Origin: a virus
Reading direction: 5' to 3' (one strand)
Virus record (IMG/VR): IMGVR_UViG_3300023184_000321
Location: 1-34,899 of that record
DNA: 34,899 nt
The notes under the pieces were generated by a model. The model ran no database searches, was not told the origin of the DNA, and worked only from the letters and a program-made list of their open reading frames with translations. Shown in pieces: positions 1-34,899 of the stretch (positions within the stretch are counted from its first letter, which is position 1; each line of letters opens with the position of its first letter). The position numbers were made by a program, and so were the translations under genes.

Positions 1-308
1 ATGAACACCTTTGTATCGGCATCCTCTAATTGTGGGTTATAATTGCTATCCCCATATATCTCTCTAATAATCGAAATGACCTTTCTATCAACATCTAATT
101 TTTTTAATAAAGATGTCAATTTTTTACCACCGCTATTGCAAGTCCAACAATGCCACTTTTGGGTTTCCGTATTAACTTGTAATTTTTGTTTATGGTGATT
201 GCAGAAAGGACAGTAGAAAGCTAACTCATTTCCTTTCAGATTGAGATAACTGCCTAAAATACCGGTTAGGGTAGATATAACTATATTCTTATCATTTTGC
301 TTCAACAC
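1..308 (-). CDS. DNA primase, N-terminal fragment (CHC2-type zinc finger), cut by window edge
   Basis: This is the first ~102 codons of a gene that continues past base 1. Read on the minus strand, it carries CPFCNHH followed by WHCWTC about 20 residues later. This C-x2-C...C-x2-C arrangement is the zinc-binding finger at the N-terminus of DnaG/T4 gp61/T7 gp4-type primases, which lay RNA primers for lagging-strand synthesis. TAA lies directly before the GTG at 308, so GTG (308) or the next codon TTG (305) must be the start. A promoter-like element at 315-345 places its -10 box six bases before the GTG, suggesting a leaderless mRNA. Whether a helicase domain follows (T7 gp4 type) cannot be seen. 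The neighbouring endonuclease I fits a replication/recombination block. Confidence 0.72.
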   Translation of the reverse strand, partial: MLKQNDKNIVISTLTGILGSYLNLKGNELAFYCPFCNHHKQKLQVNTETQKWHCWTCNSGGKKLTSLLKKLDVDRKVISIIREIYGDSNYNPQLEDADTKVF

Positions 309-314
309 GACTTA

Positions 315-345
315 AATATACGACAAATATTTGATATTACCAAAT
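315..345 (-). promoter_or_regulatory. Promoter-like element, copy 1 of 5 (upstream of primase)
   Basis: On the minus strand there is TTGGTA (338-343), a 17-bp spacer and TATATT (315-320), resembling sigma70-type -35/-10 boxes. The element fills the gap between the endonuclease I stop and the primase GTG. Thirty of its 31 positions match copy 25997-26027. Confidence 0.7.
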
Positions 346-348
346 ATT

Positions 349-774
349 TTAAGGTCTATTTTCCTCTAAAAACCACTCATTTGGGATGATTTTGTCCGAA
401 TATTTGTACCCGTTTTTTTCACACCAATCCCCATAGGTCGTTTTGGACTTTTTGGTAATTTTGTTCTTTGAATTGGAAAATACGAACCTAATGTCCATAT
501 TTGGGTTTTGTTCTTTAACCAATAAGTGTTTCTTGCGGTCAGCTGCCACAAACCTACCTTTTGTCTCTATTCTAATACCATTGGGTAGTTTGAAATCGGG
601 ATGATAGTGGTGAGTGGATGCAGGAATTATGTACGGAACCTTTTCGGTTTCATACTCTACTTTAATTCCATAAGATTCTATTTGTTGAGAGATGGTTTCT
701 TCTAAACCAGACTTAAATCCATATTTTTGTGCAACCCATTTTGGATTGTTTTTTTTTGTAACTTTTTTAGCCAT
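349..774 (-). CDS. T7-type endonuclease I (Holliday-junction resolvase)
   Basis: The 141-aa protein closely resembles T7 gp3 (149 aa) over its whole length. Matching pieces are SGLEE near the start, VPYIIPAS, HPDFKLPNG, IETKG, DRKKHLL and the C-terminal DKIIPNEW. Catalytic residues of T7 gp3 (Glu20, Asp55, Glu65, Lys67) correspond to Glu25, Asp60, Glu70 and Lys72, a constant offset of five. The family acts as a dimer that cleaves four-way junctions and branched DNA, resolving replication intermediates before packaging and sometimes degrading host DNA. The ATG at 774 lies six bases after the stop of the upstream gene, so it is probably co-transcribed with it. Finding a T7-type resolvase beside T4-type tail genes shows the mosaic nature of the genome; T4 itself uses endonuclease VII. 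Confidence 0.95.
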   Translation of the reverse strand: MAKKVTKKNNPKWVAQKYGFKSGLEETISQQIESYGIKVEYETEKVPYIIPASTHHYHPDFKLPNGIRIETKGRFVAADRKKHLLVKEQNPNMDIRFVFSNSKNKITKKSKTTYGDWCEKNGYKYSDKIIPNEWFLEENRP

Positions 775-780
775 TAAATT

Positions 781-1080
781 TTATTTTGCTCTATCAAGCT
801 TACCATATGGTGTAGTATCGGTATATCCGTTTTTTAGATATGAACTACCACCACCGATTTGTCCACCGGCTAAACCATATCGGTTTCCTATCTTTGATGC
901 TTTTTCTACTGCAGCAATTGCTTTATCATCTGCATCTTTTGTTCCTGAAAAATCAATTCCAACTGAATATAAAGTTTTATCTTTATCTTTGTTTGCATCT
1001 ACTAATGCTGCTGCGGGTTTACCTTCTTCCCATCCACCTGCTTTTTGTTCTGCGTATAAATCTAAAATAGTTTTAGCCAT
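781..1080 (-). CDS. Small Gly/Ala/Lys-rich protein, unknown
   Basis: This 99-aa protein has no family I recognise. It begins MAKTILDLYAEQKAGGWEEG, has a charged middle (DANKDKDK) and a glycine-rich stretch (LAGGQIGGGSSY) before a short C-terminus. There is no signal peptide or membrane segment. It sits between the last tail-type gene and endonuclease I, and a TATTTATA octamer (1097-1104) lies 16 bases before the ATG, as before several tail genes. That suggests late expression and perhaps a minor virion role, but this is inference from position only. Confidence 0.75.
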   Translation of the reverse strand: MAKTILDLYAEQKAGGWEEGKPAAALVDANKDKDKTLYSVGIDFSGTKDADDKAIAAVEKASKIGNRYGLAGGQIGGGSSYLKNGYTDTTPYGKLDRAK

Positions 1081-1096
1081 GTTATTTGTTTTTGTA

Positions 1097-1104
1097 TATA
1101 AATA
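1097..1104 (-). promoter_or_regulatory. TATTTATA octamer (candidate late signal)
   Basis: Coding-strand TATTTATA lies 16 nt before the ATG at 1080, in the 29-nt gap after the upstream stop. It is one of seven intergenic copies. Confidence 0.35.
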
Positions 1105-1109
1105 TAAGA

Positions 1110-2276
1110 TTAAGTATCAAATCGTACAATAAAGTTTACAGGCATATCCGATTCTGATTTAATTGGTTGTGGTAATTTAGCTACTGCCACCAATTGACAA
1201 TCATCATCATATAGACCAATTGTTGTAATAAATGGTAAAAGGAATGAACCTACACTATCAACCGAACTACTTAAATCATAGTGTTCAAATCCCGCAAATA
1301 CACTTTGACTAACGGATGATGTATATCTATAATCCAATGTATCACCATTTTCTAATGTAGATTTTTTACGAATATATTTAACTCCTGGATTTGTAGTTGC
1401 TCTATAAATTTTATTATCACTACCTGTTATAAATTCCGTTTCTCTTCCAATTTCTACTACTGCCGTAGGATTTGTTGAAACATTGAATTCATCTTCATTT
1501 GAAATTAAAAGATATTCATGTTCATATATAGTTTGAGTAGATTTATAAGATAATTCCCATGTAGATAATAATGTTGAATTTACACTTCTGGTGATTGTTA
1601 TTATACCTTGATTATAAAATACATTTCCTAATTTTAATGTTGCAGCATTTCCTTGTAAAAATGTTGCGTTGTTAATATAAATGACACCATCTTCATTATT
1701 AATTGATACAATTTCACAACTAAAAGAATCACTACCTATTACTATATCTAATGTTGCATTTTGAATGTCTATAAAAAATGAAGATATTGTAGCAGAATAC
1801 GCTACACCTGCCAAATCGGTAAAATTAAACACACTACCTTGCAAATCCATTGCATTAAAGTTAACATATGTTCCTGAACCCGATGCAACTAAATTACCAT
1901 AGTTATCATCTACAAATACATTACCATCATCTATAAGAGATACAGACCCTTTTTTTATACCTTCTCCAATATAAATGTTTGGTATTGAAATTACTTTAGC
2001 ATTCCCACTTAAAAATCTATCTTTTGAACCTGGATTATTATTATATTCATTATTCTTATGACCTGTTCTTGTAAATGGATTATCTTCGTTTCCACTATAA
2101 AATTGTGCTCTTAATTGTCCGTAAATAGAATTTTTTGGGAATTGGCCTGAATATACCGAAGAACTTTCACTAGCTTCTAATAAATCAATTTCAGTAGAAC
2201 CACTAGAAAAACTCCATTCTTTATAAGCCTTAAATGACCTAATACTAATATCCGATTTTGGTATTCTTTTTAACAT
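1110..2276 (-). CDS. Virion/tail structural protein, paralogue of 2350-3597 at its C-terminus
   Basis: The 388-aa protein is rich in Ser, Thr, Asn and Gly with short beta-prone stretches, as in tail or fibre proteins; no enzyme motif is visible. Its last ~40 residues (TTIGLYDDDCQLVAVAKL... ending FIVRFDT) match the end of the next gene upstream (TTVGLYDDSNELLAVAKT... ending IKVKLDF), so the two share a C-terminal module. The N-terminus (MLKRIPKSDISIRSFKAYKE) is unrelated to that protein. A rho-independent terminator (2301-2324) separates it from its neighbour, so it needs its own promoter; a TATTTATA octamer lies six bases before the ATG. The role is inferred to be an exposed tail component; the exact part is unknown. 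Confidence 0.8.
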   Translation of the reverse strand: MLKRIPKSDISIRSFKAYKEWSFSSGSTEIDLLEASESSSVYSGQFPKNSIYGQLRAQFYSGNEDNPFTRTGHKNNEYNNNPGSKDRFLSGNAKVISIPNIYIGEGIKKGSVSLIDDGNVFVDDNYGNLVASGSGTYVNFNAMDLQGSVFNFTDLAGVAYSATISSFFIDIQNATLDIVIGSDSFSCEIVSINNEDGVIYINNATFLQGNAATLKLGNVFYNQGIITITRSVNSTLLSTWELSYKSTQTIYEHEYLLISNEDEFNVSTNPTAVVEIGRETEFITGSDNKIYRATTNPGVKYIRKKSTLENGDTLDYRYTSSVSQSVFAGFEHYDLSSSVDSVGSFLLPFITTIGLYDDDCQLVAVAKLPQPIKSESDMPVNFIVRFDT

Positions 2277-2282
2277 ATCTAA

Positions 2283-2290
2283 TATAAATA
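2283..2290 (-). promoter_or_regulatory. TATTTATA octamer (candidate late signal)
   Basis: Coding-strand TATTTATA lies six nt before the ATG at 2276 and just after the terminator at 2301-2324, where a new promoter would be expected. The leader would be extremely short. Confidence 0.4.
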
Positions 2291-2300
2291 TCTTAAAACT

Positions 2301-2324
2301 AAAAACCCACCAAATTAAGGTGGG
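2301..2324 (-). terminator. Rho-independent terminator after the 415-aa tail gene
   Basis: On the minus strand the stem CCCACC / GGTGGG (319-324 with 306-311, last three digits of 2xxx) encloses a 7-nt A/T loop and is followed by five Ts and TAG. It sits 26 nt after the stop at 2350. Confidence 0.85.
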
Positions 2325-2349
2325 CCATAGTTTTTATTTTATTCTCCGA

Positions 2350-3597
2350 TTAGAAGTCTAATTTAACTTTTATTGCAATTTCTTTATCAAATGATTTTTC
2401 AACCGGTTTGGAAGTTTTTGCTACAGCTAATAATTCATTTGAATCATCGTATAAACCTACTGTTGTAATATAAACATGTGGGTCTCTTTCAAACAATGAT
2501 TGAGCAAATTGTCCTACTGAACCTGTTACAAATGTTGGATTGTTTGAGAAGTTAAATTCTCTATTGTTTGCTCTTACAAAATAATGAGATGTTGAAACGT
2601 TTTCGGTTCTTCTTACTTGAAAGTCTGCGCCACCACTAATTGCCATCAATAATGCTACTGAACCCGATTTATTACCATTATTTTGGTGATACACATTTGT
2701 TATTGAACCACTTGCTTGTCCTAATTTTGGGTCAACGGCTGAGGCCAATGCGTTTGGATTTAATAATATAATACCCATATCTGGATAAAATAAACCATAA
2801 CCTTGTCCGTTTGGTGCACTATATCCGTTGGTTGTAGCGATTGATGCAGTTAATGCTGAACCAATATTTAATGAACCACTAACTAAGTTATAAACTCTAC
2901 CTGCAGTTGTTACAGTTTCGTCGGTTCCACCACTATCATCAATTAAAGTAATACTTCTAACTGAACCTGAAAAATCTATTGAAATGTTTCCTGGGTCTAA
3001 TCTTTCTTTATATCTAGCTCTATTCACATTGATTGCGTAGAAAGCTCTCATATCTGCACCACCTGCAGTTGAACCAGTGTATACACTAAAGAAATTATCT
3101 GCACTATCCAATAATACATTCTTATATTGATTATAAGTTGCTTTTGTTGGTGATGTTGAATCATCATTTTGAGTTAACGTTGGTGCACCAAATCCACTTA
3201 CATCACCATATGCAATTGAGAACTGAACTTCTCCAGAACCTGTTGCCGTTGTGTTATAAACATCTAAATAGTATTTACCACTTGTAGATTCAACTTGTGC
3301 AGATGAAGTATAGTTTGCTTTCACATCTAATGAACCTGTGTCTCCACTCCATATTCCAGAAGTTACAATTTCAGTTCTATTTGTTACTTTGTCGATTGTT
3401 CCAAATTTTTTATAAATACCATTTGAAATGGTACTAATGTCGGAACTGATTTGTTCACCTGTTCCTAAAAATTGGTTTACGATTCTAACTAATTCGTTAG
3501 TATCTACTGGAGTGCCTGCGGTGTTTGCTGCACCTGCCAAGTATTGTGATAAATTACTTGCTAAAAGGCTTCCTCTATTGTCTCTAATTAATGCCAT
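2350..3597 (-). CDS. Virion/tail structural protein with shared C-terminal module
   Basis: The 415-aa, Ser/Gly/Thr-rich protein has an N-terminus MALIRDNRGSLLASNLSQYL and a mostly beta-prone body with repeated SGS turns, typical of secreted-looking tail or sheath-associated phage proteins. The final ~40 residues (TTVGLYDDSNELLAVAKTSK to IKVKLDF) are homologous to the end of the gene at 1110-2276. It is the last gene before a strong terminator, so it closes the tail transcript that includes the gene at 3607. Expression is likely high and late. I do not recognise a named family; it could be a tube-, sheath- or fibre-like component, and no motif in view decides between them. Confidence 0.82.
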   Translation of the reverse strand: MALIRDNRGSLLASNLSQYLAGAANTAGTPVDTNELVRIVNQFLGTGEQISSDISTISNGIYKKFGTIDKVTNRTEIVTSGIWSGDTGSLDVKANYTSSAQVESTSGKYYLDVYNTTATGSGEVQFSIAYGDVSGFGAPTLTQNDDSTSPTKATYNQYKNVLLDSADNFFSVYTGSTAGGADMRAFYAINVNRARYKERLDPGNISIDFSGSVRSITLIDDSGGTDETVTTAGRVYNLVSGSLNIGSALTASIATTNGYSAPNGQGYGLFYPDMGIILLNPNALASAVDPKLGQASGSITNVYHQNNGNKSGSVALLMAISGGADFQVRRTENVSTSHYFVRANNREFNFSNNPTFVTGSVGQFAQSLFERDPHVYITTVGLYDDSNELLAVAKTSKPVEKSFDKEIAIKVKLDF

Positions 3598-3606
3598 AGT
3601 TTTTTA

Positions 3607-4230
3607 TTATTGAACGTAAGTTACTGTGATTGGAATAGTTTGAGAACCACCTGTTTCATTACCATAAACTGTTATAGTTGTTCTAATTGTTGATGTTAAT
3701 GATGGGTTAGGAATAAATTTGAATGATATTCCTTTTGCTACTATTGCAGTTGCCGATACATCATCACCAATAAATAAAGGTACTGAACCTACATTTGATG
3801 TTACACCTTCACCTATAATATCCCCTGCATTTTTATTAGATAATACAATTGTATATCCCATACTTCTATTTCCAGCTGGAGATGTAGTTGGAGATAACGC
3901 AACCTCACCACTTTTTTGACTTACAGAAATGTTAGGAACACCAAATTCAACAACAGGAATTCTAGTTGTGTTTTTTGGTAAAGTTACTAATTTGTATTTC
4001 ATTACTTGTGTTTCATCCGGATTAGCTTCTAAAACTGGCATATTTTTAATTGCCACATCATAATAAGCCGAACCCAATGGATGAGCTGGTTCGTATAAAG
4101 AATAATCAATCTCATCGTCTGCTAATGCAAATTGAGTAATGTTTAATCCTTGTCCCGCTGCTAATTTTTCTCTACCCTTTTTTGTAAGGATAGCATCAAC
4201 GGTTAATTCTGTGTTACTTAAGTATCCCAT
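3607..4230 (-). CDS. Tail structural protein, unknown (ILTKKGREKLA N-terminus)
   Basis: The 207-aa protein starts MGYLSNTELTVDAILTKKGR. A short helix followed by ILTKKGREKLAxG is an N-terminal form I associate with phage tail proteins, though I cannot name the family. The C-terminal half (about residues 100-207) is Ser/Thr/Val-rich and looks like a beta-sandwich, ending in alternating hydrophobic residues (TIPITVTYVQ). There is no signal peptide. It is separated by only nine bases from the 415-aa gene, so the two are co-transcribed. A TATTTATA octamer lies 20 nt before its ATG. It is probably a virion component close to the baseplate or fibres. Confidence 0.8.
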   Translation of the reverse strand: MGYLSNTELTVDAILTKKGREKLAAGQGLNITQFALADDEIDYSLYEPAHPLGSAYYDVAIKNMPVLEANPDETQVMKYKLVTLPKNTTRIPVVEFGVPNISVSQKSGEVALSPTTSPAGNRSMGYTIVLSNKNAGDIIGEGVTSNVGSVPLFIGDDVSATAIVAKGISFKFIPNPSLTSTIRTTITVYGNETGGSQTIPITVTYVQ

Positions 4231-4250
4231 AGTGTTGTATTATCGTTTGA

Positions 4251-4258
4251 TATAAATA
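4251..4258 (-). promoter_or_regulatory. TATTTATA octamer (candidate late signal)
   Basis: Coding-strand TATTTATA lies 20 nt before the ATG at 4230, in the 47-nt gap after the 1,584-aa gene. It is the copy with the most usual promoter-to-start distance. Confidence 0.4.
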
Positions 4259-4277
4259 TAATAATTTTCAAATTCCG

Positions 4278-7200
4278 TTATTCTACTTGCAAAATTGGTT
4301 CTGATGTATTTCTGCCTGTTTTATTTACCGTTAATGTATTTGGATTAGATACAAATGTTTCTATTGGAGATGTACCATCCAATGTTGTTGCTGCAGTATT
4401 TTTTGAACCTCTAAAGAATGAATTTTCTAATCCTCTTGTCAAATCGGATGTATTTCTATAATGTGTTGGTAAATATCCATCCACAGGTTTAACTGCAATT
4501 ATATTACCATTTATAGTAGGAATTGTAGAACCACTAAATGGTTGAATATTTAATTTAGTTTCTGTATATGTCTGAAAACCCGCAACATAACCACCACGTG
4601 GGTCACCCTGGCCATTTGATGCAGTTACGGCAAATTTAGTTATTATTCTTTCGTTTTCTTCGGTTATTAATTGTACTCTAATTCTTTCTTTAATTAGTCT
4701 ATTATCTTTATCAAAATACGTTCTAATTGCATTTCCATTTTCTGCATAAATACCAAATCCAATCGTCTCATAAGCGGTTTGACCTATGGTTTCTATTCCC
4801 AAATTAATTTCCGTTGTAATAGTAGGTTCATCCAATCCTGCATATATACTTACTTCTTGTTGATAAGATTCTGCATTTGTAATAATAGTGTCATTGTTGT
4901 TAATTAAACTATTGTATTGATATGAATCCGCAATTAAATTTTCAGAAAGATTTGCATCAACTATACTTTCATATTGATTATTTTCTGCAGTTAGGTTTTC
5001 CGATAGGTCTGCATTTACAATAGTTTCATATTGACTATTATCCGCAGTCAATATAGTTGTATCATTATAATGTATTACAGTTTCTTTTTGATAATCTTCA
5101 CCAGTTGGGTCTTTTTGTGCAATCTTACTTCTTTCTAATATGTGTGGTTCAATTAATAAACCAGTAGTAGCTTTAACTCTTGCAGGTAACATTTTCTTAA
5201 TATCTTCAAACATAGATTTCTCATATAGTTTGATTAAATTAATGTATTGGTATATATCTCTATTATCAAATCTTTTGAAATAATAATTTCTTAAATTATC
5301 TAAAGATGTGTAATTTGATTTTGTTCTATCACCTGGGTCACCAATGTAATTATCTAAATTGATTCCACCAAATGATTTAGCAATATCAATGTTTAATTCT
5401 TTTGTTGGTGAGAAAAATAATCCAACTCTATTTGAATCGGTTGGTGATTGGTCAAATGCTTTTTTAGTTGCTCTACTTTTAGATGATAAGTCCGATACCA
5501 ATTCTTGTGATTCAAATCTAACTTTATTTGTTGAGTATCTAGTTGAACCTAAATCAGGAATTTCCAATACAACACTTCTATCAATAATTTCAAATTGATG
5601 AGGATAGGTTGATGCTGAACTAAACAAATGTGCCGATGCCGAAAATGATGCGGATGGGTTTATTGAATACAATGGTTGATTAGAACCATTTTCATAACTA
5701 TTTCTTGTTAAAGAACTACTAAAAAATATATTAGAATCCACATTTATTAAAGAAGATGTTTGATTTAGGTTTTTAGGATATTCAAAATCTAAACGGAAAT
5801 ACAAATCATCGGTTGAAGCCGAAACATGGTTACCATTAATCATTTCTGGAAATGAAACGTGTTCGTAAAATCTTTCTTTATCTAATGGTGTACTCCATAA
5901 ACGGAATTCATCTACACTTCCTACAAATCCATTTCCCAATCTTAAAGTAGACCCATTATTCCAGGCCGATACTGAATTGGAAATGGATAATGTTTTTGTT
6001 TCTTCAAATGTTGTTCTTTCTTTATTAGCTTGTCTTACACTCAATTCTAAATTATGGTAACTTCCACTTTGTTCTCTTGAAACTTTTATACCAAAAAAAT
6101 TATCATTAAATATTGGTAATAAAGATGATGTAATTTGTCCTCCTAAAACATCCAATGTAACTACTCCATATTTATTCCCAATACTACCACTAATGTTTAT
6201 AGACATACCACTTTCTACACCAATTATTACATCGTAGTCTCCCGTTGTTTCTGGTTTAATAAAAAATTCAATGGTATCTGGTCTTCTATTTTTTTCAGTA
6301 TTTCTCCATTCAAAATCGATATAAGATGTTGTTGTCATTTTTAGAGCAGTGGTAATATTATCATAAACTAATTTAGTTTTAGATGTTTCGGTTACCTCTG
6401 GTCCACCAAATTCAAATATTGAAAGATTGGATGATGGAATGCCATAACAACTTAGTAATGCATATATTCCTTTTCTACTTCCTTTATGTTTTAGAAGATA
6501 TGGTAAGTTATTTAATATTCTTCTCCATATTTCATATGTTCTTTGTTTTGCAGGTGAATCAAATTTTTGGTTACCATTCAAATCTAATCCAAATGTATAT
6601 TCCCAAAGTTTTGAATCTGCAGCTAAGTTTTTAGCATCCCAATCAAATGATTTTAATACATCATATAATAATTTATCGGATACACCATCTTTTGATTTAT
6701 AACCTAAGTTTCTACTTTTTTCAATAGATTTTGTATAAAAATAAATATTATCAAAATGTTGTCCTATCATAGAAAAGAATAATAATAAACTTTCATTTTC
6801 TATATTATTTACAATATATTGTGGTATATTATTTTGTACCCAATTTGGATTTTGTATATCATATTCTTCTGATAAATTTATTAAATTGTTATACCAACTA
6901 ATAACTGTATTGTTAGTATGAACAATTCTACTATTACCATTATACGGCCATGATAAAGAAGAAGATGTATATAAGAATTTTTCGAATCCGTCAAAATTAT
7001 TTATTAATTGATTTTTCTTTAATAGTTGTCTTTCTCTTTCTTGAATAGCTGACAACGAACCGGTATGTGCACTTGAACCTGTTCCTACATAAAATGAAGA
7101 AGATATGGATGATTCGTAATTTTCTATTAATTGTACTTTATATACAAAATTATCTACCCTTTCTTTTGCTGAACTAAAATGTACAAAATTATCCCACAAG

Positions 7201-9032
7201 TAAGTTGAACCACTTGCGTAATCTATATTTAATTCATCGGTATTACTTAATGATGAACTAAGATAGGTTGTAATTAAATTTGAAGAACTCGTTACATCAT
7301 TATTTAATAATATATTATCCAATGACTCATATCCAGTTGATGTTCCTTGTATAAAATCTACATCAATGTTAAAATTCGGCCCTTTGATTGGAGGACAACT
7401 TATATCATTTTGTTGAGTTAATATTATAGTTTCAATAAGTGGATTACTCATTAATTTTGTAATCCAAAATGTTGAATTTTTTTGTATGTTTGCCGGTAAC
7501 GGACTATATAATTTTAATATTAAAGAATTAACTTCATCTTCTGGTTTTACTATTTCATTTCCTAATTCATCTTTTGATTTTTTAGATAACGACCATTTGT
7601 CGGTTTCCCATGACGAAATTAATATTTGTTCATCATTCCCAAAATTTGCAAGATGGGTTAAATGTTTACTATCTTTTTCAGGTTCAGTAAACAATAATTT
7701 TTCCTTAAATGCATCAAAGATAGACTTTTTAATAATTGTTTCATCCAATTGTAATAGTGGATATAATAATGATGTTTTAATTTCATATTCATTTCCTTCT
7801 AATGCAGCTGCACCACCATTATTGTATGGTTTTAATATTAGAGTTACATTATCGCTTCCTACCCAATTAGGATATTTTTCTCTTAATGTTTTAAGATTTA
7901 TTGTTATTACACCCGTTGCTGGTAGGTTACTTGCTAATCCTATTTTACTTCCATCTTTTTGTTTTAACCAAATATCTACAGTTGTAGTTGCAAACGTTGT
8001 ATATTTTACATTATAATCTATATTAAAATCAGAAAATGATGGAATATCAATTGTATCAACAAAGTCTATTTCGGTGATGGATGGGAAATCATTAACAGAT
8101 ATGAAATTAATAGTAATTTCTTTTTTATCACCCGTACCATATAAATCACCAACCGGTACTATTATTATTTTTTTATTACCATAAATTCCATCAAAGTCTT
8201 TCTTAAAAGATAATTCAATACTTCCCTTTGCAGCATCTACTCTAATTTTTTTATCGGCTGCAATATAAAAATCTACAAAATCACAATCTTTTTGTGAAAA
8301 TTTAATATTAGTAATACCATCGGTATCCGAATCTTTAATTTGTTTTGTATATGTTGTACTATCTAATACTATGGTTGGTTTTGGATAGTTTATTACCTTT
8401 TCCATTATAACGGCAACTGCAACACCACCAGTTAATAATTCTTTTGCATTCATACCAATAAAGATATCTCCCGTATTCCATTTAGTATAATCGGTTGGGT
8501 TTTTTGCTGCAATTAATTTATTTGCATAATATATTTTAGTTATATTATAATTCTCCGATGATGTATCTTCTAAATATAAATTTAATGTTCCGTTTAATAA
8601 ATTTGATTTTTTTGTTGATTTGTTGTCTGTATTTTTATCGGATATGAACAATTCACCACCATCGACAATTGCTCCTCCGGTAAAACGTACTTCAAATTTT
8701 ATTTTTATTTTATCACCTATTTCATTTTCCAAATTTGAACTAGCTGCTATTTCATAATTTATTAATGGGTCTAAATCCAAATTGCCATCATCAGGAGTAG
8801 GATTTTGTGGTGTCGCTTCGGTTGGTATTTCCGCAGGCGGATTTGTATTAACAGGAGGTTCCACATATGTTCCACCTCCTCCTCCACCTCCTCCCGTAGA
8901 AATTCCACCACCCAAATAGAGGTCATTATTATTTAAGAAGTCCCAGTTTTGGCCTTCGGCATTAGTATCAGGTCCAATAGGGCCATTGATGTCCGCATTC
9001 ATTCTATATTGTCTATCGTATCTTATTGACAT
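4278..9032 (-). CDS. Large tail/baseplate protein (1,584 aa) with P2 gpI-like segment, LamG-like domain and 19-aa repeats
   Basis: This is the largest gene here. A Gly/Pro-rich linker (about residues 40-80) precedes a long beta-rich region. Around residues 832-865, IWRRILNNLPYLLKHKG followed by SRKGIYALLSCYGI resembles the P2 gpI/tail-protein-I family, which bridges baseplate and fibres. Residues ~890-1060 look like a concanavalin/LamG fold (IEFFIKPE, GFVGSVDEFRLW), a common glycan-binding module. Residues 1327-1402 are four 19-residue tandem repeats. The ATG at 9032 is preceded by TATTTATA and an A-rich leader. Its position downstream of gp25 and gp6 supports a baseplate-wedge or fibre-attachment role. 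The combination of gpI-like and LamG parts in one chain is the notable feature; the domain limits are estimates. Confidence 0.85.
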   Translation of the reverse strand: MSIRYDRQYRMNADINGPIGPDTNAEGQNWDFLNNNDLYLGGGISTGGGGGGGGTYVEPPVNTNPPAEIPTEATPQNPTPDDGNLDLDPLINYEIAASSNLENEIGDKIKIKFEVRFTGGAIVDGGELFISDKNTDNKSTKKSNLLNGTLNLYLEDTSSENYNITKIYYANKLIAAKNPTDYTKWNTGDIFIGMNAKELLTGGVAVAVIMEKVINYPKPTIVLDSTTYTKQIKDSDTDGITNIKFSQKDCDFVDFYIAADKKIRVDAAKGSIELSFKKDFDGIYGNKKIIIVPVGDLYGTGDKKEITINFISVNDFPSITEIDFVDTIDIPSFSDFNIDYNVKYTTFATTTVDIWLKQKDGSKIGLASNLPATGVITINLKTLREKYPNWVGSDNVTLILKPYNNGGAAALEGNEYEIKTSLLYPLLQLDETIIKKSIFDAFKEKLLFTEPEKDSKHLTHLANFGNDEQILISSWETDKWSLSKKSKDELGNEIVKPEDEVNSLILKLYSPLPANIQKNSTFWITKLMSNPLIETIILTQQNDISCPPIKGPNFNIDVDFIQGTSTGYESLDNILLNNDVTSSSNLITTYLSSSLSNTDELNIDYASGSTYLWDNFVHFSSAKERVDNFVYKVQLIENYESSISSSFYVGTGSSAHTGSLSAIQERERQLLKKNQLINNFDGFEKFLYTSSSLSWPYNGNSRIVHTNNTVISWYNNLINLSEEYDIQNPNWVQNNIPQYIVNNIENESLLLFFSMIGQHFDNIYFYTKSIEKSRNLGYKSKDGVSDKLLYDVLKSFDWDAKNLAADSKLWEYTFGLDLNGNQKFDSPAKQRTYEIWRRILNNLPYLLKHKGSRKGIYALLSCYGIPSSNLSIFEFGGPEVTETSKTKLVYDNITTALKMTTTSYIDFEWRNTEKNRRPDTIEFFIKPETTGDYDVIIGVESGMSINISGSIGNKYGVVTLDVLGGQITSSLLPIFNDNFFGIKVSREQSGSYHNLELSVRQANKERTTFEETKTLSISNSVSAWNNGSTLRLGNGFVGSVDEFRLWSTPLDKERFYEHVSFPEMINGNHVSASTDDLYFRLDFEYPKNLNQTSSLINVDSNIFFSSSLTRNSYENGSNQPLYSINPSASFSASAHLFSSASTYPHQFEIIDRSVVLEIPDLGSTRYSTNKVRFESQELVSDLSSKSRATKKAFDQSPTDSNRVGLFFSPTKELNIDIAKSFGGINLDNYIGDPGDRTKSNYTSLDNLRNYYFKRFDNRDIYQYINLIKLYEKSMFEDIKKMLPARVKATTGLLIEPHILERSKIAQKDPTGEDYQKETVIHYNDTTILTADNSQYETIVNADLSENLTAENNQYESIVDANLSENLIADSYQYNSLINNNDTIITNAESYQQEVSIYAGLDEPTITTEINLGIETIGQTAYETIGFGIYAENGNAIRTYFDKDNRLIKERIRVQLITEENERIITKFAVTASNGQGDPRGGYVAGFQTYTETKLNIQPFSGSTIPTINGNIIAVKPVDGYLPTHYRNTSDLTRGLENSFFRGSKNTAATTLDGTSPIETFVSNPNTLTVNKTGRNTSEPILQVE
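4827..5054 (-). repeat. Four tandem 57-bp units encoding 19-aa repeats
   Basis: The units occupy residues 1327-1402 of the 1,584-aa tail protein and are in frame. Each has a form like NLTAENNQYESIVDANLSE. Units 1 and 2 are nearly identical in protein, while 3 and 4 have diverged (NLIADSYQYNSLINNNDTI; ITNAESYQQEVSIYAGLDE). Confidence 0.85.
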
Positions 9033-9043
9033 CTATTCTTTTT

Positions 9044-9051
9044 TATAAATA
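9044..9051 (-). promoter_or_regulatory. TATTTATA octamer (candidate late signal)
   Basis: Coding-strand TATTTATA lies 11 nt before the ATG at 9032 and is followed by an A-rich leader with no Shine-Dalgarno. Confidence 0.35.
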
Positions 9052-9054
9052 TTT

Positions 9055-10362
9055 TTATTTTTGATAATCAGTATTATAATCCGCTATCATTATATCATTT
9101 CTACCACCATCGTTACGGCCACCACCACTTCCGCCACCACTTCCGCCACCATTATTATTATCTGGCGGCGGAGGTGGGTCAACGATATATCCACACGCTT
9201 TTGAATTTGCTTCTATAAACTCTTCCGTTGTTCCACCATTGCCATCTGCAACCAATTGATATTTATCATATCCTTTACATATAGTTTTAATCACATTTCC
9301 CTTTTCAGGATAAGAAGGTTCTGTAAATCCTGTATTTGTATCGTTAAATGTGGTTATCGTACCATCCGGAGAATAAACATTTCTTTTAGTTTCTGAATAT
9401 GTATTAAATGAATCTAAATTATTTTTAATTTGTTTTTGTAATTCCGTTATTGAAAATTCTTTAGGTAATGTTTTCAAATCTAATTCTCTTCTTTTTAAGG
9501 ATTGTAAATTTGAATTAACACATCTATTTAATATTGTTTCTATTTCTACTAACATTAGATTAAAATCATAAACATCATCCTCCTCAAATCTTACATCAGA
9601 CTTTTTTCCAAATCTAGAATCAGTAACATCATAATATTTGTTTGTTAAATAGTATTCAACTGATGTTTTGAAATCCGTAAATATTTTTGTTCTTACTTTT
9701 GCAAAACCACTCAAACCAAAATCTTTTTTAATTACATTAAAAAAATCTTTACCATACTTTGTTTCTAAAGATGAATCAATTTTTTCTAAAAATGTATTTT
9801 CAAAAGAATTAAGTGAGTCTAATATCGAACCCTTGTAATACTTAAAATCTTTATTTTGATTTTGTAAATTTATTAATTGCGTATTTGTTTTTGAATTTAT
9901 ATTTGGAAACTTAGTTTTTAATGGAATGATTCTAATTTCTTCCCTTGATGGAGAAACTTCTTCAATCCAAACTCTTTCTAATTCGTTTTCAGAACCGACT
10001 TTATATCTTATAAAATTTATGTTTACTTTTAATACACCATTTGTAAAACCCAATTCATTTAATAATTTTTCAATATTAATTGCAAGTTCTTTTTGACCAC
10101 TTTTATTGGTGATTTGATACATATAATTTTTAATATCATTGGTCTTAATATAAGCAACATTATTTCCAGATTTTTGAGGTAATAACGTGTTATTAGCATC
10201 ATAAACCGATACTTCCATTACATCGTATTTTGAATTACCAAATTCCGTAGTTTCAACTTCTGATTTTGAAACTATAAATAAATCATCGGATTGAAGAAAT
10301 TGTCCCTCATTTTCGGTTTTATTATTTATACCATCAATATTTGTATATTTTTTAATACTCAT
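9055..10362 (-). CDS. Tail-cluster structural protein with Gly/Pro-rich C-terminus, unknown
   Basis: The 435-aa protein lies between the coiled-coil tail protein and the 1,584-aa protein. Residues 1-150 are beta-prone (VYDANNTLLPQ, LKVNINFIRYKV); the middle (~160-310) is helical and charged. The C-terminus is a low-complexity tail of five prolines, then DNNN and GGGSGGGSGGG with RND repeats, likely a flexible linker or exposed end. No catalytic motif or signal peptide is visible. The similar Gly/Pro-rich linker near the N-terminus of the next protein may mean the two share a style of attachment. I do not recognise a family. Confidence 0.8.
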   Translation of the reverse strand: MSIKKYTNIDGINNKTENEGQFLQSDDLFIVSKSEVETTEFGNSKYDVMEVSVYDANNTLLPQKSGNNVAYIKTNDIKNYMYQITNKSGQKELAINIEKLLNELGFTNGVLKVNINFIRYKVGSENELERVWIEEVSPSREEIRIIPLKTKFPNINSKTNTQLINLQNQNKDFKYYKGSILDSLNSFENTFLEKIDSSLETKYGKDFFNVIKKDFGLSGFAKVRTKIFTDFKTSVEYYLTNKYYDVTDSRFGKKSDVRFEEDDVYDFNLMLVEIETILNRCVNSNLQSLKRRELDLKTLPKEFSITELQKQIKNNLDSFNTYSETKRNVYSPDGTITTFNDTNTGFTEPSYPEKGNVIKTICKGYDKYQLVADGNGGTTEEFIEANSKACGYIVDPPPPPDNNNGGGSGGGSGGGRNDGGRNDIMIADYNTDYQK

Positions 10363-10372
10363 AATTTATATT

Positions 10373-11512
10373 TTAGTCGAATCCAGGATATGATTGTTTA
10401 TGCATCACTTTACATTGTGAGTTATATGTTTTTTCTTCACTGGTACCATCGGCTCTTATTATTTTAATTTTTAGATATCCTTCTTTATTAACACTATGAG
10501 AAGCCGAACTATATCCAATTTGTCCTTTTTTTAGTTGTATTTTTTCGGTTTGAGATGGACTCACTGTAAATTTTTGTTTTGAAAAAATTAACCACTCATC
10601 TTTGCTGTCGTCTATACCACCTGCATACATTTCTACACTTATTGGGTCTCTATCACTGTTTGTTATTGATATATATTCACCATATTTGAATTGCCAAACT
10701 CCTCCCTTACAACTTACACAGTTATTCATTGCAAACCAAATTTTAGGTTTACCTTCTACTGATTTTGGATTAAACGAAACTAATCCAACTTTATTAATGA
10801 CCTCTGCACCCAATGCAGCTGCTGAATCTTTTATTGATTGTACAATGGTAGATTGATTTTGTACTGCACCTAATTGAGATTGTAAACCATCTATAATTGC
10901 GTTCAAAGAATCTATTTGTTTTATCAATGCTTCAATTTGTGCAAAGTATCCTGCATTTTGCGATTGTAGGGATGCTCTTAAAATGCTTTCATCAACTGAT
11001 TTTTGTAATGATACCGATATTTGGCTTGAAAAATCCGTTATTGTATTTGTTAATGTATCTATTTGATTGGCCAATGCATCATTTGTTTGCTCAATACTTA
11101 ATCTATTATTTATTTCAGTTTGAACTTGTGCAGTTAAATCGGTTATTTGTGTTTTTTGGTCAGCAACCGTTATTGTTAAATCTTCTACGTTTTTTCTTAA
11201 ATCTATAACCAATGCAACTTGTGTATCGTATAATGGTTTTGGAACTAAATTCAAATTTGGTTCTGGAATATTTGGTTTCAATTCAATGACATTTATGTCA
11301 ATTGCTTTTGCCAATTCTACATTATCATATTTTGGTTTAGATAGGTTCTTAAATATTAAAGAAGATGCTGCATTTTCCGCATCAACAATTGTAACACCAT
11401 ATTCATTTTTAGTAACGGCAGAGGAGCCCGATATCTTTAATATAGATTCTAGTTCTAAATTTTTTGATTCATTTAGTTTTTCTGATATTGCTTCTAAAGA
11501 GGTTAATCCCAT
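10373..11512 (-). CDS. Coiled-coil tail protein, unknown
   Basis: The 379-aa protein has a long central coiled coil (about residues 100-225), with hydrophobic residues every 3-4 positions through segments such as LTITVADQKTQITDLTAQV and IDSLNAIIDGLQSQLGAV. The globular C-terminal part (~240-379) includes NNCVSCKGGVWQFKYGEYI with a C-x2-C pair. This layout suits a trimeric or elongated fibre, whisker or connector. The ATG at 11512 overlaps the stop of the previous gene as TAATG, which implies translational coupling. No named family is recognised. Confidence 0.8.
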   Translation of the reverse strand: MGLTSLEAISEKLNESKNLELESILKISGSSAVTKNEYGVTIVDAENAASSLIFKNLSKPKYDNVELAKAIDINVIELKPNIPEPNLNLVPKPLYDTQVALVIDLRKNVEDLTITVADQKTQITDLTAQVQTEINNRLSIEQTNDALANQIDTLTNTITDFSSQISVSLQKSVDESILRASLQSQNAGYFAQIEALIKQIDSLNAIIDGLQSQLGAVQNQSTIVQSIKDSAAALGAEVINKVGLVSFNPKSVEGKPKIWFAMNNCVSCKGGVWQFKYGEYISITNSDRDPISVEMYAGGIDDSKDEWLIFSKQKFTVSPSQTEKIQLKKGQIGYSSASHSVNKEGYLKIKIIRADGTSEEKTYNSQCKVMHKQSYPGFD

Positions 11513-12615
11513 TATTTATTTATTTCAAATATTAATTTTTCATCAATAAGTTTAGTTACACCATCTTTAATTATTTTTAATTCTAATTTATAACTTCTAT
11601 TTGTTGGATACGCTGATGTGTCTAAATAAAAATAATTAGATTTACTATCACAACTCAATTTAGAATAATCTCCAAATGGAATTATTGTTTCATTTGTTAT
11701 ATAATCTTTAATTTGATAATAAGAAGATGTTGGCAAATATGAACCAGTATCATATGAAAAATGTTGTGTAAATGATTTTTTAGGATATAACTCTCTACCT
11801 TTTACTCTTATTTTTATTTTGCTATTTTGAATATATGAACCCTTTAAGTCGGTAATAATAATCTTTGTATTTTCTAAAGCATCAGCTGCAGATGACCCTG
11901 TGATTGCTTGTAATGACCCCGTTGTGAATACACTATCATCCCAAACTAATTCCAATTTAGGTTCGTATATTGTATTTGTTTCTTTTGAAAAGAATTTTAA
12001 TATACCATAATCTTGTTCATCATTCTCTGCATTAATTGAATGTCTAATTATAAATCCATTATTTGGTAAAGAACCACTAATCCACATTCTAACTAAATTA
12101 GTCACATCCATTCTAACATCATCTGGTTCATTATTAAATGATTGCGTTGCAGAACCTGTTATATACCAAGTACCGCCTTCGGCGTTTGCAGAACCCGTAG
12201 TTCCTGTAGCAAATACAGCAGTGCCGGCAATAACATTATCTTGCCAAGTTGTTGATGTAGACCCATTTTTATATTTCCAACTAACACCATCCGATGTTAT
12301 ATTGTCAAATTTTGTTCCAGTTCCCATTGTCCAACTTTGTGAAACTGCGTTTGCAAATATTGAATATTCCAACGGAAGTTCTTCAGAATTTGCAGATTTA
12401 AGATTTAAGAAAACAGAATAACTTCCTGTTCCTATATTTTCTACAATTGATTGTGAAACTTGTGTTGTATTGAATTTAATTAAAGTTCTAGCTATATCTT
12501 TAGAAGAACCATAATAAAGTTTACCCACTTCTAATATCTCATCTCTACCTGCGTTTTGTTCAGGTTGTTGAAGATATATACTTGCGTCAAATGATGATGT
12601 GAAAAATTTATGCAT
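11512..12615 (-). CDS. Tail protein with DNRLRE/CBM96-like domain
   Basis: The first ~230 residues of this 367-aa protein look like a DNRLRE-type (CBM96-like) beta domain. It opens with an SSFDASIYLQQPEQNAG-type segment, followed by ARTLIKFNT, the helix DVTNLVRMWISGSLPNNGF, and YGILKFFSKE with KLELVW. In bacteria this fold binds surface polysaccharide or forms exposed appendage modules. The remaining ~130 residues include IIITDLKGSYIQNSKIKIRV and look like a second beta domain. It sits directly after gp6, with which it overlaps as TAATG, and is coupled to the coiled-coil gene. I infer a baseplate-attached adhesin or fibre connector; the family call is by pattern, not by search. Confidence 0.78.
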   Translation of the reverse strand: MHKFFTSSFDASIYLQQPEQNAGRDEILEVGKLYYGSSKDIARTLIKFNTTQVSQSIVENIGTGSYSVFLNLKSANSEELPLEYSIFANAVSQSWTMGTGTKFDNITSDGVSWKYKNGSTSTTWQDNVIAGTAVFATGTTGSANAEGGTWYITGSATQSFNNEPDDVRMDVTNLVRMWISGSLPNNGFIIRHSINAENDEQDYGILKFFSKETNTIYEPKLELVWDDSVFTTGSLQAITGSSAADALENTKIIITDLKGSYIQNSKIKIRVKGRELYPKKSFTQHFSYDTGSYLPTSSYYQIKDYITNETIIPFGDYSKLSCDSKSNYFYLDTSAYPTNRSYKLELKIIKDGVTKLIDEKLIFEINK

Positions 12616-14645
12616 TATATTGCCCTCCCTTTTATGTCTTTGTTAGGATATTTAACTTCAAATATACATGGGTCTAAAGATGGATAAACCATTTTACCTT
12701 TAGTTGCCTGTTCTATATTATATTTGTTTGGTGAATAATTTCCGTCACCACCACATAGATTTGTGATTTTAACAGATGGTACACTCATAACTCCTTCTAC
12801 GTTTGCCAATATCAATTCTATTTCTGAAATATTAATTGGTTTATTGAATGTCCAATTATCTATGTTAAAATAATCTTGCAATTGAACTAAACAATTTGCA
12901 ATAACTTCTCTTTTATTATAATTTTGATAACAAGCTATTTCAAAATCAATACCAATATTTACAACAAAACCATCAATAATATTTACAGCGTCAGTCATCA
13001 TTCTATATTCACCCAAATAGGTTTTAAGATTTTGTTTTACCGCTTGATTTAATTGTGTTAATTTTTTATCACCATTATATCCTAATAGATACATGTTAAT
13101 TGCAAATGGGTTATTTACTTCTCCAATACTTGTATTTTTTTGAGTAAGATATTTAACCAATTCTTTTTGTATATCTTGTTTAGATTTATTTTTTAATCCT
13201 TCTACTATATTTGTAAATTCTGCAATATTTTGAGGACTTGCCAATATTGATGAAGGGCTATTATTATCAATTTCACCATCAGGAGAAACATAAACCTTTG
13301 CAACACTACCATATCTCTCTGGCATAGATAATGCTCTTACTATATAATCTTGTTTTGTTACTGCTCTATTTTGTGAACCAAATGTTGCTAATGCATTTTG
13401 TCTAATTTCTTCAATTGATTCCGAACCTCTACCACCAATAGCTGGTTCTAAATTTTCTGCAGCTACTGAATTTTTTGTTTCATTATATGCTAATAATAGA
13501 TTATCAGGTATAGATAATAAATCTTCTTCAAATTCTATTTTAGAAATTTTAGTTAAATCACCTGTGTTAATATTAGATTCTACACCACCACCTTTCAAAT
13601 ATTTTATTGTTAAACTTTTACCTGCAGGGGCAATACCAAATGTATTTGTTTTTAAGAAATTGGAAGGGTCTATACCTTGATTTAATCTATTGACAGAGTT
13701 AGCCAATCCTAATCCTACATTTTTTGTATTTGGTAATATTTGTTCATCATTTAATCTAGTATCACCACTTCCAAATTGTAAATCAATTGTATTATTTGAA
13801 TTTACTTTGATTGAAAATCTTTTTGGTACTTTTTGTACTTCTAAAATATAAGGTACTATATTTGAATAACTTTCCAATTCACCATCTATGTTTGCCTGTT
13901 CTACAAATATACTTTCTTGCGCTAAATATGGAACTTCATACCACTTTGAACCATCGTTAGAATCTACAACCGATGTAATTTCTATTATGCTACTATCGTC
14001 TATTGTTGCAGTTGGATAATCGGTTTCATTGGGTGCAAATGTAACACCGGTGGATACCTCCGATGCAGAAATCGCTTTTACTTTTTTAGTAAGTAAATAC
14101 CATAATGGATTACCATTTGTATCTCTTGTATGTACATCTACTTCTCTACTTCCAGAATTTGCAAAATCAACACCATCTATTGTTCTAAATGTTATATTAC
14201 TATTTGAATTGGATTTAATTTCTAAACCATCTTTTATTTTTAAGCAAAATCTTTCATCAACTTCAAATCTGGTACCACCATCATTCTTAAATACGGATGG
14301 ACACAATTGATATACGGTTAATGTAGTAACTGCAGGAGTGGATATTTTTGGTTTGTACCCCATTGATTGTGCCAATGCAATTACATTTTTTCTTTCTGTA
14401 ACATACATCAACATTGATTCTTTCAATTGAGTATCTTGGTAAAAAGAAAGTAAGTCTCCTATCGCAGCTGCCTGTTCAATGAACACCATACCAGGTGAAG
14501 CTTCATTGAAATCGGAATATGTGTCTGGAAAATATGTTTTAGTAAACTCAATTAAGTTTTGTTTCAAAGAAGAAAAGTCTTTACCAACGTAGTTGACATT
14601 CTTCTTATCACTTCCCCAATTTTTATCCAAAGGTTTGATTGCCAT
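12615..14645 (-). CDS. Baseplate wedge protein, gp6 / Baseplate_J family
   Basis: The 676-aa protein is the T4 gp6-type wedge subunit. The diagnostic N-terminal region reads YVGKDFSSLKQNLIEFTKTY, then SDFNEASPGMVFIEQAA, LLSFYQDTQLKESML and ERKNVIALAQSMGYK. Baseplate_J features also occur later (GGRGSESIEEIRQNA, then FGSQNRAVTKQDY around residue 420). T4 gp6 is 660 aa, so this copy is full length. gp6 dimers form the inner ring of the baseplate and trigger the hexagon-to-star change that starts sheath contraction. It lies 10 nt after gp25, the usual order. This gene is the strongest evidence for a contractile tail in this phage. Confidence 0.93.
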   Translation of the reverse strand: MAIKPLDKNWGSDKKNVNYVGKDFSSLKQNLIEFTKTYFPDTYSDFNEASPGMVFIEQAAAIGDLLSFYQDTQLKESMLMYVTERKNVIALAQSMGYKPKISTPAVTTLTVYQLCPSVFKNDGGTRFEVDERFCLKIKDGLEIKSNSNSNITFRTIDGVDFANSGSREVDVHTRDTNGNPLWYLLTKKVKAISASEVSTGVTFAPNETDYPTATIDDSSIIEITSVVDSNDGSKWYEVPYLAQESIFVEQANIDGELESYSNIVPYILEVQKVPKRFSIKVNSNNTIDLQFGSGDTRLNDEQILPNTKNVGLGLANSVNRLNQGIDPSNFLKTNTFGIAPAGKSLTIKYLKGGGVESNINTGDLTKISKIEFEEDLLSIPDNLLLAYNETKNSVAAENLEPAIGGRGSESIEEIRQNALATFGSQNRAVTKQDYIVRALSMPERYGSVAKVYVSPDGEIDNNSPSSILASPQNIAEFTNIVEGLKNKSKQDIQKELVKYLTQKNTSIGEVNNPFAINMYLLGYNGDKKLTQLNQAVKQNLKTYLGEYRMMTDAVNIIDGFVVNIGIDFEIACYQNYNKREVIANCLVQLQDYFNIDNWTFNKPINISEIELILANVEGVMSVPSVKITNLCGGDGNYSPNKYNIEQATKGKMVYPSLDPCIFEVKYPNKDIKGRAI

Positions 14646-14655
14646 TTTTATTTAT

Positions 14656-15093
14656 TTAATTATTAGGGCCTATTTGTACCCAATCTGATATGTTTGGATT
14701 TGACTTTAATGAAAATTTAATATCAAATGAAATTTTATTGTTATCAATATCATTCTCATCATAGTCAAATACTATTTCGTTAATGTTTAAGTATGGTAAC
14801 CAAATTGAAACGGCAGAATTAATTGTTGTTTCAATTCTATTTTCTATATTATCTCCATTTAATTGTTCAAATAATATAGACCAAATATCACAACCAAATT
14901 CGGGTTGCATTAACCTTTCACCTTTTCTTGTTAAAATCAAATTTTTCAAATTATCTTTGGCTTGATTAAGTGTAGTATAATTGGTTGCAAATATACCATT
15001 AGAATTAGAACTTCTATTTATTCCAATTCCAAGAACTTTGTAACTATTCTCAGTTAAATCATTAACATTAACTCTACCTAATTCTCTCGCCAT
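14656..15093 (-). CDS. Baseplate wedge protein, gp25 family
   Basis: The 145-aa protein matches the GPW_gp25 family (T4 gp25 is 132 aa). Key segments are VLGIGINRSSN, then NYTTLNQAKDNLKNLILTRK, GERLMQPEFGCDIWSILFEQ and a helix with ETTINSAVSIWLPYLN. The (L/I)LTxKGERxMxPxFG signature is clear at residues ~52-65. gp25 resembles T4 lysozyme in fold but is structural: it seeds sheath assembly at the baseplate and is among the most conserved parts of contractile machines. It directly precedes gp6, with 10 nt between them. Confidence 0.95.
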   Translation of the reverse strand: MARELGRVNVNDLTENSYKVLGIGINRSSNSNGIFATNYTTLNQAKDNLKNLILTRKGERLMQPEFGCDIWSILFEQLNGDNIENRIETTINSAVSIWLPYLNINEIVFDYDENDIDNNKISFDIKFSLKSNPNISDWVQIGPNN

Positions 15094-15095
15094 TT

Positions 15096-15593
15096 TTATT
15101 TGAATCTTTTAACTAATTCCGAATAATCTCTTGTCAATGCTTTTATAGTTGCATCTTGTAATGCATCTCCGGTTGATTCCAATTGTTGTGGAATATTTTG
15201 AGGAGCTTCTATACCTCTAAAATCCATTGTTCCCCAATCTTCTTCCATCGTTTGTTGTGGTTGAATCATATCTAACACACTACCACCTCCTTGCCCACCT
15301 TCTACTCTTTGTGCGGATGTGAATGGTTGGGTCATATTCAAAATTTCATTTATCATCGGGTCTTTTGAAAACTCCCTTTGAGGTTTTGATGATTGTTGAA
15401 TTGGTTGTTGTCTTTTAACCGGTGTTGGTGTAACCTCTGTCATCTCTCTTAATGATGGAGTAGATGGTTTTTTTTGTGAGTTCAATGTAACTGCACCAGA
15501 TTTGATAAGTTTAACAAGTTCTTCTTTTACTTGTAACTTAACTTCGTTTTTAACAACTTCTTTAATTAAAGTTAATAAAATTTCTGATTTCAT
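15096..15593 (-). CDS. Gln/Pro-rich baseplate-cluster protein, unknown
   Basis: The 165-aa protein has an N-terminal helix (MKSEILLTLIKEVVKNEVKL), a Pro/Gln/Ser-rich disordered middle (residues ~40-75), a glycine patch near VEGGQGGGSVLDMI and a C-terminal helix ending YSELVKRFK. The two helices joined by a flexible linker suggest a scaffold or connector. It lies two bases upstream of gp25 and so is co-translated with the baseplate wedge. I do not recognise a family; neighbours suggest an assembly factor or minor baseplate part. Confidence 0.75.
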   Translation of the reverse strand: MKSEILLTLIKEVVKNEVKLQVKEELVKLIKSGAVTLNSQKKPSTPSLREMTEVTPTPVKRQQPIQQSSKPQREFSKDPMINEILNMTQPFTSAQRVEGGQGGGSVLDMIQPQQTMEEDWGTMDFRGIEAPQNIPQQLESTGDALQDATIKALTRDYSELVKRFK

Positions 15594-15642
15594 AATAATT
15601 GTTTTGTGTATGTTTTAGTAATAAATATTTGATTTTAATAAT

Positions 15643-16890
15643 TTATCCAACAACTTTATAACCTGTCCAATTTATTAAAGCTTTGTTGGGTGGAGCGGGT
15701 GGTGGATACTGTGCTATTACCATCATTGACCCACTAACTCCTGTTAAATGGAATTTGGCCAAGTTTATAAATGGGTTTAAGAATAAAATTGTTTGGGGTG
15801 TAAATAATAATGTAGGTGGAACAAACCAAATCAAAGGAATATTGGGTATCAAACCTTTTACCATATCCCATGCCATCGCCTTTAATTGTTCTTTAGTAGG
15901 CGTTTTATCTTTAATCATTTTTTTAAGTTCCGGTTTTTTGGGAATTTTTGGAATTGATATACCCGGCAAATCAATATCAGGAACCAATCCATCTATTGTA
16001 TCTTTTACAAATTTCTTTATTTGAGCTTTTGTAGGTTTTGGATTTGGAATACTATCGGCAATAGCTACTGCGGTTTCGATTGCTGCGTATATTGGTGTTA
16101 GTATTATTTCTTCCAATGGTTTTACAATTTGTTCTTCTATAATCTTTGTTGCTTCTTCAATCGCTTTATCCTCAGCTTGTTTTATTAAATCTTTTCTTTT
16201 TGGTAATTTTGGAAAAGGAAATTTTATTGCTTTTTTTACTTGCCTACCTATTGATGGTTTTTTCTTTTTAGCTTCTTTGAATTTGAATATAATTTCCTTT
16301 CCAGCTTTAATTGCAGGGTGGTTTTTTATTTTTTTATCAACAGGTTCTTTTTTTAATATTTTTTCAATAGTTTCATAGACAGGTATAGTAATATCTGGTA
16401 ATGGTGCAACTCCTGGAATTGTTATTGTTTGTTTTTTTAATTCATCCATAGCAGCTTCCATTACTTTAACTTCTGCTTCATTTTTAGCTGCCGATGTTAA
16501 CATACTAATTGGGTCCGGGCCTATGTTTGCTATTGTTCCTGGTGCAGGTGGTGTCTTCGGCCATCCTCCTGGATTTAATAATGGATTTGGTATTGGTGCC
16601 ATTTCCACTTTTAACCAATATGCATCAAATGCTGCCGGGTATATTTCTTCTAATAAATTAAAATTGTCTCCATCACTTTCAAATCCTTTTTTGAATGCAT
16701 CTGCTATTATTTTTTTCATACCAGAAACATTTCCATTCAATACCGGTACACCATACACCATATCACCACCACGTTTAATACAACTATCATACTCTTTAGC
16801 AATAAACTCAGCTATACCATCTGGGTCATCGGCAAATTGAAATGTTGCCATTGCTAATAAAACATTTGTCTGATATAAAATCCAAGACAT
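15643..16890 (-). CDS. Pro/Lys/Ile-rich tail-cluster protein, unknown
   Basis: The 415-aa protein begins MSWILYQTNVLLAMATFQFA, with a helical N-terminal domain to about residue 95. It then has a proline-rich connector (PNPLLNPGGWPKTPPAPG) and a long region of repeated Pro/Lys/Ile motifs (KKPSIGRQVKKAIKFPFPKL; SIPKIPKKPELKKMI). The C-terminus is hydrophobic (IWFVPPTLLFTPQTILFLNP) and could contact membrane or another protein. The ATG at 16890 follows the upstream stop by one base (TAGTATG), favouring it over the internal Met at residue 14. Its place beside the spike protein suggests a hub or needle-associated component. No family is recognised. Confidence 0.78.
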   Translation of the reverse strand: MSWILYQTNVLLAMATFQFADDPDGIAEFIAKEYDSCIKRGGDMVYGVPVLNGNVSGMKKIIADAFKKGFESDGDNFNLLEEIYPAAFDAYWLKVEMAPIPNPLLNPGGWPKTPPAPGTIANIGPDPISMLTSAAKNEAEVKVMEAAMDELKKQTITIPGVAPLPDITIPVYETIEKILKKEPVDKKIKNHPAIKAGKEIIFKFKEAKKKKPSIGRQVKKAIKFPFPKLPKRKDLIKQAEDKAIEEATKIIEEQIVKPLEEIILTPIYAAIETAVAIADSIPNPKPTKAQIKKFVKDTIDGLVPDIDLPGISIPKIPKKPELKKMIKDKTPTKEQLKAMAWDMVKGLIPNIPLIWFVPPTLLFTPQTILFLNPFINLAKFHLTGVSGSMMVIAQYPPPAPPNKALINWTGYKVVG

Positions 16891-16891
16891 A

Positions 16892-18115
16892 CTATTGTTT
16901 TGTTAAAAAGTTTCTACTGGAAAGTATTTCTCTTAGATTTCCTTTTATGCTATTAAACGCTCTAACATTTGCACCACTTAATTGGCTAGGGCCACAACTT
17001 CCGGCATATATAGACTTAGTAATCTCATCTATCAAATCTTCAAATACTTTTATTAATTCTCCACCCAATACCATAGGTTGAACCGGTGCCGCTGCTCCAC
17101 CACCTATACCTTCTTCTCCCAAATATATGTTACCTGTACGTTTTGTATTTAATATTATATTTTTATCGGATTCGATTGTAACTATTTGGTTACTTTGAAT
17201 ATACACATCCTTATCCGCATCTACACTAAATCTACCGTCGGTTATTATTCCCGTATTTCCTTTTGCAAATATTATAAATTCACTAGCTTTGGCAGAAAGT
17301 ATAATTCTATCTGAATTTATAAATAATTGATTGCCTGTTAATTTATCCGATGAAGGAAAATCCTTAAATGCTACTTTAGATTTTTTAATAGTTTCTTTGA
17401 ATGGAACTTTTATTTTACCAGAAGTGATGTATACCGATGTACCATCGTTATTAATATCTTCAACTACCAATTCACCTATTGGTTTGGCATCTAATTCTGG
17501 GTTTTGTTTATTACGAATGAATATACCAGGTGAAGAAGTTTTACCATCATCTGTCAAAAAAAATTCTGAAAATCTTATAGTGTTACCAACTCTACCACTT
17601 AAAATGGTATCACCTTCATTTGGTTTTAGAAATTTAATTTTTTCATTAACTTCTATTTTATCTTCTTTATTAGTTTTTGTTGTTTCAGTTTTACCACCAG
17701 AATTAACAGTACTTGTTAAATTTGAACCACTCTTATCTTTACCAACCGATTCCAATTCTTTTTTTGCACTTCTTTCAAATGTAATATAATCTCTTCTATA
17801 ATTTGGATATGCGGTGTTTGTGTATGGTAAATAAAATGTTTGTTCGTTTCTACCAAACATTTTCAAAATAATAACAGTTTCTCCTTTTTTGGGGAATGTA
17901 AAATTATTTTTATCAAATGGATATGCATAATCGTCAATATGAATCGTATCTTCAAATAAATAAGTTATTGCACCATAGGTTCGTGCATCCTTATCGGAAA
18001 AATTAGTATTTTCATTATAAACACTAATATTATCTGTAACATCGTTATCCGATAATGGAACGTTTGTACCATATACCGTATCTACGGTTGCTAAGAATGA
18101 TTTTATATCTGTCAT
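16892..18115 (-). CDS. Baseplate hub/central spike protein with OB-fold, gp5-like
   Basis: The 407-aa protein has a beta-rich N-terminal half with a pattern seen in gp5/VgrG-type OB domains (FPKKGETVIILKMFGRNEQT around residues 75-95). Near residues 168-182 it has ILSGRVGNTIRFSE, a motif common in myophage spike proteins. The C-terminal half has short beta repeats (DRIILSAKASEFIIFAKGN; SNQIVTIESDKNIILNTKRT) that look like the beta-helix of a membrane-piercing spike. No lysozyme domain like that of T4 gp5 is visible. It lies upstream of gp25/gp6, where hub genes are expected, and overlaps the 134-aa gene as TAATG. The assignment rests on fold pattern and position. Confidence 0.75.
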   Translation of the reverse strand: MTDIKSFLATVDTVYGTNVPLSDNDVTDNISVYNENTNFSDKDARTYGAITYLFEDTIHIDDYAYPFDKNNFTFPKKGETVIILKMFGRNEQTFYLPYTNTAYPNYRRDYITFERSAKKELESVGKDKSGSNLTSTVNSGGKTETTKTNKEDKIEVNEKIKFLKPNEGDTILSGRVGNTIRFSEFFLTDDGKTSSPGIFIRNKQNPELDAKPIGELVVEDINNDGTSVYITSGKIKVPFKETIKKSKVAFKDFPSSDKLTGNQLFINSDRIILSAKASEFIIFAKGNTGIITDGRFSVDADKDVYIQSNQIVTIESDKNIILNTKRTGNIYLGEEGIGGGAAAPVQPMVLGGELIKVFEDLIDEITKSIYAGSCGPSQLSGANVRAFNSIKGNLREILSSRNFLTKQ

Positions 18116-18519
18116 TATAATTTAGTTTTAATTTCTTCAATTTCGATTTGCAAATCGCCCATTTTTTCTTTAGTCTTTTCTTCTACTGCATTTATAGTAT
18201 CTTCCATATCTTGAAGTAATTGTTCTTTTTCATGTTCACTTAACCAACCATCTTCACCAATTCCTTTAGCTTCTGCAGCTGCAAGTCTTTGTGCAATGGT
18301 TGCAAGTTTAATTAAGTGGTCATCGTTTTTAACTGATACCTCAATTAAATCTTTTATGATTGGTGCAATAACTGTAGCTTCTCCTACATTTTTAATTAAT
18401 TTTCTTAAAGATTCAATTAATTCGGAAATGTTTTTCTTTTTAACTTGTTGATTTTCGTATATATCTTTGAATAATGATGATAAATTTTTACCATCAAATA
18501 ATTGGAATTCGTTTGCCAT
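18115..18519 (-). CDS. Small helical tail-cluster protein, unknown
   Basis: The 134-aa protein is almost entirely alpha-helical. It begins MANEFQLFDGKNLSSLFKDI and ends with an acidic coiled coil (EKEQLLQDMEDTINAVEEKT and onward). It has no signal peptide or catalytic motif. Its stop overlaps the start of the spike gene (TAATG), so the two products are made together, as expected for a hub partner or chaperone. It is the first gene of the baseplate block, after the carbamoyltransferase. Confidence 0.75.
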   Translation of the reverse strand: MANEFQLFDGKNLSSLFKDIYENQQVKKKNISELIESLRKLIKNVGEATVIAPIIKDLIEVSVKNDDHLIKLATIAQRLAAAEAKGIGEDGWLSEHEKEQLLQDMEDTINAVEEKTKEKMGDLQIEIEEIKTKL

Positions 18520-18542
18520 TTTGTGTGTTTATGTACTAATAA

Positions 18543-20240
18543 TTATTTACTTATTAAAAACTTACCCAAAACTAAATAATCCATATCACAATTATGAAAT
18601 GTCCAAATAGCTTTTTGTGGGTCATTTGTCATTGTGTGGTCTTTTAAGTTAAATGATGTATTCAATAGAATGGGTGTTCCTGTTAGTTTTTCGAACTCTT
18701 TTAATAAGTCATAGTAAAGTGGATTATCTTCTCTTTTAAGTGTCTGTATCCTTGCCGAATTGTCAACATGGGTTACTGATGGAATGTTTACATCCTTTTT
18801 AACTTTGACAACCTGATTCATATAGGGAACATCTTCTTCTGATAGGAAATACTTTTGATAATCTTCGATTGTAACCGATGGAGCAAATGGTCTAAACATC
18901 TCTCTCTTTTTGACAACTTTATTAATTCTATCTCTAATGTCGGATAAATGTGGATTAGCTAATATAGAACGATTGCCCAATGCCCTTGCACCAAATTCTG
19001 TTCTACCTTGAAACCAGCCTATAATATTACCTTCTTCAATTAATTTTGCAACTTGTTTACATAACATTTCATCGGTATCAAACATTACAACTTTTTTTCT
19101 ATGATTTTGTAATATAATTTTAAGTAATTCAGGACTACTCCACTCCTCACCCAAATACGGAGATTGATTATCACCACCTTTTACTTTTGGATTACCCATT
19201 ACAATATGGTATTGATATAAACATGCACCAATAGCAGAACCACTATCCGATGGGGCAAATGGTATAAATACATTCTTAATTGATGTAGATGTTTTTATTT
19301 TACCATTGGCAGTTCCATTATAAGCACATCCACCACCTAAAACCAAATTCTCACATTCCCATATATTAGTAATTCTATTGATAAGAAAGTATAATGCACT
19401 TTCATACCATCTTTGTAATGAGGCAGCTAAGTCTTTATGATGTTGTTCAATTGGTTCATCTTTGAAACGAGGTGGAAATCCAATTAAATCAATAAGTTGT
19501 TGGTTAAACATATCGTTATCGGATGTTTCCCATGTAAAATAAGACATATCCATTTTAACAATATCAAATTCACCACCCATAGTAGCAATTTTATCAAACA
19601 CACCATTATATTGTTGTTTATCACCATATGGTGCCAATCCCATTACTTTATACTCACCTTCGTTTGGTTTGAACCCTAAATAAGTAGTGAATGCTGAATA
19701 AACCAATCCTAATGAATGTGGAAAGTGCAATGTTTGAATTGTATGAAAGCCGGTCTCATCACACATTGCTGCATATATAGTATGCGATTCACCAACCCCA
19801 TCAATTGACAATCCTATTGCTTTATCAAATGGAGATGTATAGTAAGATAATGCTAAATGTGAATGATGGTGTAATGAATATAAAATTTCTCCATCATATC
19901 CAATTGATTTTAATATTCCTTTTAAGTTGCCCTCCGTTTCATTCCATCTTTTAATAAACTTTCTCCATTTCATTGGATATCTTAAGCCACCCCACTTACC
20001 AATTGTTTCTCTAACTCTTTCAAATTTATCTTTTGGATTTTCATACCAACAAACCATATCAACCTCATCAATTGTTATCTTTACATATTCTAAACACCAT
20101 TGAATTGCCTTAAACGGAAAAGAACTATCATGTTTTTCACCGGATAGTTTTTCTTCTTCAATAGCACATATTACTTTACCATCTATTACTAATGCTGCTG
20201 CTGAATCGTGATAAAAGCCTGATAAACCTAATTGTATCAT
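18543..20240 (-). CDS. Carbamoyltransferase, NodU/TobZ/HypF-like family
   Basis: The 565-aa protein is full length for the NodU family. The N-terminal domain starts GLSGFYHDSAAALVIDGKVI, followed by AIEEEKLSGEKHD, the usual Kae1-like carbamoyl-AMP transfer site. HHHSHLALSYYTSPFDKA and LSIDGVGE carry the metal/ATP-binding histidine cluster. LVLGGGCAYNGTANGK ends the first domain, and GWFQGRTEFGARALGNRSIL opens the C-terminal YrdC-like domain, which makes carbamoyl-adenylate from carbamoyl phosphate and ATP. Such enzymes O-carbamoylate sugars or small molecules. Marine phages carry homologues of uncertain use, possibly DNA-base, capsule or virion-glycan modification. The gene lies two bases after the late sigma gene and immediately before the baseplate genes. 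Confidence 0.95.
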   Translation of the reverse strand: MIQLGLSGFYHDSAAALVIDGKVICAIEEEKLSGEKHDSSFPFKAIQWCLEYVKITIDEVDMVCWYENPKDKFERVRETIGKWGGLRYPMKWRKFIKRWNETEGNLKGILKSIGYDGEILYSLHHHSHLALSYYTSPFDKAIGLSIDGVGESHTIYAAMCDETGFHTIQTLHFPHSLGLVYSAFTTYLGFKPNEGEYKVMGLAPYGDKQQYNGVFDKIATMGGEFDIVKMDMSYFTWETSDNDMFNQQLIDLIGFPPRFKDEPIEQHHKDLAASLQRWYESALYFLINRITNIWECENLVLGGGCAYNGTANGKIKTSTSIKNVFIPFAPSDSGSAIGACLYQYHIVMGNPKVKGGDNQSPYLGEEWSSPELLKIILQNHRKKVVMFDTDEMLCKQVAKLIEEGNIIGWFQGRTEFGARALGNRSILANPHLSDIRDRINKVVKKREMFRPFAPSVTIEDYQKYFLSEEDVPYMNQVVKVKKDVNIPSVTHVDNSARIQTLKREDNPLYYDLLKEFEKLTGTPILLNTSFNLKDHTMTNDPQKAIWTFHNCDMDYLVLGKFLISK

Positions 20241-20242
20241 TT

Positions 20243-20941
20243 CTAAATATTTATATCGCCATTTTTATCAAATTCACTATATAATTCCATTTGCCTCTCT
20301 TTCATTTTATTTACAACTTTAGTAATATAATGTGTTGGATGGCCGGTCATTTCTCTAATAAGTAGATATAGTGATTTTTTATTAAAATTCTCTATGTAAT
20401 TTGCTCTTCTAAATAATTCTAATACCGAATCTGCAATTTGCATATCTCTTTTCTTTGGAAAATAGTTTTCTAAATGTTTATCCCAATATTGAAGCATTCT
20501 AATATTAAATGTTCTAAATTCATCATTACGCTCCTCTTCTCTAAAATTATTTTCAGTATCAAATGAATCAGGTAATCCTGACATTATATCTGTGTCTTTA
20601 TATCTTTTGTAATTTGCGTTGTTATTTAGAATAAGATAATTTCTTGCAACAATTGTAAAATAAGAAAATGCTTTACCTTTACCATTTTTGTACATATGAA
20701 TCTTTTCAATCATAAACGCAACAACCTCTGCCATTACATCTTTTGGGTCATCATCAAAATAAGTAAATTTCCATTTATTGTAAACTATCTCTGCGAGTTT
20801 GTCAAATGCAGATGCAATTCTTTCTCTATATAATTTATCTTTTATATACTGGTCAGTTGTGATATTATATTCTATAATAGCATCTTCGGTATCTTTTGAA
20901 AAATATTGTCTATTTGGCCCTCGTTTTTTTCTAGTTGCCAT
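20243..20941 (-). CDS. Late-transcription sigma factor, T4 gp55-like
   Basis: The 232-aa protein has the sigma70 region-2 pattern. A basic N-terminus (MATRKKRGPNRQYFSKDTED) leads to AFDKLAEIVYNKWKF, then DVMAEVVAFMIEKIHMYKNG and KAFSYFTIVARNYLIL. This corresponds to regions 2.1-2.4, which bind the polymerase clamp and melt the -10 element. Region 4 is not evident, as in T4 gp55 (185 aa), which recognises only a -10 element and uses the sliding clamp as activator. A role in late transcription of the downstream tail genes is likely; TATTTATA octamers in this window are candidate targets. Its ATG lies inside the 3' end of the 88-aa gene (11-nt overlap). Confidence 0.85.
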   Translation of the reverse strand: MATRKKRGPNRQYFSKDTEDAIIEYNITTDQYIKDKLYRERIASAFDKLAEIVYNKWKFTYFDDDPKDVMAEVVAFMIEKIHMYKNGKGKAFSYFTIVARNYLILNNNANYKRYKDTDIMSGLPDSFDTENNFREEERNDEFRTFNIRMLQYWDKHLENYFPKKRDMQIADSVLELFRRANYIENFNKKSLYLLIREMTGHPTHYITKVVNKMKERQMELYSEFDKNGDINI

Positions 20942-21197
20942 TGTTTTTTTGTTTGAATTTTTCTATTGTTTCTTTGATTTGATAAAATATAGAACCAACC
21001 TCATCATCCTTCTCAAACATTTCACGACTATCAATTAGTCTTAATGCTTCCAGTAATGCTTCGTTTCTGTCAATTTCGGTTTTTATAAATTTTTGTGTTT
21101 CTTCGTATGCATCTTCATATTTTTCCATTTTTTGAAGAAGATTATAAACTACATATAGTAATGTAATTATAAGTAATGTAAGTATTGTATATATCAT
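20931..21197 (-). CDS. Small membrane-anchored coiled-coil protein
   Basis: The 88-aa protein opens with one hydrophobic helix (ILTLLIITLLYVVYNLL, residues ~4-20), followed by a charged helical region to the C-terminus (KMEKYEDAYEETQKFIKTEI and onward). There is no cleavage or lipobox site, so it is probably an N-terminally anchored inner-membrane protein with a cytoplasmic or periplasmic coiled coil. It sits between peptide deformylase (2-nt spacing) and the late sigma gene (11-nt overlap), so it shares their transcript. The function is unknown. Confidence 0.78.
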   Translation of the reverse strand: MIYTILTLLIITLLYVVYNLLQKMEKYEDAYEETQKFIKTEIDRNEALLEALRLIDSREMFEKDDEVGSIFYQIKETIEKFKQKNNGN

Positions 21198-21198
21198 A

Positions 21199-21834
21199 TT
21201 AAACTATTTCGTATCCTTCTAAAAAGTATTTGTTTGCATTTTTGTATTTAACTTCAACCATCTCACCATCTTTGGATTTCATTACAATTTTATCATTTCT
21301 ACCATAATTAACTTTTTTGACAAAAGTGGTAGTATAAACTCTATCTTTAATTGTAAATCCGTCTAAGTGGTCTATTTCATGCTGAACGATGACGGTCATC
21401 ATTGTTTCCTTTGATATTGACTCATTTTGTTTATCTCCTTCCGGATTAATTTCAAAAGTTAATTCACCTAAGTTATCGGTATCAACTACAACCTTACAAG
21501 CTCTAATGGTTCTTGTTGGTTTTATAAGTGATGATGGAATAGATAAACACCCCTCCATAAAAAGAAATCCTTCTTTAGATTTTTCTTTTATCATTGGATT
21601 AACTAAAAATAATTCTTCTTCTCCAAACTTAATATAACAAGCTCTCTTTTTAATTCCCAATTGAGTGGCCGATATTCCTAATCCTGGATACTCAGTCAAC
21701 CCTTGTTCTAATTGATTTCTTAACTCATCTGCTTCTTGTTGAGTTATTTCCGATTTTAACACAGGAGTTTTAAGATACTCCGTAAACTCTTTTGTTATTA
21801 GTCCGTTAGAACCTTTGTCAACTATTAATTTCAT
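21199..21834 (-). CDS. def: Peptide deformylase
   Basis: The 211-aa protein has all three conserved motifs of peptide deformylase. Motif 1 is GLGISATQLGI (residues 51-61, usual GxGxAAxQ), motif 2 is EGCLS (94-98) and motif 3 is QHEIDHLDG (151-159). Cys96, His152 and His156 are the metal ligands and Glu153 the catalytic residue. The enzyme removes the N-formyl group from new proteins. Phage-encoded copies are known from cyanophages, where they are thought to speed maturation of proteins made during infection. Motif 1 has Ser55 in place of the first Ala. The C-terminus extends past the usual end (EGYEIV). It lies three bases after DUF2061 and two before the membrane protein gene. Confidence 0.95.
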   Translation of the reverse strand: MKLIVDKGSNGLITKEFTEYLKTPVLKSEITQQEADELRNQLEQGLTEYPGLGISATQLGIKKRACYIKFGEEELFLVNPMIKEKSKEGFLFMEGCLSIPSSLIKPTRTIRACKVVVDTDNLGELTFEINPEGDKQNESISKETMMTVIVQHEIDHLDGFTIKDRVYTTTFVKKVNYGRNDKIVMKSKDGEMVEVKYKNANKYFLEGYEIV

Positions 21835-21837
21835 ATT

Positions 21838-22047
21838 TTATTTTTTTAATCCGTATTTTATCCACTTATACCAAACTCTTTCGTGAATATAGTATTGTAT
21901 GGGTTTATAAATCAATTCTGCTACTCCAAATGCTGCTCCAACTTTAATTGAACCACTTATCAACCACATTAATAAGAATCCAATTAAGGTACTTAAAATA
22001 CGATATGATATGGTTTTGGCAATGTGTCTCTTACGTTCTACTATCAT
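21838..22047 (-). CDS. DUF2061 small membrane protein
   Basis: The 69-aa protein matches DUF2061 throughout: AKTISYRILSTLIGFLLMWL, then GVAELIYKPIQYYIHERVWY and the C-terminal WIKYG. Two hydrophobic helices (residues ~13-33 and 36-50) are joined by SGSIKVG, with a conserved His-Glu-Arg-x-Trp after the second. The family's function is not established. The ORF overlaps the 3' end of the nucleotidyltransferase by 17 nt, so the two proteins are translationally linked. As I recall, DUF2061 proteins are often found near sulfate-activation genes, but I cannot test that here. Confidence 0.9.
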   Translation of the reverse strand: MIVERKRHIAKTISYRILSTLIGFLLMWLISGSIKVGAAFGVAELIYKPIQYYIHERVWYKWIKYGLKK

Positions 22048-22426
22048 CTTCGGTATCTATATTGTAAATAACTACATCTCCATTAGAGTCGATGTATTTT
22101 TGTCTAATTGCAGTTCCGCTAATTTTTTCAATTTCTTTCGGTGGTTCGTGATAAATTACATCATAACCTACACCTCTACCATAATTTACCGATTCAATAT
22201 CGGGAATAATAGATAATAAAATTTTATCCCAATTGTTTGTAAAAAATGGTTCTTTTTGTAATTCTTGTAATACTTCTTGTGCAGATTTTGGATTATTTTC
22301 ATCCTTTTGTACATCTCTAATTGCTACCCAACAATTCTTTCCCTTTTCTAATTGTTGATTGATTAACCACTCATGACCTTTATGCCATGTTTGCCATCTT
22401 CCAATAAATAATGCGTATTTTTTCAT
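22031..22426 (-). CDS. Cytidylyltransferase-like nucleotidyltransferase
   Basis: The 131-aa protein is a minimal HxGH-type nucleotidyltransferase. LFIGRWQTWHKGHEWL places the HxGH motif at residues 15-18, and ISGTAIRQKYI near the C-terminus matches the ISxTxIR element. Together these bind the triphosphate of ATP or CTP. Relatives include NMN adenylyltransferase and glycerol-3-phosphate cytidylyltransferase; the substrate cannot be read from the motifs. A promoter-like element (22433-22463) ends six bases before the ATG, suggesting a leaderless transcript. The gene overlaps DUF2061 by 17 nt. Possible roles are NAD synthesis or activation of a sugar/lipid head-group. Confidence 0.82.
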   Translation of the reverse strand: MKKYALFIGRWQTWHKGHEWLINQQLEKGKNCWVAIRDVQKDENNPKSAQEVLQELQKEPFFTNNWDKILLSIIPDIESVNYGRGVGYDVIYHEPPKEIEKISGTAIRQKYIDSNGDVVIYNIDTEDDSRT

Positions 22427-22432
22427 ATTTGT

Positions 22433-22463
22433 AATATACGAAAATTATTCTAAACTACCAAAT
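22433..22463 (-). promoter_or_regulatory. Promoter-like element, copy 2 of 5 (upstream of nucleotidyltransferase)
   Basis: TTGGTA (22456-22461), a 17-bp spacer and TATATT (22433-22438) lie on the minus strand. The ATG at 22426 starts six bases after the -10 box. The element fills the 39-nt gap after the stop at 22466. Confidence 0.68.
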
Positions 22464-22465
22464 AA

Positions 22466-23671
22466 TTAATAAGTTTTAATTAAATCGTCTTCCTGTTTCT
22501 TTTTATATTTTAACCAAAAATTAATTGCATTTTGGTCATTTATCCATTTTGTTTTATCACTCCAATCAAAATCGGATTTTGCGTAGTATGGTAATAAATT
22601 TCTACTACCGTTGGCTCTTTCTGCATGACCTTCTGGAGACCATTCATCTATAATTCCATCATTATTCGTATCATATCCATCAATTGTTCCATCACCATCC
22701 AAGTCAATAGGAATCCTAACAATTGAATTTTCATTTTCTTTGTAATTCTCATTTTCTTTGTTTTCGTTAATAATATTTTCTACTATAACTTCATTTTTAC
22801 CCTCTTTTGTAGAATTTTTTCCACTATCTCCGTATATTTGGTAATTTTTGTAGTTTTCTTCCATTAAATCATCTAAGTTATCATATAATCCTAATTTTTG
22901 GTCATATTCCACCATTTCACCCAAAAGTCTTCTTTGTTTTTGTTTTTTTGTTTCAATCAAACCATTAAATGCAATAATTAACGCAACTGCCAATGGGTCA
23001 AATACTATTACAATCAAAAATATGAAGAATTTTACAACATTTTTCAATTCCATACCAAATGCTTCCGCTACAAATCGAAATCCACCTACTTCTTTCTCCA
23101 AATCTAAGTTAGTAATCTTAATTTTGTTAATTTCTTCGTTATTTTTAGCATTTTCGTCTTGCAAACTACCAATTTTTTTGTTAATTGTTGCAACCTGTTT
23201 ATCTTTACTATCAATTGAGCGTAAAAGACGAGAATTTACCTTACCTTTGTCTAAAATTGTGTTTTGTGTTGAGGATAACTGACCCAATTGAGTGTTTAGT
23301 TGGGTAATTTGAGCATCATTTGAACCAATTTTTGTAGTATAAACAGCAATTTCTCTATCCACTTGCTGTAATTTAAGATTTTGTTGTTGAAATGCGTTAG
23401 AAAGGTAACCAAATATACCGGCAGATGTAATAACCATCAATAATGTCACTGCCGATACTAAATACCACTTATTAAATCCTTTAATTTCTTCCCATTTTTG
23501 TTTTAGATATGTTGCAGCAACTAACTTTGCGAATTCTAACGAACCCGCCATCACCATTACCGATGTTGCGGCACCACTAAATAGGACACCTAAACCCGTT
23601 ACGGAGAAAAATGCTGCACAACCGGCGACAATTAGTGCAGAAAATCCGACTAACCACTTAAGCCAATTCAT
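22466..23671 (-). CDS. Membrane protein with coiled coil and EF-hand-like calcium loops
   Basis: The 401-aa protein has hydrophobic segments at residues ~6-24, 27-48, 70-93 and 212-235. A long periplasmic or cytoplasmic coiled coil lies between the third and fourth (LKLQQVDREIAVYTTKIGSN onward). The C-terminal soluble part ends with two adjacent EF-hand-like loops near residues 321-341: DLDGDGTIDGYD and DTNNDGIIDEW, matching DxDxDG/DxNxDG calcium ligands. Proteins of this architecture are common in large phages of unknown function. It lies one base after the 58-aa gene and upstream of the promoter at 22433. A role in the host envelope is likely from topology; whether calcium controls it is inference. 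Confidence 0.8.
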   Translation of the reverse strand: MNWLKWLVGFSALIVAGCAAFFSVTGLGVLFSGAATSVMVMAGSLEFAKLVAATYLKQKWEEIKGFNKWYLVSAVTLLMVITSAGIFGYLSNAFQQQNLKLQQVDREIAVYTTKIGSNDAQITQLNTQLGQLSSTQNTILDKGKVNSRLLRSIDSKDKQVATINKKIGSLQDENAKNNEEINKIKITNLDLEKEVGGFRFVAEAFGMELKNVVKFFIFLIVIVFDPLAVALIIAFNGLIETKKQKQRRLLGEMVEYDQKLGLYDNLDDLMEENYKNYQIYGDSGKNSTKEGKNEVIVENIINENKENENYKENENSIVRIPIDLDGDGTIDGYDTNNDGIIDEWSPEGHAERANGSRNLLPYYAKSDFDWSDKTKWINDQNAINFWLKYKKKQEDDLIKTY

Positions 23672-23672
23672 T

Positions 23673-23849
23673 TTATCTATTGATTCGTGTTAATTCAGAA
23701 ATACGCTCTACTACCTTTCTTGCATCTTCTAATGTAGTGTGCGCTTCAGAAGGTGACATTGTTTGTGCACCTGTGATTCCGTTTTGTAAAATCCTTAATT
23801 TACCATCTAAGGACTCTAATAACATTTGTATTTTTTCGTTGTATATCAT
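23673..23849 (-). CDS. Small helical protein, unknown (58 aa)
   Basis: This 58-codon ORF is short but well placed. The ATG at 23849 lies 12 nt after the SGNH gene stop, and the TAA at 23673-23675 lies one base before the next ATG. The protein is amphipathic and helical: MIYNEKIQMLLESLDGKLRI at the start and TTLEDARKVVERISELTRI at the end. A TATTTATA octamer (23853-23860) lies three bases before its ATG. It fills the gap between two clear genes with no spare sequence, which is the main reason to call it real. Confidence 0.72.
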   Translation of the reverse strand: MIYNEKIQMLLESLDGKLRILQNGITGAQTMSPSEAHTTLEDARKVVERISELTRINR

Positions 23850-23852
23850 ATC

Positions 23853-23860
23853 TATAAATA
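23853..23860 (-). promoter_or_regulatory. TATTTATA octamer (candidate late signal)
   Basis: Coding-strand TATTTATA fills most of the 12-nt gap between the SGNH stop (23862) and the ATG at 23849. The start codon is only three bases away, so a promoter here would yield a leaderless or truncated mRNA. Confidence 0.25.
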
Positions 23861-23861
23861 T

Positions 23862-24743
23862 TTATTTTTCTAAAAAAGGGAATAATACGTTCTCACACCA
23901 TAGTTTTGCACCTAGTGCACTAGGATGAAATCCATCTTTACTAAAGTATCCTGTATTCTCATCTAACTTAAGTCTTTCGGCATGTGCTACATTTGTCGAC
24001 TCTTTTCTATCTATGTTTAATAGAGTGTGTAAGTATTCAAACATACCATTTTTTAACATAGTAACTTCATCTAATTGTTTATATAAATAATTTATTATTT
24101 GATGGTTTTTGTTATTTTCAATATCTTCAAATACCGAATCCATAAAAAATTGTTGATAAAAATTAACACCTTTTAATTTACAAAAGTTTTGTAACATAAT
24201 TATATTTTCAATACTATTATGTACTTTACCAATACCACCTGCTAACCACCCATCTAAAATATAATGTTGTTGTACGAACTCCATTTGACAATCACTACCA
24301 TTTACTGTAAAATACCAACCACCTTCCGGATTATATTCAAATTTGCTACCACCCTTTGTTTCAAAATATTCAGGATGTTCTGCATTTCTATTTTTTAAGT
24401 CTAAAAATTGACTAGACATTCCACCTTCAAAATTGGGCCATAAGTCGGTCATTTGTTTTATAATAATCGGATTATCTATATACCAAGCTTTTCTAAATGT
24501 TCCACTCCACATTACTACTACCATAATCTCATCAGGTTGTAACCCACTATCCAATGCTTCTATAATTGCCAACATAACTTTCTTTTGAATAAGTTCTTGT
24601 CCTTGACTTAAATATCCGGTGTGGTTTATTGTTAAATTTTCATTTTCGGTTTTTAACTTATCTGCTAAAAATCCAATCCAACTTTCATCGGGTTTGTGAC
24701 AATGACTAAAGCTACATCCTCCTGTAATTAAATGTTTTATCAT
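23862..24743 (-). CDS. SGNH/GDSL-like hydrolase A
   Basis: The 293-aa protein starts MIKHLITGGCSFSHCHKPDE, the GxS block of SGNH hydrolases, with Ser11 or Ser13 as candidate nucleophile. The C-terminal DGFHPSALGAKLW supplies the Asp270/His273 pair (DxxH block). Family members are esterases or acetylhydrolases acting on acylated sugars, lipids or peptidoglycan. The central region is long and has aromatic patches that could hold a glycan. The start is preceded by an A/T-rich leader and, upstream, by a terminator (24758-24791) and a weak promoter-like element. A second SGNH gene lies 2 kb away, suggesting phage-driven deacetylation of cell-surface sugars. Confidence 0.82.
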   Translation of the reverse strand: MIKHLITGGCSFSHCHKPDESWIGFLADKLKTENENLTINHTGYLSQGQELIQKKVMLAIIEALDSGLQPDEIMVVVMWSGTFRKAWYIDNPIIIKQMTDLWPNFEGGMSSQFLDLKNRNAEHPEYFETKGGSKFEYNPEGGWYFTVNGSDCQMEFVQQHYILDGWLAGGIGKVHNSIENIIMLQNFCKLKGVNFYQQFFMDSVFEDIENNKNHQIINYLYKQLDEVTMLKNGMFEYLHTLLNIDRKESTNVAHAERLKLDENTGYFSKDGFHPSALGAKLWCENVLFPFLEK

Positions 24744-24757
24744 AATGTTTGTTTAAT

Positions 24758-24791
24758 AAAAAAAGGTAGAAGTGACTGAACTCCTACCTTT
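24758..24791 (-). terminator. Rho-independent terminator after Hsp20
   Basis: The stem AAAGGTAG(G)AGT / ACT(T)CTACCTTT closes a six-base loop and is followed by a run of seven Ts, on the minus strand. The one imperfect pair is G-U on the minus strand but A-C on the plus strand, which sets the direction. Confidence 0.85.
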
Positions 24792-24793
24792 GT

Positions 24794-24824
24794 AATATAC
24801 GAAAAATAACTGAATTAACCTAAT
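24794..24824 (-). promoter_or_regulatory. Promoter-like element, copy 3 of 5 (weakest; overlaps end of Hsp20 gene)
   Basis: The -10 part TATATT (24794-24799) and its flanks TTTTCG and ACAAA match the copy at 22433 exactly over 17 nt, but the -35 is poor (TAGGTT). It lies just upstream of the terminator hairpin, so a transcript from it would start inside the hairpin. Confidence 0.4.
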
Positions 24825-25201
24825 TTTGGGGTTAATTTTTTTGGTTTGGACTCTTCTTTTCTTTCGATGGTAATTAAAAGAATACCATGTTTAATTTCAG
24901 CTTTTGCTTTTCTACCATCAAAGTTTTTACCTACATTGATTCTTTCTTCGATATCCGAAACCAATTGATTAAAAGGATTTTCTTTATCCTCTCCTATTTT
25001 TTTAGCTTTGATTTCAATTTTGTCCTCAAAGCAATTAATTTCAATATCCTTTGGGTCGTGTCCTAATACTGATAGAGCAAGGGTTGCAGATTCATCTTTA
25101 ATGTCTACTGCGAATTTGTTTTGAACATAAGTCGTTCTTGTCTTTGGTTGTTCGATTGGAAAAAATTCTTCGAATAATTTACTGTAATCAATCATGTACA
25201 T
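24815..25201 (-). CDS. Small heat-shock protein, Hsp20/alpha-crystallin family
   Basis: The 128-aa protein has the alpha-crystallin fold: an N-terminal segment SKLFEEFFPIEQ, then KFAVDIKDESATLALSVLGH, KDIEINCFEDKIEIKAKK, and AEIKHGILLITIERKE as the AxxxGxL strand before a short Pro/Lys-rich tail. Such proteins hold unfolding proteins in large oligomers. T4-like phages of aquatic hosts often carry one, thought to help fold or stabilise virion proteins. Met1 (25201) or Met3 (25195) may be the start. The gene sits alone between a candidate host-type promoter (25238-25270) and a terminator, so it looks like a single-gene transcript. Confidence 0.95.
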   Translation of the reverse strand: MYMIDYSKLFEEFFPIEQPKTRTTYVQNKFAVDIKDESATLALSVLGHDPKDIEINCFEDKIEIKAKKIGEDKENPFNQLVSDIEERINVGKNFDGRKAKAEIKHGILLITIERKEESKPKKLTPKLG

Positions 25202-25237
25202 AATAAATGTTTTTTAGTTAATAATACCCATATAGTT

Positions 25238-25270
25238 CAAATACTATACCATCCCTTATTTTGTTACAAA
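25238..25270 (-). promoter_or_regulatory. Candidate host-type promoter of Hsp20
   Basis: Minus-strand TTTG (25267-25270) lies 20 nt before TAGTATTTG (25238-25246). Bacteroidetes house-keeping promoters are described as TTTG at -33 and TAnnTTTG at -7; here the -7 box has one extra base. TAACTTTG, an exact TAnnTTTG match, lies at 25267-25274 but lacks an obvious upstream TTTG at the right distance. Confidence 0.35.
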
Positions 25271-25318
25271 GTTATGACAAAACTACCCTAACTTTATTAC
25301 AAATCGGAAAATCTGTCA

Positions 25319-25966
25319 TTAAATTGTGTTATCTTGTCTTTCAATGATTGTCGACATATGGTCTGCCCAATGCATAATAAATTGTAACTTATAAACTAAT
25401 TGTTTCTTTAAGTCGTGGCCTGCTAAATACTTTTGATTATCTTCGTCATACATACCATCGGTAAGTTTGATTGCAAAATACTCTTTCTCATTATACTGAA
25501 TACCATAGTGGTTCAATGTAAAGAAAGTTCTATCGGTTAAAGTCATATATGGGATATTCTCATTACGAACAAATAGGGTTCCGTATTTCTTTTGAGACCA
25601 TTCTTCCTGATTTGGTAAATAATGTAGTTCACCTTTAACACCTAACTTTCCTAAGTCGTGATGTAGACAACTAAATATTAATTCTTCTTCGGTGAAATCA
25701 ATCTCTCCACCTTGCATTACGAACAGGTCTCTCATTTTAAGAGCGTTCTTACATACATTAAAGATGTGGTCAATATACCCACCTATATATGCGTTATGAT
25801 AGTGTTTTGAGCCAGATGCAGGTGATACTGCTAAATTACTACCCAATTCTTCTTCGGAATACATATGGAGTAATTTTTCCAATCTTTCACCTGTAAAGTA
25901 TTTTTTAATAATTCCGATAAATCTATCGTAGTTTGCTTGTAATTCTTGTTCTGTCTTTAGTTTCAT
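25319..25966 (-). CDS. HD-domain hydrolase
   Basis: The 215-aa protein carries the HD metal-binding pattern. His55/His57 lie in SKHYHNAYIGGYIDH, with a second histidine in YIDHIF (His67), and the signature HHDLGKLG has His103-Asp104. Members of this superfamily are phosphohydrolases (nucleotidases, dNTPases, cyclic-dinucleotide or RNA phosphodiesterases); no feature fixes the substrate. A good promoter-like element (25997-26027) stands 31 nt upstream of the ATG. Between it and Hsp20 lies a 117-nt gap with a candidate Hsp20 promoter. A role in nucleotide metabolism or signal degradation is plausible. Confidence 0.85.
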   Translation of the reverse strand: MKLKTEQELQANYDRFIGIIKKYFTGERLEKLLHMYSEEELGSNLAVSPASGSKHYHNAYIGGYIDHIFNVCKNALKMRDLFVMQGGEIDFTEEELIFSCLHHDLGKLGVKGELHYLPNQEEWSQKKYGTLFVRNENIPYMTLTDRTFFTLNHYGIQYNEKEYFAIKLTDGMYDEDNQKYLAGHDLKKQLVYKLQFIMHWADHMSTIIERQDNTI

Positions 25967-25996
25967 AATTTAGAGTTTAATTGTTTATAATACTCT

Positions 25997-26027
25997 AATA
26001 TACGACAAATATTTGACATTACCAAAT
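25997..26027 (-). promoter_or_regulatory. Promoter-like element, copy 4 of 5 (upstream of HD gene)
   Basis: TTGGTA (26020-26025), 17 bp, TATATT (25997-26002). It differs from the primase copy at one of 31 positions. It begins directly after the SGNH gene stop and leaves a leader of about 24 nt before the ATG at 25966. Confidence 0.75.
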
Positions 26028-26834
26028 TTATATTAAGGTTCGTTTAATTTCATTCAAATCTTCCGGTAAATAATTTCTAAAATTGGTTTTAATATATTCA
26101 AATAACTTTATAGCATATTCATAGTTGTGTCGTGGGCCGGGGTGTAAGCCATCCGTTCCTCTATCTAAATAATTTTTATATTCACCATCAAATCTATTAA
26201 ATTCATTATAATCCTTTGATATTCCAAAATGGCCGTTCCACAACCAATTGCATTTTTTTGTTTCTAAAAAATACTTTATAAGTAAGTGATTTTTATACCA
26301 ATTAATAAAATTTGCACTATCATTTTGTAAAGAAATTAAATGATTTTGTACCTCACGTCCTTCTTCTGTGTTTTCCAACCAACCCCAACTGGCAGTGGGC
26401 ATGAATGGTTCTACTCCATTATTTTCGGTATATATTTCTCTTCTTTGTGGATTTGTGTACATTATTAATACTAAATCTGGTTTTACTAAGTCATAGTAAG
26501 TTAATAAACATCTGGTAATATAATCATTACTTCTTCCGCCCATTCCAAAATTCAAATTAACTCCGTTAGGTATATATTTTGTAAAATTATAAGACCAGGT
26601 TTCATTGTTATTTACACCCACACCTTCGGTTATAGAGCACCCGATAGCCATTATTTTGAATCCGGGTTTATCAAATGAATCGGCCCTAAATCCCATTTCG
26701 TTATAAGTATATACGGATAACCCCGATTTATCACTTCCAGACGTTTTATATGTTTGGTTTTTTCTTTCGGTTAATTTCCATGCATAGGACGATATTTCAA
26801 ATTCTTCTGGTGTCCAATATTTTAATGCATCCAT
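26028..26834 (-). CDS. SGNH/GDSL-like hydrolase B
   Basis: The 268-aa protein has the SGNH blocks. IMAIGCSITEGVGVNNNETW carries Ser67 as candidate nucleophile, FGMGGRSNDYI supplies the Gly and Asn of the oxyanion hole, and DGLHPGPRHNYEYA near residue 235 carries the DxxH pair. Substrates in the family are acylated sugars or lipids. It is the last gene of the enzymatic island transcript, with one base between it and the sulfotransferase-like gene, so the two may act on the same surface glycan. It is related only distantly to the SGNH protein at 23862. Confidence 0.85.
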   Translation of the reverse strand: MDALKYWTPEEFEISSYAWKLTERKNQTYKTSGSDKSGLSVYTYNEMGFRADSFDKPGFKIMAIGCSITEGVGVNNNETWSYNFTKYIPNGVNLNFGMGGRSNDYITRCLLTYYDLVKPDLVLIMYTNPQRREIYTENNGVEPFMPTASWGWLENTEEGREVQNHLISLQNDSANFINWYKNHLLIKYFLETKKCNWLWNGHFGISKDYNEFNRFDGEYKNYLDRGTDGLHPGPRHNYEYAIKLFEYIKTNFRNYLPEDLNEIKRTLI

Positions 26835-26835
26835 C

Positions 26836-27555
26836 TTAAATTAATTGTTTTGTTTTTTCAAATCTTTTTTCAAAATTGTCCCAAACCCAATTTTTTAATC
26901 TATCGTCTTTTACAATTTTGTTTGAAAGTTTATTATATGAGTTTAATTTTTCTAACTTAAATTCTGTACCATATCGGTTTGTTATAAAATTTTCAAATTT
27001 ATCTAATTCCTTAAAATCAAATTCATATGTACATTTATTGTTTTTTTTCCAAGTGTTTTGAGATAGTAATAATGCTGGGTAATAGTAATGGTCTTTTAGT
27101 GGGTGGTCTTTTATTTCACAAAAATGAAAAGTATATTCATATTTCAGCTTTACCATTTCATCGTCAATATATTTATTTGCATTTCTATTTATGGAATGTA
27201 TTGTATCTATATATTTTTTTGTAAAATTATTGTATAACCAATTATTATCAATATCTTCCCATTTTATAATAGGAATTAATCCGGCATTTGTCATAGATAA
27301 CCACATAAATTCTAATGCAGCATACCACCTATCAAACCAATCTCTATTGACACATATTGTTTCTTTTATTCCAAAAAAATTATATAATTTTTCGACCTCT
27401 AAGTGTACATGTAAACCTTTATCATAATATTTTTCTTTATAATCATAAGGATATTTACAATTCAATGTAGAATTTATAAGTGCACTTTCAATTGAAGTGC
27501 TGGCACACCTTGGAATTGCTAACCATATTAAATCATCATTTATACATAAAGACAT
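26836..27555 (-). CDS. Sulfotransferase-like protein
   Basis: The 239-aa protein begins with a beta strand and loop, LIWLAIPRCASTSIESALIN. This resembles the PAPS-binding P-loop (PKxGSTS) of sulfotransferases, with Arg16-Cys17-Ala18-Ser19-Thr20-Ser21 here. A second element, VNRDWFDRWYAAL near residue 90, resembles the 3'-phosphate-binding RxxxxR/S region. These enzymes transfer sulfate from PAPS to sugars or tyrosines. The length is short but within range for phage and bacterial forms. It lies between a 2OG oxygenase and an SGNH hydrolase in one transcript. The assignment is by P-loop and layout and could also describe a nucleotide-binding relative. Confidence 0.7.
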   Translation of the reverse strand: MSLCINDDLIWLAIPRCASTSIESALINSTLNCKYPYDYKEKYYDKGLHVHLEVEKLYNFFGIKETICVNRDWFDRWYAALEFMWLSMTNAGLIPIIKWEDIDNNWLYNNFTKKYIDTIHSINRNANKYIDDEMVKLKYEYTFHFCEIKDHPLKDHYYYPALLLSQNTWKKNNKCTYEFDFKELDKFENFITNRYGTEFKLEKLNSYNKLSNKIVKDDRLKNWVWDNFEKRFEKTKQLI

Positions 27556-27588
27556 AACTTAAATTTTTTATTAAACTATCATATTATG

Positions 27589-28137
27589 TTATATAATAGT
27601 TTTAATATTTTTACTTTTTACATTTAACCAAGACACCAAAGAATACCTTGTGCCAGTTATAATTGGAGCCACTTTATGTTTGGTGTTGGATGGAAAGATA
27701 AATAAATTTCCGATTCCTTTTTCAAATTCTATTACATTATCATCTAAATCCATATACAATAATTCTCCTCCTGTATATTCGTTGTTTAATTGTATTACAA
27801 CTGAACAAATTCTATGTGATGAGGGTAATGAGTTTGTATCAATATGCCAATCATAGTGACCCCCTTCTTCATATTTTACAAATTGAAATTTTTCTTGTGT
27901 TTGTTCTAAACTATACCCTTTAATTATTTCAGTATTATTTAGATAGTTTATTAATCTATTTGTAACATCTGATAACTCAACTGATTTAACTTTTGCATTT
28001 CGTTTTTCTAAATCAATTACATACCCAACAGGTGAACCCACTTCTCCCAAATTTAATTTTACATTTATATTTTGTTGGATTATTAATTCACATTCTTTTT
28101 TTGAAAGAAAATTATTAATAGTTTTAATGTAACTCAT
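27589..28137 (-). CDS. 2OG-Fe(II) oxygenase (prolyl 4-hydroxylase-like), A copy
   Basis: The 182-aa protein has the full iron/2-oxoglutarate set: HYDWHID (His98, Asp100) and, after a beta-rich span with YTGGELLYMD, FIFPSNTKHKVAPI (His154) and GTRYSLVSWL (Arg164, which holds 2-oxoglutarate). The length and order match the P4Hc/2OG-FeII_Oxy family, which hydroxylates protein, peptide or nucleic-acid substrates. It directly follows the zinc-ribbon gene at 28143 (five bases between), mirroring the second zinc-ribbon/oxygenase pair at 30078-31038. The substrate is unknown; a product of the island itself is one possibility. Confidence 0.9.
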   Translation of the reverse strand: MSYIKTINNFLSKKECELIIQQNINVKLNLGEVGSPVGYVIDLEKRNAKVKSVELSDVTNRLINYLNNTEIIKGYSLEQTQEKFQFVKYEEGGHYDWHIDTNSLPSSHRICSVVIQLNNEYTGGELLYMDLDDNVIEFEKGIGNLFIFPSNTKHKVAPIITGTRYSLVSWLNVKSKNIKTII

Positions 28138-28142
28138 TTATT

Positions 28143-28421
28143 TTATATTATGGATTTATCATTTTTATTATGAAAAAATGGATAATCTACATCTTTCCAC
28201 TTCCCCAATGGACATGCATTAAACATATCCGTAAATACTTTTTTTACAACGGGACAACCACATTCACCACAAACAATACCCAATTTTAACTCTTTAATTA
28301 TTTTTTTTTTAGATGGACATGTTTCACATATATTAGCACGTAGGTTGGCCAGTGATATTTGTCTTTTTGTTGGGTTTTTTGCAATTGCCCATGTTTTTAT
28401 TATTGTAAATAAATCAGCCAT
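28143..28421 (-). CDS. Small zinc-ribbon-like protein A
   Basis: The 92-aa protein has seven Cys. The arrangement is CETCP, about 17 residues, CGECGC, about 15 residues, then CPLGKW. The protein at 30811-31038 shares the whole pattern (CVECP, CKECGC, CPLNKW), so they are paralogues and likely bind one or more zinc ions. The N-terminal helix (MADLFTIIKTWAIAKNPTKR) is basic and could interact with RNA, DNA or a partner. No enzyme activity is suggested. It sits five bases before a 2OG oxygenase, as its paralogue precedes another. I infer an adaptor or substrate-binding partner for the oxygenase. Confidence 0.82.
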   Translation of the reverse strand: MADLFTIIKTWAIAKNPTKRQISLANLRANICETCPSKKKIIKELKLGIVCGECGCPVVKKVFTDMFNACPLGKWKDVDYPFFHNKNDKSII

Positions 28422-28441
28422 ATAACTTTAATTATTTTTTA

Positions 28442-28528
28442 TTAAGAATTAACTACAATAATTAATGAACCAATTTCGGTCATTATTGTATTCATATTAT
28501 TAATATCAGTATTTGTAATTATTTTCAT
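28442..28528 (-). CDS. Possible 28-aa peptide gene
   Basis: This 29-codon ORF (MKIITNTDINNMNTIMTEIG, then eight residues) starts 21 bases after the Hint-protein stop and ends 21 bases before the zinc-ribbon ATG. It fills a 127-nt gap in a densely coded region. Size alone makes it uncertain. It has three internal Met and a hydrophobic C-terminus (SLIIVVNS). Its place right after the large Hint-type gene raises the idea of a peptide substrate, but no sequence feature shows this. Confidence 0.35.
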   Translation of the reverse strand: MKIITNTDINNMNTIMTEIGSLIIVVNS

Positions 28529-28548
28529 TTTTTTATTTTTTATTTGGT

Positions 28549-30036
28549 TTATAGACAATATCTTGGATAACTCCAACAATACCCCGCACCGGTACATACT
28601 GTACCTTTACCAATACAGCTGTTAGTAGTACAAGAACCTGGGCCAGTACAAAATTCATAGTTATGTTCAATTGCAGCAAATGATATTGAATTAGTGGTGT
28701 CGTTTGTTCTTGTTAAGAATATATGTTTATCTGCTACTGTAATTATCCATCCTGAAAAGATTTGAGATGTTGTAATCACTGATGTTACTTCCTTTGTTAT
28801 CGTTGATACTACGGATACATTGGATGAATCTATTAATATAACTAAATCACCAGCGACCATATTACCTATTGATGAAAAAATAACACTATTGTTTCTCTCT
28901 ACTAAATAAAATGAATTTTCGGTATCTTCCCATATAGTATTATCGGTAAATGTGATTGTAGAATAATTTGTTAATTTATTTACTTTCTTTTTATGTGTAA
29001 TAGTATTTGGTGTATATACTACCCCAGTCATAAAATCTGCAATCGGTAGTGTGTACTCACCCAATTCATATAAAATATTACTATTATCTATATTTGGTAT
29101 TGTTATTGATTTAACTAAATCACCCACTTCCAATTCTAATGCCGTTTTCCAACTACCGTCCGCCATTTGTACTTGGTCGGTATCTAATAATTTTGGTTGC
29201 ATTAAGTCCGCCGTTTCGGTTATATATGCATTTCTATACATAATGTCCAATTCAAATGATGTGGTATTATATACAGGTTCCGTTGGAATAAATTGACTAG
29301 TTAAATCGGTATATTGTCCTATTGTAATACTTTGTAAAGTCGGTGGATATAATACATTCAAACTTCTAATTTTTGTTATTTGATTATTATGTTTTTTTGA
29401 ATCATTAAAATAATATTCCATTAAGAAATAATCACTAGTAACATTGTTTGCAATAATAGTATCTAATTCTGTTTGTGAACTAACTTTATATAATTTTGGA
29501 TATAAATTTTTGTTATAATTTGGATATCTACATTTCAAAATAAAATTTGGGTGGATTCCATTATCTGTTATTGTTGTTATGTTATTAACCAACATATTGG
29601 AATCGTCTAAATATGCAAATTGAGAACCAAATGTAGAATCTTTTACTAAATTCATAAAATGGACTTTATCTCTACAATATGTATCATCTACTAATGCCGT
29701 TGTATCGTACGCACTTCTGATAATTAAAGTTGTATCATTATCTTCAATATAAGGTATCGTTATTGAATCGGTTCTAATGTATCTATATTCATATACAATT
29801 GACAACTCAGCGGACATACTGCTAAATACATCTGATAATGCTTTGTTTCCACCAATATAGCATAGATGTAAAAAACCATTGGATGTTATAAATTCTTTCA
29901 AATTTGTGATATCATAAACATCCGAATCATCTTCTATTTTATTGGTACTATATCCAACATTTGTATTTATTTCAATTGGTTTCAAATTACCAATTTTGTC
30001 ATACATAAAATCCGAACCCATTAATACTGTTCTCAT
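28549..30036 (-). CDS. ATP-grasp-like / Hint-like protein with Cys-rich C-terminal tail
   Basis: The 495-aa protein appears to have three parts. Residues 1-280 carry ATP-grasp-like pieces: IEINTNVGYS, LIIRSAYDTTALVDDTYCRD, FILKCRYP and FLMEYYF. Residues ~283-460 look like a Hint domain: LLDTDQVQMADGSWKTALEL then VGDLVK, LVERNNSVIFSSI with GDLVILID, and the block-F-like WIITVADKHIFLTRTN followed by AIEHN. Residues ~461-495 are a tail with six Cys and five Gly (CTGPGSC, CIGKGTVC, GYC, YCL). Canonical intein splice residues are missing: no Cys or Ser at the Hint start, and Tyr instead of Cys/Ser/Thr after HN. It sits between two zinc-ribbon/oxygenase pairs. The reading is by pattern; the Hint part is more secure than the ATP-grasp part. 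Confidence 0.78.
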   Translation of the reverse strand: MRTVLMGSDFMYDKIGNLKPIEINTNVGYSTNKIEDDSDVYDITNLKEFITSNGFLHLCYIGGNKALSDVFSSMSAELSIVYEYRYIRTDSITIPYIEDNDTTLIIRSAYDTTALVDDTYCRDKVHFMNLVKDSTFGSQFAYLDDSNMLVNNITTITDNGIHPNFILKCRYPNYNKNLYPKLYKVSSQTELDTIIANNVTSDYFLMEYYFNDSKKHNNQITKIRSLNVLYPPTLQSITIGQYTDLTSQFIPTEPVYNTTSFELDIMYRNAYITETADLMQPKLLDTDQVQMADGSWKTALELEVGDLVKSITIPNIDNSNILYELGEYTLPIADFMTGVVYTPNTITHKKKVNKLTNYSTITFTDNTIWEDTENSFYLVERNNSVIFSSIGNMVAGDLVILIDSSNVSVVSTITKEVTSVITTSQIFSGWIITVADKHIFLTRTNDTTNSISFAAIEHNYEFCTGPGSCTTNSCIGKGTVCTGAGYCWSYPRYCL

Positions 30037-30053
30037 ACTTTCATATTATTTCT

Positions 30054-30061
30054 TATAAATA
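30054..30061 (-). promoter_or_regulatory. TATTTATA octamer (candidate late signal)
   Basis: Coding-strand TATTTATA lies 17 nt before the ATG at 30036 of the Hint-type gene, inside the 41-nt gap after the 2OG oxygenase. Confidence 0.35.
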
Positions 30062-30077
30062 TTATATTTTTTCTTTA

Positions 30078-30713
30078 TTATAATAAAGATTTTTTATTCT
30101 TAATATTCACAATATCAAATCCGACATTGGAACAAATTGCAATTCTATCTTCATTAGAGTTTGGTATCAAGTTCGGCCGATGCATTACATCTTTACCAAA
30201 AATTACAAATTCACCTTCGTTTGGTAGAATTTCTATTAATTCAGCACCATCCTTAAATCCTAACATTCCTTCATTTTTTTTTAGGTTTTTTGGTATTTGC
30301 AAATAAAAACAATAAGTCCAAGTTGTTGCAATCGGTACAATAGTGTTTTTATGTGGATGTGAAGTATCGTAACTAATTGCAATCGGATGGTTGTGATAAT
30401 CAATTTTATGTGTAATGAGTTCTTTTGTATTTGGTGTTGTCTTAAATACCCAAGTCTTGCCGGCCCATGCACCATTCCAATTAATTCCCTCAACTAATCC
30501 AGATATTTGTTTACAAGCTTCAATTCCATATTTGATTACTGATTCTATTTCTTTAGATTGTATACCAAATATACTTGTGTTTGTGTCGGTATAACCAATT
30601 GATAAAATATTTTGTTCAACTCTGTTTATTAATGATTCTTTTGAATATTCCCAATTATAGTCAGTACGATATATGTCTATATTTTTACTAAGTTGTTGTT
30701 TTACTATATTCAT
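30078..30713 (-). CDS. 2OG-Fe(II) oxygenase-like protein, B copy
   Basis: The protein is 211 aa when started at the ATG at 30713. A longer reading frame runs to 30761, but that start lies in the -35 box of the promoter at 30733-30763, so the transcript would not include it. The second half reads like the 2OG-FeII_Oxy_5 type: TSHPHKNTIVPIATTWTYCF, then FYLQIP, GEFVIFGKDVMHRPN and EDRIAICSNVGF, giving candidate iron ligands at HPH and MH and a 2-oxoglutarate-binding Arg. The N-terminal half is poorly conserved. It is likely a hydroxylase of unknown substrate, paired with the zinc-ribbon gene at 30811. Confidence 0.72.
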   Translation of the reverse strand: MNIVKQQLSKNIDIYRTDYNWEYSKESLINRVEQNILSIGYTDTNTSIFGIQSKEIESVIKYGIEACKQISGLVEGINWNGAWAGKTWVFKTTPNTKELITHKIDYHNHPIAISYDTSHPHKNTIVPIATTWTYCFYLQIPKNLKKNEGMLGFKDGAELIEILPNEGEFVIFGKDVMHRPNLIPNSNEDRIAICSNVGFDIVNIKNKKSLL

Positions 30714-30732
30714 ATATAAACTATTAAAACCA

Positions 30733-30763
30733 AATATACGATAAATATCCCACATTACCAAAT
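30733..30763 (-). promoter_or_regulatory. Promoter-like element, copy 5 of 5 (upstream of oxygenase B)
   Basis: TTGGTA (30756-30761), 17 bp, TATATT (30733-30738) on the minus strand. It probably drives the 2OG-B/Hint/zinc-ribbon/2OG-A/sulfotransferase/SGNH transcript. It sets the oxygenase start at 30713, with a leader of about 13 nt. Confidence 0.72.
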
Positions 30764-30810
30764 AAAATATCGGCGGGGGTTGGGGGCAAAGTCGTTTTTT
30801 AAGAAAATTT

Positions 30811-31038
30811 TTAGAATATACCTTCTATTGATAGTTTCCACTTATTCAAAGGACATCCCATTTCATTACCACTATATATCTTATGTTCTATATAGCATCC
30901 ACATTCTTTACACTCCGGTCTTTTTAATTTTACGAAAGATGGACACTCCACACATACTCTATATCTTAATTCAGCAGTGATTTGTTGTTCTTGTGTGGGT
31001 TGTGACCTTACTATCCATTTATTTGGGATTTTAGTCAT
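30811..31038 (-). CDS. Small zinc-ribbon-like protein B
   Basis: The 75-aa protein shares its Cys pattern with the protein at 28143-28421: CVECP, CKECGC and CPLNKW, with the Lys-Trp ending also kept. Six or seven Cys in this spacing suggest one or two zinc sites. The N-terminus is basic and short (MTKIPNKWIVRSQPTQEQQI). It lies before oxygenase B with a promoter between them, so it is a separate transcript from the pair's partner, unlike copy A. Its last residues overlap nothing; the gap to the promoter contains a C-rich run on the minus strand (30771-30787). Confidence 0.8.
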   Translation of the reverse strand: MTKIPNKWIVRSQPTQEQQITAELRYRVCVECPSFVKLKRPECKECGCYIEHKIYSGNEMGCPLNKWKLSIEGIF

Positions 31039-31044
31039 ATACCG

Positions 31045-31194
31045 TTATTTGTTAGTCCTCCACCATTTTTTCCTCTCTATGTACCAAAATGGAAACTTAC
31101 ACACCCAATAGATAGTTATACCACAGGCAGCAAGGAAAAGCATAGGAAAAAGGATTATAGAGGTTATGATATCTTTAATACTAAACTTTTTCAT
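31045..31194 (-). CDS. Small membrane protein
   Basis: The start is placed at the ATG at 31194, giving 49 aa. A longer frame runs to 31281 but would overlap the end of the upstream gene by 86 nt. The protein is MKKFSIKDIITSIILFPMLF followed by LAACGITIYW, a Trp-rich stretch (WVCKFPFWYIERKKWW) and a Lys-rich end. It has one strong hydrophobic helix. LAAC looks like a lipobox, but the sequence after Cys stays hydrophobic, so a plain membrane anchor is more likely than a lipoprotein. Confidence 0.65.
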   Translation of the reverse strand: MKKFSIKDIITSIILFPMLFLAACGITIYWVCKFPFWYIERKKWWRTNK

Positions 31195-31195
31195 A

Positions 31196-32170
31196 TTATT
31201 TCGATAACTTCTTTTGAATATCCACAAGTTGTTGTTGTAACTGTTGTGTAGTTTGAGTATTTGTAGCTTGTGTTTGAGCAAGTTGTTGAGTCAATGTTGC
31301 ATTTTGTTTTGCAATCGCTTCTTGTTGAGCGGCTATATCAGCTTGTACTTTTCTTTGTGCGGATTGTGTGTCTCTATATTCTTGTACACTACCTACTTCT
31401 TTATAGATAACTTGATGTAAGTCTTTTGCACCCAATAGTTGTTTATTAGGGTCGGATAGCGAGTTTGCAGTAATTTCGACTTTACCAAGATTAACAGGTA
31501 TAATTCCTTCAAAGAATGTATGCTTAATCATTTCAAAGTCTGCTCTTAATAGGGTTAGTCTTTCTCTTACCCCTTCTATAAACACTTTTAGTTTGGGCAT
31601 ATCTAATAATTCGTTTTGAGGTTGTAATACCACATTTAATGCATCTAATGAATAAGCAGCTTCAGGAGCTAGTTTTAATTGATATAGGGTATATGTATCT
31701 AATCCTCTTATAGAGTCCTGATTAAGAGTATAGTTAATTTGTGTAATGAGGTTATTCGGTATTCCGTCCGTTTTACTGCCTTCATATATGTACTCTACTG
31801 AACTTACTCCTGCTTTGATTCCTTTAGTATCTTGTAAGTTACCTATGGATTCTAAACGAGATATATCCAACTCAATAATCTTAATGGTCTTACCTATCAC
31901 TACATCTTTGGTCTTTACCTTTAGAGTACCATTTTGTATTATATCGTAATGTGGATTGTTGGATTCTTTTATTAAGTTTAGAGTAGTTAGAGAACATAGA
32001 TAGTCCTCACCTACCTTAACTATAATGCCATTTGCCTGTATAAGAGGTTTAAGATTTTGTAGAGGAACGCCAATGGGTAGGGTAATAGGGGTTATTGCTT
32101 TATCGGCCGAAATTATCCAATTAGAACCTACTTTAGAATATCTGTCCGGATTTTGTGATATAGTTTTCAT
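31196..32170 (-). CDS. Unknown protein with Gln-rich coiled-coil C-terminus
   Basis: The 324-aa protein starts MKTISQNPDRYSKVGSNWII, followed by an apparent beta-rich region to about residue 130 (ITLPIGVPLQNLKPLIQANG; VKTKDVVIGKTIKIIELDI). A helical middle follows. The C-terminal ~60 residues are a Gln/Thr/Ala-rich coiled coil (KQNATLTQQLAQTQATNTQT and onward). No family is recognised. It overlaps the 107-aa gene upstream by 38 nt and is followed by the 49-aa membrane protein one base away. It could be a phage-encoded surface or structural accessory protein. Confidence 0.78.
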   Translation of the reverse strand: MKTISQNPDRYSKVGSNWIISADKAITPITLPIGVPLQNLKPLIQANGIIVKVGEDYLCSLTTLNLIKESNNPHYDIIQNGTLKVKTKDVVIGKTIKIIELDISRLESIGNLQDTKGIKAGVSSVEYIYEGSKTDGIPNNLITQINYTLNQDSIRGLDTYTLYQLKLAPEAAYSLDALNVVLQPQNELLDMPKLKVFIEGVRERLTLLRADFEMIKHTFFEGIIPVNLGKVEITANSLSDPNKQLLGAKDLHQVIYKEVGSVQEYRDTQSAQRKVQADIAAQQEAIAKQNATLTQQLAQTQATNTQTTQQLQQQLVDIQKKLSK

Positions 32171-32456
32171 CGTTTGTTATTTCTATAAACGCTCTATTAT
32201 AGATAGTCGTTTCTTTCTTTATTCTTTTGTTACTTCTTAATTTATATATTGCCCTTTGTAGTTCTTGATACATTCCTATTTCGATTGCATCACATATGGT
32301 ATAGTTAATTTCTAAGTCTGGCTCTATTTGCTTAAAGGATTCTACCCCTTCTTCCTTAATTTGTTCCTTCTTATTCTTAAATCCAATAACATGTGCTACA
32401 CCTACCGATGTTCCAAATGCATCTGCTGCGTCGACATATACACTTTCTTTAATCAT
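32133..32456 (-). CDS. Unknown 107-aa protein overlapping its downstream gene
   Basis: The protein begins MIKESVYVDAADAFGTSVGV, continues with a Lys/Glu-rich helix (GFKNKKEQIKEEGVESFKQI) and ends in a short beta-prone stretch (NRAFIEITNDENYI). Its last 38 nt overlap the start of the 324-aa gene in another frame, which constrains both sequences. It starts three bases after the stop of the gene at 32460. No known motif; intracellular. Confidence 0.72.
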   Translation of the reverse strand: MIKESVYVDAADAFGTSVGVAHVIGFKNKKEQIKEEGVESFKQIEPDLEINYTICDAIEIGMYQELQRAIYKLRSNKRIKKETTIYNRAFIEITNDENYITKSGQIF

Positions 32457-32459
32457 TTT

Positions 32460-32861
32460 TTAACATTTTACGTCCGGAGGAATATTTCTTGCTTTATCGT
32501 ATATGTCCGATTTAAGGTGGTCTAAGTTTTTAATAATCACCTGTGCCATTGCTTGAACTAATAACTCTTTTTGTTTGTGGTTACCCTTAATAGTCTTTTG
32601 TATGTCTTTGCATTGTTTTTGCATATCCTTTATATCTTCTTGCATTCTATCCCATTCAATATTATTAAGTCGTTCGTTTATAGCATTAGGTACTACTATT
32701 TTCTTTTTCATTACATTAGGGATATTAGATAACTGACTTATTCCGAATTGTTGATTAAACATATCATTCCCACAACGGGTTAAGTAATCTTCATCGGATT
32801 CGTCAGGCTCTCTTTCACAATGCCCCTCATATACCTTTAATAATAATTCTTTTAATTTCAT
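32460..32861 (-). CDS. Unknown 133-aa helical protein (start moved to 32861)
   Basis: The ATG at 32861 gives MKLKELLLKVYEG at the start. A longer frame to 32900 would be translated from a terminator hairpin (32887-32919), so its first 13 residues are not likely protein. The body is helical and charged with Cys at scattered sites (EGHCEREPDESDEDY; MQKQCKDIQK) and ends IPPDVKC. No recognised family. It is the first gene after the terminator and probably has its own promoter. Confidence 0.75.
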   Translation of the reverse strand: MKLKELLLKVYEGHCEREPDESDEDYLTRCGNDMFNQQFGISQLSNIPNVMKKKIVVPNAINERLNNIEWDRMQEDIKDMQKQCKDIQKTIKGNHKQKELLVQAMAQVIIKNLDHLKSDIYDKARNIPPDVKC

Positions 32862-32886
32862 ACTAATAAATATCATTAAATAGAAT

Positions 32887-32919
32887 AAAAAAACCCCCAC
32901 TTATTTAAGGTGAGGGTTT
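32887..32919 (-). terminator. Rho-independent terminator after the 36-aa membrane-peptide gene
   Basis: A ten-pair stem, AAACCCTCAC with GTGGGGGTTT (one G-U pair), closes a nine-base loop and is followed by seven Ts on the minus strand. It lies five bases after the stop at 32924. Confidence 0.9.
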
Positions 32920-32923
32920 CAGT

Positions 32924-33034
32924 TTATAATTTAATAAACCTTTTGACGAAAGAAACTGCGTAAGGTAAAACTTTCCACCCTACTAATACACCTACCCAAA
33001 ACGGATAGTGTAAAACGAAATCTAATACTTCCAT
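32924..33034 (-). CDS. 36-aa membrane peptide
   Basis: This short ORF reads MEVLDFVLHYPFWVGVLVGW then KVLPYAVSFVKRFIKL. It is one hydrophobic helix with a basic C-terminus, and its stop is five bases before a strong terminator, which supports a real small gene. It could be a membrane peptide of toxin, holin or regulator type; nothing in the sequence decides. A TATTTATA octamer lies 47 nt upstream. Confidence 0.6.
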   Translation of the reverse strand: MEVLDFVLHYPFWVGVLVGWKVLPYAVSFVKRFIKL

Positions 33035-33081
33035 ATTTAATTTAGTTTGGTTAAAAAATAAGTCAACTAATTCCGATATCG

Positions 33082-33089
33082 TATAAATA
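33082..33089 (-). promoter_or_regulatory. TATTTATA octamer (candidate late signal)
   Basis: Coding-strand TATTTATA lies 47 nt before the ATG at 33034. It is the only copy inside the long non-coding stretch. Confidence 0.3.
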
Positions 33090-33273
33090 AGTATCACTTA
33101 GGTAAAAGAAAAACATCTATTTTCACTTTGTGTGTATCATACATCATGTCAAAATTGCGTCCATAGCAAAAAAATATGACCCCGGTATTTGCACCTATCC
33201 GACCCGGTTTTCAGCGAACTGTTTTTTTTGAGCTACACGTAACTGTCTCGTGCCCCCGCCCGCCTCATTAAAT

Positions 33274-33336
33274 AAAGAGCACAAAGAAACCGACAGCGTT
33301 TCTGCTATCGGTTCATCCTATGATTAGGAGCTCTTT
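33274..33336 (-). ncRNA. Possible structured RNA (three-way junction)
   Basis: On the minus strand AAAGAGC (33330-33336) can pair with GCTCTTT (33274-33280). Inside it are two hairpins: TCCTA-ATCA-TAGGA (33316-33329) and ACCGATAGC-AGAAAC-GCTGTCGGT (33289-33312). The long hairpin is complete on the minus strand because its one odd pair is G-U, whereas it is A-C on the plus strand. The structure could be a leader, a small RNA or part of a terminator; no known class fits. Confidence 0.5.
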
Positions 33337-33377
33337 GTAATTAAAATAAAAAAAATGAAAACATTAGAAAACCAAAT

Positions 33378-33587
33378 CTAATTTCTTTTACTTATGTAGT
33401 TTGTGTACTTAGTGTACTGCGACATTAACTCATTTGCTTTAAGTCTTTGTTCACTTACTACCTCTACTCTACTACCTATGTTATATTGTTTACACCATGC
33501 TATGAAATTGTTATCTCCCATAGTGTTATGTCTTTGTTCTTCTATACTATTATACTTCTCTATGTCTATATGTGTTATTGTATCCAT
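33378..33587 (-). CDS. Unknown 69-aa protein
   Basis: The protein starts MDTITHIDIEKYNSIEEQRH and ends in a Tyr/Lys-rich helix (SQYTKYTNYISKRN). IEKYNSIEEQ resembles LERYNSITEQ in the neighbouring gene at 33621, hinting at distant duplication. No catalytic motif. It lies 33 nt after the 33621 gene and before the long non-coding stretch, where its transcript may end. Confidence 0.65.
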   Translation of the reverse strand: MDTITHIDIEKYNSIEEQRHNTMGDNNFIAWCKQYNIGSRVEVVSEQRLKANELMSQYTKYTNYISKRN

Positions 33588-33620
33588 TTAACTGAATTTA
33601 TTTTTATTAAGATTGTCCGA

Positions 33621-33836
33621 CTAAGCTTTTGCTTTAGCAGGGTGAGTAGCGAACACTTGCTTTAAGTATGTATCTTCATCCTCTATGTCCTGCTCCGTTA
33701 TACTATTGTATCGCTCTAACAATTCAATAGCGGACCTGATTTCATCTAACTGCTCAGCTGCGGCCCACTTAGGTTTGCCATCTTGCAGTCCTTTAATCTT
33801 CTTCATTAATACTATCTCGTCTTGTTTCAATTTCAT
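33621..33836 (-). CDS. Unknown 71-aa helical protein
   Basis: The start is placed at the ATG at 33836, which overlaps the upstream stop as TAATG; the frame also has in-frame Mets at 33851 and 33881. The protein is a single long charged helix (MKLKQDEIVLMKKIKGLQDG; DEIRSAIELLERYNSITEQD). LERYNSITEQ recurs in altered form (IEKYNSIEEQ) in the next gene. It resembles a helical coiled-coil accessory protein; the function is unknown. Confidence 0.68.
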   Translation of the reverse strand: MKLKQDEIVLMKKIKGLQDGKPKWAAAEQLDEIRSAIELLERYNSITEQDIEDEDTYLKQVFATHPAKAKA

Positions 33837-34243
33837 TATTGCGTAATCCATTTTGCTTTTTGTTTTATGTGTGACCAGCACGGTCTTAAATATTTATCTT
33901 CGTTTCGTCTTGCTTGCCTCTCATATGGGTTTCTACTATATGTACCTGGGTACTTATCGTACTTTGTTAATATTGGCTGCAGTTGGTGTGTCCATTCGTG
34001 TATGCAAGTACCTATCAGCTCTCTTACATCGTAACAGTTGTTATAGTATATATGTACTTCATTATCCGTTGCATCATATTCACCACAATCACTATCCCAC
34101 CCTATGCGGACTGACCATATAGGTTCGTACTTCTTTCTTTTATTTGTACCCATATGTTTCCGACACCATCGCAATGCCATATTTGCTAACGCTACGGCAT
34201 GCTTTCTCTCTAAACTTTCAATCTTTGTGTTTAAGTAAATCAT
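33836..34243 (-). CDS. HExxH metallopeptidase-like protein
   Basis: The 135-aa protein has HEWTH (His82, Glu83, His86) in GTCIHEWTHQLQP. A candidate third ligand is Glu108 in NPYERQARRNED, which fits the usual spacing of small zinc metallopeptidases of the SprT-like/WLM type. Family members cleave proteins or process DNA-bound proteins. The N-terminal half has VRIGWDSDCGEYDATDNEVH, a beta strand before the zinc helix. It overlaps the 71-aa gene as TAATG and follows a strong terminator (34261-34290), so it probably starts a transcript. Confidence 0.8.
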   Translation of the reverse strand: MIYLNTKIESLERKHAVALANMALRWCRKHMGTNKRKKYEPIWSVRIGWDSDCGEYDATDNEVHIYYNNCYDVRELIGTCIHEWTHQLQPILTKYDKYPGTYSRNPYERQARRNEDKYLRPCWSHIKQKAKWITQ

Positions 34244-34260
34244 TCGTGTTATTTCGTTAT

Positions 34261-34290
34261 AAAAAAAGTGGCTCTATTGGGGAGCCACTT
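34261..34290 (-). terminator. Rho-independent terminator between the tRNA-like gene and the metallopeptidase
   Basis: Minus-strand AAGTGGCTC and GAGCCACTT pair perfectly over nine bases around a seven-base loop, followed by seven Ts (run includes 34261-34267). It ends the transcript carrying the tRNA and lipoprotein-like genes. Confidence 0.95.
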
Positions 34291-34311
34291 CGTTAAGTGT
34301 TGTTGCTTTCT

Positions 34312-34519
34312 TTGTAAAGTAAATCGGAGAATAACCTATTGTAAAGTAACCAATATGCTAACAACATAGAGCGGTGAGCTAGAATTGAACTAACTCTTAT
34401 AATCTGGAAGACTATCGTGCTACCCGCGGGCTTTTACGTCCGTGTGGATACCATTACACCTTCACCGCTTCATTAGGACGAGGAATCTTTACAACCATAT
34501 TGCTATGGAATCTTTACAA
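34312..34519. repeat. Paired TTGTAAAG / CTTTACAA repeats flanking the tRNA-like gene
   Basis: Plus-strand TTGTAAAG occurs at 34312-34319 and 34339-34346. The reverse complement CTTTACAA occurs at 34487-34494 and 34512-34519. The right-hand pair sits in a 15-bp direct repeat (GGAATCTTTACAACC, period 25); the left pair is TTGTAAAGTAA, period 27. The arrangement can fold the tRNA-like gene into a loop. Confidence 0.7.
34371..34468 (-). tRNA. tRNA-Gly(UCC)-like gene with a 25-nt insertion
   Basis: The minus strand folds into a tRNA: acceptor GCGGTGA with TCACCGC, D-stem GTGT/ACAC around AATGGTATCC, anticodon stem ATAGT/ATTAT around CTTCCAG, and T-arm GTTAG/CTAGC around TTCAATT. The anticodon is TCC (34406-34408), and the base after the acceptor is T (U73), both usual for tRNA-Gly. 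CCA is not encoded. However, the gene is 98 nt, with 25 extra bases (34416-34440) between the D-arm and the anticodon arm. A class II reading with an earlier anticodon loop does not pair. It may be a functional tRNA with an unusual insert, a processed intermediate or a decayed gene. Confidence 0.6.
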
Positions 34520-34531
34520 CCTCGTGCTAAA

Positions 34532-34852
34532 TTATTTTTTAGTTGAATCAGCAACTACTGGTGTAGCTGTTGAATCTACCTTAACTGAATCAGTTGCCTT
34601 TGCAGTTGAGTCAGCAACATTGATTGCTGCAGTATTGTTACTACCACACGCAGTCATACCGATTGCAAGAATCAATGTCATAGCACCTACCTTAGCAGTA
34701 GATAAAATTGACGACAATCTTTTAGCATTGTATAACGCCTTAGTGGTAAAGAAATCTCTCTTTTGTTCACTTTGAGTCGTTGCCGCTTCGTTTAAGTTGT
34801 TTACTAATTCTGTTACTTGATAATTCACCTTTGTACTAATTTTCTTAGCCAT
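34532..34852 (-). CDS. Lipoprotein-like protein with N-terminal extension
   Basis: The 106-aa protein has a lipobox-like site, LAIGMTACGSNN, but preceded by a 57-residue helical N-terminal part (MAKKISTKVNYQVTELVNNL and onward) instead of a short signal peptide. After the Cys the tail is Ser/Thr/Asp/Ala-rich (ADSTAKATDSVKVDSTAT), a style common in Bacteroidetes lipoproteins. Either it is a membrane protein with an inside N-terminus, or the true start is internal (Met58, though then without a positive N-region). No other gene is seen between it and the window end. Confidence 0.68.
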   Translation of the reverse strand: MAKKISTKVNYQVTELVNNLNEAATTQSEQKRDFFTTKALYNAKRLSSILSTAKVGAMTLILAIGMTACGSNNTAAINVADSTAKATDSVKVDSTATPVVADSTKK

Positions 34853-34899
34853 GTTCTTTTTTTGGTTGCCTTTAAGTTATTAATTGTTCAAGCTCCATA

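Follow-up and report, generated by a model that had tools for sequence, protein, structure and literature searches.

Gene content of the locus

The window analyzed here is a 34,899-nucleotide stretch of viral DNA, of which positions 26028 to 31038 hold a gene cluster lying entirely on the minus strand, in the order and at the coordinates given by an initial annotation. At its center is a 495-residue protein, termed HINT (28549..30036), for which that annotation had proposed an ATP-grasp domain, a Hint domain, and a tail with six cysteines. This architecture was borne out: the ATP-grasp domain spans approximately residues 1 to 278 (29203..30036), the Hint domain spans residues 282 to 459 (28660..29193), and the Cys-rich tail comprises residues 460 to 495. 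The tail (YEFCTGPGSCTTNSCIGKGTVCTGAGYCWSYPRYCL; 28552..28659) begins immediately after the sequence EHN, contains 36 residues, 6 of them Cys, is hypervariable among relatives, and was unstructured in both predicted models, with a pLDDT below 50 in that of the window protein. As a single sequence, the central protein had no match in Pfam, PHROG, or PDB sequences.

The identity of the ATP-grasp domain is supported by three lines of evidence. Foldseek matched this part of the protein to yeast glutathione synthase (1m0t; E = 4.7e-5) with an overlay that was only partial; residues 9 to 42 gave weak profile matches to ATP-grasp carboxylases; and D9, E22, N24, R107, K168, and R224 were invariant in 115 to 116 of 116 relatives by residue count, metal and ATP roles being assigned by motif to all of these but R107. 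The global overlay on 1m0t was poor (TM, 0.25; rmsd, 11.8), Pfam was silent, and ligase activity is inferred. The N-terminal motif DFM...G...IEINTN suggests a circular permutation of the domain. Eukaryotic-type glutathione synthetase, itself a circularly permuted ATP-grasp enzyme, resembles the central protein by the Foldseek match and an IExNT-type motif but shares only about 14% sequence identity, and the central protein is fused to a Hint domain.

The Hint fold was recovered in an AlphaFold model (pLDDT, 83.5) whose top Foldseek match (E = 6.7e-8) was the BIL2 domain of the Tetrahymena BUBL (ubiquitin-like) locus, and residues 285 to 434 matched an intein profile (E = 0.0043). Like inteins and BIL domains, it ends in His-Asn (His458-Asn459), with His conserved in 115/116 relatives and Asn in all 116. 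Unlike them, it has no Cys, Ser, or Ala at position 1 and needs no +1 nucleophile, and it belongs to a carrier protein with a Cys-rich tail behind it rather than being an insertion. The Cys1 position is occupied by Lys282 in the window protein and, in the alignment of the 116 relatives, by His, Lys, Ser (17 cases), Ile, and other residues, never by Cys. The block B His is likewise absent, being Ser in the window protein and mostly Ser, Ala, or Cys in relatives; one group, which carries an S74 domain, retains a His near this position. The +1 residue is Tyr in the window protein and variable elsewhere, without the Cys, Ser, or Thr of splicing inteins. This pattern of conservation is that of a domain capable of C-terminal cleavage only, and cleavage itself is inferred; since the block F residue, His438 in the window protein, is Asp in 75 of the 116 relatives, cleavage competence remains uncertain. 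The sole member that has lost the terminal His (L083) also has no tail, and a search for further tail-less relatives of it, in which the two losses might co-occur, found none.

Upstream of the central gene lie a zinc ribbon protein of 75 residues (zinc ribbon A; 30811..31038), which was recognized by its motif and ends in SIEGIF, and an oxygenase-like protein of 225 residues (30078..30755), ending in KNKKSLL. Zinc ribbon A resembles a short type of paralogue without the C-terminal tag described below. Downstream, the possible 28-residue peptide of the initial annotation (MKIITNTDINNMNTIMTEIGSLIIVVNS; 28442..28528) proved to be a real open reading frame, because one of 25 to 50 codons occurs directly after the central gene in nearly all relatives and in all groups. 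It is followed by a second zinc ribbon protein (zinc ribbon B; 28143..28421; 92 residues), ending in NKNDKSII. Both ribbons contain the predicted CxxC...CxxCGC...CPLxKW motif. This core is common to the DUF6171/PHROG 13558 zinc ribbons, for which the Pfam score fell below the cutoff (19.9 versus 27 bits), but the form belonging to the cassette adds a C-terminal extension that ends in the tag. The remaining products are a 2-oxoglutarate (2OG)-Fe(II) oxygenase of 182 residues ending in SKNIKTII (27589..28137), a sulfotransferase-like protein of 239 residues ending in EKTKQLI (26836..27555), and an SGNH hydrolase-like protein of 268 residues ending in NEIKRTLI (26028..26834).

The enzyme assignments of the initial annotation held to differing degrees. 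The oxygenase at 27589..28137 matched PF13640 well above the cutoff (E = 7.7e-16; 59.3 versus 27 bits), whereas the one at 30078..30755 gave only subthreshold Pfam matches and a PHROG 274 match at E = 0.0012, with homologues at other loci that are likewise tagged. Only motifs underlie the SGNH and sulfotransferase assignments: PF13472 scored 15.4 against a cutoff of 32.9 bits for the former, and the latter had an N-terminal P-loop-like motif and no sulfotransferase match in Pfam. The sulfotransferase-like family was found in 62 of the first 81 loci. A relative from another sulfotransferase-like family had a weak match to Pfam Sulphotransf.

Distribution and gene neighborhood

At least 186 copies of the central gene were found in IMG/VR, 116 of them remaining at 90% nonredundancy; no relatives were found among 50,697 named phages or 84,980 prokaryote genomes. 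The cassette is widespread in uncultured bacterial viruses and undescribed so far, no paper on a combined ATP-grasp and Hint protein or on such a phage module having been found in a search that left out most subscription journals. Among the 65 nonredundant loci flanked by 4 kb or more on each side, a zinc ribbon was nearby in 62 and a 2OG oxygenase in 55. The initial annotation had viewed the cluster as a peptide- or protein-modifying module and held that homologues commonly lacking ribbon or oxygenase neighbors would refute this; the opposite was found, in support of the idea. Linkage persisted across several genomic settings and among groups as divergent as about 26% identity, while gene order varied and the set of putative tailoring enzymes extended to 2OG, radical SAM, sulfotransferase-like, SGNH, SET, and GT-like families. 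The duplicated pairing of ribbon and oxygenase around the central gene, to which significance had also been attached, is incidental, as other loci have one ribbon with a changing, multifamily enzyme set.

Ribbons of this family also occur outside the cassette: untagged paralogues lie at loci that lack the central gene, adjoining tail sheath/tube or fiber genes. The zinc ribbon as a general marker was ruled out on these grounds. The tagged form was restricted to the cassette with one exception, at a contig end (L096).

A shared C-terminal tag

The neighboring enzymes and the zinc ribbon end in a common tag of approximately KxxK[TS]LI, which is absent from ordinary genes nearby and had gone unnoticed in the initial annotation. 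Five of the six flanking proteins in the window carry it (KKSLL, DKSII, IKTII, TKQLI, and KRTLI), zinc ribbon A having no clear tag, and at least one tagged gene was present in 64 of the 65 well-covered loci. Tagged members made up 109/117 of the SULF, 208/239 of the OXY, and 71/85 of the SUL2 families, as well as 63 of 74 distinct ends of the OXA family (that of the 30078..30755 protein), compared with none in the HD, HSP20, NMNAT, CarbT, and SCAF families. The tag was also not present in ten annotated oxygenase homologues from cyanophages, pelagiphages, and other phages. Its frequency was 80% at the first position after the central gene, 71 to 78% at the second and third, and a few percent upstream.

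We considered the possibility that the cluster is an ordinary accessory island in which surface-glycan or metabolic enzymes lie together and have nothing to do with the Hint/Cys protein. Glycan pathways do also include sulfotransferase, SGNH, and GT-like genes, and gene order is variable, but the almost universal linkage and the shared tag, which declines steeply away from the central gene, make this very improbable. Still less tenable is an origin of the tag as a DNA-level signal, such as an A-rich translation start or a promoter or terminator belonging to the gene that follows. The codons of the tag are rich in A (Lys AAA, 0.96 versus 0.81), but Ser, Thr, and Leu synonyms were used near background levels and the tag rate stayed at 70 to 82% however far away the next gene lay, including distances above 100 nucleotides, against 0 to 4% in control genes; distance independence and near-background synonym use effectively refute it.

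ATP-grasp ligases join carboxylates to amines, and the tag could accordingly be a ligation signal whose C-terminal carboxylate is activated by the ATP-grasp domain, joining the tagged enzymes to an amine. Such conjugation would use established chemistry of these ligases; tags occur strictly at the C terminus, no constant partner other than the central protein is untagged and has conserved ligase-type residues, and the best fold match of the Hint domain comes from a ubiquitin-like locus. Nevertheless, direct evidence of ligation is lacking, and the tag also resembles PDZ-type ligands of class I ([ST]-x-[LI]-COOH), which would mean simple docking; we regard conjugation as improbable. Locus-specific tag variants were considered as a clue to the dock and gave no signal: tag similarity within a locus was no higher than that between loci, so that co-evolution does not name the dock.

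Properties of the Cys-rich tail

The number of cysteines was even (4, 6, 8, 10, or 12) in all 113 nonredundant tails, and in 75 of 75 tails of a smaller set. The tails are therefore probably disulfide-bonded mini-proteins, the disulfides being inferred from this parity. Tails diverge much faster than the remaining protein, tail identity being about 0.47 where ATP-grasp identity is 0.84. Without a dedicated search, no reverse transcriptase was noticed that would point to a diversity-generating retroelement behind this variability. In 19 cases an S74 domain (PF13884) lies beyond the tail, which then sits between the His-Asn and the S74 domain, and a canonical Hint domain lies beyond it in 4 proteins of the smaller set and 7 at 90% nonredundancy (Pfam Intein_splicing, down to 2e-12). 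Correlations between enzymes and tails were few among the 63 sister-pair tests run. The presence of the OXY18 oxygenase family tracked Cys-Pro motifs in the tails (sister pairs, 11:0); correlations of sulfotransferase with Tyr and of SET with Lys were seen in the raw comparison only and were gone in sister pairs.

These data also bear on the possibility of a virion adhesin, a tail or fiber protein that remains attached and has the Cys-rich tail as its modified, receptor-binding tip, with the ATP-grasp and Hint folds as scaffold and the variability reflecting host range. S74/ICA domains function in trimeric phage fibers (PMC8326128, PMC4690869), and the one group with a C-terminal S74 chaperone would fit that role, as would the zinc ribbon paralogues beside tail or fiber genes, the cassettes that adjoin very long fiber-like genes, and the siphophage fibers (L003/L004) that terminate in a Hint domain with oxygenase genes following them. 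An adhesin remains a serious candidate, yet on balance an unlikely one: invariant catalytic-type ATP-grasp residues are unexpected in a scaffold, and 87 of the 113 tails have no S74 or other fiber module. In contrast to Peptidase_S74/endosialidase-type proteins, the N-terminal part is no known fiber.

A putative peptide-maturation module

The reading that we prefer, with a probability of roughly 55%, is that the cassette is a phage peptide-maturation module with the tail as its self-released substrate. Architecture, linkage, Cys parity, tail variability, the tag, and residue conservation are established at the level of sequence; cleavage, disulfides, docking, modification, and the final role are inferred from them. 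The central protein seems to make and release its own fast-evolving, disulfide-bonded mini-protein and would be both precursor and carrier, its ATP-grasp and Hint domains preceding the disulfide-forming part. Because only the requirements for cleavage at the C-terminal Asn remain in this Hint domain, which has no N-terminal nucleophile, it would free the N terminus of the tail; where an S74 chaperone or canonical Hint domain follows, its self-cleavage would free the C terminus. Phage-specific tailoring enzymes would probably be recruited through the common tag to a single dock used by all, for which the central protein is the likeliest candidate, and may modify the tail by hydroxylation, sulfation, methylation, or radical SAM chemistry, with the zinc ribbon and the small, helical peptide as constant helpers. 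That the tail is their substrate is an inference, supported only indirectly, by the even Cys counts, the hypervariability, the flanking self-cleaving domains, and the correlation of an oxygenase family with Cys-Pro. Evidence against such a module is the absence of biochemistry, the failure to find an exporter for it, and the paucity of enzyme-tail correlations among many tests. The frequent Asp in block F, the lack of a co-evolution signal in the tags, and the unstructured tail in both models also count against it. Whether the product stays on the virion or is free is not resolved and both remain possible, display being favored since S74 domains belong to trimeric virion fibers.

If the maturation reading is correct, lake and sea phages possess a modular line for tailoring proteins that has a docking tag of its own and whose products are hypervariable disulfide mini-proteins. 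It would be a source of new peptide chemistry and of a portable docking tag, and it would account for many of the genes for 2OG oxygenases, radical SAM enzymes, and sulfotransferases that uncultured phages carry; its parts are small enough for testing in E. coli. Somewhat short of even odds, we would place the stronger proposal that the cassette represents a new class of peptide biosynthesis in viruses, with a self-cleaving ATP-grasp/Hint carrier that presents a disulfide mini-protein to interchangeable modifying enzymes and recruits these, or even joins them covalently, via a universal tag.

The module resembles RiPP clusters, including those of the ATP-grasp graspetides, in its conserved leader-like part, hypervariable Cys-rich core, and linked radical SAM, 2OG, and methyl- or sulfotransferase-type enzymes. 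It differs in that the "leader" is itself an ATP-grasp and Hint protein and the enzymes share a tag, and in having no exporter, no known precursor family, and neither modification nor a released product demonstrated; no leader-binding RRE domain was noticed in the enzymes. Conotoxin-like precursors provide an analogy only: the central protein is phage encoded, no signal peptide was seen, and no sequence kinship is claimed, but in both a conserved precursor carries a hypervariable mini-protein whose cysteines are paired.

The central protein family

Every gene that the initial annotation had described between 26028 and 31038, around a protein with ATP-grasp, Hint, and Cys-rich tail regions, was present, on the minus strand throughout. 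The 34.9-kb virus record also carries a T4-like baseplate and tail gene set, and its nearest named phages, judged by the baseplate wedge gene, were Microcystis phage Mel-JY01 and Flavobacterium phage immuto (38-41% identity). Near the tail genes are a carbamoyltransferase-like protein (18543-20240), a possible gp55-like late sigma factor (20243-20941), a peptide deformylase (21199-21834), and an Hsp20-like protein (24815-25201), names that rest on sequence impression and neighbor clusters only.

Queried singly, the central 495-aa protein (28549-30036, minus strand) had no match in Pfam, PHROGs, or PDB sequences, and a single-protein pattern scan of IMG/VR yielded one full-length relative (L002; 51% identity). 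An alignment-based scan of IMG/VR found 82 relatives and a divergent-alignment scan 196, with 80 loci returned in each case; at least 186 copies were examined in total, 116 of them at 90% nonredundancy. No relative was detected by a pattern-based search of GTDB species genomes or, with three different family members as the query, among 50,697 named phages. Five groups were distinguishable. G1, to which the window protein belongs, has members of about 500 aa that end with the tail; in G2 (634-667 aa), an S74 chaperone follows the tail; G3 proteins are about 680 aa long; in G4, the tail precedes a further Hint domain, of canonical type; and G5 proteins (about 495 aa) have a tail marked by a CWCPWNYCG-type pattern. 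One 211-kb virus record, G002, held two complete cassettes (L009 and L042) with different tails and a separate zinc ribbon for each.

AlphaFold models of the window protein (pLDDT, 83.5; 51-row alignment) and a G5 member (pLDDT, 85.1) were confident except in the tail. Foldseek matched the Hint domain to Tetrahymena BIL2, inteins, and hedgehog, with yeast glutathione synthase as a further match (E, 4.7e-5; poor global overlay). A profile search matched residues 285-434 of the window protein to an intein (E, 0.0043) and, weakly, residues 9-42 to ATP-grasp carboxylases. D9, E22, N24, R107, K168, and R224 were invariant in 115-116 of 116 relatives. The ATP-grasp domain is read as circularly permuted because the motif DFM...G...IEINTN, of a type that normally closes such a domain, appears at the N terminus; eukaryotic glutathione synthetase is likewise a permuted ATP-grasp.

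Cassette genes and their shared C terminus

A zinc-ribbon gene occurred in all of the first 81 loci and was rarely more than three genes away from the central gene. Of 65 nonredundant loci flanked by 4 kb or more on each side, 62 had a zinc ribbon, 55 a 2OG oxygenase, and 64 at least one tagged protein; the three loci without a ribbon form one clade. Immediately after the central gene lies a small open reading frame (25-30 aa in G1, 37-50 aa in other groups), usually ending in ...LIVxANS or ...IKxKHLS.

The tag, about KxxK[TS]LI, reflects similar C termini across unrelated cassette protein families. Among 287 distinct tagged ends, Lys was found at -7 in 46% and at -4 in 63%, Thr/Ser at -3 in 62%, Leu/Ile at -2 in 94%, and Ile/Leu at -1 in 90%, with the search pattern itself constraining the last two positions in part. 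The background was 1.6% for internal 6-mers, 3.5% for other proteins' ends, and 3.6% for shuffled ends. The tag was carried by sulfotransferase-like proteins (SULF, 109/117; SUL2, 71/85), 2OG oxygenases (OXY, 208/239; OXA, 63/74; OXY18, 15/16), zinc ribbons (100/147), SGNH (82/123), c22 (33/39), radical SAM (35/55), and SET (12/19) proteins, and by none of 131 central proteins. Since the pattern was derived from the same data in which the tag was counted, most weight falls on the control families, on the distance profile, and on two long genomes. Tags were absent from the HD (0/33), HSP20 (0/30), NMNAT (0/45), CarbT (0/24), and SCAF (0/31) controls and present in 1 of 30 GNAT proteins; the rate was 80% at gene position +1 and dropped to a few percent at +12, with similarly low values upstream. 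About half of the 16 matches among 354 genes of G001 (280 of 289 kb examined) lay no more than 5 kb from the central gene, and 9 of 21 in G002 (200 of 211 kb examined) fell in a single 10-kb bin at a central gene. No tag was seen on ten annotated oxygenase homologues from cyanophages, pelagiphages, and a Stenotrophomonas phage, or on two unannotated ones. Selection on the tag acts at the protein level, because its rate was independent of the distance to the next gene and its Ser, Thr, and Leu codon usage was near background. The family, its fold combination, and the tag are undescribed in the databases and literature searched, with incomplete coverage of the literature; the individual folds are known.

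Hint residues and the Cys-rich tail

In inteins, the N-terminal step is driven by Cys1 (or Ser1) together with the block B His and the C-terminal step by the terminal Asn and the His before it, and His is the commonest residue at position F:13 (PMC4031507). Among 116 relatives of the central protein, the Cys1 equivalent was His, Lys, Ser, or another residue and never Cys, and the block B His was substituted in the window protein. The penultimate His was kept in 115 and the terminal Asn in all 116. The residue following this Asn varied freely, and splicing is therefore not expected. These residues match what would be expected of a domain capable of C-terminal cleavage only, but 75 of 116 relatives have Asp in block F, and cleavage is unproven. 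One relative lacking the Cys tail (L083, 1454-2848) is alone in the family in having Tyr at this His position (YN for HN), a single case of joint loss that is only suggestive. In another, L098 (7130-8956), HN is kept without a mini-protein, and the degenerate Hint runs directly into a Vint-type Hint domain.

The tails after HN are 23-109 aa long; in G1, Cys makes up 18% of their residues, Pro 11%, Gly and Ser 10% each, and Tyr 7%. The Cys count (4, 6, 8, 10, or 12) was even in 75 of 75 distinct and 113 of 113 nonredundant tails. Related tails are not independent of each other; counts shifted repeatedly between groups, always in multiples of two. Pairing of the Cys residues in disulfides would explain this most simply, with metal binding by Cys as an alternative. 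Tails evolve faster than the protein body (mean identity within the closest class, 0.47 versus 0.84 for the ATP-grasp part and 0.79 for Hint). The G2 tail stops at an S74 domain whose Ser-Asp...Lys start is kept; such S74/ICA domains, once trimerized, self-cleave via a Ser-Lys dyad (PMC8326128). The tail boundary in G4 is a Hint having Cys1 and HN (PF14890). From these boundaries it follows that in every group HN stands to the left of the tail and a stop or self-cleaving module to the right. In the central proteins of seven loci (L085, L100, L102, L121, L177, L178, and L203), two Hint domains flank a 23-32-aa six-Cys peptide, the same HN-peptide-Cys1 order as in engineered peptide cyclization, although Pro or Val occupies the +1 position.

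Proposed roles: a modified mini-protein or a virion tip

The likeliest reading, with cleavage unproven, is that the central protein would act as the carrier of a mini-protein tail, which tag-bearing enzymes would modify and the Hint domain would release. That the central protein is the dock for tagged enzymes is a guess made from its constancy. The idea that the tail is the enzyme substrate draws support from sister pairs, in which OXY18 presence went with Cys-Pro motifs in the tail 11:0 and OXA presence with Trp 27:6; of 63 such comparisons, most were null. The strongest rival is that the tail forms a virion tip, because of the S74 domain and because zinc-ribbon paralogues are linked to tail genes: at loci without a central gene, untagged ribbons adjoin tail sheath/tube or fibre genes. 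A modified, released mini-protein and a virion tip can both be partly true.

In L124, L142, and other loci, short untagged zinc ribbons (75-77 aa) have tail sheath/tube-like genes as neighbors, and short untagged ribbons follow a long fibre gene in L139, L151, and L152. Siphophage fibre-like proteins in L003 (7340-12183) and L004 (8870-11075) end in a canonical Hint (GGGGCFVYGT...HN) and are directly followed by three and one untagged 2OG oxygenase genes, respectively, possibly a separate Hint-oxygenase association.

Follow-up and report, generated by a model that had tools for sequence, protein, structure and literature searches.

A phage protein that joins an ATP-grasp-fold domain, a Hint domain and a Cys-rich tail as a putative self-cleaving peptide precursor

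Several described systems share single elements with the phage protein that is the subject of this work. BIL domains keep Cys1; in the Tetrahymena BUBL locus they lie on either side of ubiquitin-like domains and set them free. Glutathione synthetase-type enzymes act on small substrates. In graspetides (the ATP-grasp RiPPs), an ATP-grasp ligase goes together with a ribosomal peptide, the precursor and the ligase being separate genes, while SICLOPPS is a split-intein method of peptide cyclisation. A-type BIL domains are described, in the available excerpt of PMC7765530, as keeping His-Asn, cleaving their C-terminus and not ligating. No description of a fusion of ATP-grasp, Hint and peptide parts was found in the titles and abstracts of the open-access papers searched; the words "phage" and "Hint" occur zero times in the text of a phylogenomic survey of graspetides (word search of PMC8939145), and the excerpts available from PMC11118758 and PMC12360287 contain no comparable phage-encoded system.

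The protein studied here is encoded at positions 28549..30036 on the minus strand of IMG/VR record IMGVR_UViG_3300023184_000321, the 34,899 bases of which form the window; baseplate genes are found on the same strand. An original prediction, made from the letters alone, had described a Hint-like domain ending in a Cys-rich tail. Direct annotation of the 495-residue protein was uninformative (no Pfam or NCBIfam model matched it, PHROGs gave nothing useful, and phmmer against the PDB returned a chance hit only), so that a profile was needed. The AlphaFold2 model of the full chain, made with a 51-row alignment, had a mean pLDDT of 84.5 and a pTM of 0.80. Together with fold searches and conservation, it divides the gene into three parts, all on the minus strand: residues 1-278 (29203..30036), with a predicted ATP-grasp fold; residues 279-459 (28660..29202), a Hint (intein-like) domain; and residues 460-495 (28552..28659), a six-Cys tail that the model renders with low confidence. 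The first of these was overlooked in the original prediction, the interpretation of which also lacked the even Cys counts of the tails, the modification-enzyme neighbours and the ATP-grasp ligase.

A first scan of viral contigs with the single sequence gave only one true relative, L001, together with two fibre proteins, L002 and L003, that carry an apparently intact Hint. Profile scans of viral contigs confirmed 82, 278 and 257 relatives, 80 being kept each time, and the genome contigs yielded one; tblastn with four family queries against 50,697 phage records found no relative. After removal of four partial and one open-ended sequence, 190 family ORFs left 185 of full length, which were reduced to 119 representatives at 90% identity. 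Groups were set by custom patterns around the HN pair. Group A (52 representatives) is window-like and has Cys-rich tails from 23 residues upward. The tails of group D (41) measure ~29 residues and are of the type CWCPW..C, while group B (13, plus L191, which lies outside the pattern and was added) carries a Cys-rich segment followed by Peptidase_S74. Three representatives form group C, and nine others stand outside A-D. In a tree of the ATP-grasp domain, groups A, C and D each fell on one side of a branch (100/100, 100/100 and 99/99, respectively). L191 comes from a 3.7 kb contig in a Pelagibacterales MAG, probably a phage fragment, and gives a possible host hint only. One 211-kb contig (G004) carries two family members, L009 and L042, with different tails.

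Since the model matches Hint/intein structures and the arrangement recurs in the 52/119 representatives grouped with the window protein as well as in three other groups, we conclude that the Hint–HN–Cys-rich layout is real and not due to chance. The finding is richer than the original account of it, and relatives are frequent in viral contigs, a single scan having confirmed 278, yet neither Pfam nor NCBIfam has a match for the window protein.

The explanation that we prefer, with a probability of roughly 0.55, is that the protein is a precursor that cleaves itself and, through Asn cyclisation, releases a disulfide-rich peptide, the products of neighbouring genes probably modifying this peptide. 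His458 would help Asn459 to cyclise (the two codons occupy 28660..28665, minus strand), and the cyclisation would cut the chain after Asn459, freeing a Cys-rich peptide with Tyr460 as its new N-terminus, the cysteines of which would pair into disulfides. Before release, the fused ATP-grasp peptide/amide ligase would probably act on the attached peptide. The tail peptide would probably also be modified by the 2OG oxygenase and sulfotransferase-like proteins encoded next door and, in relatives, by the APS kinase, SPASM/radical-SAM-like proteins and tryptophan halogenase. Computation gave the two predicted folds, the HN pair kept without Cys1, the even Cys counts and the gene neighbourhood; from these we infer cleavage, disulfides, ligase activity and the peptide as the substrate of the enzymes. 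The peptide is most likely a released or virion-borne effector or a receptor-binding element. If this is true, a virus has a self-contained way to produce a peptide that is processed, rich in disulfides and probably chemically decorated, from a single chain that also contains the ligase and the release element.

A more specific form of the precursor explanation can be offered only tentatively. According to it, the locus is a phage peptide-natural-product system whose precursor serves both as ligase and as the enzyme that removes the leader; the ATP-grasp domain, together with neighbouring oxygenases, sulfotransferases, radical-SAM-type enzymes and, in one clade, a tryptophan halogenase, would modify the peptide while it is tethered to the Hint domain, and Asn cyclisation would then free it. 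RiPPs in the broad sense are ribosomal peptides that neighbouring enzymes modify and that are released from a leader; here, neighbouring genes for modification enzymes and a candidate release element are present, and modification and release are putative. The resemblance to graspetides lies in an ATP-grasp ligase that goes with a ribosomal peptide; unlike in graspetides, the two are fused in one chain and a separate precursor is absent.

The Hint fold was examined with two structure searches. Foldseek returned BIL2 of Tetrahymena BUBL (PDB 6y75, 6tmm) as the best match over residues 278-461 (6y75, E 5.9e-8, 17% identity), and VIA aligned 139 residues of the Hint domain (279..459) with the NpuDnaB intein (Z 15.1, rmsd 2.4). 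The comparison of a model with Hint and intein folds, which the original prediction had named as its check, thus bore it out, and the blocks on which it relied (MADGSWKTALEL, VGDLV, VADKHIFLT and EHN) were all found in the 495-residue protein. Alignment of the Mtu RecA intein (1..440) to residues 282..459 places Lys282 at Cys1 and Asn459 at the terminal Asn. The start nucleophile, Cys or Ser, is absent from position 1, as had been claimed, and a Tyr (Tyr460) does follow the HN pair. Block B reads TENS (372-375) instead of TxxH. Thus, out of the features of class 1 splicing inteins, Cys/Ser at position 1, TxxH and Cys/Ser/Thr at +1 are lacking and the C-terminal His-Asn is present; splicing, which the original prediction had considered impossible by the classical route, was rejected, since Cys1, TxxH and a +1 nucleophile are missing. 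Lys282 as a nucleophile in its own right was also considered and dropped: group D has His at this place and others have Ser, Asp or Gly.

Among the 119 representatives, position 1 is never Cys (Lys in 52, His in 42, Ser in 13, others in the rest), the +1 residue is variable, and His at the block B place was seen in group B and L083. Asn459 (119/119) and His458 (117/119) rank first and second among the 181 Hint columns; the next-best column reaches 114/119 and the median count of the top letter is 49, i.e., the Hint domain is poorly conserved overall. For inteins, the available excerpt of PMC4031507 names Asn G:7 and His G:6 as the residues of Asn cyclisation, has C-terminal cleavage occur when cyclisation comes before branch formation, and holds the block F His to assist the cyclisation. 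Since the latter residue (His438 in the window protein) is His in only 42/119 representatives, and Asp in 67, its poor retention counts against cleavage. The best reading of these sequence patterns is that the Hint domain lost its N-terminal splicing chemistry and kept the C-terminal half. Cleavage only after the Asn, a guess of the original prediction, is indirectly supported by the retention of His458-Asn459 and by autoprocessing modules found on the far side of the tail in relatives, and the cut itself should be taken as putative. Tyr-Asn replaces His-Asn in two representatives, L083 and L113, which have 3-residue tails with nothing to release. These two and L115-L117 keep the Hint domain without a Cys-rich tail, which counts against peptide release as its function.

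The domain is like A-type BIL domains in its fold and conserved His-Asn end. Unlike them, it belongs to a family without the position-1 nucleophile and is found in phages, behind an ATP-grasp ligase and before a Cys-rich peptide. BUBL BIL2, with 17% identity to the window Hint, differs in being eukaryotic and in having a ubiquitin-like cargo. If our reading is true, Hint domains evolve into one-sided cleavers, giving up splicing.

Residues 1-278 were modelled alone with a pLDDT of 91.4. The highest VIA scores were obtained with human and yeast glutathione synthetase (Z 9.4; rmsd 4.8 over 226 aligned residues for yeast), followed by YjfC (9.2), YgiC (9.1) and glutathionylspermidine synthetase (8.6), and then by tubulin tyrosine ligase complexes, ArgX and RimK; the VIA matches listed for this region were all ATP-grasp-type ligases or complexes containing one. 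The single Foldseek match below 0.001 was yeast glutathione synthase. A weak alignment (E 0.26) relates the segment DFMYDKIGNLKPIEINTN to the E-x-N region found at ~274-307 in a biotin-carboxylase-type chain of 451 residues, and since this stretch stands at the very start of the window protein, the order is permuted in the manner of glutathione synthetase-type enzymes. The region is predicted by the model to be a circularly permuted ATP-grasp ligase fold, as in eukaryotic-type glutathione synthetase, glutathionylspermidine synthetase and YgiC/YjfC (Z 8.3-9.4); unlike these enzymes, it is shorter and is fused to a Hint domain and a peptide. Residues E22, N24, R107, D111, K168 and R224 are invariant in 119/119 representatives, as is Met1. 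We take E22, N24 and K168 to be metal/nucleotide residues of ATP-grasp ligases, and the invariance of E22, N24, R107, K168 and R224 suggests a working enzyme.

The tail had been predicted to contain six Cys in 35 residues; the six Cys stand (463, 469, 474, 481, 487 and 494), and the length is 36. An even number of Cys was found in 52/52 tails of group A, 13/13 of B, 3/3 of C and 40/41 of D, as well as in L191 (12 Cys), 109/110 in total; L083, L113, L115-L117, L118-L120 and L132, nine representatives in all, lack a Cys-rich tail and were left out of these counts. The sole odd tail, that of L188, has nine. When tails were clustered at below 40% identity, 40/40 clusters had an even number, which points to disulfide pairs. 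Group D tails most often have six Cys and group A tails eight, and 4, 10 and 12 also occur; a zinc-finger tail was considered less likely, such counts being better suited to disulfide pairs than to metal sites. The tail diverges faster than the Hint or ATP-grasp domain: in 19 group A pairs with ATP-grasp domains 80-85% identical (mean 82%), identity was 77% for the Hint domain and 39% for the tail, and in 16 group D pairs chosen in the same range it was 82% and 63%. Tails of group D contain on average 2.76 Trp and those of group A 0.56.

In four representatives, L118-L120 and L132, a second Hint domain (the C-terminal ~150 residues) begins 7-8 residues after the first HN. The segments between the two read KCHTYPYC, KCAWSGFC, KCTWSGFC and PNYSPFF. 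The second Hint keeps Cys1, its block B reads TFDH, and the final HN is missing in 3/4; Pfam Intein_splicing or PT-HINT scored above cut-off in L118, L119 and L132 (3/4). The first domain thus retains the half for C-terminal cleavage, and the second, with Cys1 present and HN mostly gone, that for N-terminal cleavage; a short peptide lies between them. In the tree, L132 stood apart from L118-L120, on a branch that is long. By analogy, these pairs would be a natural layout resembling an engineered peptide-cyclising pair: L118-L120 share with SICLOPPS the order of a C-cleaving Hint, a short peptide and a Cys1-bearing Hint and differ in having two whole Hints in one natural chain, and cyclisation of the segment is putative. 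Similarly, the BIL domains of BUBL flank their cargo, just as in L118-L120 and L132 the peptide would have a Hint on each side. Should the locus be a peptide-natural-product system, proteins that carry an additional Hint or an S74 domain may excise the peptide at both ends, and in the double-Hint form it may be cyclised. Further Hint-like stretches occur on group D contigs (G088:118313-118828, E 2.6e-10; G053:163288-163794, E 7.6e-7). Two fibre-like proteins (L002:3340-6471 and L003:4870-6477) end in an apparently intact Hint domain (CFVYGT..., TYEH, AHN and a short tail), and the genes after them look like 2OG oxygenases.

The S74 Ser-Lys dyad performs self-cleavage, and the Peptidase_S74 domain (endosialidase chaperone) that follows the tail at the C-end of group B proteins has the Ser-Asp-x3-Lys (SDxxxK) pattern in 14/14. 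Pfam S74 was detected in 10/51 members scanned and is absent from the window protein. As a chaperone typical of tail fibres, this domain is equally in keeping with a virion protein and with a peptide, and it brings in the main rival of the precursor explanation, which we consider possible though on the unlikely side. In this rival, the protein is a virion appendage in which the ATP-grasp and Hint parts are rigid blocks (the Hint may be a plain structural fold), nothing is cleaved, and the Cys-rich end stays attached as a disulfide-stapled receptor-binding tip. PHROG matches among 51 members, namely virion structural protein in 11 and DNA ejection protein in 11, are in line with it, as are the same-strand baseplate genes of the window and the fast divergence of the tail, expected of a receptor-binding tip. 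However, a mere scaffold leaves unexplained why conservation peaks at His-Asn in a Hint domain that otherwise drifts; the invariant E22, N24, R107, K168 and R224 suggest a working enzyme; and in four relatives a Cys1-bearing second Hint stands directly behind the segment.

The genes around the locus, mostly on the same strand in the 119 loci, were compared next; as the contigs come from related phages, the counts given below are not independent, and p-values computed as if they were are too optimistic. The next downstream gene (28143..28421, minus strand) encodes a 92-residue protein with six invariant Cys (CxxC...CxxCxC...C), which matches phrog_13558 (E 4.8e-6) and has a PDI-like protein as the best PDB profile match (E 0.0048); its family is found in 101/119 loci. 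It is followed by a 2OG-Fe(II) oxygenase (27589..28137, minus strand; PF13640, E 7.7e-16; 99/119 loci) and a sulfotransferase-like protein (26836..27555, minus strand; 93/119 loci), both possible modifying enzymes. The latter was matched by profile to heparan sulfate 2-O-sulfotransferase (E 0.001), and Pfam gave no hit for a member of the family. Just upstream, the gene at 30078..30761 (minus strand) is weakly 2OG-oxygenase-like (PF13759, E 0.12; phrog_274, E 0.0012). Other neighbour families are a second sulfotransferase-like family (63/119 loci), SGNH-type (58), SPASM/radical-SAM-like (42), APS kinase (36) and tryptophan halogenase (33); assignment of both sulfotransferase-like families is weak, coming from weak PDB profile matches. 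Pfam searches with one example each gave Trp_halogenase (E 3.5e-85), APS_kinase (E 1.8e-20), SPASM (E 1.4e-5) and 2OG (E 2.1e-5). Of 25 records picked for being long, 18 contain an APS kinase, which is no more than 6.5 kb away from the gene in 15 of them.

According to the available excerpt of PMC2984593, tryptophan halogenases have been noted in cyanophages, and the functions given for them are only speculative. In loci with at least 5.5 kb upstream, a halogenase gene was present in 17/20 of group D, 0/33 of A and 0/5 of B. Contig-wide search, which covered 41/41 group D and 50/52 group A loci (the latter in 49 records, one of which holds two loci; L105 and L110 were left out), found it in 28/41 group D and 2/49 group A records. 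It is absent from 13/41 group D records, some of them on contigs of 89-251 kb (G069, G072 and G074 are long). Nine long contigs have both genes, 1.7-2.6 kb apart in seven (all D) and 13 and 24 kb apart in two (both A). Halogenase presence follows clades; a constant tie to Trp-rich tails was rejected, given the D records without the gene and the two A records and named phages with it. Halogenase was found in 78 named phage records, with 2OG genes beside it in Pelagibacter phage HTVC008M and P-SSM2; since tblastn with the four family queries found no such protein in that collection, the modification enzymes have other substrates at least there. If the precursor explanation is true, the tail peptide becomes a candidate substrate for phage tryptophan halogenases, and the natural-product form of it would provide one for phage 2OG oxygenases as well.

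Improbable, in our view, is that the ligase itself is the product, Hint cleavage after Asn459 shedding the tail and thereby switching on an enzyme that modifies a host or phage protein. The ATP-grasp residues conserved in 119/119 would be expected of such an enzyme, and modification of host proteins has been suggested as a role of ATP-grasp peptide ligases from phages (available excerpt of PMC7824862), but a shed autoinhibitor need not show even Cys numbers, fast divergence or flanking release modules of its own, and modification enzymes cluster around the gene. That the Hint part is a functionless, decaying intein-like relic is very improbable: Cys1 and the block-B His are gone from the window protein and its Hint is below Pfam detection, but HN is kept in 117/119 across groups ~25-30% identical to the window protein, and decay would not best spare His-Asn.

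Between the baseplate genes and the locus studied here, the window also contains genes that were assigned by eye (18543-26834). These look like a carbamoyltransferase (18543-20240), a peptide deformylase (21199-21834), a nucleotidyltransferase (22031-22426) and two SGNH proteins (23862-24743 and 26028-26834).
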